Below are positions 1 through 59,434 of a stretch of 59,434 bases of DNA, in pieces. Both the position numbers and the translations under genes were made by a program. The stretch spans positions 1-59,434 of the forward strand of contig CAIYUY010000190.1 in assembly GCA_903929485.1 (NCBI GenBank), given 5' to 3'. Numbering within the stretch: position 1 is the stretch's first letter; each line of letters opens with the position of its first letter. The notes beneath the pieces were generated by a model that saw only the letters and a program-made list of their open reading frames with translations, searched no databases and was not told the DNA's origin. The DNA is from an uncultured Desulfuromonadales bacterium (GTDB lineage Bacteria; Desulfobacterota; Desulfuromonadia; Geobacterales; CAIOGM01).

Positions 1-2
1 CC

Positions 3-1550
3 GTCGGTGTCCAGACCCTGACCACAACCCAGATCATGGGACTGGACAGCAGCGCCGTGACCGGACTCAACACGGCCCATGTGGCGGCGCTTACCAGTTC
101 CCAACTGGCGGCGCTCACCCCGGCGGAAATCGGCGGGCTGGATTCCAACCATGTTGGCGGCCTGAGCAGCCAGCAGATCGCGGCCATAACCACCACGGCC
201 GTCACCGCCCTCACCAGCAATCAGATGGGAGCACTGGGCTCCGCCTTCGTGGCCGCCATCACCACCGCCCAGATAAGCGCTCTCACTACCTCGGCCATCA
301 CCGGCTTCAGCACCGACGGCATCAAGGGGCTGACCACCGTAGACATCGCGAGACTGACAACGTCACAAATACAGGCACTGACTACAGCTCAAATTGTGGC
401 GCTGGAGACAAAGCAGTTTACAGCCATGACAACTACAGATATTATCGCACTGACTTCCGCTCAGATCCGCGCACTGGAAACCGTTGATATCGCGGCGCTG
501 CACTCCGCCAACCTTACAGCGGCCTTTACTCCGACGCAGCTCCTTGCGATGAATGGACGTCAAACAACAGTCTATCTGACTTCACCGCTTGTGCTTGACC
601 TTGCCGGTACCGGCATCAAGACACTGGATGTTTCTGCCGGTGTTCAATATGACCTGACGGCTACCGGCAGCAAGCAGCAGGTGGGGTGGATCGGAGCCGG
701 AAGTGGCTTCCTCGTTCGAGACATCAATCACGACGGCGTGATCAATAACGGGTCGGAAATGTTCGGCAATGGGACTACACTGGCATCGGGCGCCAAGGCG
801 TCAGACGGATTCCAGGCATTGGCCCAGCTTGACTCAAATCACGATGGCGTTATCAACGCCAAGGACGCGGCATTCAGCGAGCTGGGGGTCTGGGTTGATA
901 CAAACTCTGACGGCATTACCCAACCCGGAGAGATCTACTCTCTCAACTCCCTGGGCATCACACAGTTCAACCTGAATGCCGTCCAGACGGCGGTCAACAA
1001 TAACGGAAACTGGATACTTCAGGATTCGTCGTACGTAACTTCCAATGGAACAACTCATCAAATGGCTGACGTCTGGTTCCAGAATGGCACGACCGCTCCG
1101 GCAGTAAGTACCTCTTTAACAGCTCAGAGTCAGGCTCTTGTCACGACACCGGTTGCATCCTTGAGCGTCGCACCGATTCAGCCCCCGGACAGGGCGCAGC
1201 TCGACTCCTTGAATAACGGCGGTGTCAACCCGTTCAGCACGGCACCAGTAACAGTCATGCAACCTGAACCGATACAGTCACTGAAGGCAGCCGAGATCTA
1301 TTCCCTGTTGCCTGAACAGGGAACCACCTTGACTCCCGCCGATGGTTCAGCAGCTCAGGTCGGTTTCACTGGACCCGCAGGTAACGGAACAGTACAGAAC
1401 GGCAACTTGACTTCATTGCAGAACCTCCCTGCAACGGCATCGCTGTTGCCGGGTAATCAGTTCCAGGGAATTATCCAGCAGGGGCAACTGGCCGAAAATG
1501 TAACAGTCACAGGGGCATTTCCCCAGCCCAAGCCGAATTTGCTGAAGTGA
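3..1550 (+). CDS. Secreted octapeptide-repeat / EF-hand-like calcium-binding protein, 5' end outside window
   Basis: The reading frame is open to the left edge of the window, so the N-terminus is missing; the first in-window ATG (36) lies inside the repeats and is not the true start. Counting from that ATG, residues 1 to about 165 are about 20 tandem eight-residue units of the type TTxQIxAL. Residues about 183-315 form a compact domain starting LVLDL and holding three EF-hand-like calcium loops (D229-x-N-x-D, D266-x-N-x-D, D288-x-N-x-D). The remaining 190 residues are low-complexity and rich in P, Q, T and N. This arrangement is known from large secreted RTX-like or adhesin-type proteins, so a cell-surface or secreted role is inferred. 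No catalytic motif is visible. A strong terminator follows. Confidence 0.75.
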   Translation, partial: VGVQTLTTTQIMGLDSSAVTGLNTAHVAALTSSQLAALTPAEIGGLDSNHVGGLSSQQIAAITTTAVTALTSNQMGALGSAFVAAITTAQISALTTSAITGFSTDGIKGLTTVDIARLTTSQIQALTTAQIVALETKQFTAMTTTDIIALTSAQIRALETVDIAALHSANLTAAFTPTQLLAMNGRQTTVYLTSPLVLDLAGTGIKTLDVSAGVQYDLTATGSKQQVGWIGAGSGFLVRDINHDGVINNGSEMFGNGTTLASGAKASDGFQALAQLDSNHDGVINAKDAAFSELGVWVDTNSDGITQPGEIYSLNSLGITQFNLNAVQTAVNNNGNWILQDSSYVTSNGTTHQMADVWFQNGTTAPAVSTSLTAQSQALVTTPVASLSVAPIQPPDRAQLDSLNNGGVNPFSTAPVTVMQPEPIQSLKAAEIYSLLPEQGTTLTPADGSAAQVGFTGPAGNGTVQNGNLTSLQNLPATASLLPGNQFQGIIQQGQLAENVTVTGAFPQPKPNLLK

Positions 1551-1587
1551 TAGCCGTCAAGTAACAACCGGTTTTATGATCCATCTC

Positions 1588-1625
1588 GTGGTGTCGGATG
1601 AAACAATCCGACACCACTTTTTTTT
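1588..1625 (+). terminator. Rho-independent terminator of the repeat protein gene
   Basis: A perfect 12-bp stem (GTGGTGTCGGAT at 1588-1599, ATCCGACACCAC at 1606-1617) with a six-base loop is followed by eight T. It begins 37 bases after the stop codon. Confidence 0.92.
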
Positions 1626-1904
1626 AAGCATATCTGCATGACATTGCGCGACCTGACATCAGGTTCTGCATCGTCCAGTCAGCTCAAACAGCCTTTTCGC
1701 TCTTTACAGGGGGTATGGAGAGGTGTGGAGTGTTGGATGTCGAAAGAGGTTTAAACCGGTATTACCGTCAGGGTACGACTTGATTCCCCGATAAATCGCC
1801 AAGTAGCGAGACGCAGCATAACTTAAAATTCATCTGGAACTTTGCTGTTACCGATGAACGGAGAAAGGCCGGGTGAGGGGTCATTTAAGAATTTAAGCAG
1901 ACCA
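1626..1904. other. Intergenic stretch with no recognised feature
   Basis: About 280 bases between the terminator and the 3' end of the adaptor gene. No open frame with a ribosome binding site, no tRNA-like fold and no clear terminator for the minus-strand gene were seen. Confidence 0.5.
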
Positions 1905-3119
1905 CTATTTTTCCGCTACCTTGATTTTTGAGTCGTTTTTGAGCTTCTCCAGCGGCTTGAGGACAATTTTGTCTCCCCCCTTAACCCCCGAGAGTACTTC
2001 CTGCAGTTCACCAAGCCTGCTCCCCAACCGCACCGGTGTCTGAACGACCACCTCACCCGCCACTTTGAAAACGACTGAACTCCCGTTGCGCGTGGAGAGA
2101 GCAGCAGGATTGAGCGCTGTTCGAGGTTTCTGCTCCGCTGGAGTAACCGGTCGCTCCAGGAACGCCACCTTGGCGCTCATCTCCGGCAGGATGCGGCGAT
2201 CCTTGTCCACGAACCTGACTTTCACCATGACGGTGGCCTTGCTCCGGTCGGCGGTGGGGACGATGGTATGCACCATGCCGCGGAACCGCGCATCGGGAAA
2301 AGCGTCCAGAAGGATCTCGCAGGGATGACCCACCCGAACTTTTTCAAGATTGGCCTCGGAGACATCAGTCTCCACCATGAGTGAGTCCATGTCCGCCAGG
2401 CTGACCACGGCTGCCTTGGCATTGGCGGCAGCCCCCAGCGGCGTGACGATGTCACCAACGTCGGCGTTCTTGGTGAGAACAACCCCGTCGAAGGGGGCGC
2501 GGATCAGGGTGTACTCCAGGGCAACCTCCCCCCCTCTGAGTCCTGCTTCGGCCCCCTTGATGGCCGATGTCGCTCCCGACACCGCAGCCAGGGCGCGGCG
2601 ATAACGGGCCTCGGCCACATCAAAATCCGCCCGCGCCGTGATCCCCTGACTCACAAGATCCTTCTGACGGGCATAGTTCAGGGTTGCGTCCTGAAGCTCG
2701 ACCTTGGCTTCATCAAGGCTTGAGCGTGACGTGACCAGCACCGCCGCAGCCTGATCTCGTGCCGCCTCGGCATCCCGATTTTCCAGTCGGGCAAGTATCT
2801 CCCCCTTTCTGACCCTGCTCCCCTCTTCCACTCCCAACCACTCCAGTCGGCCGGTGGCCTTGGAAGCAACTGCCGCCTTGCGCTGGGCAACCACATAGCC
2901 GCTGGCATTAAGGAGCGTAAAGGTCTGGGATGGATAGACGAGAGAAACCGTGACGCACTCCACTTCAACCGTTGGGGTGAAGAGTCCTCGCGAGACAAGA
3001 ACAGCCACCACGACGGTGGCGGAGGCCACGACCAGCGTGACAGCCATCTTCTTCCGAACAGGTCGTTTGGCAGTGAACTGTTTGTCAATTCTAAGTTTGC
3101 TGAGTTCTTCCTGAGCCAT
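1905..3119 (-). CDS. Efflux RND / MacA-type periplasmic adaptor subunit (HlyD family)
   Basis: Membrane-fusion protein of 404 residues that would bridge an inner-membrane pump and an outer-membrane channel. A single N-terminal membrane segment (about 24-44) anchors it. The first half of the lipoyl/barrel-sandwich domain follows (about 72-114, ASGYVVAQ ... GVEEGSRVRKGEIL), then an alpha-hairpin (about 116-205), the second lipoyl half (YTLIRAPFDGVV), a beta-barrel and a C-terminal membrane-proximal domain. Start ATG is preceded by GAGGT at good spacing. No transporter or TolC-like gene adjoins it within the window, so its pump partner and substrate are unknown. Confidence 0.88.
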   Translation of the reverse strand: MAQEELSKLRIDKQFTAKRPVRKKMAVTLVVASATVVVAVLVSRGLFTPTVEVECVTVSLVYPSQTFTLLNASGYVVAQRKAAVASKATGRLEWLGVEEGSRVRKGEILARLENRDAEAARDQAAAVLVTSRSSLDEAKVELQDATLNYARQKDLVSQGITARADFDVAEARYRRALAAVSGATSAIKGAEAGLRGGEVALEYTLIRAPFDGVVLTKNADVGDIVTPLGAAANAKAAVVSLADMDSLMVETDVSEANLEKVRVGHPCEILLDAFPDARFRGMVHTIVPTADRSKATVMVKVRFVDKDRRILPEMSAKVAFLERPVTPAEQKPRTALNPAALSTRNGSSVVFKVAGEVVVQTPVRLGSRLGELQEVLSGVKGGDKIVLKPLEKLKNDSKIKVAEK

Positions 3120-3208
3120 GCAAAAAACCTCGATCCGACATGATATGTGCGTTAAGTATCAACAATCTATAACTTCACTCCGGCCACCTGACGTCCCCTC
3201 AAGCGTCG

Positions 3209-4393
3209 TCAGGCCGGTGTGATCTGAATCGGCATCGGCTCCTCGTCCCTCCCCAACCACTCGCGAATAAGTTCGTCAATATAGTGAATCTCCCGACCGA
3301 CACAGAGCCGAATCCCCATGTCCGCAGCCCGCTGCCGGTGTGAATCCAGGAGCGGCTGATAGCTCACCAGAAGTACCCGGGCATCCTTGCCGCCCAATTG
3401 CTGCCGCACCCCGTCAAGTTTATAAAGGGCGTCGGCTCCGGGGGCATCCGGGTTGAGGGTGCACTGGAATCGCTTGGCCTTGCATTCAATGATATGAAGC
3501 CGATTTCGGGCCAAGAGCACCACATCCAACTCGTTTTTAATCGCCGTTGCATCGTTGAGGCGGACATACTCCACCCCACGGGCCATTTCCTGAATGACGG
3601 AAGATTCAGTCTGCAACCGTTCCACCTGGGTGGCGACATGATCTTCCAGCCACCCCCCGTTAACATAACGACGGGCCCCCTCATCGGGAAACCGAAGCCG
3701 CTCCCCAAAACGCTCGATGAGGTTGAAGGAGACGAACCGGTCGATAAGTCCCTGCAGGTCGCCCCATTTCTGATAACCGCTGTCCAGTGGAAGAGTGCAA
3801 CGATCGCCATCCACATGATACGCAAACCAGTTAAGGCTTGCCATCGGCTTAGCCAACCGCTCCACACCGCCGATCAGTTCCCGGGTCAAAGCGCGCAACC
3901 CCCGGGGCATGGCTAGATCCACGGGATTCTCCTGGATGGTTGCGCCGTGAGCCCTGAGAAAATCCACGAGAGTGATGCGTCCAGCCAGAGGCGAACGAAG
4001 CCTCTCCTCCGGATGGACCCAGACCAGACAATCACGATGGGGGTGCACATAGAATACCGGGCGTTCGGCGCCGCGGAAGGCTTCATAGGCGCCGATCCCC
4101 ACCGGACCGAAGGCCCCGGAAAGATTCAGAGCCACATCGTTGGGACCACGCCCCATAAGAATGGTGCGGACCTGATCCCGGACTGCGGAGACGCTCCAGG
4201 GATCGCGCAAAAACTTTAGATGAACCGTGATCCCTTCCGGAGAGAGAATCGACTCCACCCAGCGGGCCTGTGGCTCGTGATCGGGAGCAGTGAGCAGATA
4301 GACATCCGACGGACGTAACAGAGGGTCAAGGGCGGGAAGAGCGGCGTCGATGGAGACGTCATGCACCAGACAGAGGTGGCTTCGACAGCGCAT
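3209..4393 (-). CDS. Card1/Can2-like CARF domain PD-(D/E)XK nuclease (DUF1887 type), orphan
   Basis: The 394-residue protein has an N-terminal Rossmann-like CARF half (about 1-140) and a C-terminal restriction-type nuclease. Nuclease residues that can be seen are E250 (WLEDH), D290 (NELDVV) and E303-x-K305 (ECKAK), the PD-(D/E)XK pattern. In the family, a cyclic oligoadenylate made by type III CRISPR complexes binds the CARF half and activates DNA or RNA cleavage. Here the usual GGTK-type loop reads NLSGAFGPVG, so the lysine is absent and the ligand may differ. The ATG at 4393 is chosen over a longer frame because AAGGAG lies 10 bases upstream and a promoter occupies the longer version. No CRISPR array or cas gene is nearby. 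Confidence 0.82.
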   Translation of the reverse strand: MRCRSHLCLVHDVSIDAALPALDPLLRPSDVYLLTAPDHEPQARWVESILSPEGITVHLKFLRDPWSVSAVRDQVRTILMGRGPNDVALNLSGAFGPVGIGAYEAFRGAERPVFYVHPHRDCLVWVHPEERLRSPLAGRITLVDFLRAHGATIQENPVDLAMPRGLRALTRELIGGVERLAKPMASLNWFAYHVDGDRCTLPLDSGYQKWGDLQGLIDRFVSFNLIERFGERLRFPDEGARRYVNGGWLEDHVATQVERLQTESSVIQEMARGVEYVRLNDATAIKNELDVVLLARNRLHIIECKAKRFQCTLNPDAPGADALYKLDGVRQQLGGKDARVLLVSYQPLLDSHRQRAADMGIRLCVGREIHYIDELIREWLGRDEEPMPIQITPA

Positions 4394-4439
4394 GAGGCGG
4401 CAACTCCTTTTTAGAAGATAAGAGATACTATCATCTATT

Positions 4440-4468
4440 CTTATGAGACAAGCGCCGTTTTTTGTCAA
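4440..4468 (-). promoter_or_regulatory. Sigma-70-type promoter of the CARF nuclease gene
   Basis: On the minus strand TTGACA (4468-4463) and CATAAG (4445-4440) are 17 bases apart. Transcription would start near 4433, giving a leader of about 40 bases before the ATG at 4393. The nuclease therefore appears to have its own promoter, separate from the ABC exporter genes upstream. Confidence 0.6.
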
Positions 4469-4550
4469 GAAGTCCGTGATTCTTTTCGCTCACGGCTCCG
4501 GCCGGCACCGGATGACAAAAATGTTCCCATGCTGCCCCGGTGCTCTGGAA

Positions 4551-5336
4551 CTAGCGACCTTTCAACTGACAAGCATCGGTAAAGTAAGTTCGATACCCTT
4601 GCAGCAGGATCAAAAACGAGGTGATGGCCACCGCGCCGGTGATGGCGCAGATAATAGCGATCTGATAGCGGACTGCGGTGACCGGTTCCGTCCCGGAGAG
4701 GATCTGACCGGTCATCATGCCGGGAAGGGCCACGATACCGGTGGCGGCCATGCTATTCATGGTCGGGATCAGGGATGCGCAGTAGGCAGCCCGAAGGGCC
4801 GATTCCGACGCTTGACGAGGGTTAGCCCCCAGACAGATGGCGGTTTCGATCTCTTCTCGACGGTCATGCATCTCACTGGAGAGCCGTTCAGCCGCCAGGC
4901 TGGCGCCGTTCATTGCATTACCGATGATCATCCCGGCCAACGGAATCAGGTAGCGGGGATCAAACCAGGGAGAATAGCCGACAACCAGCAGACAGAAATA
5001 AAACGTGACGCCGCCACAGCCGACAACAATCGAGCTCCCCATGACCCGGTAAAAGTGAGGCATCCGTACCTTGCTGCGTGACCCCGCGATCTGGAGCGAA
5101 AAGCCGGTCATGGCCAGCAGCATAAGCAGCACCAGCGCCGGCGAGCGAACGGCAAAGAGGAGTTGCAGGAGATACCCCACGACGATGAGCTGCGTCACCA
5201 TTCGGAAGGACGCCCAGAGAAGCTGTTTTTCCTGTCCTATCGACCTGAAGCGGGCGAGAGCCACGGCCAGCAGAATCAAAACATAGGCGTAGACCAGTTG
5301 CAGCAACTCCATGGGGACGACACGCTGATTCTCCAT
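4551..5336 (-). CDS. fetB: ABC exporter permease, FetB/YbbM family
   Basis: Integral membrane subunit of 261 residues, matching the usual length of about 260 for FetB. It has about six hydrophobic segments and the family-typical blocks MIIGNAMNGASLAAERL, ICLGA and LPGMMTGQILSG. In E. coli FetAB contributes to iron export and peroxide resistance; the substrate here is inferred from family only. The ATG at 5336 follows GAGGAG at 10 bases, whereas upstream in-frame codons would run deep into the ATPase gene. It starts seven bases after the ATPase stop, so the pair is co-translated. Confidence 0.87.
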   Translation of the reverse strand: MENQRVVPMELLQLVYAYVLILLAVALARFRSIGQEKQLLWASFRMVTQLIVVGYLLQLLFAVRSPALVLLMLLAMTGFSLQIAGSRSKVRMPHFYRVMGSSIVVGCGGVTFYFCLLVVGYSPWFDPRYLIPLAGMIIGNAMNGASLAAERLSSEMHDRREEIETAICLGANPRQASESALRAAYCASLIPTMNSMAATGIVALPGMMTGQILSGTEPVTAVRYQIAIICAITGAVAITSFLILLQGYRTYFTDACQLKGR

Positions 5337-5343
5337 CTTGTGA

Positions 5344-6090
5344 TCACTCCTCTCCCTCTTTCGGCTCCGCCAAAAAACGCCTGAACGCCTCGCTACACGG
5401 TCGCGACAGCAGTTCCGCCCCCTTCCCCTCTTCGATAATTTTACCTCCTTCAAGATAGATAAGGAGGTCAGCGCACTGGCCGGCCAGACGGAGATCATGA
5501 GTAACAAGGAGTACGGCAAGCCGTTCAAGACGGCAGATGTCACGGAGGATCAGGGCAAAACGGTCGGAGGAGGGGCGATCAAGGGCGCTGGTCGGTTCAT
5601 CCAGCAGGAGAACCTGGGGAGAGGAGATAAGGGCCCGGGCCAGGCTGACCCGCTGCTGCTCTCCACCGGAAAGGGTGCGAGCGTCCCGCTGCAGCAGTTT
5701 CGTGGGGAGGCCGACAAGATCAAGAGCTCTGGCGATCTCCCTGCTGCCACCGTCAGGCGCCGGAACAGCGCGATAACGAAACGGTTGTTGCACATTGAAC
5801 AGGACCGTCCCCTCAAACATGAACGGTTTTTGCAAAACCATCGCCACCCTGCGGCGAACCGCCAAGGGGTCCAGCTCCCTGATATCCACTCCATTCAGGA
5901 GAATGCTTCCTTCTGACGGCTCTTCCAGTCGGTTCAGGAGACGGAGCAGGGTACTCTTCCCGCTTCCGGATGGGCCAACAATAACGGTTATCTCTCCCTG
6001 AAGAGCAGAGAAGGATATTTCATGAAGGATTTGGGCGCTTTTCCCATCCTGGTTCGTGCGGCTGACACCGACAGTATGGAGCCGCACCAT
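5344..6090 (-). CDS. fetA: ABC exporter ATP-binding protein, FetA/YbbL family
   Basis: ATPase partner of the FetB-like permease. It has a Walker A (GPSGSGKST), Q-loop region (MVLQKPFMFEGTV), ABC signature (LSGGEQQR), Walker B (VLLLDEPTSALD) and switch histidine (VTHD). About 248 residues from the ATG at 6090, which has GGAG nine bases upstream. An in-frame ATG at 6123 would add 11 residues and sits one base after the stop of the small cysteine-rich gene, so coupling could make that the real start. The N-terminus therefore carries some uncertainty; the function does not. Confidence 0.88.
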   Translation of the reverse strand: MVRLHTVGVSRTNQDGKSAQILHEISFSALQGEITVIVGPSGSGKSTLLRLLNRLEEPSEGSILLNGVDIRELDPLAVRRRVAMVLQKPFMFEGTVLFNVQQPFRYRAVPAPDGGSREIARALDLVGLPTKLLQRDARTLSGGEQQRVSLARALISSPQVLLLDEPTSALDRPSSDRFALILRDICRLERLAVLLVTHDLRLAGQCADLLIYLEGGKIIEEGKGAELLSRPCSEAFRRFLAEPKEGEE

Positions 6091-6124
6091 TACCCGCTGC
6101 TCCTGCTCTTGTTGACTGGTCATT

Positions 6125-6310
6125 TCAATTGCTCTTTCGGTTAAGCCGCTCATACAACCCGATCTGCTCCCGGATCGACAGCTTCCGGAGCTCCCCGCAC
6201 CCCGTTCGAAGACAGAGGCGACAGCGATCGTCGCTGCACCATTGGCAGCAGCGGCAATCGGCACAGGGGTGTTTCTTAATTCCGTTATCCGTTAACAAAT
6301 GAACGGTCAA
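6125..6310 (-). CDS. Small cysteine-rich protein, putative metal or Fe-S binding
   Basis: A 61-residue frame starts at TTG overlapping the yggS stop (TTGA) and ends one base before an ATG of the ABC ATPase (TGA-A-ATG). Its middle has eight cysteines in the arrangement C-x2-C-x-C-C-x2-C-x4-C-x2-C-x4-C, followed by a charged helix (LSIREQIGLYERLNRK). Compact cysteine spacing suggests a zinc ribbon-like or cluster-binding knot. The tight fit between two real genes argues that it is translated, but the TTG start has no obvious Shine-Dalgarno and I do not recognise the family with certainty. Position next to a putative iron exporter makes a metal link attractive but unproven. Confidence 0.5.
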   Translation of the reverse strand: MTVHLLTDNGIKKHPCADCRCCQWCSDDRCRLCLRTGCGELRKLSIREQIGLYERLNRKSN

Positions 6311-6996
6311 CGACTTCTTCCTCCGAAGAGCGCCGTCCCCACCCGCACCAGGGTCGCCCCCTCCTCTATGGCTGCCTCGAAATCTCCGGACATTCCCATG
6401 GAGAGTTCCGCCATCTCCACGCCGGGAATCCCTTCACCTGCGATTACCCCGGCCAGCCGACGTAGTTCTCTAAAATAGGGGCGCGCTCCTTCCGGATCAT
6501 CGAAGAGGGGGGGCATGGTCATGAGCCCTTTGATCCTCAGATGCGGCAGCGAGGCGACCTCCCTGACCAATGTCAGAAGAGCATCCGCGGTGGTCCCCCC
6601 CTTGGTCGTCTCACCGGCGATGTTCACCTCCAAGAGGATACGGCAGCTCTTCCCCCTACTCCCCCACTGCCGGCTGATCTCCCGAGCCAGGGATAATCGA
6701 TCCACTGAATGGACCATGGTGACCAGATCCACCAACTGCTTGACCTTGTTACTCTGAAGGGAGCCGATGAAGTGCCACTCCACCGGCTCGTCAACCTCCG
6801 CCGCCTTGGCGGTCAGTTCCTGAACGTAGTTCTCCCCGAAGAGGAACTGCCCGGATCGCGCCGCCTCATTCACCGCATCAGCGGATTGAGTCTTGGAGAC
6901 CGCCACCAGACGGATAGAGGAAGGATCGCGCCCTGCTCGGAGCGCGGCAGCGGAAATCCGTCCATGAATACACTTCATATTTTCAGCTATCTTCAT
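6307..6996 (-). CDS. yggS: YggS/PLPBP family pyridoxal phosphate homeostasis protein
   Basis: Single-domain PLP-binding TIM-barrel protein of 229 residues, normal for the family. The PLP lysine is K35 in LVAVSKTQ, and the conserved tracts FGENYVQEL, WHFIGSLQSNK, SVD and SMGMSGDFEAAI are present. It buffers PLP and affects amino-acid and B6 balance rather than acting as an enzyme. The ATG at 6996 (MKIAENMK) is preferred to a TTG 12 bases upstream; the binding site is weak (GGAA). It heads a minus-strand run with the cysteine-rich gene and the FetAB-like exporter. Confidence 0.9.
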   Translation of the reverse strand: MKIAENMKCIHGRISAAALRAGRDPSSIRLVAVSKTQSADAVNEAARSGQFLFGENYVQELTAKAAEVDEPVEWHFIGSLQSNKVKQLVDLVTMVHSVDRLSLAREISRQWGSRGKSCRILLEVNIAGETTKGGTTADALLTLVREVASLPHLRIKGLMTMPPLFDDPEGARPYFRELRRLAGVIAGEGIPGVEMAELSMGMSGDFEAAIEEGATLVRVGTALFGGRSR

Positions 6997-7415
6997 AGTT
7001 TTTTCCAAGTAGAACCGGGATCACAGGCTCTGTTTCAGTGCAGATGATTTGCTGATGTTCCTGTTGGACTCTTCGGTACAAGTCGGCTACTCAAAAATGA
7101 TCCCTGTCGTCCCACATCTCAAAACTCGCTGCTCATCCGTTTCTGAATCAGAGACGCCGGAGCACTTTTTAAAGAGGCTCGGCAACAAACTTGTGCAGGT
7201 TTCTCGGTGAATCGAAAAACGAGATTGGATTAGAATATATTCCCCCCGGTATAACCTTCAACAACTTACACAACTTACCAACGTCCCTCCGGTGGCCCAA
7301 GTAGTTCATTCCGCTTAGTTCCCATCCCCCCCGACCACTCCTTTACACCCTGCATTTGGTGAATGGAAGGGTAAGAATGTTTATTCAGACAGCGGGATAG
7401 TCGATTAACTTTATG
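6997..7415. other. Intergenic stretch with no recognised feature
   Basis: About 420 bases of lower GC than the flanks. No supported open frame, tRNA or terminator was found. It must contain the promoter for yggS on the minus strand, but no convincing -35/-10 pair could be chosen. Confidence 0.45.
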
Positions 7416-7763
7416 CTATGAGAGCGTTGTTTCCACCATAAGAAATCTCTGCCCATTGGCATGGGCCTCCTCAAAATCCGCATCTAAGACTGAAAAGCCC
7501 TGTTTGCGTGCTTGAACGTAATAGCGTCCGTAGGCCTCTTTATCAAAGGCGTATGAACCACCGAGTTCCATCCCCTGCAGAATTTCTCCGAAGCGAATCT
7601 TTCGGATGACGTTCCTATTCCATGAATTCGGCATAGATTCTTTAAGGTACTCCAGCAAGGCAACCTCTGAACCAGCAACCAAACACGCCTTGCCGGTACA
7701 TACCATAGCCATCGGCTCAGCATATGCGAAGTAACCGATTACTTTCGTAACGCTATCCTTCAT
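7416..7763 (-). CDS. Conserved hypothetical protein, small soluble
   Basis: A 115-residue protein with no membrane segment or known motif that I recognise. The middle contains GGSYAFDKEAYGRYYVQARKQGF and the C-terminus FEEAHANGQRFLMVE, a pattern suggesting a compact alpha/beta domain. AAGGAG lies 10 bases upstream of the ATG, so translation is well supported. It stands alone between two intergenic gaps and follows maf on the same strand. Confidence 0.6.
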   Translation of the reverse strand: MKDSVTKVIGYFAYAEPMAMVCTGKACLVAGSEVALLEYLKESMPNSWNRNVIRKIRFGEILQGMELGGSYAFDKEAYGRYYVQARKQGFSVLDADFEEAHANGQRFLMVETTLS

Positions 7764-7827
7764 GTCGGAATGACTCCTTGTAGGCGCTTATTCATTTTGA
7801 GTAACGCTACCACCACCGGCAAAACCT

Positions 7828-7853
7828 CGGTTTCAGCAACTCCGCTAAAACCG
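7828..7853 (-). terminator. Possible terminator downstream of maf
   Basis: A 10-bp stem with one G-U pair and a six-base loop lies 27 bases after the maf stop. On the minus strand it is followed by AGGTTTTG, so the T tract is short. Confidence 0.4.
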
Positions 7854-7879
7854 CCTCCTCACTGGTTTGTGCCAACTCG

Positions 7880-8458
7880 TTATACTAACACCCCGAAGCT
7901 CCTGAGAACCTCCACCACTTCGCAGAGTGGTAACCCAACCACGTTGCTGTATGATCCCTCAATTTTTTGGACCATGTAGGCGGCTCCCCCCTGGATGGCG
8001 TAGGCGCCGGCCTTGTCGAAGGGACAACCGGTGGCGATATAGGCGTTTATCTCCTCAAGCGTCAGCGGCTTAAAGAAGACCCGGGTGGAGACGACCTGGG
8101 AATGAGTGACACCAGTGGTTTTGTCATGAACGGCGAAACCGGTGATGACCTGATGAGCCCGACCGGAAAGGAGCGAGAGCATCCGCCGGGCGGCGGCGGC
8201 GTCAACGGGCTTCCCCATGATCTCCTCATCACAAACCACCACCGTGTCGGCGCCGATATAAAGATCACCCTCAATAATTCCAGCCACCACCAAGGCCTTC
8301 TCTTGGGCCAAGCGAAGGACATGGTCCGACGGCAATTCCCCCGGCAAAGGCTCCTCGGGAATGTCCGCCGGAACCACCGAAAAAACAATCCCCGCCGATT
8401 CCAGCAGTTCGCTCCGTCGGGGTGATGCCGACGCCAAAATGATTAGTTTACGGCTCAT
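7880..8458 (-). CDS. maf: Maf family nucleoside triphosphate pyrophosphatase
   Basis: House-cleaning enzyme of 192 residues that hydrolyses dTTP/UTP-type or modified nucleotides to monophosphates. Family marks are LASASPRRSELL at the N-terminus, GADTVVV in the middle with the catalytic aspartate, GKPVDAAAARRML, and the C-terminal block SYSNVVGLPL. The start ATG overlaps the stop of the small membrane protein gene by ATGA, so they are translationally coupled behind recJ. Confidence 0.93.
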   Translation of the reverse strand: MSRKLIILASASPRRSELLESAGIVFSVVPADIPEEPLPGELPSDHVLRLAQEKALVVAGIIEGDLYIGADTVVVCDEEIMGKPVDAAAARRMLSLLSGRAHQVITGFAVHDKTTGVTHSQVVSTRVFFKPLTLEEINAYIATGCPFDKAGAYAIQGGAAYMVQKIEGSYSNVVGLPLCEVVEVLRSFGVLV

Positions 8459-8730
8459 GGTTTTTTCTCCTCCTTCTCCCGCTTCCTGACGGCATCAAGA
8501 CGTAGCTTGATCGCCTCCTGCTCTTCCCAATGCTTGGTCCAGTCTTTCTTTTTCACGAAATGGAGCACCACCGATCCCCCCAGGATGAAGAGCCCGAAAA
8601 AAATATTGATGCCGGTCCCCACGGTAAAACCATACCCCAGGGAGACGAGCCCCATGAGAAAGATCAGCACCTCCAGGGAGAGAAGCCGACCCAGCACTGA
8701 TATCTCCTGTTTTTCCTTTTCCCTGTTCAT
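8455..8730 (-). CDS. Small two-helix membrane protein, function unknown
   Basis: Ninety-one residues with two hydrophobic segments (about 14-33 and 40-61) and a highly charged C-terminal tail ending KREKEEKKP. The tail, rich in K and E, is probably a cytoplasmic helix. It lies 13 bases after recJ and overlaps maf by four bases, so it is part of the recJ-maf operon. No function can be assigned. Confidence 0.75.
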   Translation of the reverse strand: MNREKEKQEISVLGRLLSLEVLIFLMGLVSLGYGFTVGTGINIFFGLFILGGSVVLHFVKKKDWTKHWEEQEAIKLRLDAVRKREKEEKKP

Positions 8731-8743
8731 AAGATTCTCCTGT

Positions 8744-10456
8744 TCATGGTACGGATTTTCTCAGATCCTTGATTTTAAGCTGAAGAGATTCCCGGCCGTT
8801 CCAGACATTAATCTCCGGAGAAAAGAGGAGATCAACGGCGCCGCTACAATCAAAATCGGCCCGGTTGAAGGCGATGGCGTCTACTCTTCCGGAGGGGAGG
8901 GCAATGGTCAGCTTCAGATGCTTCTCCTTGAGTATCCGCCAGTTGATAATGGTCGCCCCGCGAAGAAGAAAGAGCGGTGTGGGGTTTCCCGCTCCATAGG
9001 GCTCCAAGCGGGCTACCAGCGTCGGCAAAGAGAGCAGGATATCCTCCGGCGCAAGCTCGGCATCCACGAGGATCTCGGGGAGCAGATCGTCCGTTGTCAG
9101 GCACCCCGCCGCGTGGGCCTCGAAATCCGCCACAAAAGCCGGGAGATCTGTTTCGGTCAGCGAGAGCCCCGCGGCATACTTGTGCCCGCCAAATTTTTGA
9201 AGAGTACCGGAGCAGGCAAGAAGAGCTTCATAAAGATGAAACGCCGGGATGCTTCTCCCCGAACCGCGCCCATTACCGTCCATGAGGGCGATAAGAACCG
9301 TGGGACGATGGTACCGCTCCACGATGCGGGAGGCGACAATACCGATGACCCCCGGATGCCACTCTCCGGAGGCAAGGACGATCCCGCTCAACTCCCTTTC
9401 TTCCGCTTCAAGTAACAACAGCGCATCGTCCAGGATCTCCTTCTCGATCTGCTGACGTTCACTGTTGCTTGCGTCCAACTCTCCGGCGATGACCGCCGCC
9501 TCATCAGGGTTCCGGCAGAGGAGAAGCTCCACTCCGCGAGTGGCGTCCTCAAGACGGCCGCAGGCGTTAAGCCGGGGAGCAAGACGGAAGCCGACGTCGT
9601 AACAGGAGACATCCCCCGTTATCCCCGCAACCTCCTTGAGGGCCACGATCCCCGTGCGTCGGCTGGTGGAGAGCTCCTTCAACCCGAACCGGACGAAGAG
9701 ACGGTTTTCATCCGTCAGGGGGACGATATCGGCAATGGTCCCCAACGCCACCAGATCCAGGAAGTGCCGCAGGTTGGGCGCTTCCCTCTCCGCAAAGACA
9801 CCCGCCTGGCGCAGCCTGCTCCGCAAAGCAATGAGGAGGTTGAAGGCGACCCCCACTCCGGCAAGAAGTTTGAAGGGAAAGGGAGAGTCCGGCAGAACAG
9901 GGTTGATAACGGCGCAGGCATCGGGAAGAAGCGGACCGGGGGTATGATGATCGGTGATGATGAGGTCGATCCCCAGGGTCCGGCAGAGCGCCGCCTCGGC
10001 CACGGCGGTGACGCCGCAATCCACGGAGACGATGACCCGGGCGCCCCCTGCCGCCGCGGAGCGTATGCCGCTCTCGGCAAGGCCGTAACCATGTTCCATC
10101 CGGTTGGGAATATGGTAAAAACAGACGATCCCGACGCTCCGGAAAAATTCCACCAGGAGCGCCGTGGCTGTTATCCCGTCCACGTCATAATCGCCATACA
10201 CGCAGACGCTTTCACCCGATTGCCGGGCCGCAACCAGACGCGCCACCGCCTCATTCATCCCGGAAAGGAGAAAGGGATCGTGACACTCCCCGAGGGTGGC
10301 GTTGAGGAACCGTCCGGCGGAAACGCTCTCCGTTATTCCCCTGGTGACAAGAATTCGCGCCAGCAACTCCGGCAGCTTTGCCCCCCGGGCCAGAGAAAGG
10401 ACCGCCGTTTCATCGGCATCCCGCAGCCGCCATCTCCGTTCGCGCACCGGCTCCAT
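8744..10456 (-). CDS. recJ: Single-stranded-DNA-specific exonuclease RecJ
   Basis: 5'-3' ssDNA exonuclease of recombination and mismatch repair, 570 residues as usual. The DHH phosphoesterase part shows YGDYDVDGITATALL (near residue 85) and the metal-binding DHH in ITDHHTPGP. The DHHA1 part has SGEWHPGVIGIVASR and GGHKYAAG; the C-terminal OB-like region is intact. GGGGAG lies upstream of the ATG at 10456. The start follows a terminator stem by only 13 bases, so its promoter must overlap or precede that terminator. Confidence 0.95.
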   Translation of the reverse strand: MEPVRERRWRLRDADETAVLSLARGAKLPELLARILVTRGITESVSAGRFLNATLGECHDPFLLSGMNEAVARLVAARQSGESVCVYGDYDVDGITATALLVEFFRSVGIVCFYHIPNRMEHGYGLAESGIRSAAAGGARVIVSVDCGVTAVAEAALCRTLGIDLIITDHHTPGPLLPDACAVINPVLPDSPFPFKLLAGVGVAFNLLIALRSRLRQAGVFAEREAPNLRHFLDLVALGTIADIVPLTDENRLFVRFGLKELSTSRRTGIVALKEVAGITGDVSCYDVGFRLAPRLNACGRLEDATRGVELLLCRNPDEAAVIAGELDASNSERQQIEKEILDDALLLLEAEERELSGIVLASGEWHPGVIGIVASRIVERYHRPTVLIALMDGNGRGSGRSIPAFHLYEALLACSGTLQKFGGHKYAAGLSLTETDLPAFVADFEAHAAGCLTTDDLLPEILVDAELAPEDILLSLPTLVARLEPYGAGNPTPLFLLRGATIINWRILKEKHLKLTIALPSGRVDAIAFNRADFDCSGAVDLLFSPEINVWNGRESLQLKIKDLRKSVP

Positions 10457-10468
10457 GAGTACTCCCCT

Positions 10469-10494
10469 AAAAAAAGCCCCGCAAAACGCGGGGC
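10469..10494 (-). terminator. Terminator of the spoIID-queA-tgt-yajC-secDF-TPR operon
   Basis: Read on the minus strand, a 7-bp GC stem (GCCCCGC/GCGGGGC) with a five-base loop is followed by seven T. It lies 144 bases after the TPR gene stop and immediately before recJ. Confidence 0.88.
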
Positions 10495-10535
10495 TTAATG
10501 TTGACTGTCTATAATTACACCTGACAACTGTCTGC

Positions 10536-10602
10536 CATTCTGAGTGTCAGCGAAGAATATGCTTCCGTTAAGCAACAGTTCCTTCGTTTCGCTCAGGATG
10601 AC
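10536..10602. repeat. Intergenic inverted pair of a CATTCTGAG...AGCGAAG-type repeat
   Basis: The left arm begins CATTCTGAG and contains AGCGAAGAAT. The right arm, read on the opposite strand, is GTCATCCTGAGCGAAACGAA. Both resemble a short intergenic repeat unit common in many bacterial genomes (recalled, not searched). Head-to-head copies could fold into an imperfect hairpin. Confidence 0.55.
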
Positions 10603-10637
10603 AAGCAGTAGAAAAGATGACGGAGAGAAGAAACCTC

Positions 10638-11192
10638 TTACTTGGCTTTTTCCATGGCGGCCTTGATCTGCTGGGCCGTGGGGCTGGTGGAGTCCATCTC
10701 CAGATACCTGCTCCAGCTCTTCAAAGCCTTGTCCGGCTGCTTCATGTCGTCCATGTAGACAACCCCGATATTATAGAGGCTCTGGAGATGCTTGGGATCC
10801 ACCTGCTGGGCCTTTTCGAAATTGGCGAGAGCCTTGTCAAACCACCCCACCTTCCGGAACATGACCCCCTGATCGGTGAGGATGTCGGGATTATTGGGAT
10901 TGAGCTCCAACGCCTTGCCGTAGGCGTCAATGGCCTTCTGGGGCTGCGACGTGTCGAAGTAATCATTTCCCAGGGATACCCACGCCTGAAGATTCTTCGG
11001 ATCCTTGGCGACGATCTTCTCCGCCTCGGTAATGCGCGACTGATAATCGGCGGGAGTACCGGCTCCCATGGGAATACCGGCCGTGGGGGTTTCCACCTGT
11101 TTTTTTCCGCCGGCGAGGCTGAAGATAAGATATCCTCCCAACAATCCCACCAAGAGCGCTACCGCTACGTAGAGTATATTTTCTTTTTTCAC
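10638..11192 (-). CDS. Membrane-anchored tetratricopeptide repeat protein
   Basis: Protein of 184 residues with an N-terminal membrane segment (about 5-27) and at least three TPR units after residue 45, such as LQAWVSLGNDYFDTSQPQKAIDAYGKAL and the following repeats. The TPR face would be periplasmic and probably binds protein. The GTG at 11192 is chosen because AAGGAGG sits seven bases upstream; this puts the start in the gap after secF, while a longer frame would overlap secF. It is the last gene of the Sec/queuosine operon. Confidence 0.8.
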   Translation of the reverse strand: MKKENILYVAVALLVGLLGGYLIFSLAGGKKQVETPTAGIPMGAGTPADYQSRITEAEKIVAKDPKNLQAWVSLGNDYFDTSQPQKAIDAYGKALELNPNNPDILTDQGVMFRKVGWFDKALANFEKAQQVDPKHLQSLYNIGVVYMDDMKQPDKALKSWSRYLEMDSTSPTAQQIKAAMEKAK

Positions 11193-11214
11193 CGGATAAC
11201 CTCCTTGGTAACGC

Positions 11215-12114
11215 TTATTTCTTTGCACGGTTTTCCAAAATCACCACCACCGGGCTGGCGACGAATATCGACGAATAGGTTCCCACCAGGACTCCCACCA
11301 CCAGGGCAAAGGCAAAGTCATGGATCACCTCGCCACCCAGCAGCCAGAGGGAACCGGCTGCCATAAAAACGGTGAGCGAGGTGACGATGGTCCGGGAGAG
11401 AACCTCGTTAATACTGGCGTTAAATACTTTGGTCAAAGGATCCTTGCTGTTTTTCTTCAGGTTCTCCCTGATCCGGTCGAAGACTACCACCGTGTCGGTG
11501 AGAGAGTAGCCTGCCACCGTCAGCACCGCCGTGATCAGAAGAAGGTTGACCTCCTTGTTCATGACAAAGAAGACGGCCAGGATCGCCAGAACGTCATGGA
11601 GCGTCGCCACCGTGGCGCCGATGCCGAACTTGAAGTCAAATCGCCAGGCGATATAGAGGGTAATACAGAGAAGGGAGATGGCTATGGCCACAAGAGTATC
11701 CTTGCGTAACTTGTCACCGATGGAGGGGCCGATCTCCGTGGTGCTTTCAATGATAAAATTATTTCCGGGGATCGCTTTCTTAAAATCCTGCTCGATGGTC
11801 TCCGCGATCTTCCCCACCGGCCCCGTGCTCTTGCGCATCTTGATGAGGAGCTTGTTCCCCTCCTTGATCTCCTGGAGGTCGACCTCCTTGATGCCGTTAT
11901 CGGCCAACGCCTTCCGGATCTCATCCGTGGTGAACGGCTTGTCGAACTTGATCTGCAAGGCCGTGCCACCGGAGAAGTCGATCCCCATGTTGGCGGCGCC
12001 ACGAGTGATCTGAACGATGGCGATAAGCCCCACAAAGGCGATGATCCCCGAAATCACAAAGGAAATTTTCCTTAAACCGATGAAATCTATTTTGGTTTTA
12101 CCAATCAGTTCCAT
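11215..12114 (-). CDS. secF: Protein translocase subunit SecF
   Basis: Inner-membrane partner of SecD that uses the proton gradient to finish protein export. It is 299 residues long with a first membrane helix near 16-36, a periplasmic P4-type domain, and five C-terminal helices. The family block GIDFSGGTALQIKF and the RND-like stretch TDTVVVFDRIREN with following SINEVLSRTIVTS are present. It lies 14 bases after secD. Confidence 0.95.
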   Translation of the reverse strand: MELIGKTKIDFIGLRKISFVISGIIAFVGLIAIVQITRGAANMGIDFSGGTALQIKFDKPFTTDEIRKALADNGIKEVDLQEIKEGNKLLIKMRKSTGPVGKIAETIEQDFKKAIPGNNFIIESTTEIGPSIGDKLRKDTLVAIAISLLCITLYIAWRFDFKFGIGATVATLHDVLAILAVFFVMNKEVNLLLITAVLTVAGYSLTDTVVVFDRIRENLKKNSKDPLTKVFNASINEVLSRTIVTSLTVFMAAGSLWLLGGEVIHDFAFALVVGVLVGTYSSIFVASPVVVILENRAKK

Positions 12115-12128
12115 GCTGCTCTCTCCCC

Positions 12129-13727
12129 CTATATGCTCAGTTTCTTGACGTGGGCGCGGCCAAGGATGAAATCGTAAACTACCTTGGTTCCCAGCAACGA
12201 GGTGAACAGGTTGATGATGATCCCCAGGCTGAGGGAGACGGCAAATCCCTTCACCGGTCCGGTACCGAACTGGAACAGGACCGCGGCGGTGATGAGGGTC
12301 GTCACGTGGGAGTCCATGATGGTGAGAAACGCCTTGTCATATCCGGCGTCCACCGCTGCCTTGGCCGTTTTACCCAGCCGCATCTCTTCGCGAATCCGTT
12401 CGAAGATCAGGACGTTGGAATCCACTGACATCCCTATGAGAAGGACGATGGCGGCGATTCCGGGAAGAGTCAGGGTAGCGCCCAAGGCCGCCAAAGCGCC
12501 CATGAGATAAATAATATTAAGCACCATGCCGAAGTTGGCGATAAGACCCGACAGCTTGTAGTAGATCGTCATGAAGATGACTACCAGGATCACCCCGATG
12601 AGCCCGGCCAGGAGTCCCTTGTTGATGGAATCCTGTCCAAGGGAGGGTCCCACGGTAACATTCTGGATGATCTTCACCGGCGCGGGGAGCGCTCCGGCCC
12701 GAAGAACAATAGCCAAGTCGGCGGCCTCTTTCTCGGTAAAGGAGCCGGAAATCTGAGCGCTCCCCCCCGAAATCCGCTCCCGGATGACCGGCGCCGAATA
12801 GATGGTGCTATCCAGGACGATGGCGAACCGTTTCCCCACGTTGGCGGCGGTCACCTGATCGAAAAGCTTGGCCCCCAGCGAGTTGAATTCGATGGCCACA
12901 TAAGGCTGGTTATACTGGGAATCAATCCGCACCTGGGCGTCAGTCAGAAGGTCGCCGGTGATGAGAGTCTTTCTCTTGAGAACCAGGGGGATTTCGGTGG
13001 TGGCGCCGGTGGCGGAGTCGATCTTCTTCTCCGTAAGCCGTTCATCCTCGGGGGGGATGGATGTCCCCGGCGCCGGGTTGGCCCCTTCGTCCACCAGCTT
13101 GAACTCCAGACGGGCTGTCTTGCCGATGAGCTCTATGGCCCGCTTGGGATCCTTGATACCGGGGAGCTGCACCACGATGTGGTCGATCCCTTCCCGCTGA
13201 ATCACCGGCTCGGAGACACCGAACTGGTCTATCCGGTTCCGGATAGTCTCCAGAGCCTGGGCCACCGACTTGTCCCTGGTCTCCTGCTGCTCTTTTTCCC
13301 CCATGCGAAGGGCCACGGTATAAAACCCTCCCTCCTCCACCGGCGAGGAGAGTTCCATCTGGGGATACTTATCCTTGAGCAGTTTCGCCACGCTCTCCGC
13401 GCTGACCTTATCATACAAGGTCACCGCGATCCGGTCCAGGCTGCTTTTGACGATCTGCTTGGAACGGATCGTCTTGCCGGCAAGGGTGTCTTCCAGGTCG
13501 GTGATCATGAGATCAAGTTTTCCCTCAACCGCCTTGGGAGTCTCGACCTCAAGCACCAGATGAGTTCCCCCCTGGAGGTCGAGCCCCAGGTGGATTTTAT
13601 CCTTGGGGAGTAGTCCGCCCCACCAGGACGGGAGTTTTCCTCCCATAAGCGTGGGGGTGAGATAGAGGGACGACCCCACGAGAAACAACACAATCAAACC
13701 TATACGCCAGGACACTCCCTTGGGCAT
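12129..13727 (-). CDS. secD: Protein translocase subunit SecD
   Basis: 532 residues, the usual SecD size. An N-terminal membrane helix is followed by LGLDLQGGTHLVLEV, the large periplasmic P1 region (IRNRIDQFGVSEPVIQ) and five helices beginning near residue 360 with GLLAGLIGVILVVIFM and SVDSNVLIFERIREE. AAGGAG precedes the ATG at nine bases. SecD and SecF form a heterocomplex with YajC near SecYEG; all three genes are adjacent here. Confidence 0.95.
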   Translation of the reverse strand: MPKGVSWRIGLIVLFLVGSSLYLTPTLMGGKLPSWWGGLLPKDKIHLGLDLQGGTHLVLEVETPKAVEGKLDLMITDLEDTLAGKTIRSKQIVKSSLDRIAVTLYDKVSAESVAKLLKDKYPQMELSSPVEEGGFYTVALRMGEKEQQETRDKSVAQALETIRNRIDQFGVSEPVIQREGIDHIVVQLPGIKDPKRAIELIGKTARLEFKLVDEGANPAPGTSIPPEDERLTEKKIDSATGATTEIPLVLKRKTLITGDLLTDAQVRIDSQYNQPYVAIEFNSLGAKLFDQVTAANVGKRFAIVLDSTIYSAPVIRERISGGSAQISGSFTEKEAADLAIVLRAGALPAPVKIIQNVTVGPSLGQDSINKGLLAGLIGVILVVIFMTIYYKLSGLIANFGMVLNIIYLMGALAALGATLTLPGIAAIVLLIGMSVDSNVLIFERIREEMRLGKTAKAAVDAGYDKAFLTIMDSHVTTLITAAVLFQFGTGPVKGFAVSLSLGIIINLFTSLLGTKVVYDFILGRAHVKKLSI

Positions 13728-13779
13728 ATCACAGTACTCCTTTCACCTAGTCTACCAAAATGACACTACAGGCCGAGAA

Positions 13780-14103
13780 TCAGAGCTCCCGCTCCACATT
13801 ACCGACGAATCCCTTGTTGATTTTCACGTTTACCCCGTTGGCGATCTCCAGGGTAACGATCTTGTCATCCAGTGCCGTCACCTTGCCGTGCAGTCCGCCG
13901 GCGGTCACGACCTTATCCCCTTTCTTCAGGGACTCAAGAAGCGCCTTGTGCTCCTTGGCCTTCTTCTGCTGGGGTCGGATGAGCAGAAAGTAGAAGATGG
14001 CGAACATGATTACCAAGGGAATAACACTCTGAAGACTCTGCAGGGGACCCGCAGCTCCAGAGCCACCAGGGGGGCCTGCCATGGCGAAAGCCACTCCGAA
14101 CAT
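13780..14103 (-). CDS. yajC: Preprotein translocase subunit YajC
   Basis: Small Sec accessory membrane protein of 107 residues. A single helix (about 27-45, VIPLVIMFAIFYFLLIRP) is followed by QQKKAKEHKALLESLKKGDKVVTAGG, the conserved cytoplasmic domain. AAGGAG precedes the ATG. It lies between tgt and secD, the order found in many proteobacteria. Confidence 0.95.
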   Translation of the reverse strand: MFGVAFAMAGPPGGSGAAGPLQSLQSVIPLVIMFAIFYFLLIRPQQKKAKEHKALLESLKKGDKVVTAGGLHGKVTALDDKIVTLEIANGVNVKINKGFVGNVEREL

Positions 14104-14164
14104 AAATACTCTCCTTATGTAATGGGTTAGGGTCAGTGGTAAGAGATCAGGGGCTCGTTACCGT

Positions 14165-15322
<1,158 letters not shown>

Positions 15323-15342
15323 TCAAGCAGTTGTATTCCTTT

Positions 15343-16353
15343 TTATCCGATCATCATCGCATCGCCGTAGCTGAAAAAACGGTAACGCTCCGTCACCGCC
15401 TGGGCGTAAGCCCCCAGCAACTGTTCCTTGCCGGCAAAGGCCGAGACCAGAAGGAGGAGCGTGGATTGGGGAAGGTGAAAATTTGTGATGAGCCCCGACA
15501 CGACCCGAAACGAATATCCCGGATAGATAAAGATATCCGCTTCCCCTTCACCGGCAATAACGTGGCCATGGGTCAGGGCCGAATGTTCCAGTGCGCGGGC
15601 AGCGGTGGTCCCCAAGGCAACAACGCGCCGACCGCTGTTCACCAGCACCGCCGTTTCCTCCGGGATAGAGTACCATTCCCGATGCATCCGGTGTTCAGTT
15701 AGTTCAGCGACACGAATGGGCAGGAAGGTGCCGAGCCCCACATGAAGCACCAGCGGCGCAATCTCCACCCCGCGCCGCCGCAGTTGGTCAAGGATTTCCT
15801 CCGTCATATGGAGCCCCGCCGTGGGAGCGGCCACGGCCCCAGCCACGCCGGCAAAAACCGTCTGGTAACGCTCCCGGTCTTCCTCCCGCGGTTCCCGCCG
15901 AATATACGGTGGCAGCGGCATCCGGCCATGTAACTCCAACCACGCCGGGAAGTCGGCGGCGCACTGAAAGGAGACCGTCCAGGTCGTCTCGTCCCGAGCC
16001 GTCACCATGGCGGTCACATCCTGGGGGAAGTGAATGATTGTTCCCACACCCGGAGACTTTGAGGCACGAATGAGGCAGCTCCAATCACCGCCGCTAAGTC
16101 GGCGGACCAGGAAGAGTTCAACCTTCCCCCCGCTTTCCTTCACCCCCAGCAGTCGGGCGGGTATGACTCGCGTGGTGTTGATGACCAGGAGATCACCCTG
16201 GCGAAATTGGTCGACGATCCGGGGGAAATCGGTATGGCCGACCTTCCCGGTGGTCCGCTCCAGGAGCATGAGCCGTGAGGCATCGCGTCTGGCCGCCGGT
16301 TTTTGGGCGATCAACTCTTCGGGGAGGGTAAAATCGAACTCTTCCAGACGCAT
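15343..16353 (-). CDS. queA: S-adenosylmethionine:tRNA ribosyltransferase-isomerase QueA
   Basis: Transfers and isomerises the ribosyl part of AdoMet onto preQ1-tRNA to give epoxyqueuosine. 336 residues from the ATG at 16353, which overlaps the stop of the SpoIID-like gene (TGATG). A GTG directly before it is possible. Family blocks [14 protein letters not shown] at the N-terminus, [24 protein letters not shown] and [18 protein letters not shown] are present. Confidence 0.95.
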
Positions 16354-17483
16354 CACAGACCGTTCGTCACCTTCTTAAGGGTCGTTCCCGGATAGTAGTA
16401 CTCCAGGATTTCACGATAGCTGAAGCCGTCGGCTCCCCTGCTCCGGGCGCCCCATTGGCAGAGTCCCACTCCATGACCGTAACCGCTACCGGTAAACCGG
16501 AGCGACCCTCCCGTGAGAGAAATATCAAAATTGGTGCTCCGAATGACGGTATACCCCAAGGCCTTACGAAACGAAGTCGCCGTAAGCTCCTGCGTCTCTC
16601 TCTCCGTCTTCAGCCTGACACCCGTGAGACGACCGCTATTATTGCGCGGTCCCGGCATGACATCACGCAGCCCCGTGATCGCCACGCCACCGGTTTTCAA
16701 AAGCGACTCGACTTTTGCCAGGGAGAGAATCACCTCCCACGAAGCCGAAGGGACATCCAGACAGTACCGACAGGAAACCCCACCCAAATAGGGAAATCCG
16801 GTTGACCAGACCTGCTCCGCCGCCTCGGTATGACCACCACAGTTGGAATGGAAAAATGTCTGGGCAATGACGCCGTTAAAGGTCAGCGCCTCGCCGGCGG
16901 TCTCCCTGACTCCCAGTGCGGCCCGTTCGTCTTCAACAGCGCAACCGTCATAAACCTGGTCCAGGACGGAGGATTCCAGATGATAGCGCGCCCCCTTGCG
17001 TGACTCCTTCTGGTACAGGGCATAGGAACGGGCGACCACCGCCTGAGCCTTGATCGCCTCCAGCGGCCAAGCCGAAGATATCTCGCAGTTGATGAGGCCG
17101 ACCAGATACTCTTCCAGCGGCAATTCATTAACCACGAGAAGTCCCCGTTCCGCCAGGGTGATTTCCAGGGTCCCTCGATACCCCTTACCGTTAGCGGTTG
17201 CCATGGCCGGGGCTGAAACCGTCAACGAATCGACAACTTTGCCGTTTACCGTCAGACGTTTTCGCTCTCTCTTCACCATCAACGGGGGGATAATCCGGAT
17301 CTGCTCATGTCGTCCATCCAGGAGAAGAATCCCGACACCATCGATCCTTACCTGATCGACCCCCTTGAGTACGGCCACCCGGATGTTCTCGGGCCTGACC
17401 ACGGAACCGACCGAAACGGGCAGCGCACCCAGCAACAGCATCAGAATAAAAAAAGGCGTCAACGCCTTTATGGTTTTCTCCAT
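16353..17483 (-). CDS. SpoIID/LytB domain-containing exported protein
   Basis: Exported 376-residue protein with a signal peptide (about 1-27) and a SpoIID-type peptidoglycan-active domain. Family marks include [47 protein letters not shown] and [17 protein letters not shown]. In sporulating bacteria SpoIID is a lytic transglycosylase; in Gram-negative bacteria homologues are presumed to act on the cell wall. GAGG precedes the ATG. It is the first gene of the run that ends at the terminator near 10.47 kb. Confidence 0.88.
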
Positions 17484-17598
17484 TCAACCAAGCCTCTACC
17501 ATCATCCGATGGTTGGAATATAGAGAGGGGCCATGGCAATGTCAAGCTAATCCGAAACGACAACACAGGTTCGGGGTTCGGGGGTTCAAGGTTCACGG

Positions 17599-17687
17599 TA
17601 CACCTTTCACCTTTTCACCTTTCAACTTTCACCTTTAACCTTTCACCCTTCACCCTTGCCTTTCACCTTTCACCTTTCACTTTTTTT
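17599..17687. repeat. Tandem heptamer-like TTTCACC repeat
   Basis: About ten imperfect copies of TTTCACC, some with an extra T or with AACTTTC/ACCCTTC variants, run between two divergent genes. The unit length varies between 6 and 8 bases. The stretch ends in seven T. Confidence 0.8.
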
Positions 17688-17700
17688 AACATTAAACACC

Positions 17701-17754
17701 TTGACTTCACCATAGATGTTGTGGTTAATTTCCTCTCCGCCACCACATATGGTG
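17701..17754 (+). promoter_or_regulatory. Candidate nrdJ promoter with a downstream dyad
   Basis: TTGACT at 17701 and TTAATT at 17725-17730 are spaced by 18 bases. A short perfect dyad CACCA-CATA-TGGTG lies at 17741-17754, just past the -10. It has some likeness to an NrdR box but too many mismatches to name it so. Confidence 0.4.
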
Positions 17755-17796
17755 ACACACGGAACAGCGTTCTGAAATCAATGGGGAGATACCATT

Positions 17797-20031
17797 ATGG
17801 GAAAAACAGTAACCAGCAGTCCGGCTCTGACCAAAAACGCCATCACCGTTCTGGAAAAACGGTACCTTCGACGTGACGATACCGGAAAGGTCCTGGAAAA
17901 ACCGGCGGATATGTTCCGACGGGTGGCCAATACCATTGCCTCGGCGGACAGGATATTCGATCCCCAGGCCGATACCGCGCTTCTGGCCGACAAGTTTTAC
18001 GCCATGATGACCGGACTGGAATTCCTCCCCAACTCCCCTACCCTCATGAACGCCGGAAGGGAACTGGGGCAACTCTCCGCCTGCTTCGTCCTCCCCGTGG
18101 GAGACTCCATGGAGGAGATCTTCGACGCGGTGAAGTTCACCGCCCTCATTCACAAGTCCGGCGGCGGCACAGGATTCTCCTTCTCCCGGCTCCGCCCGGT
18201 AAGAGATGTGGTCCAATCCACCTCCGGCGTCTCCAGCGGCCCCATCTCCTTTATGCGGGTCTTCGATATCGCCACCGAGACCATCAAACAGGGGGGGACG
18301 CGGCGCGGCGCCAACATGGGAATCCTCCGGGTAGATCATCCGGATATCATGGATTTCATCATGTGCAAGGCCGACCTGAAGATGTTCAATAACTTCAACA
18401 TCTCCGTGGGGATGACCGAAGATTTCATGAAGGCCGTGGAGAAGGACAGCGATTACGATCTCATCAATCCCCGGAGCCAGGAACCGTGCGGCACCCTCAA
18501 CGCCCGCAAGGTCTTCAGCAGGATTGTCAAGCAGGCCTGGGAGAACGGCGAACCGGGGATCATCTTTTTGGACCGGCTCAACAAGGACAACCCCACGCCG
18601 CTGGTAGGGGAGATCGAATCCACCAACCCCTGCGGCGAACAGCCGCTCCTCCCCTACGAGTCGTGCAACCTGGGCTCCATCAACATGGGGAAGATGGTCC
18701 ATGACGGCGAAGTGGAATGGAGCAAGCTGAAAGAGACGATCCGTTTGGCGGTCCGTTTCCTGGACAACGTCATCGAGGTAAACAAGTACCCTCTGGAACA
18801 GATCGACAAAATGACCCGCTCCAACCGGAAGATAGGCCTTGGACTCATGGGGTGGGCCGATCTCCTTATCCTCATGGGGATTCCCTACAACTCCGCATCC
18901 GCCATCAAACTCGGCGAAAAGGTAATGAAGTTCATCAACGACGAAGGGCATGCCGCCTCCCGGGAACTGGCCGCGGAAAGGGGGGTTTTCCCCAACTTCA
19001 TCGGCTCAATCTTCGACGCGCCCGGCAAGGGTCCCATCCGTAACGCCACGGTCACCACCATCGCCCCCACGGGAACCATCTCCATCCTGGCCAACGCCTC
19101 CTCCGGCGTGGAACCGCTCTTCGCCGTTTCCTACGTCCGTCAGGTCATGGACAAAAACATCCTGGTGGAGGTTAACCCCATCTTCGAAAAGATAGCCAAG
19201 GAGCGGGGCTTCTATTCGGAAGAGCTGATGCAGCGGATCGCCGAGCACGGCACGGTGCAGGATATCAAGGAGATCCCTGCCGACGTCCGGGCGATTTTTG
19301 TCACGGCCCACGACATCAATCCGGAAGATCACATCAAGATGCAGGCGGCTTTTCAGAAGCATACGGATAACGCCGTCTCCAAGACCGTCAACTTCCCCAA
19401 CAGCGCCACCATGGAAGATGTGGAAAATGTCTACCGCCTGGCCTACCAGATGAACTGCAAGGGGGTCACCATCTACCGTGACGGCTCCCGGGACGAGCAG
19501 GTCCTCTCCACCGGCAAGAGAGAGGAGAAACCGGTCGCCGAGCCGCCGGTTCTCCACGTGGAAGACAAAAAGAGTATCAAGCGGGAACGCCCCAAGGCGC
19601 TGAAAGGATGGACCTACCAGATGCAGACGGGGTGTGGTCCTCTCTACGTCACCATCAACCAGGACAAATCCGGACTTTTCGAACTCTTCACCACCATGGG
19701 GAAGGCGGGAGGGTGCGCCTCATCCCAGAGCGAGGCCATTGGTCGGATGGTTTCCCTTGCCTGGCGAAGCGGGGTTCAGGCCCGGCAGGTAGTCAAGCAG
19801 CTCCTGGGGATCTCCTGCCACTGCCCCTCCGGCTTCGGCGACAACAAGGTAACCTCCTGCGCCGATGCCGTGGCCAAGGCGATCCAGTCCCACATGGCGG
19901 CAAACGGCGATGACTTCGACGTGGAACGTCGAGCCTCCGACCGTGGCGCCTGTCCCGAGTGCGGAGGCATCGTGGAACACGAGGGCGGCTGCGCAGTCTG
20001 CCGGGTCTGCGGCTACAGTGAATGCGCATGA
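17797..20031 (+). CDS. nrdJ: Vitamin B12-dependent (class II) ribonucleotide reductase
   Basis: Reduces ribonucleotides to deoxyribonucleotides with an adenosylcobalamin-derived radical, so it works with or without oxygen. 744 residues. Visible blocks are FLPNSPTLMNAG, GQLSACFVLP (redox cysteine), IHKSGGGTGFSFSRLRP, the active-site loop NPCGEQPLLPYESCNLGS and GVTIYRDGSRDEQVL. The C-terminus ends in a four-cysteine zinc ribbon (CPECGGIVEHEGGCAVCRVCG). No cobalamin riboswitch was recognised upstream. Monocistronic, followed by a clear terminator. Confidence 0.96.
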   Translation: MGKTVTSSPALTKNAITVLEKRYLRRDDTGKVLEKPADMFRRVANTIASADRIFDPQADTALLADKFYAMMTGLEFLPNSPTLMNAGRELGQLSACFVLPVGDSMEEIFDAVKFTALIHKSGGGTGFSFSRLRPVRDVVQSTSGVSSGPISFMRVFDIATETIKQGGTRRGANMGILRVDHPDIMDFIMCKADLKMFNNFNISVGMTEDFMKAVEKDSDYDLINPRSQEPCGTLNARKVFSRIVKQAWENGEPGIIFLDRLNKDNPTPLVGEIESTNPCGEQPLLPYESCNLGSINMGKMVHDGEVEWSKLKETIRLAVRFLDNVIEVNKYPLEQIDKMTRSNRKIGLGLMGWADLLILMGIPYNSASAIKLGEKVMKFINDEGHAASRELAAERGVFPNFIGSIFDAPGKGPIRNATVTTIAPTGTISILANASSGVEPLFAVSYVRQVMDKNILVEVNPIFEKIAKERGFYSEELMQRIAEHGTVQDIKEIPADVRAIFVTAHDINPEDHIKMQAAFQKHTDNAVSKTVNFPNSATMEDVENVYRLAYQMNCKGVTIYRDGSRDEQVLSTGKREEKPVAEPPVLHVEDKKSIKRERPKALKGWTYQMQTGCGPLYVTINQDKSGLFELFTTMGKAGGCASSQSEAIGRMVSLAWRSGVQARQVVKQLLGISCHCPSGFGDNKVTSCADAVAKAIQSHMAANGDDFDVERRASDRGACPECGGIVEHEGGCAVCRVCGYSECA

Positions 20032-20054
20032 CGAAAGGTACGACATGAAAATGA

Positions 20055-20082
20055 AAAAGCCCGCGAAAGCGGGCTTTTTTTT
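20055..20082 (+). terminator. Terminator of nrdJ, likely bidirectional
   Basis: AAAAGCCCGC and GCGGGCTTTT pair around a GAAA tetraloop, followed by a run of T. The matching A run on the left allows use from the minus strand too, that is for nrfA. Confidence 0.92.
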
Positions 20083-20110
20083 AAGTATGAATAAAAGAAC
20101 CGTCCGTCAA

Positions 20111-20151
20111 CCGGCGCCGGAGAGCGGGTATCCGCCGCTCCCCGGCGCCGG
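20111..20151. repeat. Very stable 17-bp hairpin next to the nrfA stop codon
   Basis: Arms 20111-20127 and 20135-20151 pair over 17 bp with one G-U pair (on the minus strand) around a seven-base loop. Each arm contains the self-complementary CCGGCGCCGG. No T run follows, so it looks like an mRNA-stabilising or anti-readthrough structure for nrfA rather than a plain terminator. Confidence 0.75.
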
Positions 20152-20153
20152 GG

Positions 20154-21602
20154 TTATTTAACCTTGGGAGACGTTATCTCATGCTCAGGCTTGAACATGA
20201 TCTTTTTCACACCTCTGTTGTTTACGTACTTTGAAAGTTCCAGGTCAATCTTCTCCGGCGCCTTCTCTCCTGCTTGAACGAGCAGTTTGCGAAGCTCCGC
20301 ATCGGCAGTGGCGGCATATTTAACGGCATCGTTCAAAACCCTCATGGTCTCTTTCGGATTATGAAAACCATTAGAGTTCTCCGCCCCGATGAATATGACG
20401 CGATAGAGGGCCTGTTCATACTGCTCTCTTGCCCGGGCGTAAAGAACCTTGTCGATCTTTTTACCCGAAGCCTCGACCCTGTTCGCCATCTCGAACAGCT
20501 TGGCGTCGGTTGCCGTCGCATACCCGGCCTTAAGATAGACGATCATTGTGTCATCCTGGATTGCAAGAACCTTAAGGCGAAGCTCTTGCGGCTTCTCGTT
20601 ATGACAGGCGGCACAGGCGACCAGATCATTTTTGAGCGGGCTCATGATCCTGTGATCGGAGATCTGCTTACCATCCACGGTGATGGTCGGCATATGGCAA
20701 TCCGCGCAGCTCACATCATTGGCCCAATGGGGGCTATTGTTGGAAAAGAGCTCGTACTCAGGGTGCCGAATGAAGCCCAACTTGAAACCTGTCACGCTCT
20801 GAGTCCACTCCAGGTTGGCAGGCGAGCTTTTGATATCGGCTATTATGCCTTCGATACCGATGTTACCGACTTTGCTGTTTTTCCAAGGGAAAACAACGTC
20901 CGTCGAATGCATCTCCCTGTCCTTGGTAATCATGTAACTGACATGGCACTGGGCGCAAACCAGGGTTCGTTTTTCTTTTGCAGTAAGTTTTGACTCATCA
21001 ACACCGATTTTTACGAGCGCCTTTCCCAGCGTGAAACCGCGGGAAATCTTGAGAGCCATTCCTCTGCTGTCGTGGCAATCGATACAGGAGACACCGAGAG
21101 TCTGTTGATCCTTCGGGAGTCCGGCGAGCACCTCCTTGTAAGGGGTTGAGAAGTATGCTTTCCCCATCCGTTTCTCAAGCGTGGGGGCATAGGGTGTCTT
21201 GCAGGTCAGACAGGATCCACCCGCCTTGTACCGCCCCGGATCAACATCAAGCTGATCCTGGATCATATGCTGATGTCCACGCGGCTCGGTGTACTCCGAG
21301 CCCATACCCCAGCCGTTATAGAGAACCGCCAAAAAAGGGAACTCATCCAGCTTGTCGATGCGCCCCCCCACATCATTCCCCTTTTTGTATTTGCTCTTCC
21401 CTGCCGGAGTCGGTTCAGCAGTCTGCATCCAGAGCTTATACTGAAGTGGATATACCTTGCCCCACTCGGCCGGAGCGACCGTACCATCTTCAATCGCCTC
21501 GGTTTTCGGGGGCTCCATCTTCTTTGGCGAGCATCCCGAGCAAATTACCGCGGCTGCCAAAATGACCATTACAACGGATATTCTCGCATACTTCAGCTGC
21601 AT
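20154..21602 (-). CDS. nrfA: Ammonia-forming cytochrome c nitrite reductase
   Basis: Periplasmic pentaheme enzyme reducing nitrite to ammonium with six electrons. 482 residues with a lipoprotein-like signal (cysteine 21 or 24). The active-site haem uses the diagnostic CxxCK motif (CLTCK, 131-135); the other four are CIDCH 173, CAQCH 216, CADCH 299 and CAACH 330. AGGAGG precedes the ATG. No nrfH quinol oxidase gene adjoins it, so its electron donor is not encoded beside it. A consensus FNR site upstream predicts anaerobic induction. Confidence 0.95.
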   Translation of the reverse strand: MQLKYARISVVMVILAAAVICSGCSPKKMEPPKTEAIEDGTVAPAEWGKVYPLQYKLWMQTAEPTPAGKSKYKKGNDVGGRIDKLDEFPFLAVLYNGWGMGSEYTEPRGHQHMIQDQLDVDPGRYKAGGSCLTCKTPYAPTLEKRMGKAYFSTPYKEVLAGLPKDQQTLGVSCIDCHDSRGMALKISRGFTLGKALVKIGVDESKLTAKEKRTLVCAQCHVSYMITKDREMHSTDVVFPWKNSKVGNIGIEGIIADIKSSPANLEWTQSVTGFKLGFIRHPEYELFSNNSPHWANDVSCADCHMPTITVDGKQISDHRIMSPLKNDLVACAACHNEKPQELRLKVLAIQDDTMIVYLKAGYATATDAKLFEMANRVEASGKKIDKVLYARAREQYEQALYRVIFIGAENSNGFHNPKETMRVLNDAVKYAATADAELRKLLVQAGEKAPEKIDLELSKYVNNRGVKKIMFKPEHEITSPKVK

Positions 21603-21646
21603 GTCCTACCTCCTCTGATTGGAATACCTTCTGCTACAACGGTCAC

Positions 21647-21652
21647 ACCATA
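21647..21652 (-). promoter_or_regulatory. -10 element of the nrfA promoter
   Basis: TATGGT on the minus strand occupies -12 to -7 if transcription starts at 21640. This gives exactly the class II FNR geometry with the site at 21675-21688, in which the activator replaces the -35 box. Confidence 0.65.
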
Positions 21653-21674
21653 CGCCAAGGGGCGTCTCTTCGTT

Positions 21675-21688
21675 TTGATCTACATCAA
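21675..21688. promoter_or_regulatory. Consensus FNR-type binding site upstream of nrfA
   Basis: TTGAT-CTAC-ATCAA is a perfect match to the FNR half-site pair TTGAT-N4-ATCAA. Its centre (21681.5) lies 41.5 bases upstream of the expected transcription start. Confidence 0.88.
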
Positions 21689-21901
21689 TAAATAAAGAAT
21701 ACATCACGACAGCATGTAAAATGATGATCGTCTTTCGATGATCCATGGGCCGATTATCATTCATTAGTGTCAGGGGAAAAGATTTGCGACTCTTCCGGGT
21801 ACCTTTCCCTTGATTCCTGCTCCCCCTCCGTGTATCATTTTTTCCGCCTCCTCACTCTTCACCTCCCCGATCCTCTCTCTGCACGAGGAGAAAGTCCATG
21901 C

Positions 21902-24793
21902 ATGATAACATCAATGAGTAACTCCACCCTCGGATGGCGCCGGTGGTCACCTTTATTAACGGTAGTGACCGGCTCCATTATCACGCTCCTTGTGACCTAT
22001 GGCGGCTACAGCGTCGTACTCCGGGAGTATGAAAAACAGTTCGACTATGATGCCCGGAGTCGTTCAACCCTGATTCACGACTATCTGCATGAGCGACTGG
22101 GAGATCTGGACTCGCTCCATCGTTTCATTGAGGGAACCGCCGGCCTGAACCGACCGGCGTTTCGCGAGTTCGTAAAACCGCTCCTGGATCGTCAAGGGAT
22201 TCAGGCAATGGAATGGATACCGGTCGTCCCGGATGCCCGACGGAACCTGACGGAGAAAGCGGCTCTCCGCGACGGGCTGAGCGGGTTTCACTTCAAGGAG
22301 AAGAGCAGCAGGGGAATGGAGACCACCGCGGCAAAACGTGACGTATACTATCCGGTCTATTACGTGGAACCGCAAAAGGGGAACGAGAAGGCTCTGGGGT
22401 TTGATCTCGGCTCCAACACGGCGCGGCTGGAAGCAATCCTTGCGGCGGACGCCACCGATAGACCCCACGCCACGGCTCCGCTGAAACTGGTCCAGGAACG
22501 TGGAAGCCAGACAGGTTTCCTCATCTTTGCTCCGGTGAAGGCCACCGTCAGCAAGGAACATGGCTTCGCCCTGGGGGTATTCAGAGTCGGGGACATGCTC
22601 ACCGCCGCGGTGGGACCCACCGCGGGAATCCCCCTTGAGACAACCCTCAGCGATCTATCCGGAAAAACAGGACCAGAACTATTAAGCAGATGGCGCAAGG
22701 AAGTCACGGCGCCGCAACAAGGCGGTATATTGAGCAGATGGCGCAAGGAAGTCACGGCGCCGCAACAAGGCGGTATATTGAGCAGATGGCGCAAGGAAGT
22801 CACGGCGCCGCAACAAGGCGGTATATTGAGCGGATGGCGCAAGGAAGTCACGGCGCCGCAACAAGGCGGGAACGTGATGTCGCTCCTTTTCCCGCTCCCT
22901 GCCCTGGCAACGGAGCTTCCCTTTGCCGGTCGCCGCTGGCAAATCCGTACAAAGGCCACACCGGAGTACCGCGCCGGGTCGGTTTCACTCCTCTTTCTCA
23001 CATCATTTCCCGCCGGAATGCTCATTACCGCGCTCATTACGCTCTATATGAGAAAACTGCTCAGATACGGTGAAGAGGTGGAACTCCTGGTGACGGAACG
23101 AACCGCGGCCCTGCGGGAATCGGAAGCACGCCGGCGTACCCTGTTTGAATCGACTACCGACGCGATTTTCGCCATGGACCGGGAAACGATCTTCGATTGC
23201 AATCCCGCGACTCTTCTTACTTTCGGCATCGGCAGTCGTGAAGAGATTCTGGGGAAGCGTCCCGACGAACTTTCACCTCTGACTCAACTCAGTGGTGAAG
23301 AGTCGCGCGTGGCGGCGGAACGGATAATCGGGCGGGCGCTGGCGGAAGGGGCTCAGCGTTTCGAATGGCTCCATTGCCGCCTGGATACGGGTAAAAACTT
23401 TATCGCCGAAGTCTGTTTGACCCCCGTGGAATTGAACGACCGGATATTCCTGCAAGCCATTGTGCGCGACATCACCGGTCAAAAACAGGCACAGCGGGAA
23501 CTGAGTGATAACAGGGAGATGCTCAGCCTGATTCTCAACTCCACCGCCGAGGCGATCTACGGCATCGACCTGGTCGGCTGCTGCACGTTTTGCAACCGCG
23601 CCTGCCTGGAGCTCCTGGGATACGACGACGAGGGGGAACTACTGGGTAAAAACATGCATGATATCTGTCATCACACCTGTACCGACGGCTCTTTTTTTCC
23701 GGTGGAGAACTGCCGCATTTTCAGGGCGTTTCAAGCAGGAGAAGGGACACACGCCGATGACGAGCTCCTCTGGCGCAGGGATGGATCATCCTTCCCCTCC
23801 GAATACTGGTCGTATCCTCAATCCAAAAACGGCGAGATCGTCGGCGCGGTCGTCACCTTCTTCAACATTTCCCAACGTAAACAGGCGGAAACCGCGCTTT
23901 TCGATAACCGGCAGCAACTGCTGACCATTAATCTGAGGTTGGAGCAACTCGTTCGGGACGAGGTGCAAAAGAACCGGGAAAAAGACCATATTTTGCTCCA
24001 ACAGGACAAACTGGCGTCAATCGGCCAACTTGCCGCCGGCGTGGCCCACGAGATCAATAATCCCATGGGATACATCTCCAGCAACCTGCGTACCCTTACT
24101 GAGTATTTCGACCAGGTGGTGCAATTCGACCGGATCTGCCTGGAAAAGGTCGTCACCGAACTGACATCACCGACCAGGGAGGCGATGAATAGAAGCAGGA
24201 GCTCTCTGGAGATAGACCAGATTCTGGAGGATGGCGCCGACCTCATCAGGGAATCTCTCCAGGGTGCGGAACGGGTCGCCAAGATCGTCATGGATCTGAA
24301 GAGCTTTTCCCGCGTGGATACGGCGCAGAGGAACGAACCGGTGGAGCTGACCAGCTGCATGGAGAGCGCCCTGAACGTCTGTTACAACGAACTGAAATAT
24401 AAAGCAGTAATCCGGAAAGAGTACCAACCTGTCCCCCAGGTCATCTGCAATAGCGGCCACCTGAACCAGGTCTTTCTCAATCTGCTGGTCAATGCCGGCC
24501 AAGCCATGGTCGCGCCGGGAGAGATCGTCCTGAGCTGCCGGCATGATGATTCTTTCGTGTACGCCTCGGTCAGCGACACCGGGAGCGGTATTCCGGATGA
24601 GGTTCTGAAGCGGATTTTCGATCCTTTCTTCACCACCAAGGAGGTGGGAAAGGGAACCGGCCTGGGACTCAGCATCTCCTCGGAGGTCATCAGGCAACAC
24701 GGCGGCGAACTCCTGGTGAAAAGCGAAGTGGGGAGAGGGACCACCTTCACCATCAAACTACCCCGAAGCAGTGACGATCAGGTCATGAGCTGA
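21902..24793 (+). CDS. CHASE-like/PAS sensor histidine kinase with four 16-residue tandem repeats
   Basis: Membrane sensor kinase of 963 residues. TM1 (about 16-40), an extracytoplasmic CHASE-like domain (about 65-350), TM2 (about 358-383), two PAS domains (about 409-515 and 538-660), then a dimerisation helix with HEINNPMGY (histidine near 715) and a HATPase domain (N box [10 protein letters not shown]1 DTGSGI, G2 GTGLGLSI). Residues about 261-325 are four copies of LSRWRKEVTAPQQGGI, absent from the two other CHASE-like kinases here. ATG 21902 has GAGGAG upstream; an upstream GTG would add 45 residues with no membrane logic. No response regulator gene adjoins. Confidence 0.88.
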   Translation: MITSMSNSTLGWRRWSPLLTVVTGSIITLLVTYGGYSVVLREYEKQFDYDARSRSTLIHDYLHERLGDLDSLHRFIEGTAGLNRPAFREFVKPLLDRQGIQAMEWIPVVPDARRNLTEKAALRDGLSGFHFKEKSSRGMETTAAKRDVYYPVYYVEPQKGNEKALGFDLGSNTARLEAILAADATDRPHATAPLKLVQERGSQTGFLIFAPVKATVSKEHGFALGVFRVGDMLTAAVGPTAGIPLETTLSDLSGKTGPELLSRWRKEVTAPQQGGILSRWRKEVTAPQQGGILSRWRKEVTAPQQGGILSGWRKEVTAPQQGGNVMSLLFPLPALATELPFAGRRWQIRTKATPEYRAGSVSLLFLTSFPAGMLITALITLYMRKLLRYGEEVELLVTERTAALRESEARRRTLFESTTDAIFAMDRETIFDCNPATLLTFGIGSREEILGKRPDELSPLTQLSGEESRVAAERIIGRALAEGAQRFEWLHCRLDTGKNFIAEVCLTPVELNDRIFLQAIVRDITGQKQAQRELSDNREMLSLILNSTAEAIYGIDLVGCCTFCNRACLELLGYDDEGELLGKNMHDICHHTCTDGSFFPVENCRIFRAFQAGEGTHADDELLWRRDGSSFPSEYWSYPQSKNGEIVGAVVTFFNISQRKQAETALFDNRQQLLTINLRLEQLVRDEVQKNREKDHILLQQDKLASIGQLAAGVAHEINNPMGYISSNLRTLTEYFDQVVQFDRICLEKVVTELTSPTREAMNRSRSSLEIDQILEDGADLIRESLQGAERVAKIVMDLKSFSRVDTAQRNEPVELTSCMESALNVCYNELKYKAVIRKEYQPVPQVICNSGHLNQVFLNLLVNAGQAMVAPGEIVLSCRHDDSFVYASVSDTGSGIPDEVLKRIFDPFFTTKEVGKGTGLGLSISSEVIRQHGGELLVKSEVGRGTTFTIKLPRSSDDQVMS
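22685..22870 (+). repeat. Four in-frame 48-bp tandem repeats inside a sensor kinase gene
   Basis: Copies start at 22685, 22733, 22781 and 22829. They are identical except for one A-to-G change in the fourth copy (Arg to Gly) and divergence at the two ends. Each encodes 16 residues. Confidence 0.97.
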
Positions 24794-24898
24794 AGCAACC
24801 ATCCATGAAGGTAGCCACACTGAAACCGTATGAGCCGATAAAAAGAATTACCGATTAATCAAAGATGCAAACAGAATCTGGGGCAAATATTGTTCTCC

Positions 24899-24926
24899 TT
24901 GACAACGTCATTCATTCCTCTATCAT
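24899..24926 (+). promoter_or_regulatory. Sigma-70-type promoter of the second sensor kinase
   Basis: TTGACA (24899-24904), a 16-base spacer and TATCAT (24921-24926) lie 39 bases before the ATG at 24965. Confidence 0.6.
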
Positions 24927-24964
24927 CAATCGAACATTAAAAGTGGAATATCCCGGAGGGCTTT

Positions 24965-27091
24965 ATGCTGAAGAACCATACGATTGAAACACGACTCCGT
25001 CTGGGCGCGGGCGCCATGCTGCTGCTCCTCTTCACCGTGGGCCTTTCCGCACTCTTCGGGATAATGCTTATCAATGACGATGTGGAAACCCTGGTGCAGG
25101 ACAAATGGCCCAAGACCGTGATGCTGGACGAAATACGAAATCAGATGTCCCTGGCGACCATCGCCCTGGACACCGCACTGCTCACCAACAATCCTACCCT
25201 CAGGCAAGAGGAGCTCAACAGGATCACCCGGTCGCGGGAAGAGATTACCAAGCTGTTGGAACTTCTGAGAACGCGCGTGACAAGCAGTCAGGGGGTGGCG
25301 CTCCTGAAAAAAATCGAGACGACGCGCACCGAATACCTGGCGGAGCAACAGGGGGTCCTGAAGCTGATCAGGAGCGGCGCCAAGGAAAAGGGGTCGGCTC
25401 TGACCGTGGGGAAACTGCGCCAAGCGCAATCGGCCTACCTCGCCTCCGTCTCCGACATGGGGCGGTATCAGGATTCGGCGGTGGAACAACATGGTGTGCA
25501 TGCAAACAACACCGTCAAGTTCGCCCTGAAAGCCATCCCGGCGCTTTTATTGGGAACAGCCATCCTGCTCGCCCTCATCACCAGGATCATCAGCAACGGC
25601 ATCACCGTGCCGGTTAACGCCTGCGTGACGGCCGCAAACAAGATAGCCGCCGGAGATTTCAGCGTCATACTCGACAGCACGGCCAACGACGAGGCCGGCC
25701 TCCTGCAGGAGGCGATGGCGCGAATGATTGACGCCATCAAGAGGCTCATCGGCGATACCGATATGCTCACCCAGGCGGCGACGGCGGGAGAGCTCACCGC
25801 CCGGGCCAACCCCACCCGACACCGGGGGGAGTTTCGGATGGTGGTGATCGGCATCAACGAAACCCTGGATGCGGTCATCGGCCCACTGAATGTGGCGGCG
25901 GAGTATGTGGAGCGAATCGCCAAGGGGACCATTCCCCCCATGATCACCGACCCTTACCGAGGTGATTTTTTAGAGATCAAGAACAACCTCAACGGCTGCA
26001 TCACTATCATGAACAACCTCCTGGCCGAAACCTTCAGGGTCATCCACGCCGCCAACGCCGACAATCTGGATGAACGGGCGGATGCCGAGCTCTTCAGCGG
26101 CGACTGGAAAAAGCTGGTAACGGGAATCAATACCATCATCACGACAATCGTCAACCCTTTAAAACAGGCCACCGAACAACTCCACCTGGAGATCGAAGAG
26201 CGCCGCAACTCCCAGCAACTCCTTGAGGAACTGAACGGAAATCTGGCCGCGCGAGTAACCGCCGAGGTCACGAAAAGCAGGGAGAGAGATCGGGCGTCAA
26301 TGCAGAGCGAAAAAATGGCGACTCTCGGGCAACTGGCGGCCGGTATCGCCCACGAGATCAATAATCCCATGGGATACATCTCCAACAATCTGCAGATGAT
26401 GATCGGCTACCTTGACAAGATCAGCAGCTTCGACCGGATTCAACAGGAGATGTGCCTGGCCGATCCGACCTGTTCAGCCCATGAAGTTGTCTCGGTCAGC
26501 AGAAAGCAGCTGGATATGGAATACCTCCTGAGAGACGGGGCCGACCTGATCAAGGAATCGCTGAACGGCGCGGAACAGATTCTGACTATTGTTCAGGAAC
26601 TTAAGGGCTTTTCGCGCATGGACGGCATGGAGAAACAACCCGTCACCTTGAGCGACTGCCTGGAGCGCGCTCTCACCGTCGCGCATAATCAACTGAAGTA
26701 TGTGGCAGCCGTCCGGACGGAGTACGCTCCGACGCCGCGGATTCTCGGCCATCCCGGCCAACTGAACCAGGTCTTCCTGAACCTGCTGGTGAACGCCGGA
26801 CAGGCCATCACCGCTCCCGGTGAGATCGTCGTAAAGTGCTGGCACGACGAATCCTTCGTCTACGCCTCGGTGAGTGATACCGGCAGCGGGATGTCCGAAG
26901 AGGTGCGGGAACGGATCTTCGACCCCTTTTTCACCACCAAGGATATGGACAAGGGAACCGGCCTGGGACTCAGCATCTCCCACGAGATCATCAAAAATCA
27001 CCGGGGAGAGATCACCGTGACAAGTGAGCCGGGCCTTGGGACCACCTTTACGGTAAAACTACCCCTGGCTCCGGAGGAGAGGGGAGTCTGA
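24965..27091 (+). CDS. Membrane sensor histidine kinase with four-helix-bundle sensor and multiple HAMP units
   Basis: 708 residues. TM1 (about 13-35), an all-helical periplasmic domain like the ligand-binding bundle of chemoreceptors, TM2 (about 182-204), a HAMP domain and two or three more HAMP-like units (about 265-390, with [22 protein letters not shown] and [14 protein letters not shown]). A short coiled coil leads to HEINNPMGY and a complete HATPase domain ([23 protein letters not shown]). GGAGG precedes the ATG. The poly-HAMP stem resembles that of methyl-accepting proteins, so the gene looks like a chemoreceptor-type front on the local kinase core. The last 350 bases are strongly similar at DNA level to the next gene. 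Confidence 0.88.
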
Positions 27092-27177
27092 GCCTTAAGC
27101 AGGACGCGCGGTTCCCCGTTAAAGGCGGAGCCGCCCGGCTTACGCGGAACAAAACTACCGGCAACAGCGGAGGCATC

Positions 27178-28581
27178 ATGAATGAGCAGCTGGGACAAAA
27201 AGTCACGCAACTGACGGCGGAGATAAACCTGCGCCGCGGGACAGAACAGTCCCTGCGAAGCCGGGAACTCTTTGCCCGCTCCACCATCGACGCCCTGAGC
27301 GCCCATATCTGCGTTCTGGACGAAACCGGCCGGATCATCATGACCAACCGCGCCTGGAAACGGTTCGCCGGGGCAAACGACGCGCAGGCCGACACCTTTG
27401 ACGAGGAGGTCAACTACCTGGAGGTTTGCGACGGGGCGGCAGCCGGCGGGCTTGCCGAGGCCGGAGAGTTCGCCAAGGGGATTCGTGACGTCATGAACGG
27501 CAAACGAGTTAACTTCACCGTGGAGTACCCCTGCCACTCCCCCACGACGGAACGGTGGTTCTTCGCCAAGGTCAGCATGTTCGTCATCGACGGCCCCCCC
27601 CGTGCGGTCATAGCTCATGAAAACATCACCACGCGCAAGCAGATCGAGGCGGCCTTGCGGGAGCAGACGAAACTTTTGCATCTTGAGGTCGCCCAACGGC
27701 GCTACAGCCAGGAATTACTGGAGGTTTCCAACAGAGATCTGGAGGCGCGGGTGGCGTCGGAGGTCTCGAAAAATCGGGATAAAGACAGGGCGCTCATGCA
27801 GAATGAAAAGATGGGAACCCTGGGACAACTGGCGGCCGGGGTCGCTCACGAGATCAATAATCCCATGGGATATATCTCCAGCAACCTGCGACTGCTCATC
27901 GACTACTTCGAGAAGATAATCCGGTTCGACCGGATCCGGCAGAGCAACTGCCTCAACGAGTCGCCCTGCGCCACCAAGGAGATTGTCGCCGGCAGCAGGA
28001 ACGTGCTCGACATAGATTATATCCTGAAAGAAGGGGTGGATCTGATCAATGAGTCCCTGGACGGCGCGGATCAGGTCAAAAACATCGTGCTGGAGTTGAA
28101 GAATTTTTCCCGAAAAGACGCCGAGGAGCGGCAACCCATGGCGCTGGACAGTTGCCTGAAACGCGCCCTGACCATCGTGAATAACGAAATTAAATATGTG
28201 GCCGCCATCCGGACGGAGTACTCTCCGGTGCCGCGAATTCTCTGCCATCCCGGCCAACTGAACCAGGTATTCCTGAACCTGCTGGTGAATGCCGGACAGG
28301 CCATCACCACTTTCGGCGAGATCTCCGTGAAGTGCTGGCATGATGAATCCTTCGTCTACGCCTCGGTAAGTGATACCGGCAGCGGAATGACCGAGGAGGT
28401 ACGGAAACGGATCTTCGACCCCTTCTTTACCACCAAGGATATGGACAAGGGGACCGGTCTGGGACTCAGCATCTCTCACGAGATCATCAAAAAGCACCAG
28501 GGAGAGATCACCGTGGAAAGTGAACCGGGCCGGGGGACTACCTTCACGGTCAAACTCCCCCTCATCATGGAAGCCGGCTGA
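27178..28581 (+). CDS. Soluble PAS sensor histidine kinase
   Basis: 467 residues without membrane segments. A coiled-coil start, one PAS domain (about 35-145, [26 protein letters not shown]), a linker helix, the dimerisation motif HEINNPMGY and a HATPase domain. The PAS domain binds an unknown cue; no haem or flavin ligand can be named. GGAGG precedes the ATG and the gene begins 86 bases after the membrane kinase, so they are probably co-transcribed. The catalytic core is nearly a copy of that gene, indicating duplication. Confidence 0.88.
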
Positions 28582-28716
28582 ACCGGTAAAACCCCTCGCC
28601 GATCATCGCTCCGTTTGCGCATCCACCCGGCCGGAGTTACGCCATATGACACGACTCTCCCCGGTTTAAACAATATGTTGTTCGAACATTTCAGGCCGTC
28701 ACGAACCGATCCGCGG

Positions 28717-28746
28717 AAGGCGCGTTATTACGGCGGGTTGCGCCTT
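28717..28746. repeat. Inverted repeat upstream of the sigma-54 promoter
   Basis: AAGGCGC (28717-28723) and GCGCCTT (28740-28746) are perfect inverted copies 16 bases apart. The pair ends 18 bases before the -24 element, so it could bind a regulator. Confidence 0.55.
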
Positions 28747-28764
28747 GTTACCATTTAGAGATAT

Positions 28765-28781
28765 TTGGCATGTAACTTGCT
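28765..28781 (+). promoter_or_regulatory. Sigma-54 (RpoN) promoter of the hemerythrin operon
   Basis: TTGGCATGTAACTTGCT fits the -24/-12 consensus, with GG and GC separated by the obligatory 10 bases. Transcription would begin near 28792, giving a leader of about 100 bases. Confidence 0.82.
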
Positions 28782-28890
28782 GAGTATTATTGTTATTTCT
28801 GGTAAAAGAGCGCTGTATACCGTAAGATGACGAATGAAAGCCACCGGATCCCGCACCAAGCAGACGATTCTTCAGACAAAAGGAGTAAAG

Positions 28891-29292
28891 ATGTCCTTCA
28901 TGGCATGGGATGAAAATTATTCAATAGACAACGAACTTCTTGACGGTCACCACAAGGAACTCTTCCAGATATTTCGCAAACTGAATGAAAAGTGCATGGC
29001 GGACGATACCGCCGAGACGTACAGCGTCATCCTGGATGAACTGGAAGCATATTCCGACTACCATTTTACCGCCGAAGAAAACTGCATGAATGAAGCGGAA
29101 TATACCTACGCTCAGAGCCATATGTTACTTCACAAGTTCTACATGACTCGAATTCTGGAAATCAAGCTCAAAATGTACAGAAAAGAGTACAAACTTTGCC
29201 ATGAGCTCATCCTTTTTCTCGGCAACTGGCTCCAAAAGCATGTTATCGGCGAGGATAAGCAGATGTCATGCACCCTATGCAAAACCGTGTAG
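28891..29292 (+). CDS. Bacteriohemerythrin 1
   Basis: Single-domain diiron protein of 133 residues that binds O2 (or NO) reversibly, used for oxygen delivery, storage or sensing. All ligands are visible: H21, H58, E62, H77, H81, H117 and D122 (DGHH, HFTAE, HMLLH, HVIGED). The C-terminus adds CTLC, an unusual cysteine pair. The ATG at 28891 follows AAGGAG; an upstream ATG would give an extension without family similarity. It is first in the sigma-54 operon. Confidence 0.93.
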   Translation: MSFMAWDENYSIDNELLDGHHKELFQIFRKLNEKCMADDTAETYSVILDELEAYSDYHFTAEENCMNEAEYTYAQSHMLLHKFYMTRILEIKLKMYRKEYKLCHELILFLGNWLQKHVIGEDKQMSCTLCKTV

Positions 29293-29372
29293 CTTCTTTG
29301 TACAAGTTGAGCGAAGCGCCCCGAATAAACGCTTAGGCTCATGACGGACAACAGTAGCAGAGGATGTTTCAG

Positions 29373-32300
29373 ATGAACGGATCCGGGTTGAAAAAATTGG
29401 AACGACGGGCTGCGCCCCGCTTGGTGGCGCGGGTCGGCATCGTGCTGACGCTGTTCCTTTTCTCCCTCGGCTATGCCGTCTCATGGCGGGATTACCGCAA
29501 AAAGTTCATCGCCGACGCCTCGAAACGGGCGGAGGACGTGGTGGAAGCGTTGCAGGACCGTCTGCTGGAACTGGACGGTCTCCGCCGCTTCATCAAGGGA
29601 GCGGGTCGAATTGACCGGGATACTTTTCGAGAATTTGTCCTGCCGACTCTGAAACAGCCAGGAATGCAGGCGTCGGCCTGGGCGCCGGTGGTTACCCACC
29701 CCCAACGGCTGAAGATGGAGCAGAGCAGCGGCAGGGAGGGTTTCCGTATCACTCAGCTCGATCCCCATGGCGACTTGGTGGCGGCGACTGCGCGGGAGCG
29801 CTATTTCCCGCTCTCTTTTCTGGAACCGCTGGAGGGAAAAGAGCGGGAACTCGGTTTTGACCTGGGATCGGAAACCAGCCGGGAAGCCGCGCTCCGAGCA
29901 GCGGAGAGAAGTGGGGAGATCACGGCGACGGGGCGCATCAGGCTCATGAGTGAACGCGGAGCGCAATACGGGTTTCTGCTGTACGCTCCTGTCCTTGGTC
30001 AAGGGGACAAGCTCCGCGGATTCGCCGTGGGGGTATTCAGAGCGGGAGACATGCTGGAGGCGGCGCTGCGACCCACCGCCGGACTGGCGTTCCACACCAC
30101 TCTCGACGACATCACCGGCAGCGGCAACGAAAAACTATTGCACCGCTGCGAGGTCTCCCAAAAGATTACCCGGCGACTCCCCGGCCTGGACTACCTCGTC
30201 TTTCCCAAACTCACCCATACCCGGGACTTCCTTTTTGGCGGACGGCAATGGCGGATCAGTTCCGAGGGGACTCGCGGGTATCACGCCGAAACGGTTTCCC
30301 TGCTCTTTCTGCTGATCCTTCCCATGGGAATGCTCATCACCCGGCTGAGTTACCTTTATCTGGCGCAGCAACTCCGCTATCGGGAAGAGGTGGAGGCGCT
30401 GGTGGCGGTCCGGACCGCCGAACTGCGGGAGGAGATCGCGGAGCGACAGCGGACGGAGGAGGCGCTGCGAGCCAGCCGGGACCAGTTTCAGACCTTTTTC
30501 GAGCGGATCGGTTCCACCATTCTCTTGGTAGATCCGGACAGCGGAGCCATCATCGACGCCAATGAAGCCGCCGAAGAATTTTACGGCTATTCACGAGCCG
30601 GCCTTCGCTCCATGAAATATGCCGAGATCAACCGAAACGCCCACCGGGTGACGGAAGGAGTAACGCATCAGACCGCCATCCAGCTCCACCGCCTGGCCGA
30701 CGGCGCATTCCGGGCCGTGGAGGTTCACTCTTCCCTCATCGATCACCTGGACGCATCCGGCGCGCGACTGCTCTTTGCCATCATCCATGATGTAACCTCC
30801 CGCCAGGAGATGGCCGCCGAACAGGAGTTGCACCAACTGCACCTGGGAATCGCCATGGATCTGGCGCGACTGGCCTACTGGGAGTACGACCGCTCCGCCA
30901 ACTCCTTCACCTTTGACGATCGCTGCTACGCCCAGTACGCCACCTCCGCCGAAAAAGAGGGGGGGAAGAGCTTGCCCCTGGCTGAGTACATTCAACGTTT
31001 CGTCCACCCCGAGGACGCCCCCCTGGTGGCCGCGGCCTTTACCGGAGAGACAAATAATTTCCGATCCTCTCCGCGGAATCTGGAATACCGTATTCTCCGC
31101 CGGGATGGGGCTCTCCGGCATCTGGCGCTCTTCTACCAGGCGGGAGCCACCGAAACACGTCACCACGGCGCCACCCAGGACATCACCGAGCTGAAACAGA
31201 TCCGCCGCCGCCTGGAGGAGGAACAGCGGTTTCTTCGCTCACTCCTGGACACCATCCCGGACCTGATCTCCTATAAGGACCCCTCCGGAAGGTATCTGGG
31301 GTGCAACGAGGCCTTCGCCGCGCGTTTCATCGGCTTGGCCAAGGAGAAGATCATCGGCAAGGACGATGGTACGCTGATTTCAGACCATGAGCTGGCCGCC
31401 CGCTTACGACGACAAGAACAGGACGCCATGGCGACGACAGCCACTCTGACCTCGGACGAATCGCTCACCCTCGCCGACGGGAAGCAGCTTCTTCTGGAGA
31501 CGATCCGGGTTCCTTTCCATGACGAGACCGGCCGCCCCCTGGGGGTCATCAGTGTCGGTCGGGATGTCACCGCCCGTCGGGAACTGGAGCAGGCGCTGGC
31601 CCTCTCCCACAACCATATGCAGACCATTCTGGACAACCTCCCCATGCAAGCATGGCTCAAGGATCGAGAAGGACGGCTGCTCATGGTTAACCAGCAATTC
31701 GCCGACGCCGTGGGTCGCCCCCGTGAGGAGATCCTGGGGCGCACCGCCTTCGATCTCTGGCCCCGCGAATTGGCCGGCTACTACCATGCCATGGACCAGG
31801 AGATCATGGCGTCAAGGGTCAGCCGACAGGTGGAAGAGCAGCACGAGGATAGACCCGGCGCCGCATGGTTCGAAGCCTTCAAGGCGCCCATCATCGCCGC
31901 CGACGGCCAGGTACTGGGCACCACCGGCACGGCCCGGGACATTACCAACCGTAAAGAGACCCAAGAGCTGATCATGATGCAGCAGTTCAAACTGGAGGCC
32001 CTCAATGCCCATCTGGAAGAGCTGGTGGCGGAAGAGATTGACAAAAACCGGGCCAAGGATCTGCTGCTAATGAGCCAGGAGAAGCTGGCGTCCATCGGCC
32101 AGTTGGCTGCGGGGGTGGCCCACGAGATCAACACCCCCTTGGCTTTCGTCTCCAGCAATATAAGCATATTCAATAATTACTTCGCTCAGTTAAAAATGTT
32201 CATGACCGAACAGCGGATGCTGTTGGAAGCCACGACAGCCCAGGAGAAGCGCCGGGAGCTCAACCGACTGGAAAAAAAACTGGATATCCCCTTTATCCTG

Positions 32301-32858
32301 GAAGACATCCCGGAGCTCATAGCCGAATCCCTTTCCGGTGTGGAACGGGTATCGCGCATCGTTCTTGACCTGAAGAGCTTCTCCCGGGTGGATAACCTGG
32401 GAGAAGAAATGACCGATCTCTCCGTCTGCATGGAGAGCGCCCTGGCCATCCTGACCCATGAGCTGAAAGCAGCGGGGACTATCAAGAAGGAGTATGAGCC
32501 GCTCCCCACCATACTCTGCAACCCCGGAGAGCTGAACCAACTTTTTCTGCATCTTCTCCGGAACGCCGTCCAGGCGCTCACCCCCCCGGGAGAGATTACC
32601 CTGAAGTGCTGGCATGATGACGGTTTCGTCTACGCGGCGGTGGCGGACAACGGCCACGGCATCCCCGAAGAGCTGAAGGAACGTATTTTTGAACCTTTTT
32701 TCACCACCAGGGACGTGGGGCAGGGCGCCGGCCTGGGATTAAGCGTCTGTCACGACATCGTCACCAAACACCACGGAATGCTCCGGGTGGAGAGCGCCGT
32801 GGGCTCGGGAGCCACCTTTACCGTCAAAATTCCCCGGAGAGAGGGTAACTCTTCTTAA
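29373..32858 (+). CDS. CHASE-like / four-PAS sensor histidine kinase
   Basis: 1161 residues. TM1 (about 18-40), CHASE-like periplasmic domain, TM2 (about 308-332), four PAS/PAC units beginning near 367, 490, 615 and 745, then HEINTPLAF (histidine near 915) and a HATPase domain ([23 protein letters not shown]). It is closest to the kinase at 47.1-49.5 kb, sharing DNLPM.AWLKDR and the HEINTP motif, and differs from the HEINNP group upstream. The ATG at 29373 is preferred since AGAGGA is at normal spacing there but abuts an ATG nine bases earlier. It is flanked by hemerythrins. Confidence 0.9.
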
Positions 32859-32891
32859 CTGACCGAATAAAACAGTTTGCCGGAGCAGCGG

Positions 32892-33287
32892 ATGTCACTC
32901 TTAACATGGAACGAATCATTCTCCATACATAACGACCTCATGGATGGCCAGCATAAGGCGCTGCTGCATCTCTTTAACAACTTGCATAAAAAATGCACCG
33001 ATAACGACATGGACTCATTGCCTGCCGTGATGTGCAAGCTTCAGGAGTACACGAAGTTTCACTTCCAAGCGGAGGAGGAGTACATGGTTGAGATGAGATA
33101 CAAGGGGATAATCATGCACAAGATCGAGCACCGCTACTTTGAAAAAAGAGTAGAGGAATTCACCCGGCATGAATCCGACTGCACCGTGGACCGGGTTCGC
33201 TTGATCATCGCGTTTTTGAGTAATTGGATCTTGCGGCATATCCTGGAAGAGGACAAAAAAATATCCGTCGGCATTATCGCTGCGTGA
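32892..33287 (+). CDS. Bacteriohemerythrin 2
   Basis: 131-residue diiron O2-binding protein with ligands H21, H57, E61, H76, H80, H116 and D121 (DGQH, HFQAEE, HKIEH, HILEED). The ATG at 32892 has GGAG nine bases upstream and begins 33 bases after the kinase stop. It shares long blocks (YKGxIMHKIEHRYFEKR) with hemerythrin 3, so the two arose by duplication; hemerythrin 1 is more distant. Confidence 0.93.
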   Translation: MSLLTWNESFSIHNDLMDGQHKALLHLFNNLHKKCTDNDMDSLPAVMCKLQEYTKFHFQAEEEYMVEMRYKGIIMHKIEHRYFEKRVEEFTRHESDCTVDRVRLIIAFLSNWILRHILEEDKKISVGIIAA

Positions 33288-33327
33288 CAATGCGGATATT
33301 CATCACAAAAATGAAGGAGAGAAGCAG

Positions 33328-33792
33328 ATGTCACTATTGATTTGGAACGATTCCTACTCGGTTCGCAATGACACCATAGACGAGCAACACAGGATTCTCT
33401 TCGACATATTCAACAAACTCCATCTCCAGTGCAACAATAACGATAGGGAATCATTGCACGAAATATTATTGGAACTCCACAAATACACTCTTTATCACTT
33501 CAAGGCGGAAGAGGAGTACATGGGAGAGGTCAAATATAAAGGGGTAATCATGCACAAGATTGAGCACCGATACTTCGAAAAAAGAATTCAGGAGGTCATT
33601 GACAAGGAGAGCAACCGGTCAGCGGACCGACTACGAGTTCTCATCACTTTTTTGAGCAGTTGGCTCGTCCAGCATGTTGTGGGAGAGGATAAAAAAATAC
33701 CGGTTACCCCCATCGCCCGGAGTGACAGCCGAAGCATCGCCCTGAATAGTAACCTCATTATCCAATCCCCCGCCCCTTTCCCAGTCGGGTGA
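33328..33792 (+). CDS. Bacteriohemerythrin 3 with extended C-terminus
   Basis: 154 residues with the ligand set H21, H57, E61, H76, H80, H116 and D121 (DEQH, HFKAEE, HKIEH, HVVGED). AAGGAG precedes the ATG. After the hemerythrin fold an extra 24-residue tail (from RSDSRS) runs into the 3' end of the convergent copper ATPase gene, overlapping it by 35 bases. The tail may be simply the result of stop-codon loss, since hemerythrin 2 ends at the equivalent of residue 131. Confidence 0.92.
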   Translation: MSLLIWNDSYSVRNDTIDEQHRILFDIFNKLHLQCNNNDRESLHEILLELHKYTLYHFKAEEEYMGEVKYKGVIMHKIEHRYFEKRIQEVIDKESNRSADRLRVLITFLSSWLVQHVVGEDKKIPVTPIARSDSRSIALNSNLIIQSPAPFPVG

Positions 33793-36187
33793 GCCGGAGC
33801 GAATTCCCCACGACGCAGAGGGAACTGAGGGCCATGGCCCCGGCGGCGTAAATGGGGGTGAGCCGCCCGGTCATGGCCAGGGGAATCCCCACCAAGTTGT
33901 AGATGAAGGCCCAGGCCAGGTTCTGACGGATAATCCGCATGGTCCGAATCGCCAACCGGTGGGCGGTCATGATCCTCCCCAGATCCGGCCTGGTGAGAAT
34001 AAGCGTCGAACTTTCCAGGGCCATATCGGTGCCGCCGGCCATGGCGCACCCCACGGAGGCGGCGGAGAGGGCCGGGGCATCGTTGATCCCGTCCCCAACC
34101 ATGAGGACAAGCTCACCTTTCCTTTCCCTCCCCCTCACATAATCGCCCTTCTCTTCCGGGAGCATTCCCCCATGAGCGTCGCTGATCCCCGCCTCGCGGG
34201 CGATCTCCCCCACATGCTCCGGACGATCCCCCGAGAGGAGCGTCACGTTTATTCCCTGTTTTTCGAAATACGCCGCCACCGCCGGCGCCTGGGGACGGAG
34301 CCTGTCTTTCAGCAGGATTCGTCCCAGATAAACGCCGGCTCTGGCCAGATAAACAACACTGCCACCATCACTTTCCGACTCAAGAAGGAGTTCGATCCCG
34401 CGTTCCCGCAGAAACCGCGCCGTCCCGGCAATGACTTCCACCCCGTCAAACAGGCCGACAACTCCTCCACCCGGAGTCGCCCTGACGCCGGCGTCAGGGG
34501 GAGTAACGACTATGCCCATTCTCGCCGCATACTCCGTTATCCCCCCGGCAAGGGGATGACTGGAACCGGACTCCACGGATGCGCAGATTTTCACCAGAAG
34601 CTCGGCGGAAACACCCTGGGCGGGGCGGACGAGAACCACCCGAGGCCGCCCCTGGGTAAGGGTTCCGGTCTTGTCAAAAACAACCCGCCTGATCCGGCTC
34701 AGCCGCTCCAGGATATCCCCCCCCCGAAAGATGATCCCGACAGAGGCGGCGGCCCCGCTCCCCGCCACAATCGCCGTGGGGGTGGCTAACCCCAGGGCGC
34801 AGGGGCAGGCAATGACCACCACGGCCAGAGCTTTCATGAGCGCAGCGCCGAAGGGGAGCCCCGCGAGGAGGAGCGCCACGAAGGTGATCAAAGCCAGGAG
34901 GAGCACCGCCGGGACGAAGAAAGACGCGACCCGTTCCGCCAGGTTCTGAATGGGAGCACGGCGCTGCTGCGCCTCCTCCACCAACCGGGCGATCCTGGCG
35001 ATGAAGCTCTCCGCGGCAAGACACTCCACCCGGATCCGAACGGAGCCCAGGAGGTTGATGCTCCCCCCAATAACCGGATCACCGGCTTTTTTATGGACGG
35101 GGAGTGATTCACCGGTCGCCAAGGATTCATCCGCTTCGCTCTCACCCGACAACAGCAGCCCATCCACGGGGAACCGCTCCCCTTCCCTGACCAGCACCAT
35201 ATCGCCGAGGATCAGTTCACATGTCTCCACACTCTCCTGGTCATCCCCCTTGAGACGGAGCGCCCGGGCCGGGGCGCAGGCCAGGAGCCGCTCCACCCCG
35301 GCGGTAGCGCGATGCCGGGCCGTCAGTTCCAGGAGCCTGCCGATGAGGATGAGGGTGATGATCATGGCGGCGGTCTCGAAATAGACCTCGCCTCCGCTCA
35401 CCAGGGCGTAGATGCTGTAGAGGTACGAGGCAAGGGCGCCGACGGTGATGAGAAGATCCATCCCCGGCGCCCGGTAGGCGATGCTCCGCCAAGCGCCTCG
35501 CAGGAAAGGCCAGCCGGAGTAAAAGATCACCGGGGTAGTCACAACCAGGGAAAACCACTGCATGACCCACCGCATGGCGCCACCCATCCCCTGAACAAAA
35601 CCGGCATAGAGGGCAAAGGAGGAGGCCATGAGCTGCATGGAAAGAAAAAGGGCGGCGCCCAGGCGAAGAAGAAGTTTTTTTCGCTCAGCGCCATAAGCAA
35701 AATCGGCATTGGAGGGAGAATAGGGGCGAGGGATGTAGCCGGCGGAAGAGATCCGATGAAACAGCGCGGCGGGGGTGGTTCGAGAGGGGTCGAAGAGAAC
35801 GCGAGCCCGACCGGTGGCGTAATTAACCCGGACCTCTCGTACCCCGGAAATACCGGAGATGATCTTTTCGTTGAGCCAGACGCAGGAGGCGCAACGAATA
35901 CCGTCGATGAGGATATCCAGGGAGGAGTCGTCCCCTGCCGGACGGACGAAACGGGCCAGGTACTCGTCACCGAACTCATCACGGTACGCCCCGCTCCCCA
36001 CCCCCTTCTCTTGCCACTCCCGGCGACGATAATAATCATGAAGACCGGCGCCGATGATAAGATGATAGGCGCCAAGGCACCCCTTGCAGCAGAAGAGCCG
36101 CTCCACCTCCCCGGAGAGATCCGCCACGACCGCGCCGGGGAGAAGCTCCGCCTCGCAGTGGAGACACCGCCGGGGCGGTTGGGTCAC
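33758..36187 (-). CDS. ccoI: Copper-translocating P-type ATPase, CcoI type
   Basis: Heavy-metal P1B ATPase of about 809 residues needed to supply copper to the cbb3 oxidase. N-terminal cysteine motifs (CLHC, FCCKGC) precede a heavy-metal domain with CASC (DGIRCASCVW); eight membrane helices, the CPC metal channel motif, phosphorylation site DKTGTLT, HP motif (SSHPLAGG) and GDGINDAPAL follow. The GTG at 36187 overlaps the stop of ccoH as GTGA, preferred over an in-frame upstream start inside ccoH. Last gene of the cco operon; its 3' end overlaps hemerythrin 3 from the other strand. Confidence 0.92.
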   Translation of the reverse strand: MTQPPRRCLHCEAELLPGAVVADLSGEVERLFCCKGCLGAYHLIIGAGLHDYYRRREWQEKGVGSGAYRDEFGDEYLARFVRPAGDDSSLDILIDGIRCASCVWLNEKIISGISGVREVRVNYATGRARVLFDPSRTTPAALFHRISSAGYIPRPYSPSNADFAYGAERKKLLLRLGAALFLSMQLMASSFALYAGFVQGMGGAMRWVMQWFSLVVTTPVIFYSGWPFLRGAWRSIAYRAPGMDLLITVGALASYLYSIYALVSGGEVYFETAAMIITLILIGRLLELTARHRATAGVERLLACAPARALRLKGDDQESVETCELILGDMVLVREGERFPVDGLLLSGESEADESLATGESLPVHKKAGDPVIGGSINLLGSVRIRVECLAAESFIARIARLVEEAQQRRAPIQNLAERVASFFVPAVLLLALITFVALLLAGLPFGAALMKALAVVVIACPCALGLATPTAIVAGSGAAASVGIIFRGGDILERLSRIRRVVFDKTGTLTQGRPRVVLVRPAQGVSAELLVKICASVESGSSHPLAGGITEYAARMGIVVTPPDAGVRATPGGGVVGLFDGVEVIAGTARFLRERGIELLLESESDGGSVVYLARAGVYLGRILLKDRLRPQAPAVAAYFEKQGINVTLLSGDRPEHVGEIAREAGISDAHGGMLPEEKGDYVRGRERKGELVLMVGDGINDAPALSAASVGCAMAGGTDMALESSTLILTRPDLGRIMTAHRLAIRTMRIIRQNLAWAFIYNLVGIPLAMTGRLTPIYAAGAMALSSLCVVGNSLRLTRLGKGRGIG

Positions 36188-36642
36188 GGCATCACCGTCA
36201 TCCTGCCGCTCATGACATCGCTCCCTCGCCGGAAGAGCCACGCCGCCTTGATGACGGAGCCGGACACCGGCAACAGAGGGACACAGTAGAGCCCCGGCAA
36301 CGGCATCCCGCAGGTAAGGGTTCCCACGGGAGCTCCCTTCCCTTCCATGGTGACGGTGAGGGTTCCGCCCGTAACCGGAGCGCCGTTTCTGTCGGTAATC
36401 CCCAGCTCAAGCCGGCCGTTGCGGTATACGGGCCGGGAGCGCCACCCCAGACGGGCCGCGGCCGAGGCGGCATCGACCGGCGCGTACAGGAGGCCATGAT
36501 TATAGTAATCCCGGTCGACCACCCGGCTCACATCCCTCCCCGCCTTGAGGAGAGACCAGGCCGTGGCGATCAAAAAAAACACCACCAGGGTGAGGAGGCC
36601 GTAGAGCCAGGATTTGCCGCCATGCTGCCGATGTGTGGTCAT
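36184..36642 (-). CDS. ccoH: FixH/CcoH family cbb3 oxidase assembly protein
   Basis: 152-residue protein with one N-terminal membrane helix (about 12-33) and a periplasmic beta-rich domain (LGITDRNGAPVTGGTLTVTM). FixH/CcoH proteins help assemble and stabilise cbb3-type oxidase. Position between ccoG and ccoI and the overlap with ccoI support this call; sequence similarity alone is modest. Confidence 0.82.
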   Translation of the reverse strand: MTTHRQHGGKSWLYGLLTLVVFFLIATAWSLLKAGRDVSRVVDRDYYNHGLLYAPVDAASAAARLGWRSRPVYRNGRLELGITDRNGAPVTGGTLTVTMEGKGAPVGTLTCGMPLPGLYCVPLLPVSGSVIKAAWLFRRGSDVMSGRMTVMP

Positions 36643-36657
36643 TTGAGCACCAACCTA

Positions 36658-37872
36658 TTATTTAACCAACAGCGTCATCTCCGCCTCGGCCACCCGCTCG
36701 GCTCCACGCAAAAGCCGAAGTTTCAGCTTCCGGGAAGAAGTCGGCGCCGGCGTCACCCTGACGATGAAATCTACTTTACGGTTTTCATTGGCGTCCACCT
36801 TGAGCTCATTCGTCGGCCCCAGAAGTTCCACCTTCTCTCCCGCCGCTCCCTCCACCCGTATGCCGTAAACCGCCGGGGTGCGAGACCGATTTTCCACATA
36901 GGCGGTGTAAAAATTCACCACCCCGCCATCGGAGAGCCGTCTCACCCCGCCATCCCCACCCCGCCCCACCTTGATGGTTCCCTCCGTGCGGTGGGCCATG
37001 GCGAAGGCGAGGATGCACGAGAGAACCATGATCACCGTAGCCGGCAACAGGGAGCGGGCATTCACCGGTCGTCCGCCACCGCCGGCGCGCCGGCCGAAGG
37101 TGTACCGCATGATCCCCGGCTGGTGCAAACGGTTGAGCACGTCCCGACAGGCGTCCAGGCAGCGTCCGCAGTTGATACACTCAACCTGGAAACCGTTCCG
37201 GATATCGACGCCGGTGGGGCAGACCCGGACGCAGGAATTGCAGCCGATGCAGCGGCAGGCCTCGTCGGGATCGAACTCCAGGGTCAGGGTGTTCACGTCC
37301 ATGGCCAAGAGCTGTATCCGGCCATAGGGACAGATCGCCTTGCAGAAATACCTCCGGATGAAGGTCAGATCTCCCCAGACAAGAAACGCCACGGAAACAA
37401 GAGAGATCCCCGCCACATTCCCCAGAGTTCCCGCAAGGAGACGCCGCAGGTATTCGGTCGGCGGGATAAAGTACCAGATCAGGTTGGAAGCCACCAGAAA
37501 CGCCAGGGCCACGGCGATAAGATGACACACCGGCTTGGCAATAGCACTCCGCCCCAAAGCCTTACCGATACGTCGCTCCGCCCACTCCAGAAAGTCGGTG
37601 AGAGTCGACTGGGGGCAGAACCAGCCGCACCAGACCCGGCCGAAGAGCATGGTAACGAAGAGAAAGATGAAGAGGAAGATAAGAGAGGTGAGGAGTACGA
37701 GATAAAACTCCTCGATCCTGATGGCGGCGCCGAAGAAATAAAGAGTGCGCGAGACGGCGTCAAGCCTCAGCAGTGATTCTCCACCCACCCTGACGAATGG
37801 CATGAGCAGGAGGAGCAGGGTGGAGAGCCACTGAACGGCTTGTCGTTTGGGGGCGAGACGGGGCTGCGGCAC
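36658..37872 (-). CDS. ccoG: CcoG/RdxA family iron-sulfur membrane protein
   Basis: 404 residues with about five membrane helices and a dicluster ferredoxin region: WCGWFCPQ in the membrane part, then CRCIGCNSCVRVCP and CINCGRCLDAC. The C-terminus is an immunoglobulin-like domain. CcoG reduces copper on its way into the cbb3 oxidase. It starts one base after the ccoP stop, so they are co-translated. Confidence 0.93.
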   Translation of the reverse strand: MPQPRLAPKRQAVQWLSTLLLLLMPFVRVGGESLLRLDAVSRTLYFFGAAIRIEEFYLVLLTSLIFLFIFLFVTMLFGRVWCGWFCPQSTLTDFLEWAERRIGKALGRSAIAKPVCHLIAVALAFLVASNLIWYFIPPTEYLRRLLAGTLGNVAGISLVSVAFLVWGDLTFIRRYFCKAICPYGRIQLLAMDVNTLTLEFDPDEACRCIGCNSCVRVCPTGVDIRNGFQVECINCGRCLDACRDVLNRLHQPGIMRYTFGRRAGGGGRPVNARSLLPATVIMVLSCILAFAMAHRTEGTIKVGRGGDGGVRRLSDGGVVNFYTAYVENRSRTPAVYGIRVEGAAGEKVELLGPTNELKVDANENRKVDFIVRVTPAPTSSRKLKLRLLRGAERVAEAEMTLLVK

Positions 37873-37873
37873 G

Positions 37874-38365
37874 CTACTTCAGTGAAAGGAGATAGGTGAC
37901 AACCCCTTCCAACTGCTCATGCCCCAGCTCCTTGCCGAAACCGGGCATGCCGCCGGGGCGGCCATTGGCGACGCTCTCCAGAATGGCGGCTCCGCTTTTG
38001 CCGAATTTGAACACGCTCCCGGTCAGATCGGGACCGATCCCCCCCTTGGCGTTCGCTCCGTGGCAAGCAACGCAGCGCTGGGAAAAGATCAACTTCCCCG
38101 CGGCAAGATACGCCGCCGGATCGCCCTTCGGGCCGGCCGTCTTGCCGGGCGCGGATTTTTCCTTCAGCTCGAACGCGGCCGACTTGGCCGCAGCCAGTCG
38201 CTGTTTCTCGGCAAACTCTTTTTCCGAACTCCAGCCGCTGAGCAGGTAGTATCCCATGAAGAGCAGACCCCACACAGCCAGAGTCCCGAAGAGAATACGA
38301 AATATAAACGGGGAGCGGTTGCCGTCATCCCGGTATTTGATCCCGTCAAAATCATGTTCCGCCAT
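37874..38365 (-). CDS. ccoP: cbb3 oxidase CcoP-like subunit with a single haem
   Basis: 163 residues with one membrane helix (about 22-44) and one c-type haem domain (CVACH 98-102, distal methionine in GGMPGF). Standard CcoP carries two haems; here the second cytochrome domain is instead fused to CcoO. The ATG overlaps the ccoQ stop (TAATG). Confidence 0.88.
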   Translation of the reverse strand: MAEHDFDGIKYRDDGNRSPFIFRILFGTLAVWGLLFMGYYLLSGWSSEKEFAEKQRLAAAKSAAFELKEKSAPGKTAGPKGDPAAYLAAGKLIFSQRCVACHGANAKGGIGPDLTGSVFKFGKSGAAILESVANGRPGGMPGFGKELGHEQLEGVVTYLLSLK

Positions 38366-38523
38366 TACTTCCTCCCTTTCAGGTCGTCATCATCAAGCAT
38401 CCGGAATTTGGGACTCTCCAACCGCTCTTTCCGCTTCCCGCTGCAGGTCCTGACGACAATCAGGACAAAGAGAAGGAGGAGCAGGATGATTGTCCCCAGG
38501 TAATAGAGCGTAGCCGCCGCCAT
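38365..38523 (-). CDS. ccoQ: Small CcoQ-type subunit
   Basis: A 52-residue frame between ccoO and ccoP. One membrane helix (about 8-25, LYYLGTIILLLLLFVLIVV) is followed by a charged tail (KRKERLESPKF). Its ATG lies one base after the ccoO stop and its TAA overlaps the ccoP ATG. CcoQ proteins are 50-70 residues and stabilise the oxidase, so size, topology and position agree. Confidence 0.82.
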   Translation of the reverse strand: MAAATLYYLGTIILLLLLFVLIVVRTCSGKRKERLESPKFRMLDDDDLKGRK

Positions 38524-38524
38524 G

Positions 38525-39415
38525 TCACTTCAACCCTTTACGGGACGAGATGTAGCTGACCAGCTTCCAGACCTTCTCCTTGCCAAGGGTATCTCCGAAG
38601 GCCGGCATCCCCCCCTTCCCCTGGAAAATTTTCGAGAAGAGATCCCCCTCGGAAAGGGCCGAAGTCTTCAGATCGGGACCAATCCCCCCTTTCAAGTCAA
38701 CACCATGGCACTGGACGCAGTTCTGCTGAAAAAGAACCTTCCCGGTTTCGGCCGCGGCGGCGACGTTTTCCGCAAAGGGATTTGTCAGGTTACCCACCAG
38801 GGGAGCATCGGCCGCGGCCTTACGCCAGGGAATATCATTGCCGAGCTTCTGCAGATAAGCAACCATGGCGTCCATCTCCGTCTTTCCCCTCACCGCATCC
38901 AGCTCCTCCGGGGTATAGGGGAAACCGAGAGCCTTCATCTTTCTCTCGGTGAGGGAGATGTCCAGCGGCTGTTTCATAAAACCATAGCCGGGCATGTTGG
39001 ATTTTGGGACCATGCTCCGGGGATCTTCCATATGCTTATAGTGCCAGGCGTCCGGGTACTTGCCGCCGATGCGGGCCAGGTCGGGACCGGTCCTGCGAGA
39101 ACCCCAGAGGTGCGGCTGATCATAGACGAATTCCCCCACCTTGGAGTAGCCGTCAGTGGAACCGGGGGCGTAGCGAGCCACGTCGGCCACCAGGGGACGG
39201 ATTGTCTGGGTGTGGCAATTGTTGCACCCCTCGCGAATGTAGAGATCCCGTCCTTCCAGCTGGAGCGGGGTGTAGGGCTTGACCCCCACGATTTTTTGCG
39301 ACGGGTCATTGATCCATTTGAACGGGGCGATCATGGTCACGGTGGTGCCGATCATGATAACCACGGCCGCCAGGAGCAGCAGGATAACCGGTTTTTTTTC
39401 CAGAAGATCAAACAT
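38525..39415 (-). CDS. ccoO: cbb3 oxidase CcoO subunit with an extra C-terminal cytochrome c domain
   Basis: 296 residues. The N-terminal membrane helix (about 9-30) and first haem domain (CNNCH 64-68, RYAPGSTDGYSKVGEFVYDQPHLWGSRRTGPDL) are standard CcoO. A second cytochrome c domain (CVQCH 233-237, GGMPAFGD) follows, which usual CcoO of about 200 residues lacks. Together with the monohaem CcoP the complex still has three c-type haems, but divided differently. Confidence 0.92.
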   Translation of the reverse strand: MFDLLEKKPVILLLLAAVVIMIGTTVTMIAPFKWINDPSQKIVGVKPYTPLQLEGRDLYIREGCNNCHTQTIRPLVADVARYAPGSTDGYSKVGEFVYDQPHLWGSRRTGPDLARIGGKYPDAWHYKHMEDPRSMVPKSNMPGYGFMKQPLDISLTERKMKALGFPYTPEELDAVRGKTEMDAMVAYLQKLGNDIPWRKAAADAPLVGNLTNPFAENVAAAAETGKVLFQQNCVQCHGVDLKGGIGPDLKTSALSEGDLFSKIFQGKGGMPAFGDTLGKEKVWKLVSYISSRKGLK

Positions 39416-39427
39416 GTCGTCCCCCCC

Positions 39428-40843
39428 TCAAGCCGCGCCGGTAGCGCGGAGCGTTTCTCCGACGGCGCTGCCGCTCCGTATCGTCTTGATGATGTTATAA
39501 ATGAAAATCAGCAGACTCACCAGATAGATGACCCCGCCGCCGGCCCGCATATGCCAGTAGGGATACATCTCGGCCAGAGTCTCCATGAAGGTGTAGTGAA
39601 GGCTCCCGTCGGCGTTGGTGGCGTGAAGCATGGTCGCCTGCTGTACCCCGGCGACCCACATGCTGATGGAGTAGATGAGCTGCCCCACTGTCGCCATCCA
39701 GAAGTGGGCATTGGCAAGCTTTACGCTATGGAGTTCGGTGTTATAGAGGCGTGGAATCAGGTAATAGATCCCGGCGAAGAGGACCAGGGAGACCCACCCC
39801 AGCGCCCCCATATGGACATGCCCCGGCACCCAGTCGGTGTAGTGTATGAAGGCGGAGAAGGTTCTGATCGCCTGAGACGGCCCCTGAATGGTCTGGAGAC
39901 CGTAAAAGGTAATGCCGAAAATGAGGAACTTGACCAGATAATTGTCCCGCATCTGGTGCCACTGGCCGTTCATGGAAAAGTAACCGTTGAAGACCGAGGC
40001 CCAGGAGGGGGCAATGAGTATGATGGAAAAACCCATGGCCAGTGTCTGGACCCAGTCAGGAACCGGTGTCCAGAGAAGATGATGGGCTCCGGTCCAGAGG
40101 TACATGAAGATGAGACTCCAGAAAGCAATGATTCCCATCCGGTGGCTGTAAATGGGAACACCGGTGATCTTGGGCAGAAAATAATAGAAGATGGCCAACG
40201 GCGGAGTGGTGAGGACCATGGCCACGGCGTTGTGCCCGTACCACCACTGGACATTGGCGTCATTGGCCCCGGCGTAAGCTGAGTAAGATTTAAAAAGGGA
40301 GACAGGAATACTGGCGTTATTCACCAGATAAAGAACGGCGACCCCCACCAGGGTGGCGATGATGTACCAGAGGGAGACATACATCTGCTCCTCTTTACGC
40401 TTCATGATGGTCATGAAGATATTCACCGCGAAGATAACCCAGAGGATCACCACAAGAATGTCGATGGGCCACTCCAGTTCGGCATACTCCTTGGACTGGG
40501 TGTATCCCATGGCCAGGGAGACGGCCGCCAGAATGATGACCAGGTTAAAGAGCCAAAGCTGGAATCGGGCCAGGCCGGGACTCCAGATGGGAACCTTGGT
40601 CAACCGCTGGGTGATGTAGTAGAACATCGCCATGAAGCTTCCGATCCCCCAGCCAAAGATCGCGGCATTGGTATGGATGGGCCGAAGCCGGCCGTAGGTC
40701 AGATACGGCGGAAAGTTCAGCTGTGGGAAGACGAGCTGAAACGAGATAAACACCCCCACCAGAACCGCTACCAGCCCCCAGATGATGCTCCAGGTCAAAA
40801 ACCCCCGGGTGACATCGTCGGAGTATCCTGTTTTGAGACTCAT
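39428..40843 (-). CDS. ccoN: cbb3-type cytochrome c oxidase catalytic subunit CcoN
   Basis: Catalytic haem-copper subunit of 471 residues with about 12 membrane helices. Metal ligands are seen in RPIHTNAAIFGWG (low-spin haem), WWYGHNAVAMVLT (CuB and cross-linked region), TGAHHLLW (CuB) and GHVHMGALGW (haems). It reduces O2 to water with high affinity, suited to microaerobic respiration or oxygen scavenging. AAGGAG precedes the ATG. First gene of the cco operon. Confidence 0.96.
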   Translation of the reverse strand: MSLKTGYSDDVTRGFLTWSIIWGLVAVLVGVFISFQLVFPQLNFPPYLTYGRLRPIHTNAAIFGWGIGSFMAMFYYITQRLTKVPIWSPGLARFQLWLFNLVIILAAVSLAMGYTQSKEYAELEWPIDILVVILWVIFAVNIFMTIMKRKEEQMYVSLWYIIATLVGVAVLYLVNNASIPVSLFKSYSAYAGANDANVQWWYGHNAVAMVLTTPPLAIFYYFLPKITGVPIYSHRMGIIAFWSLIFMYLWTGAHHLLWTPVPDWVQTLAMGFSIILIAPSWASVFNGYFSMNGQWHQMRDNYLVKFLIFGITFYGLQTIQGPSQAIRTFSAFIHYTDWVPGHVHMGALGWVSLVLFAGIYYLIPRLYNTELHSVKLANAHFWMATVGQLIYSISMWVAGVQQATMLHATNADGSLHYTFMETLAEMYPYWHMRAGGGVIYLVSLLIFIYNIIKTIRSGSAVGETLRATGAA

Positions 40844-40923
40844 GACAAACTCCTTACCGCCAAAATCATCGACAAAACCTTAAAACCGAACAAACTTAAG
40901 TAGTTAAGAGTTTTTCTTGTTTG

Positions 40924-41334
40924 CTACTTGCTTTTCCGCGCCAACTCTTCGATGGTCACGCCGTCCAGGATTTCCAGGGTCTGCAACTGCACCCGGCGCC
41001 AGACGTCATGCACGACGCAGGCGGCGGAACGGTCGCACTCCCCCCCCTGGGTGACGCAGCGGTTGGGAGCTATGGGCCCTTCAACCGCCTCAACAACCTG
41101 ACGCAAGGTTATGGCCGACGCCGGTCGGGCAAGAGAAAACCCCCCACCGGTGCCGCGATAGGAATTTATGAATCCCAGTTTTGCAAAATTTTGAAAAATT
41201 TTGGCCAGAAACGTCTGAGGGATTTCGGCTTCCTCCGCTATATCGCTGAGGAGCGCGACGTTTCCGTAGGGTTGGCGGGCCAGATGAATAATCCCCCTGA
41301 CTGCATACTCACCCTTGCGGGTCAATTCCATCAT
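40924..41334 (-). CDS. Rrf2 family transcriptional regulator with putative Fe-S ligands
   Basis: 136-residue winged-helix regulator. The N-terminal reading head is LTRKGEYAVRGIIHLA with SDIAEEAEIPQTFLAKIFQNFAKLGFINSYRGTGGGFSLAR. Three cysteines in C-x6-C-x5-C (RCVTQGGECDRSAAC) match the cluster-binding segment of IscR/NsrR-type members, so it probably senses O2, NO or Fe-S status. The ATG at 41334 fits the family start and follows AAGG. It lies 80 bases upstream of ccoN on the same strand and is likely to control it or be co-transcribed. Confidence 0.88.
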   Translation of the reverse strand: MMELTRKGEYAVRGIIHLARQPYGNVALLSDIAEEAEIPQTFLAKIFQNFAKLGFINSYRGTGGGFSLARPASAITLRQVVEAVEGPIAPNRCVTQGGECDRSAACVVHDVWRRVQLQTLEILDGVTIEELARKSK

Positions 41335-41400
41335 TACATTGCCTTCAAGACCATTTTTATCCTTTTTAGTAAATCTGCTCCCCGGTGTCAACTGTTTTAT

Positions 41401-41946
41401 TCAGACATGGTACTCCGCGTTTTCAAACGACGTCCCCAGCAGGTCCTTGGCCGAAAGGATCGGTTCCCCCACCAGCGGCCAATCAATGGCCAGCTCTGAA
41501 TCGTTCCAGGCGATACAACGCTCAAACTCCGGGGCATAATAGTCGGTGGTCTTATAAAGAAATTCCGCCGAATCCGAAACCACCAGAAAGCCGTGGGCAA
41601 ACCCCTCGGGCACCCAGAACTGACGTTTGTTGGCGGCGGAGAGGTAGCACCCCTCCCATTTTCCGAAGGTGGGAGAGCTTTTCCTGATGTCAACCGCCAC
41701 ATCATAAACCTCGCCGCTCACCACCCGAACCAGCTTCCCCTGGGGCCTGGTTACCTGATAATGAAGCCCACGGAGGACATTAGCCCCGGATTTGGAATGG
41801 TTGTCCTGGACAAACCGTCGCGTCACGCCGGTCTGCTCTTCCCAGACAGTTTCATTGAAACTTTCGAAAAAAAACCCCCGATCATCGCCGAAGACTTTCG
41901 GTTCGATAATGAGCAGATCGGGGATGGACGTTGGAAGTACCTTCAT
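41401..41946 (-). CDS. rfbC: dTDP-4-dehydrorhamnose 3,5-epimerase
   Basis: Cupin-fold epimerase of 181 residues in dTDP-rhamnose synthesis for surface polysaccharide. Family marks are DDRGFFFESFN, VLRGLHYQ with the catalytic histidine, GEVYDVAVDIRKSSPTFGKW and VPEGFAHGFLV. The other rml genes are not in the window. It lies 18 bases after the anti-sigma-like gene. Confidence 0.94.
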   Translation of the reverse strand: MKVLPTSIPDLLIIEPKVFGDDRGFFFESFNETVWEEQTGVTRRFVQDNHSKSGANVLRGLHYQVTRPQGKLVRVVSGEVYDVAVDIRKSSPTFGKWEGCYLSAANKRQFWVPEGFAHGFLVVSDSAEFLYKTTDYYAPEFERCIAWNDSELAIDWPLVGEPILSAKDLLGTSFENAEYHV

Positions 41947-41964
41947 AACAATGCTCCTATGGCG

Positions 41965-42369
41965 TTATGACAAACTGATCCGTTTGATCATGATCATGGT
42001 GTTGGCGTCATCACCCCGAAGATAATTGACCTCATCCACGAGACACTTGATGATATATATCCCATATCCCCCCTCGGAGGGATCATCAAGGTCGGGGGAG
42101 GGGATCAATTCCGGATCAAAACCGGGCCCGTGATCGAGAACATGAAGTGCGACATATTCGGCGGAAATTTCCAGGGTCACGGCAAGAAGATCTCCCGCCC
42201 AACGGGTGCCATACCTGATGGCGTTGGTAACCGCTTCACTGGCGATCACCACCATGTTCTCCACGAATTCACCGGATAACCCCGCCTCTTGGCACCCCTG
42301 CTGAATAAACAAGGCCACCTGGGCAAGAGAGTCCGGAGAACCCGGAAATTGGCAAAAAAAATGTTTCAT
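41965..42369 (-). CDS. Anti-sigma factor-like serine kinase (RsbW type HATPase)
   Basis: 134 residues forming only a GHKL ATPase domain: N box ASEAVTNAIRYG, G1 DHGPGFD, G2 GGYGIYIIKCLVDEV. Such stand-alone domains are usually anti-sigma factors or partner-switching kinases acting on an anti-anti-sigma protein. No STAS or sigma gene is adjacent, so the target is unknown. The ATG at 42369 follows the dxs stop by seven bases. Confidence 0.82.
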   Translation of the reverse strand: MKHFFCQFPGSPDSLAQVALFIQQGCQEAGLSGEFVENMVVIASEAVTNAIRYGTRWAGDLLAVTLEISAEYVALHVLDHGPGFDPELIPSPDLDDPSEGGYGIYIIKCLVDEVNYLRGDDANTMIMIKRISLS

Positions 42370-42376
42370 AGCCGTC

Positions 42377-44272
42377 TCAAAAGCTGTGACTCCTCCGGTC
42401 GGCCAGGGTCCGAAAGGCCGCGGCAATGCCGGCAGGGTCAAGAGCATGGTCACGACGGAGCTCCGGCTGCTCCCCCTGTTCTATGTACCGGTCAGGGTAG
42501 CCGAGGCAACTGACGGCAACCCCGATCACCTCCTCTTCCTCCAGAAGCTCCAAAACCGCCGACCCGAACCCCCCCTGAACCGCATTCTCCTCCACCGTGA
42601 GGATGGTGCGGCAGGCATGAGCCTGGGCGAGGAGGAGCTCCCGATCCAGGGGTTTGATGAAGCGAGCGTTCACCACCCCCACCTCAACCCCCTCCAGAGC
42701 CAGTAGCGCGGCAGCCTCCATGGCCGGCCGGACCATGGAGCCCACAGCCATGATGACGCCGTCCGCCCCCGTCCGGAGCAGCTCCCCCTTCCCCACGGGG
42801 AGAGTTGTCAGCGCCTGGTCCAGGGGGACACCATAGCCGTTCCCCCGCGGGTAACGGACCGCCACGGGGCCATCCAGGCTGAAGGCCGTGGCGATCATAT
42901 GCTGCAATTCGTTTTCATCCTTGGGAGCCATGATCGTCATATTGGGGAGATGACGCAGGTACGAAAAGTCGAAGAGACCGTGATGGGTCGGCCCGTCGCT
43001 CCCCACCACCCCGGCCCGATCCAAGGCGAAGAGTACGGGAAGATTCTGCAAACAGACGTCGTGGCAGAGCTGATCATAGGCCCGCTGCATAAAGGTGGAG
43101 TAGACGGCGAAGACCGGCCTCATACCGGCCGCGGCCAGTCCGGCGGCAAAGGTAACCCCATGCTGTTCAGCTATCCCCACATCGAAAAACCGGTCCGGAT
43201 ACTCCTTGGCGAAACCGGAAAGACCGGTGCCGTCGGGCATGGCCGCCGTGATCGCCACGATCCGCTCATCATCGGCGGCCATCTTCCTCAGGGTCTCCCC
43301 CACCAGAGCAGTGTAGGAGGTCGGTCCACCCTTCCCTTTTGCCCCACTCTTCCCCGTGGACCGATCAAAGGGACCGACACCATGAAATTGTGAGGGGCTC
43401 TGTTCCGCCGGGAGATATCCCTTCCCCTTCTTGGTCAGGACATGAATAAGAACCGCGTCATCAAAACGCTTCACCTTCTCCAGGGTCTCCAGGAGCATCT
43501 CCGTGTTGTGACCGTCTATGGGGCCGATATACTCGAACCCGAAGGCCTCGAAGAGCATTCCCGGCGTGAAAAGCCCCTTCAGCGACTCCTCCGCCCGTCG
43601 GGCCACCTGCAACATGTTCAGCCCCGCCACATCGACCCCCTTGAGGAAGCCGTGCAGCTCCCGCCGGATCTTATGGACAAAATCGCTGGTCATGGTTCGG
43701 CTAAGAAAGTTGGAGAGCGCCCCCACATTCTCTGCAATCGACATCTCGTTATCGTTGAGGATGACCAGCAGATCCTTTCCCAGATGACCGGCGTTGTTGA
43801 GCCCTTCATAGGCGAGGCCGCCGGTCATGGAGCCGTCACCTATCACCGCCACAACCTTATTATGGCCCTGCTTCAGATCGCGGGCAGCGGCAAGACCCAG
43901 GGCCGCCGAGATGGATGTGGAGGAGTGCCCCACGTCAAAAGCATCATGGGGAGATTCCGCCCGTTTGGGGAATCCGCTGATCCCCCCTTTGGTCCTGAGC
44001 GTCGGAAAGCGGTCGCGCCGACCGGTAAGAATTTTATGGGCGTAGGCCTGATGCCCCACGTCCCAAACAATCCGATCCGTTGGAGAATCAAAGACCCGGT
44101 GCAAGGCGATGGTCAGTTCCACCACCCCCAGACTCGGCGCCAGGTGACCACCGTTGGCGGCGCAGGTGTCGATGATCAGTTCCCGGATCTCTCCGGCGAG
44201 ACGGTCCAAATCGGGAATAGAGAGCTGTTTCAGCTCCCGTGGGCCGTTAATATGGTCAAGCAGTGAGGACAT
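42377..44272 (-). CDS. dxs: 1-deoxy-D-xylulose-5-phosphate synthase
   Basis: Thiamine diphosphate enzyme of 631 residues opening the MEP isoprenoid pathway by condensing pyruvate and glyceraldehyde 3-phosphate. [18 protein letters not shown] is the ThDP motif; [44 protein letters not shown]-type (here DVGIAEQH) and [15 protein letters not shown] are also present. The ATG follows ispA with no gap; the order xseB-ispA-dxs is common in proteobacteria. Confidence 0.96.
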
Positions 44273-45166
44273 TTATGATTTCCGTTTTATGATATAGGTG
44301 GCAATCTCACGCAGCGGATCTCCCTTGTCACCCAAGGGTTCCAGAGCTGAAAAAGCGCGTTCCACCAGTTCCGTTGCCAGCCGTTTAGACTCGGCCAAGC
44401 CGATAACCGCGGGATAGGTCGCCTTCCCCCGAGCTTCATCACTCCCGGCGTCCTTGCCGATCTCCTCGGTAGTTCCCTCGATATCCAGGATATCATCGGC
44501 AATCTGAAAGGCCAAACCTATGGCCTCGCCGTAACGGGTCATGGCGGCGAGACACTGAGGATCGGCGCCTCCCAGGAGAGCGCCGGAGCGAACCGACGCC
44601 TTGATGAGGGCGCCGGTCTTATGGGTATGGATATACTGAACCGTGGCGAATTCTATCTCGCGGTTCCCCTCACTCTCCATGTCCACCACCTGACCGCCAA
44701 CCATCCCTCGAGAACCGGCGCAGACCGCGATTTCACCAATGACCTTGAGAAGCGCATCAGAAGGGACTCCGGCGGCTTCAGCCTGACGGCTCAGAAGGAT
44801 AAACGCCTCGGTAAGGAGGGCGTCACCGGCAAGGATGGCGATGGCTTCGCCGAAGACCTTGTGGTTCGTGGGGTTACCTCGTCGAAAATCATCGTCGTCC
44901 ATGGCGGGAAGATCATCATGGATGAGGGAATAGGTGTGGATCATCTCCATGGCGCAGGCCGCCGGGAGAGCCTGCGCCACCATTCCCCCGGCAGCTTCAC
45001 AGGCCGCCAACAGCAGAATTGGGCGAACCCGCTTCCCCCCGGCAAAAACCGAGTAGCGCATCGCCTTGTGCAGGCTGAAGGGGAGTTCATTATCCTTGGG
45101 GAGATAACGTTCCAAGGCTTCGTCCACGGTACGGCAGCGCTCTTTCAGATACGACTTGATATCCAT
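44273..45166 (-). CDS. ispA: Polyprenyl (farnesyl/geranyl) diphosphate synthase
   Basis: Trans-prenyl chain elongation enzyme of 297 residues. The two aspartate-rich metal motifs are DDLPAMDDDD and DDILD; GGKRVRPILLLAAC and the short side chains before the first motif fit an FPP/GGPP-type product. The ATG at 45166 with GAGGT upstream is chosen over an in-frame codon 12 bases earlier. It stands between xseB and dxs. Confidence 0.94.
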   Translation of the reverse strand: MDIKSYLKERCRTVDEALERYLPKDNELPFSLHKAMRYSVFAGGKRVRPILLLAACEAAGGMVAQALPAACAMEMIHTYSLIHDDLPAMDDDDFRRGNPTNHKVFGEAIAILAGDALLTEAFILLSRQAEAAGVPSDALLKVIGEIAVCAGSRGMVGGQVVDMESEGNREIEFATVQYIHTHKTGALIKASVRSGALLGGADPQCLAAMTRYGEAIGLAFQIADDILDIEGTTEEIGKDAGSDEARGKATYPAVIGLAESKRLATELVERAFSALEPLGDKGDPLREIATYIIKRKS

Positions 45167-45176
45167 GTAATACCTC

Positions 45177-45261
45177 AATTGATAATTGACAATTGATAAT
45201 TGACAGCCGGACGAACAAACATGCTCAATCTAATTGTCAATTATCAACTGTCAATTGTTCA
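45177..45261. repeat. AT-rich inverted repeat built from TTGATAATTGACA units
   Basis: The left part has two direct copies of ATTGATAATTGACA. The right part has their reverse complement, with AATTGTCAATTATCAA and a second partial unit. The two arms flank about 25 bases and lie between xseB and ispA, where they could fold into a long hairpin. The right end overlaps the xseB 3' end by a few bases. Confidence 0.8.
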
Positions 45262-45483
45262 TTGCTCTTTAAATTCTTCCCTGATGAAGGAGCCGTCTTT
45301 CTGCTTCAGAAGAAGTTCCACCCGTTTTTCCGCCTCGTCCAGTTTACGGGAACAGAAGCCGGCCTGCTTCACCCCCTCCTCGAAAGCCTTCAGGGACTCC
45401 TCCAGGGAGAGGTCACCGGCTTCCAGCTTCTTCACCACCTCTTCAAGCCGCTTCAGCGATGACTCGAACTTTTCCACAGCCAT
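45259..45483 (-). CDS. xseB: Exodeoxyribonuclease VII small subunit
   Basis: Seventy-four residue helical protein matching the XseB pattern FESSLKRLEEVVKKLEAGDLSLEESLKAFEEGVKQ. It forms the nuclease with XseA, which is not in the window. The ATG at 45483 has GGAG upstream, unlike an ATG 12 bases before it. Confidence 0.95.
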   Translation of the reverse strand: MAVEKFESSLKRLEEVVKKLEAGDLSLEESLKAFEEGVKQAGFCSRKLDEAEKRVELLLKQKDGSFIREEFKEQ

Positions 45484-45586
45484 GGGGATCTCCATAAAGA
45501 TAGTGACTGACTATAAAGGTAATCGGGTGAAAATTCAAGGACGGTTTGACCACTCCGCATCTTCCTTGTCAATTGAGTTCATACGC

Positions 45587-45609
45587 AAAAGGCGCCCCTT
45601 AAGGGCGCC
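45587..45609 (-). terminator. Terminator of the ankyrin gene
   Basis: On the minus strand a 7-bp stem of GGCGCCC and GGGCGCC around five bases is followed by TTTT. It lies 17 bases after the ankyrin stop codon. Confidence 0.7.
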
Positions 45610-45625
45610 CCGCATACAATGGCGA

Positions 45626-46033
45626 CTACTTGCGCGGCGCTTTTTTCAGCAGCTCCGCGGTATCGGGGTGACTGTTGTACTCCGCATAGGTGAGGGCCGT
45701 ATTCCCGGTAAGGGTCTTAGCCTCCACCTCGGCGCCGGCGTCCAGGAGGGCCTGAACGGTTTCGTTACAGCCGTAATTAGCCGCCATCATCAACGCCGTG
45801 TGCCAATCCTTGTCACGGACATTGACGTCAGCCCCCTTTTGCAACAGCATCCGGACCACTTCACCCTTACCGTTGGCCGCGGCATAGTGAAGGGCGGTCT
45901 TTCCCTTATGGCTCTTCCCCTCCAAATCCACATTCTTGGACAGAAGGTCCTTCACCACAACGGCATCCCCCCCCTTGGCCGCGTCTATCAGCGGCGTGTG
46001 CCCGTGTCTGTCCACCGTATTAATACTTTCCAT
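45626..46033 (-). CDS. Ankyrin repeat protein
   Basis: 135 residues made of four ankyrin repeats (HGHTPLIDAAKGGDAVVVKDLL, KGKTALHYAAANGKGEVVRMLL, DWHTALMMAANYGCNETVQALL, TGNTALTYAEYNSHPDTAELL) without signal peptide. Such stacks bind proteins; no partner is evident. GGAGG precedes the ATG at 46033, and longer frames have no ankyrin similarity. Alone between a terminator and a repeat-bearing gap. Confidence 0.9.
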   Translation of the reverse strand: MESINTVDRHGHTPLIDAAKGGDAVVVKDLLSKNVDLEGKSHKGKTALHYAAANGKGEVVRMLLQKGADVNVRDKDWHTALMMAANYGCNETVQALLDAGAEVEAKTLTGNTALTYAEYNSHPDTAELLKKAPRK

Positions 46034-46160
46034 GCAGTCCCCTCCATTTTTGGTGATAGAAATTACGGTTTGTCCATCAGCCACCAGCCGTACACGGGAT
46101 AGTAAAAAATCCACGAATTGCACGAGCAATTACCGATTTTTCAACCGGAGCCCGGCCTTA

Positions 46161-46194
46161 CATCTGCGTCATCCGTGAAATCCGTGGATCGTTG
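46161..46194. repeat. Short CACGGATTTCACGGAT-type intergenic repeat
   Basis: Read on the minus strand the stretch contains ATCCACGGATTTCACGGATG, a nine-base near-repeat (CACGGATTT / CACGGATGA) followed by CGCAGATG. The wording is like an intergenic repeat seen across many bacterial genomes (recalled, not searched). Confidence 0.45.
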
Positions 46195-46229
46195 TTTTTT
46201 TCCGCACGCCAACCTGCGAACCGAACCGG

Positions 46230-46526
46230 TTACTTTTTAAAAGTCTTGATAATGTAATCTGCAAGGAGCTTGGAGTCGGCGTCGGAAACGGTCTTGGCGT
46301 CGAACTTGGTCATGCCGTTACCGCCGGAGCGAATCTTGCCGGTGATAAACTTGACGTCTTTCAACCCTTTGAGGGTCTCCTTGGGGTTCATGATGTTGCC
46401 GCCATCCGGATGACAGACCGCGCACTTCTCCTTGAAGAGAGCTTCTCCCTTGGGTGCGGAGGCGAAAGCATTTGCGGAAAAGGCGGCAACGGCAACGAGT
46501 GCGACAACTACGGAAATCTTTTTCAT
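46230..46526 (-). CDS. Small periplasmic monohaem cytochrome c
   Basis: 98 residues with a signal peptide (about 1-23, cut after FASA-type site) and one c-type haem (CAVCH 35-39) in the setting CAVCHPDGGNIMNPKETL. The distal methionine is probably in GGNGMTKF. This resembles cytochrome c6/c553-type soluble carriers common in Geobacter relatives, likely shuttling electrons in the periplasm. AAGGAG lies seven bases before the ATG at 46526. Confidence 0.9.
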   Translation of the reverse strand: MKKISVVVALVAVAAFSANAFASAPKGEALFKEKCAVCHPDGGNIMNPKETLKGLKDVKFITGKIRSGGNGMTKFDAKTVSDADSKLLADYIIKTFKK

Positions 46527-46600
46527 CAGGACTCTCCTTGTGGTGGGTAATTTCGGAGCGGCATCACCCGGTCCCCGAAGAATAAACTTAAACGGCATAC

Positions 46601-46630
46601 AGTATCTCATTTAAGACGCTCCGACGTCAA
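46601..46630 (-). promoter_or_regulatory. Candidate promoter of the cytochrome c gene
   Basis: TTGACG (46630-46625) and GATACT (46606-46601) on the minus strand are spaced by 18 bases, about 75 bases upstream of the ATG. Confidence 0.4.
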
Positions 46631-46655
46631 GCATCCATGCAGGGTGCAGTGATGA

Positions 46656-47096
46656 TCACCCGATCTGCTTCGTGTACTCGGCCATGGGCCAGAAAGGAAT
46701 TCCCCCGCGGGGGGTAAACCGCCCCTCCACCTTCAACCATCGAGGATCAAGGAGCTTGATCAGATCATTGGCGATTCGATTGACGCAACTCTCGTGAAAC
46801 TCGCCGAAGTTGCGATAACCGCAGAGATAGAGCTTCAGTGATTTGGATTCGACACACCGTTCATGGGGAATGTAGTCGATGATAATAGTGGCGAAATCCG
46901 GCTGCCCGGTCATGGGGCAAAGGGAGGTGAACTCCGGGCAGACGATGTGGAGAGTGCCGGAAACTCCGGCGGGATTCATCTCCGGGATGGCGAAGGGGCT
47001 GGGAAACCATTCAAGGAGCGACGACTCCGGCCGGTCATAACCATAGTGGGTGGAACCTTCACCCAGGGATTTCAAAGCGTCATGTAGCGGCTGCAT
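46656..47096 (-). CDS. queF: NADPH-dependent preQ0 reductase QueF
   Basis: Reduces 7-cyano-7-deazaguanine to preQ1, the substrate of Tgt. 146 residues, the short unimodular type. Catalytic C60 ([15 protein letters not shown], with D67) and the family motif ESKSLKLYL (83-91) are present, plus FHE. GGAG precedes the ATG. It lies 26 bases after the sensor kinase, far from queA and tgt. Confidence 0.95.
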
Positions 47097-47122
47097 AAAT
47101 TATCTCCTATCCTTTTGAGAAA

Positions 47123-49549
47123 CTAAAGATTGTCGCTCACCCGGAGCGGTGTCGCATCCTCGTCGCCGGCTTCCAGTGAGCACCATGAAGGTTTGTCGCG
47201 ACGGGGGAGCTTGACGGTAACGGTAGTTCCCACGCCCACCACGCTTTCCACCCGTAACTGGCCGTGATGTTTGCCGACGATGTCGCGACAGACGCTTAAC
47301 CCGAGACCAACACCCTGCCCCACGTCCCTGGTGGTAAAAAAAGGCTCGAAAATCCGGCTGTTAAGCTCCTCGGGAATACCGTGACCGGTATCCTCCACCG
47401 CCAGATAAACAAAACCATCATCGTACCGGCTCTTGAGGGTGATCCGACCCGGCGGAGCAAGGGCCTGACCGGCGTTACGGAGCAGATGCAGAAAAAGCTG
47501 GTTCATCTCACCGGGGTTGCAAGGGATGAGAGGGAGCGGCTGATACTCCCGATGGATAACAGCCTGATCCTTCAGTTCATGGGCCAGGATACTCAGCGAG
47601 TTTTCCAGGCAGGCGGTTAGGTCGGCCGGCTCGTAGACCGGCGCGTCCACCCGGGAGAAGCTTTTCAGATCCATGACGATACGTGATACCCGTTCCACGC
47701 CGGAGAGGGATTCGGCAATGAGCTCCGGAGCATCATCCAGGATAAAGGAGATATCCAGCCTCTGTTCCGTAACAGCGAGCTCCCTCAGCTGTTCCGGAGG
47801 GGCGGTTGGAGCCAGGAGCTCCTGCTGAGCGCCGAGAAAAGTCCGGAGCTTCTGGAAATACTCGGCGAACACACGGATATTGCTGGTGGCGAAGGCCAGG
47901 GGGGTATTGATCTCATGGGCAACGCCGGCAGCCAATTGCCCCACGGAGGCTAGCTTCTCCTGACTCATGAGCAACAGATCCTTGGCCCGATTCTTGGAGA
48001 TCTCTTCCTGCACCAGTTCGGTGAGGTGAAGATTGAGATTCTCCAGTTTATACTGCTGCATCATGATCTGTTCTTCCGACTGTTTGCGCGGAGTGATATC
48101 CCAGGCGGTACCGGTGGTTCCCAGTATCGTACCATCGGGAGCGATGATGGGGGCCTTGAAAATCTCATACCAGGCAACCCCACCTTCCCCATCCGCCCGA
48201 TGTTCATCCACCTGACGGCTGACTCCCGTGGCAAGAATCTCCTCATCCACCGAATGGTAGTACTCCGCCTGAGCAGGCGGCCAGAGATCAAAGACGGTCA
48301 GACCGAGAATTTCTTCCCGGAGACGTCCCACGGCCGAGGCATACTGGTGATTAACCATGAGGAATTTACCATCCCGATCCTTAAGCCAAGCCTCCATGGG
48401 AAGGTTGTCCAGCATGGTCTGCAGGTGGTTACGGGTGAGCGCCAAGACCTGCTCTGTTTGCCGATGCCCCTTGATCTCGTCCAGCAGTCTTCCGTTGCTG
48501 GTGGCCAGTTCGGCGGTTCGCCTTTCCACCAGGAGATCCACCTCCTCCCGGGAACGACGGTGTTCTCGCAAATAAAGGGAACTCAATCTCGTGATAAAAA
48601 ATCCCGTGGGGAGTATCAGCAGAAAGGCCAGGGAGATTGCGTCGGAATGATAGCCGCGAGTCCCCTCGCAGCCGACCCGCCACTGATGTCCGGCAAGCGT
48701 GAAGTCACGGGCAAAGGAGAGCTGGGGAAAGATAAGATCATCCACTCCCATGAACTGTTCCGCTATCTCCCTGGGGACGACATGGTGGAACAACGGCTCT
48801 CCACCGGGGGGGGCGGCGCGATCCTTAAGAGTCGTATTCAACGCCATCCCGGCTGTGGGTCGAAGCGCGGCCTCGAGGATATCATTCGCCCTGAAGAGCT
48901 CCACGGCAAAACCGAGAATCTTGTGGGCCGCATCATAGACCGGCGCACAGACGACAAAACCATACCCTCCCCCCAGTTCCCTAATAAGTCTGACACGGGT
49001 CGTAACCTCGATCTCCCCCGTCTCTTCCGCCTCCCGGAGCACCGCCTCCAGCACCGGATCGGATCCCAAGTCATAGCCAAGAAGCCGTAGGTTTCCCGAG
49101 AGCGACTCAACAAAAGTTAGCGGGTAATAACGTCGACGGGCCATGGCCGGAGCCAGGGAATCATCGGAAGCGCGTTGGGTGAAGGGAAAACCGGCGGCGC
49201 GCTCCATTTCTTCCCGTCGGGAAGCCGGGACCAAGGGAGCCCAGGCCACCGCCTGAATCCCTGAATGACTCAATATGGGGGGGATAAACTCTCGAAAAGA
49301 GTCACGGTCAACCTCCCCCCGCCGTCCCATCCCTTCCATGAAACGAGCGAGTCCGTCCATCTCCTGCACTCGGTCCTGCAGCATCTCCACCACATCCTCC
49401 GCCCGCTTGGAGGCGTCAATAACGAACTGCTTGTGATATTCCCGCCATGAGATGAAATAGCCGAAGGAAAAAACAAGCAGCGTCAGAACGATGCCTAACT
49501 GAATGACGAGGCGGGGGGTCATCCACTCCTCGATCCTGGAGATCTTCAT
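47123..49549 (-). CDS. CHASE-like/PAS sensor histidine kinase downstream of the multicopper oxidase
   Basis: 808 residues. TM1 (about 17-38), CHASE-like domain, TM2 (about 310-333), one PAS domain (near 375-490, DNLPMEAWLKDRDGKFLMVN), a coiled coil, HEINTPLAF and a HATPase domain (HLLRNAGQA, DTGHGI, GVGLGLSV). It is the shorter sister of the kinase at 29.4-32.9 kb, lacking three PAS units. The ATG at 49549 with GGAGG is preferred over one 18 bases upstream. It starts 21 bases after the oxidase stop, so the two are probably one transcript. Confidence 0.9.
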   Translation of the reverse strand: MKISRIEEWMTPRLVIQLGIVLTLLVFSFGYFISWREYHKQFVIDASKRAEDVVEMLQDRVQEMDGLARFMEGMGRRGEVDRDSFREFIPPILSHSGIQAVAWAPLVPASRREEMERAAGFPFTQRASDDSLAPAMARRRYYPLTFVESLSGNLRLLGYDLGSDPVLEAVLREAEETGEIEVTTRVRLIRELGGGYGFVVCAPVYDAAHKILGFAVELFRANDILEAALRPTAGMALNTTLKDRAAPPGGEPLFHHVVPREIAEQFMGVDDLIFPQLSFARDFTLAGHQWRVGCEGTRGYHSDAISLAFLLILPTGFFITRLSSLYLREHRRSREEVDLLVERRTAELATSNGRLLDEIKGHRQTEQVLALTRNHLQTMLDNLPMEAWLKDRDGKFLMVNHQYASAVGRLREEILGLTVFDLWPPAQAEYYHSVDEEILATGVSRQVDEHRADGEGGVAWYEIFKAPIIAPDGTILGTTGTAWDITPRKQSEEQIMMQQYKLENLNLHLTELVQEEISKNRAKDLLLMSQEKLASVGQLAAGVAHEINTPLAFATSNIRVFAEYFQKLRTFLGAQQELLAPTAPPEQLRELAVTEQRLDISFILDDAPELIAESLSGVERVSRIVMDLKSFSRVDAPVYEPADLTACLENSLSILAHELKDQAVIHREYQPLPLIPCNPGEMNQLFLHLLRNAGQALAPPGRITLKSRYDDGFVYLAVEDTGHGIPEELNSRIFEPFFTTRDVGQGVGLGLSVCRDIVGKHHGQLRVESVVGVGTTVTVKLPRRDKPSWCSLEAGDEDATPLRVSDNL

Positions 49550-49570
49550 CCTGATACCCTCCGACACGCT

Positions 49571-52500
49571 TTAGGGGTGAACTCCCGCAAGGGGGTGCGA
49601 AAAACCGGCCACGACCGTATTTGACGGCAGCGAGTCGGTGGTGGAGGAAAACATCGCGGCATCGGCCGGCGTGGCGCCGCCGACAGCTACCACGTAGTAC
49701 TCATGGGCGACACCCGGCGCCACCGTACCGTCCGAAAAACTCGTGGCGTTGGCCGGCGCGGTCCCAATCTGCACAAAACCGGCGCCGCCGGCCACCCCCC
49801 TGCGGAAGATCTTATGGGAGATGACGTTGGTTGCCCCCACCCCCATGGCCGGGTTGGGATTGGTATCCATCCAGGTGAGTGTAACCCTGGGGGGTGAACC
49901 GGAAATAGTGGCGGCAAGATTCACCGGATTGAGCCGGCGGTTGGTTACGGTGAAGACCAGTGGCCGCATGAAGTCGTTCTCCTCATGACCCAGCATATGG
50001 CAGTGCCAGATATACTCCCAGCCGTAATCGGCTACCACGTTGCTGTTGGGATTGGGAATAATTCCCGGGGCCAGGGCCGACTGGGTGAAGTTATTGGTGC
50101 TTCCGGCAACCTGGGTCGGATCACGATACCTGATACTCAACGGCAAGCCGAAAGGGGCAACGGGACGCTTGGGGCGCACCGCCACGACGATATCCTCCAG
50201 CGGTTGCATGGTGACGGTCTCCTTCCACCCCAGCTCCGCCGCCGGAGGGGGTTTGACCGTCCCATCCCGACCGATACGGTTGATAACCTGCAGATCCAGG
50301 AGGTGAAAGTGAACCGGGTGGGCGTCCTCACCGTTATGAGCAATCCGCCAGATCTGCGTCTCACCCTCCTTCAGCGTTTCCGTGGCGGGGTCCAGGTAAC
50401 CCAGCGGCAGGGATATCCTGGTGAAAGGGGTGGGGCCCGGAACCTCGATCCCCAGGGTGGCGTTCCCCCGGCCATGGGAGTCGAACCGCTCCTGGATGCT
50501 CTTCCTCCGGACCGGCACACCGGTTGCCAGGGCGCCGGCGGGAACCGTGGTCGGGTTCGAATCAACTATCCCTCTCCCGGGGGAAAGATATTTATAGTAG
50601 GTGATGGTGTCACCGGTCATGAAATCCCAGGTTTCCGGTGCGCTGCCGCAGAAGCTTTGAAACCCGCCGCCATCGGTGCAGGGGCGTGCGTACTGATCGA
50701 TCCAGCCGGCGCCAAAAGGAGTGTTATAGGCGGACTCCGCCACCACCGGTGGAGGCTGGGTCCGGGCGTAAGCGTTGGGGAGCCCATTTACCAGCGGTGT
50801 CGCATCGAAGGGGGGCGAGGGAGGAGAGGCGGCGACCACGATCTGCATCATGGTGCGGGTGTTAGGTCCGTAACCGGGAAGAGTCTCGGGAGCCCCCCCC
50901 TCATCGGTCTCGTCTTCGTTCCCCGTGTAGTAATCCAGACGCTCTTCACCGGCCGGGACCGGAGCCGGAGCGTCATTGTAGAGAATCAGGGTCTGCCCCG
51001 CGAAAGCGGAGAAGTCGATGATGGCGTCGGCCCGCTCGGCGTTCCCCAGGAAGAGCCCGGCGGGGCTCTGAAGCCCCGGCGCCTTGGACTCTTTTTGTAA
51101 TCGACTGAATTTGATGGGGTGCGAGGGGATCTCCACCACCTTGGGGAGGAGCCCCCCTTCGGTGCCAAACAGGAGGATCTTGGGCCCGACGGTAAGGGGA
51201 TCTGGAACCCGGCTCCTCTGGTCGGCATTCTCCGCGGCCGGCCAGGACGCAGGCCGGCATGGTTTACGCCGCCCCGACTCCATCCAGGGCTGGCCTGTAA
51301 CCGTGTCGGTACTGTTGTCCCCGGGGCACTCCCTGGATCTTCCGGACGGCATCTCATTTTCAGTTTCCACCAGCCGCACTTCGGTACACTCCCGGGGGGT
51401 CGGGATGGTCCCGTCGGGACGCCTGGAGACGCCGTCGCAAAGGAGTGCGGTGGAAGTATTGTCGGGGTCATAACTCTTCATGTCCGCCGCCAGGTAGAGT
51501 CCCAGGTTGAGTATCCGGTCATTGGAGCCATTGAGTATAAGGAACCGGTAAGCCTTGGGCTGCACCGTTAACGTCGGATAGAGGGTCCCATTGACCATGG
51601 CCGTGTCGCCATAGCTTTCCGGGATGGTGCTCACCTTGCCGTAGCTCCCCTCGGGGAGGAGGAACGGGGCTGGGGAAGGAGGCTCGGACCAGGGGCCGTA
51701 ATCCCATCGCCCGGCCGGATTCACTCCATCACAGGAGGTGGGGTCCTGCTTCGCCTCGTAGACGTGGCCGAACCAGAGGTCGCCGTACTTGCCCCAGGCG
51801 TTCTGGTCCCACCGGGCATCTTGCAAGGCGATGTCCTTGGGGACGAAGCTCTTATCCTGGAGAATAAGGGGGATGGTATCGCTCAGGTCGGGGATAACCC
51901 CGGCGCCGGCCAGCCTTCGTTCAACCTGATCCAGAAGAAGGTACCCGGCCACGTTCCCCACATATGTGTTGAGGCGAGTCAGCCCTATGGTGTGATCATG
52001 ATACCAGAGAAACCGGGCGCTCAATCCGTTGGGCCAGAAATAGCTCATGGCGCCGGGACCCGGGTCGGGCATATCGGGGGCGTTATACGCCACCGGTCCC
52101 CTGAGCGCCGTCGTGGAGCGCTCCTTGACCGGAGCGATCCATTGAAACGGCGTACCGTCGCTGATCCAGGGGTTGTCGCCGCCATGGAGATGAAACGCAA
52201 CACGGTTCTCGGTGTACGTCTCACCGTTTGGTCCCCTGGATGCGCCCATGAGGCTCTTGTCCACCGGGATGAAGAGGTCGCCGTTTCGCTTAACGACCTT
52301 CCCCTTGACAAGCTGGGCCGAACCGGTGGGAAGCAGATTAACGAACTTTACCCGGGTCGGTTTCCCGTTGGAGGTGGAGTGTCCCAGAATCATCTGCAAG
52401 GCTGATTGGGTCTGTTCCGCCGGCAAGGCCGGGTCGTAATGAAAGGCGGTAACGAGAGGGCCAAGGTAGTGGGGTTTATGAACGGCATGGTACGGAACGC

Positions 52501-53014
52501 CGGCGGCGTCGGTAATCGGCATTCCATCCGGATAGAGAAGAGGGATCCGCTCTCCCCTTACCACCTTTGTCTCCAACTGTACGTAGCCGCGCAGCAGGGT
52601 CCCGCCGGTTCCGGAAAAGAGGTTGCCCCGAAGAGGAGGGAGGTCGCTATGCAGCTGCTCCCGGTACTCCACTACCCCGATCTCGAAATAGTCGGAACCG
52701 GGATAGGTCGTCGTATCGGCAATGGCCAACGGCAGGCACTGACCCAGTGTGGCGGTGGGGCCATTCAGATCGCAGATACGAGGTAACTGGTCGACAAATT
52801 TCCTGATGGCGCTCCCGGAATCGTGGCCAACGCCCGCCGAGTCGATTCGTATTCCTGACGGGCTGTTGGCCCAAAAGGTCTGAAGACGCTTTTGGGCGCC
52901 GCCGCTACAGTTGTTGAAGACCCACCCGGGGCCGGCATCCGCTCGTCCGGTGGTCAGCAGAAGAAGAAACAGGGTGACGATCAGAATTAACGACAAAATG
53001 GAACGCTTTTCCAT
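49571..53014 (-). CDS. Exported multicopper oxidase, OmpB-like, with C-terminal FN3 domain
   Basis: 1147 residues with a signal peptide (about 1-27). All four copper-site motifs are present: HLHGGDN near 273, WYHDH near 338, HPVHFH near 899 and HCHMLGHEENDFM near 1006, the last supplying the type 1 copper axial Met. A long insertion (about 400-850) separates the halves and the end is a fibronectin type III domain (LAATISGSPPRVTLTW). Size and layout recall OmpB of Geobacter sulfurreducens, an outer-surface oxidase linked to Fe(III) oxide reduction; substrate here is inferred. AAGGA lies upstream of the ATG. Confidence 0.9.
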   Translation of the reverse strand: MEKRSILSLILIVTLFLLLLTTGRADAGPGWVFNNCSGGAQKRLQTFWANSPSGIRIDSAGVGHDSGSAIRKFVDQLPRICDLNGPTATLGQCLPLAIADTTTYPGSDYFEIGVVEYREQLHSDLPPLRGNLFSGTGGTLLRGYVQLETKVVRGERIPLLYPDGMPITDAAGVPYHAVHKPHYLGPLVTAFHYDPALPAEQTQSALQMILGHSTSNGKPTRVKFVNLLPTGSAQLVKGKVVKRNGDLFIPVDKSLMGASRGPNGETYTENRVAFHLHGGDNPWISDGTPFQWIAPVKERSTTALRGPVAYNAPDMPDPGPGAMSYFWPNGLSARFLWYHDHTIGLTRLNTYVGNVAGYLLLDQVERRLAGAGVIPDLSDTIPLILQDKSFVPKDIALQDARWDQNAWGKYGDLWFGHVYEAKQDPTSCDGVNPAGRWDYGPWSEPPSPAPFLLPEGSYGKVSTIPESYGDTAMVNGTLYPTLTVQPKAYRFLILNGSNDRILNLGLYLAADMKSYDPDNTSTALLCDGVSRRPDGTIPTPRECTEVRLVETENEMPSGRSRECPGDNSTDTVTGQPWMESGRRKPCRPASWPAAENADQRSRVPDPLTVGPKILLFGTEGGLLPKVVEIPSHPIKFSRLQKESKAPGLQSPAGLFLGNAERADAIIDFSAFAGQTLILYNDAPAPVPAGEERLDYYTGNEDETDEGGAPETLPGYGPNTRTMMQIVVAASPPSPPFDATPLVNGLPNAYARTQPPPVVAESAYNTPFGAGWIDQYARPCTDGGGFQSFCGSAPETWDFMTGDTITYYKYLSPGRGIVDSNPTTVPAGALATGVPVRRKSIQERFDSHGRGNATLGIEVPGPTPFTRISLPLGYLDPATETLKEGETQIWRIAHNGEDAHPVHFHLLDLQVINRIGRDGTVKPPPAAELGWKETVTMQPLEDIVVAVRPKRPVAPFGLPLSIRYRDPTQVAGSTNNFTQSALAPGIIPNPNSNVVADYGWEYIWHCHMLGHEENDFMRPLVFTVTNRRLNPVNLAATISGSPPRVTLTWMDTNPNPAMGVGATNVISHKIFRRGVAGGAGFVQIGTAPANATSFSDGTVAPGVAHEYYVVAVGGATPADAAMFSSTTDSLPSNTVVAGFSHPLAGVHP

Positions 53015-53101
53015 GCGAGGGGATTTCCTTTCAAAACTCATCGTATCAAAAATTAAAAACAATCCACCACAATAGTCCGGAGGAGGGGTACCGACTGCTC
53101 G

Positions 53102-53764
53102 TCACTCCCAGACAACCTTCTGACGTTCCTCGCTGATAGCGTTACGATAAGCCGCGGTAAGCTCCTCCTGATTGGTGACACTAAATCCCAGGTCATGAAC
53201 CAGTCCGTCTTCTATCCCGTATACCCAGCCGTGAACCGTCACGTCCTGTCGCCGTTCCCAGGCTTCCTGCAGGACGGTAGTCTGGCAGACATTCAGCACC
53301 TGCTCCACCACGTTCAGTTCGCAGAGCCGATCCCATTTCTCCGTGAACCCCTCGATCTTCGCCAGAATCCGTTCGTGTTTGACCATGACATCCTGCACAT
53401 GGCGAAGCCAGTTATCGATGAGCCCCTGTTTTTCCCGCATCAGGGCCGACTTGACCCCTCCACAGCGGTAATGCCCCACGATGATGATATCCGTGACCTT
53501 GAGAACATCCACGGCGTACTGGATGACCGACAGACAGTTCAGGTCGGTATGGACCACCACGTTGGCCACATTCCGATGAACGAAGAGTTCCCCCGGCATC
53601 AAACCGACGATCTCGTTGGCCGGTACCCGACTGTCGGAGCAGCCGATCCAGAGGTACTGGGGATTCTGTTGATCCGCCAGCTTCTGAAAAAAATTCGGGT
53701 CTCGGGCGCTGATCCACTCAGCCCATCTCCGGTTGCTGTAGATCAATTGCTGGAGTGTTTTCAT
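53102..53764 (-). CDS. can: Beta-class carbonic anhydrase
   Basis: Interconverts CO2 and bicarbonate. 220 residues. Zinc ligands C42, H98 and C101 with the D44-x-R46 dyad appear in GCSDSRVPAN and VGHYRCGG; HRNVANVV is also typical. No signal peptide, so cytoplasmic. It follows the ferredoxin gene by 78 bases on the same strand. Confidence 0.96.
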   Translation of the reverse strand: MKTLQQLIYSNRRWAEWISARDPNFFQKLADQQNPQYLWIGCSDSRVPANEIVGLMPGELFVHRNVANVVVHTDLNCLSVIQYAVDVLKVTDIIIVGHYRCGGVKSALMREKQGLIDNWLRHVQDVMVKHERILAKIEGFTEKWDRLCELNVVEQVLNVCQTTVLQEAWERRQDVTVHGWVYGIEDGLVHDLGFSVTNQEELTAAYRNAISEERQKVVWE

Positions 53765-53842
53765 GGCATGCCCCCTGTTGTCAGTATCCCGCCACCCGCG
53801 GAAACCACCGGACGATCCCGGCGACCGGCAATGAGGGTACGC

Positions 53843-54040
53843 TCACAATGCTTCCTTCCACCCGATACAGCTCACCGGGCAGCCGTCCATGGCGAGTTGG
53901 ATCTTCGCTTCCGACGCGCCGGCAGGGTTGTAGACTTGAGAGAAATTCTTCTCACTCATCCGGAAAACCTCCGGTACGGCCTGGACACAGAGGGTACAGC
54001 TTATACAGAGTTCCTTATCAACCCAGGGGATCCTGGACAT
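53843..54040 (-). CDS. Single-cluster [4Fe-4S] ferredoxin
   Basis: 65 residues: CISCTLC supplies three cluster cysteines and the C-terminal CPVSCI the fourth, as in Desulfovibrio-type ferredoxin I. The position that in many relatives is a fourth cysteine (x3-C-P) is alanine (VQAVPEVF). AAGGAG is seven bases before the ATG at 54040; the longer frame upstream lacks similarity. Redox partner unknown. Confidence 0.9.
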   Translation of the reverse strand: MSRIPWVDKELCISCTLCVQAVPEVFRMSEKNFSQVYNPAGASEAKIQLAMDGCPVSCIGWKEAL

Positions 54041-54301
54041 GGAGCTACTCCTTTTCATCCGAAGAGAGGGAGACAGGATAAAGATCATCTCCCCTTGTTT
54101 AACAATCGACCATTATAGCCTTTTTTTTCCACCGGGCAAACATCTTTTCCATTACCGGCGTCGTTCACCATGGAACATGTTGCCCCTCATGACAAAAAAA
54201 GGTACTCTGTCTCGGGTAAAATTCCTGTTCAAGGGATAATCGTGTAATAACGTTCCTCCTGAACCTGCCGATCGGTGAGAAACAGTAACGATCACATTTC
54301 A

Positions 54302-54697
54302 ATGATCATGAACGACAAAAGTCGGCCGGGTTCCCCGGCAAAGGTGGGCTCCATGGGACTGGGAACATTGCTTGGCGGTAAGGTGCTGAAAGAGCTGCTG
54401 GGACTCTCCCCGCAGATCATCACCACGGCGGAACAGCTCTACTCCACCGTTAACCGAAACCGGCGGATGGGAGCCGATACCGAATCTCCGTTGAACTCGC
54501 GTCTCATCAACCTGGAAGCGGCCAATGCGGCCCAAACGGAACTTCTGGAACAGATGGCCGGTCAGATAAGAGTCCTCGCCTTGGCCATGGAACAACTCAC
54601 CCTGAGATCAAGACGCCTCACCATCCTCGCGGGGGGCGCGGGACTCCTTTCCGTTCTGTCCATCCTCCTCCTTCTGATCAGGGAGTTCTATTCATGA
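54302..54697 (+). CDS. Coiled-coil, tail-anchored membrane protein of unknown function
   Basis: About 131 residues. A glycine-rich first part (GSMGLGTLLGGKVLKELLGL) leads to a heptad-like helix (LNSRLINLEAANAAQTELLEQMAGQIRVLALAMEQL) and one C-terminal membrane helix (about 107-127) ending with a charged tail. Several ATG/GTG starts lie within 30 bases and none has a good ribosome site, so the start is uncertain. Its stop overlaps the tag ATG (ATGA), which supports it as a real gene. Confidence 0.7.
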   Translation: MIMNDKSRPGSPAKVGSMGLGTLLGGKVLKELLGLSPQIITTAEQLYSTVNRNRRMGADTESPLNSRLINLEAANAAQTELLEQMAGQIRVLALAMEQLTLRSRRLTILAGGAGLLSVLSILLLLIREFYS

Positions 54698-55344
54698 GCG
54701 AAACAACCCGCGGTGAACTTGACGCCACCTGTCGATGCGTCTGGTCCGGCGCCGCACCGGAGATGATTGCCTACCACGACCAGGAATGGGGAGTCCCCAG
54801 CCATGACGATCGACACCTCTTCGAGCTCCTGACCCTGGAAGGGGCCCAGGCCGGCCTTTCCTGGTCCACCATCCTCGGGAAGCGCCAGGGTTATCGTCGC
54901 CTCTTCGCCGATTTCGACCCGGAGGCCGTGGCCCGTTTCGACCATGAAAAAATAGCTGAACTCCTGGCCGATTCAAGCATCGTCCGAAACCGCCTCAAGG
55001 TGGCGTCCGCCATCACCAATGCCCGGGCCGTCCTGGCCCTTCGGGAAGAGTTCGGGAGCCTCCACCAATTCCTCTGGAGTTGTATCGAGGGGGCGCCTCT
55101 GCAGCATGCTCGGCAAACAGCGGCGGAGATCCCCGCCGTCATCCCAGCCGCCCAGGCTCTGAGCAGCGAACTGAAGCGCCGCGGCTTCCGTTTCGTCGGC
55201 CCCACCATTTGCTATGCCTTCATGCAGGCTGCCGGCATGGTCAACGATCATACTGTTGACTGCTTTCGCTGGAGAGAATTGGGAGGAGAAGAGAGGCGGA
55301 GAAAAAGAGAGAGTCTCCCAGGAGACATTCCAGGAACTGCTTGA
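54694..55344 (+). CDS. tag: DNA-3-methyladenine glycosylase I
   Basis: Removes 3-methyladenine from alkylated DNA. 216 residues. The HhH-related fold shows RCVWSGAAPEMIAYHDQEWG at the N-terminus, GLSWSTILGKRQGYRRLFADFDP and the zinc-ligand block NDHTVDCFRW near the C-terminus. It is translationally coupled to the coiled-coil protein by a four-base overlap. Confidence 0.95.
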   Translation: MSETTRGELDATCRCVWSGAAPEMIAYHDQEWGVPSHDDRHLFELLTLEGAQAGLSWSTILGKRQGYRRLFADFDPEAVARFDHEKIAELLADSSIVRNRLKVASAITNARAVLALREEFGSLHQFLWSCIEGAPLQHARQTAAEIPAVIPAAQALSSELKRRGFRFVGPTICYAFMQAAGMVNDHTVDCFRWRELGGEERRRKRESLPGDIPGTA

Positions 55345-55364
55345 CAAACTAATTCTCTATTGAA

Positions 55365-57905
55365 CTAACTCTCCTCCTGCATGAGGATGGCGTGGCAGGA
55401 AGTTCGCAATTGCGCCGCCACCTCTCCCAGTCGCTCCGCCGGGGCCGAGGATCCGTTCTGCTGCAACCAGAGCGCCAGTTCCGCCGGTTCCCTGTTGGTC
55501 AACTCCCCGCAGAGCCCCTTCAGCGTGTGAGCACAACGGCAGAGCCCCTCCCGATCATTTCGCTCAACCGCCCCCCCCAAGGAGTGCAGTTCATCGTGTA
55601 TATCCCGGGTCAACATCTCCCGGTACGTCCTGATACGTTCAGGGTTGCTCCCTATCCCCTCGCGACTCCGCTGAGTCAGCAACGGTTCCGTTCCCGATGA
55701 CGTCCCGCCGGAAACGACCAGCTGCAGGGCAATGGCCCGAGCCAACTGATCGGGAATAAGCGGTTTTGCCAGCACCCCATTGATCCCCGCCTGGAGACAG
55801 GAATCACGAGTGGCGCTGTCCGCATCCGCGGTGATGGCAATGATCGGCACAGGCGCGTCACCCCGTTCCTGTTCGCCAAGCCTGACACGCCGGGCAACTT
55901 CCATGCCATCCATGCCGGGCATCCGGATATCCAGCAGAACCAGGTCAAAACTCTGCTGTTCCATGAGCCTCAACCCCTGCGGGCCATCTTCCGCCAGGGT
56001 GACCTGCTGTCCCCATCCTTTCAGGAGATCCTCCAACAGAAGCCGATTGTACCGATTATCCTCCACCACCAGAACCTTCCCCACCGCAAAGGAGAGAGGC
56101 TGCACAAGCTCCGCCACAAGCGACGGTTCACTCCGCTCAAGAGGCAACAGGACGCTGAAACAACTCCCAACCCCTTCCCGACTCTCAACGGCGATACTCC
56201 CCCCCATCTTCAGCACCAGGCTCCGCACAATCGCCAGCCCCAAGCCGCTCCCGCCGTATTTGCGTGAGATGCTCGGATCAAGCTGCTGGAATGGCTTAAA
56301 AAGGTCGGATTGCTTGGTTACGGGAATACCGATACCGGAGTCATGCAGCTCAAAACGAACCGGCAAGATACTCCCCTGGGGACTCCCGTCAACCGAAGTC
56401 ACGCGGCAGGTAATCCCGCCGTTGTCGGTAAACTTGACGGCATTGGACAAAAGATTGGCCAGGATCTGCCGCAACCGGACCGGATCACCCAATACCCAGG
56501 AAGGAACCGTGTCGTCCATGACGAGCCGAAACTCCAGCTTTTTCTGAGCCGCCACATGACGATAGTGAACTTCCAGGGTAGTAACGAGTTGCCGCAGGTC
56601 GAAGGGCAAAGCTTCGAACTCCAGCCGTCCGGCCTCAATCTTGCTCATATCCAGGATATTGTTGACCAAATCCATGAGTGAGCATGACGATTGTTCCAGG
56701 ATGGCGTGATACTGGTCGAGTTTCAGCGGATCTGTCGCCCTGCGCGCCAAGGCGCTGAAACCTACCAGGGAGTTAAGCGGAGTCCGGATTTCATGACTTA
56801 TCAGGGCAAGAAAGTCGGACTTCGCCTTGCTGGCTTCCTCGGCGGCAACCTTTCGTTCTTCCAACACGACGTTTAGGGAACGGAGCCCTTCCTCGGCAAG
56901 AGCCTGTCCCGTGATATCGCGCAGCACGAGAAGGTATCCCTGAAGGGTGTCAAAACGGCGCAGTTCCGACCGGGAAAGGTGCCACCACGTACCGTGCCCG
57001 ACATCATGAAGCACGCTGTTGTGCGCCGCGGTCGCCAGACCGGACCAGCTGTTCCCCGACGGGAAGAGTTCGCTTAACGTCTGCCCCAGGGAAGCGGCAG
57101 TCAGCCCAAAAAGGCGGCCCGCAACTTTATTGGTGGAGGCCAGACTGCTCTGGGGAGTCAGCACCAGGGCGGGCTCGTTCATCTCTTCAAAAAAAGTCTT
57201 CCTGGCCATGGGGACCAGATCCAGCAGGTGATGGCGGAAGACTCCCAACCAGTAGCAGAGACCGGAAAGGAGAAAAGCCGAACTGGTCATCTGAAATCCC
57301 TTGAGAGGGGATACCTGCGTAACCTCCACAAGCATGGGGATGAGAATTCCCAGGAGGACCAGCAGAATACCGGTACGGCGCGCCCGGTTCACCCGGAACA
57401 GGTAGACGAAGCAGGCCAGAGCCGCCACAGCCACTTCCACTGTGCAGTAGAAAAGGTTCACCCAGTACCAGGGGCCATGGGAGAGTTCCAGCAACAGAAT
57501 ACCCTCACGAGAAACCAGATGAAAATTGTACTGTACCAGGCCGTGCCACCGGGTACTCCAGGTAAGGATGGCGGTAAGGCAGGGGATCGTTGATAACAGC
57601 AGGATATTCCGGCGGGTAACCAGCCGCTCTTGCCCCAAAACCGCCAGAACCAGCAAGGGGACGCACGCAGTGTAAATACTGATAAAAAGTCTGATGCCGT
57701 AATTAAATACTATTTTAAGTTCGAGACCGATAGCTGCCGTCTTCAGAACATAAAAACAGGAATGACCGAAGAAACCGACCAGCACCAGGAAGAGCCACCT
57801 GGCGGCGGGAACATGGCGATGTTTCCAGGTGTAAATGGCCAGAACACCGTTTACCAGCGCCGCAAGCAGGGGGAGGATGAGATAAGCGGTATAATAAAAA
57901 GGCAT
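55365..57905 (-). CDS. Hybrid sensor histidine kinase with 7TM sensor, receiver and HPt
   Basis: 846 residues. Seven membrane helices (about 8-230, the 7TM histidine-kinase type), a PAS domain (about 240-345), HisKA with SHEIRTPLNSLVGF, HATPase (NLLSNAVKFTDNGG, DSGIGI, GSGLGLAI), receiver (LVLLDIRMPGMDGMEV, phospho-Asp) and a C-terminal HPt (CAHTLKGLCG). It can thus run a phosphorelay on one chain, unlike the five other kinases here. The ATG at 57905 follows the stop of the prfH remnant by one base (TAATATG); a GTG 12 bases earlier is possible. Confidence 0.93.
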   Translation of the reverse strand: MPFYYTAYLILPLLAALVNGVLAIYTWKHRHVPAARWLFLVLVGFFGHSCFYVLKTAAIGLELKIVFNYGIRLFISIYTACVPLLVLAVLGQERLVTRRNILLLSTIPCLTAILTWSTRWHGLVQYNFHLVSREGILLLELSHGPWYWVNLFYCTVEVAVAALACFVYLFRVNRARRTGILLVLLGILIPMLVEVTQVSPLKGFQMTSSAFLLSGLCYWLGVFRHHLLDLVPMARKTFFEEMNEPALVLTPQSSLASTNKVAGRLFGLTAASLGQTLSELFPSGNSWSGLATAAHNSVLHDVGHGTWWHLSRSELRRFDTLQGYLLVLRDITGQALAEEGLRSLNVVLEERKVAAEEASKAKSDFLALISHEIRTPLNSLVGFSALARRATDPLKLDQYHAILEQSSCSLMDLVNNILDMSKIEAGRLEFEALPFDLRQLVTTLEVHYRHVAAQKKLEFRLVMDDTVPSWVLGDPVRLRQILANLLSNAVKFTDNGGITCRVTSVDGSPQGSILPVRFELHDSGIGIPVTKQSDLFKPFQQLDPSISRKYGGSGLGLAIVRSLVLKMGGSIAVESREGVGSCFSVLLPLERSEPSLVAELVQPLSFAVGKVLVVEDNRYNRLLLEDLLKGWGQQVTLAEDGPQGLRLMEQQSFDLVLLDIRMPGMDGMEVARRVRLGEQERGDAPVPIIAITADADSATRDSCLQAGINGVLAKPLIPDQLARAIALQLVVSGGTSSGTEPLLTQRSREGIGSNPERIRTYREMLTRDIHDELHSLGGAVERNDREGLCRCAHTLKGLCGELTNREPAELALWLQQNGSSAPAERLGEVAAQLRTSCHAILMQEES

Positions 57906-57906
57906 A

Positions 57907-58077
57907 TTACTGTTCACTACAGCGCCGGGGATTGCATGTCAACCGGAAAACCACAAAATGACGGATGCGACAGAGAGGCCCCGCCTGTAGGTTTTTCTCC
58001 GCGTTCCTCTGTCGCGCTACCACCCGGCAGCACTCCACTGGTCCACGACCGGAGGTTATCTGGAGAAGAACCGTCAT
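57907..58077 (-). pseudogene. prfH: prfH remnant: only the first 20-odd codons of peptide chain release factor H
   Basis: The 56-codon frame begins with ATG overlapping the rtcB2 stop (ATGA). Its first 21 residues, MTVLLQITSGRGPVECCRVV onwards, match the N-terminus of PrfH as I recall it (LLQLSS.QGPEECCLAV). After that the similarity ends and an unrelated frame runs to a TAA at 57907. Intact PrfH is about 200 residues and has a GGQ motif; none is present here, on any frame, before the next gene. The break coincides with a palindromic element at 57967-58015. Confidence 0.75.
57967..58015. repeat. Palindromic element at the break point of prfH
   Basis: GCGACAGAG (57967-57975) and CTCTGTCGC (58007-58015) are perfect inverted arms around 31 bases. 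On the minus strand the right part reads ACAGAGGAACGCGGAGAAAA, similar in wording to a widespread intergenic repeat (recalled, not searched). Confidence 0.65.
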
Positions 58078-59195
58078 CGTTTTCTCACCTTGTAGGTCAG
58101 CACCGGCGCCAGGGTCGCCACCACTGTTATCAACCCCAGCCCCACCATGTCGTTGATGACAGCCTCGATATCCTTGTACGCCTGGGGCGCCTCCTCGTAG
58201 AGCAGGTCGCGATCCTCGCAGATCACGTAACTTCCGAGCTTGGTCTTGCGCAACGACTCGGCCGTAAACTTTTCCCGGAGTCGCCCGGCGCAATCGCTCC
58301 GCCCCCATTTCCGCCCCGCCCCGTGAGCCACGGACCAAAGGTTTGCCGATTGGGATCCGGCAGGCGCGACCAGATAACTCAACGTTCCGCGTGAACCGGG
58401 GATGACGACCACCCCCTGGTCCGAAGGGACCGCACCTTTCCGATGGAGATAACACTCTTTCCCCGCCACTTCACGCCGGGTGATGGAGTTGTGCGTCAGA
58501 TCCAGGATATGCCGGTAATCGCTTCCCAACTGCTCCAACAACCGGCAGGCAATGAGTTCCCGATTGGCCGCAGCCCAGGCAACGGCATTGTCATGACGCT
58601 CCAAGTAGCTTTCGCACTGGGCGCCATCACCGACGGTCAATCCCCCGTCACGGTGAGCATCCACGTGAGTGCGCAGTAGTAATTCCCCCAACCCCCGTGA
58701 GCCGGAGTGAACCAGCAGGTAGAGCTGCTTTGCTTCAAGACCCAGTTGCCGGAAGCACTCTTCATCCACCACCTGATGAACCCGCAGCAGTTCCGCGAAA
58801 TGATTCCCGCTACCGACGGTCCCCAGCGATGGAGCAAAACCTTCAGGGGTCGCATCCCGCTGGGCAAGCCAGGCAACGGCATCACCATCCCACGGCTCCT
58901 CAAGACCGGAGAGTTTCTTGGACCACTTTTCCGGTTTGGCCTTGGCTGTCGTCAGTTCCGTGGCAAAGAGCGCCATGCCGCACCCTACATCCGCCCCCAC
59001 CAGATAGGGATAAAAGATCCCCTCCGACAGCATGGCCGCCCCCACCGGCCCCCCCTTGCCGGGATGGAGGTCGGGATAGGCAGCCACCCGTTCCATCCCA
59101 GGCAGTGACGCAACACGTTCAAGCTGTTGCAGCGCTTCCCCTTCCAGCCAGGATGAGGACAATGCAAAAATGTTGATGTTTTTTCTTTTCGCCAT
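58074..59195 (-). CDS. rtcB2: RtcB family RNA ligase, RtcB2-like
   Basis: GTP- and Mn-dependent RNA ligase joining 2',3'-cyclic phosphate and 5'-OH ends. 373 residues, shorter than canonical RtcB (about 400-480) and in the size range of the RtcB2 group paired with PrfH. Catalytic blocks are AYPDLHPGKGGPVG, GADVGCGMA, GTVGSGNHF, HSGSRGLG, HRKGA and PGSRGT, with the guanylated histidine expected in SVAHGAGR. RtcB2-PrfH pairs are reported to repair ribosomes cut at the decoding centre. Here the partner is truncated, so the ligase may act alone. No clear ribosome site but the ATG MAKRKN fits the family start. Confidence 0.9.
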   Translation of the reverse strand: MAKRKNINIFALSSSWLEGEALQQLERVASLPGMERVAAYPDLHPGKGGPVGAAMLSEGIFYPYLVGADVGCGMALFATELTTAKAKPEKWSKKLSGLEEPWDGDAVAWLAQRDATPEGFAPSLGTVGSGNHFAELLRVHQVVDEECFRQLGLEAKQLYLLVHSGSRGLGELLLRTHVDAHRDGGLTVGDGAQCESYLERHDNAVAWAAANRELIACRLLEQLGSDYRHILDLTHNSITRREVAGKECYLHRKGAVPSDQGVVVIPGSRGTLSYLVAPAGSQSANLWSVAHGAGRKWGRSDCAGRLREKFTAESLRKTKLGSYVICEDRDLLYEEAPQAYKDIEAVINDMVGLGLITVVATLAPVLTYKVRKR

Positions 59196-59255
59196 GGCAC
59201 GAATCCTCCTGCTGAACCGGATTACTAAAACCTCAACCGATGAAAAAAGTTCCCT

Positions 59256-59284
59256 TTGACAGTCGAAACGGTATTACTTATAAT
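59256..59284 (+). promoter_or_regulatory. Full-consensus sigma-70 promoter of the AbrB-type gene
   Basis: TTGACA (59256-59261) and TATAAT (59279-59284) match the consensus perfectly at the ideal 17-base spacing. Transcription would begin near 59291, about 35 bases before the ATG. Confidence 0.93.
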
Positions 59285-59297
59285 CACAGGTAATACC
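59270..59297. promoter_or_regulatory. Inverted-repeat operator over the -10 box
   Basis: GGTATTAC (59270-59277) and GTAATACC (59290-59297) are perfect 8-bp inverted copies that bracket the TATAAT box. A repressor here would block the promoter; the AbrB-type product downstream is the natural candidate. Confidence 0.8.
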
Positions 59298-59325
59298 AAA
59301 CAGATTAATCCTACAGGAGTCAGCC

Positions 59326-59434
59326 ATGCTCTCAACGGTCACCACAAAAGGACAAGTTACTATTCCGGTAGACATACGCGCTCTCTTCCATATTCATCCC
59401 AATGATCGGGTAGATTTTGTTGTGGAGGGTGATC
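59326..59434 (+). CDS. AbrB/MazE-type DNA-binding antitoxin, 3' part outside window
   Basis: Only 36 codons are visible: MLSTVTTKGQVTIPVDIRAL and onward to NDRVDFVVEGD, the swapped-hairpin AbrB/SpoVT domain of PrlF/VapB/MazE-type antitoxins. AGGAG is seven bases before the ATG. Such genes usually head a two-gene toxin-antitoxin operon that represses itself, matching the operator upstream. A toxin gene is expected just beyond the window. Confidence 0.85.
   Translation, partial: MLSTVTTKGQVTIPVDIRALFHIHPNDRVDFVVEGD

Follow-up and report, generated by a model that had tools for sequence, protein, structure and literature searches.

In ribosome repair, PrfH frees the peptide from ribosomes cut at the decoding centre, the ribosome splits, and RtcB2 then seals the 16S rRNA (PMC9223846). 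The locus described herein holds a complete rtcB2 gene followed by only the beginning of prfH, which raises the question of whether the ligase acts alone, belongs to a decaying system, or is served by a PrfH encoded elsewhere; an initial annotation had left these three options side by side. The window, i.e., the whole stretch of DNA that was analysed (59,434 nucleotides), is the entire contig C190 of a 5.36-Mb draft genome in 369 contigs.

The prfH remnant and its surroundings

The frame that follows rtcB2 (MTVLLQITSGRGPVECCRVVARQ...) comprises 56 codons at 58077-57907 of the minus strand. The rtcB2 stop overlaps its start as ATGA, in agreement with the initial annotation. Residues 3-23 match positions 1-21 of 200 in TIGR03072 (peptide chain release factor H) with 24.3 bits and an E value of 1.9e-5. 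This likeness is far beyond chance, although the score does not amount to a full-length match, for which the family cut-off is 166.65 bits. In a nucleotide alignment with four intact prfH genes (on C191 of the same assembly, on C117 and C295 of genome G002, and in genome G037), the homology extends to approximately 58011 and then ends; with C191 and the two G002 loci it is unbroken from the ATG onward. Together, the profile match and the nucleotide alignment establish common descent with prfH, and the 20-odd remaining codons of the initial annotation can be refined to 22 of the 56. The GGQ peptidyl-hydrolase motif is absent from the 56-residue remnant, and no RF-1 domain was found in the window; of the RtcB2-PrfH operon, rtcB2 alone is intact here.

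The ligase itself is complete, as the initial annotation stated, with full-length matches above the curated cut-offs of both NCBIfam models of the family: NF007153 (509.6 bits against a cut-off of 407, residues 4-371) and TIGR03073 (447.4 bits against 271.8). The motifs VGADVGCG, GSGNHF, VHSGSRGLG, DLTHN and AHGAGRK are present, four of which were aligned with the structures 2epg and 1uc2. In this alignment D69, C72, H132, H163, H235 and H291 are all kept, which we take to be the metal and guanylylation residues of RtcB catalysis; the metal-binding and guanylylated-histidine motifs of RtcB are accordingly all found. Judging from its sequence, the window RtcB2 probably still ligates cleaved 16S rRNA. 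No relative of it was found in the viral contigs searched. On the upstream side, no more than 239 bases separate the rtcB2 start from the contig end at 59434, and a perfect sigma-70-type promoter match (TTGACA-17-TATAAT, 59256-59284) precedes the divergent antitoxin gene that is cut by this end.

Features of the window around the truncated prfH gene
Feature	Position	Strand	Basis or detail
Hybrid histidine kinase (HisKA_7TM, HisKA, HATPase_c, response regulator, Hpt)	55365..57917	-	Domain search
Non-prfH continuation of the frame, codons 23-56, TAA at 57909-57907	57907..58011	-	No convincing match in its own genome, none in same-genus genomes
Perfect 9-bp inverted repeat straddling the break	57967..58015	.	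GCGACAGAG 58015-58007 / CTCTGTCGC 57975-57967
prfH remnant, PrfH codons 1-22	58012..58077	-	TIGR03072 match and nucleotide alignment
rtcB2, intact RNA ligase gene, 373 aa	58074..59195	-	Profile matches and alignment with RtcB structures
MazE/AbrB-like antitoxin gene start, divergent, cut by the contig end	59326..59434	+	PF04014, E 2.5e-7

The break is straddled by an inverted repeat, but an equal or longer one occurs in 9 of 500 shuffles; the signal is weak and its role as the cause of the break undecided. A dispersed repeat or mobile element was considered as the source of the sequence past the break and rejected, there being no convincing second copy in the genome. The junction itself is absent from three other genomes of the genus. 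The kinase beyond it has 846 residues and starts at the ATG at 57905 or at an alternative, overlapping GTG at 57917. Among 58 genomes no full-length relative was found, the matches being to its C-terminal half only, nor did the same three genus genomes contain the start of the gene.

It had also been proposed that the remnant, whose TAA does lie a single base ahead of the kinase ATG, might still be translated and couple rtcB2 to the kinase gene. Such a role, as a leader peptide or as a device that makes kinase expression depend on the ligase, might be suggested by that spacing, by the 34 codons past the break that stay open, and by the inverted repeat inside the frame. Nevertheless, the tail holds no obvious ribosome-binding site for the kinase start, the RNA structure of the remnant is no greater than that of shuffled sequences (z -0.42), and the tail is almost free of stops in a second reading frame too. 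Nor is there any conservation in the genus: codons 23-56 gave no match in the same-genus genomes and no convincing one in their own genome (best E 0.1). The coupling idea is therefore unsupported and scarcely credible, and the chimeric peptide of 56 residues probably serves no function.

A second, complete pair in the same assembly

A search of the genome with the PrfH model recovered two further prfH sequences, a full-length gene on C191 and a piece on C357. The former matches positions 1-200 with 251 bits, above the family cut-off, and overlaps another complete rtcB2 (513 bits) at the 3' end of the latter. Hence the option that PrfH is encoded elsewhere is supported, and the option that the system is decaying is correct for the window copy and incorrect for the genome as a whole.

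The placement of C191 (5.7 kb) in this genome was examined by comparing selected contig ends. Its last 141 bases are identical to the right end of the window, after which the two differ by approximately 10% through rtcB2, and its first 140 bases recur exactly at the beginning of C131 and of C2. Such shared ends of fixed length are probably de Bruijn branch points from the assembly of a metagenome, and since they fit this origin, C191 appears to be joined at either end to other members of this bin. The tetranucleotide profile of C191 correlates with that of the window at r 0.855, compared with 0.90-0.96 for the window's own pieces; island genes would likewise lower this fit, so that composition is not decisive. 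Contamination of the genome is reported as 0.7%. In principle, C191 could come from a close relative that was binned alongside. C191 also carries a TOTE conflict-system primase-helicase and a HipA C-terminal piece (L036, 201-3209), which gives the intact rtcB2-prfH a defence-island setting.

The two rtcB2 copies are 89.5% identical in nucleotide sequence, with a dS of 0.32-0.36. Their dN/dS of 0.13-0.15 reflects purifying selection over the whole time since the copies split, and not over the time after the truncation alone. With G002 as outgroup, 27 silent and 10 replacing changes fall on the window branch and 32 and 7 on the C191 branch; these counts give no sign of relaxed selection on the window rtcB2, as 10 versus 7 replacements is not a meaningful difference. 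Against the G002 copies, both show a dS of 0.46-0.75, and the dS of prfB between the two species is 0.83. Because the dS between the two copies is lower than either value, a duplication after the species split is consistent with the data, and the pattern would fit a duplication or gene conversion at that stage.

The prfH piece on C357 covers only the GGQ domain (positions 106-200) and lies behind an extra ftsZ. It was considered as the 3' half of the window prfH and rejected, because it sits behind ftsZ and the same ftsZ-prfH fusion, with a frameshift, is found on C490 of G002. In G002, an accessory ftsZ stands directly ahead of rtcB2-prfH on C117 (L038, 1-2820), and on C357 the same accessory ftsZ is fused to the GGQ-domain piece with an apparent deletion of approximately 1.5 kb (L037, 1-1471). 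Most simply, the C357 piece derives from an ftsZ-rtcB2-prfH arrangement such as that on C117. Next to it are candidate RNA-repair genes for a Thg1-type tRNA-His guanylyltransferase and an AAA/polynucleotide-kinase-like protein (L037, 1769-3038).

Five FtsZ-family genes of the genome exceed the model cut-off, on C72, C357, C311, C216 and C203 (L129, L037, L126, L127 and L128, respectively). The C203 gene is short, with a stop within the matched stretch, and two further fragments lie on C349 and C287. Two same-genus genomes have one ftsZ each and G002 has two. The copies on C357, C311 and G002 C117, whose proteins are 90-97% identical, form an accessory lineage distinct from the C72 gene, which follows an ftsA-like gene and is presumably the housekeeping copy. 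As for other release factors, RF2 is encoded on C108, a partial match on C161 is probably RF1, and two further short hydrolases of the release-factor type, both ArfB-like, are encoded on C325 and C359.

Occurrence of the pair and explanations for the locus

RtcB2 of the window type occurs in 7 of 277 genomes of the class, among which the window copy is the only one beside a truncated prfH. The reverse case is found in G037, with a broken rtcB2 and an open, intact prfH. Plasmid records with RtcB2 (E up to 1e-40) number 32, and PrfH is adjacent in every one of them. In Escherichia coli, at least 80% of rtcB2 is present in 2,650 of 5,426 complete genomes. Most of the sampled E. coli without a near-full rtcB2 share a scar that joins the first 207 bases of rtcB2 to prfH from base 92, the arrangement annotated in K-12 as the pseudogenes ykfJ and prfH (NC_000913). 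Pseudogenes of prfH were described in 2006 by Baranov and colleagues (PMC1586002). That the operon decays is thus familiar, but among the genomes and plasmids searched, cases that leave RtcB2 whole appear to be uncommon.

The explanation that we favour with good confidence is that the window holds a partly decayed duplicate of the RtcB2-PrfH repair operon, whose ligase probably works with PrfH supplied in trans from C191. A rearrangement would have deleted prfH from codon 23 onward, leaving the stump fused to unrelated sequence ahead of the kinase gene. The window RtcB2 is whole and probably still seals cleaved 16S rRNA, and the complete pair on C191 would supply PrfH for both ligase copies. 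The sequences establish the truncation, the whole ligase gene, the other complete pair in the assembly and the purifying selection on the ligase since the copies separated; expression, activity and action of PrfH in trans are what we infer. As both are diffusible proteins, service of both ligases by the C191 PrfH is the most economical assumption. The prfH ruin on C357 and the operon ruins in E. coli indicate that such decay is usual. Given the other, complete pair in the same assembly, an ordinary decayed duplicate is most likely, and not a new one-gene repair system.

Three other explanations have to be weighed. The whole copy may be dying, with a redundant rtcB2 caught before its first inactivating mutation; this is a genuine though lesser possibility, consistent with the existence of the second pair, with the broken rtcB2 beside an intact prfH in G037, with the breakage of both genes in roughly half of the E. 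coli genomes and, for what the difference is worth, with the 10 against 7 replacements. It is opposed by the open rtcB2 frame, the full set of catalytic residues and the low dN/dS. Alternatively, the window RtcB2 might be a stand-alone repair ligase without need for PrfH, other rescue factors splitting the damaged ribosomes. The purifying selection on rtcB2, the two ArfB-like hydrolases and the finding that over-expressed rtcB2 alone restored colicin E3 resistance in E. coli (PMC9223846) point in this direction. However, the complete PrfH in the assembly makes such independence unnecessary, every one of the plasmid genes has PrfH beside it, and the selection estimate is not assignable to the time after the truncation, all of which makes a stand-alone ligase improbable. 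The option that the ligase works alone is accordingly not required, though with over-expressed rtcB2 protective by itself in E. coli, the window copy need not be useless even without C191. A division of labour, in which the window RtcB2 is kept as an independent ligase beside the RtcB2 of the complete pair, perhaps acting on ribosomes or RNAs for which PrfH is dispensable, is likewise improbable. An artefact of assembly or binning, with a misjoined junction or with C191 belonging to another strain and the organism lacking PrfH, is brought to mind by the draft state of the assembly, the contig end close to the rtcB2 start, and the short, branch-linked C191. It too seems unlikely, as the junction (58011) is internal to a contig of 59 kb and its sequence is unique in the genome, a de Bruijn misjoin would need a long shared word, and the reported contamination is low.

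With the decayed duplicate as the preferred explanation, the locus shows in nature how the ligase of a ribosome-repair pair can persist after its release factor is lost, next to an intact copy of the pair. It would suit a test of RtcB2 action without PrfH in cis, a point left open by earlier work (PMC9223846). Otherwise, it is an example of the ready decay of a mobile, defence-like operon.

Comparison with known RtcB2-PrfH loci

The closest characterized counterpart is the RtcB2-PrfH operon of E. coli ATCC 25922 (PMC9223846), in which rtcB2 likewise comes first and the prfH start overlaps its stop. Both loci belong to the same two NCBIfam families, and the window genome holds an intact example elsewhere; unlike the E. 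coli operon, the window locus has lost prfH beyond codon 22, so that only the ligase is complete. Within the genus, G002 (uncultured Geobacteraceae MAG VK3_bin-0517) carries rtcB2-prfH twice, on C117 and C295, with rtcB2 copies 83-85% identical to that of the window. In contrast to the window, prfH is intact at both places, and the C295 rtcB2 is cut by a contig end. The ykfJ-prfH locus of E. coli K-12 is, like the window, a natural decay of the same operon, there through a deletion spanning the 3' portion of rtcB2 and the 5' portion of prfH, after which neither protein is whole. The window differs in having a complete ligase and in keeping the N-terminal end of PrfH as its stump.
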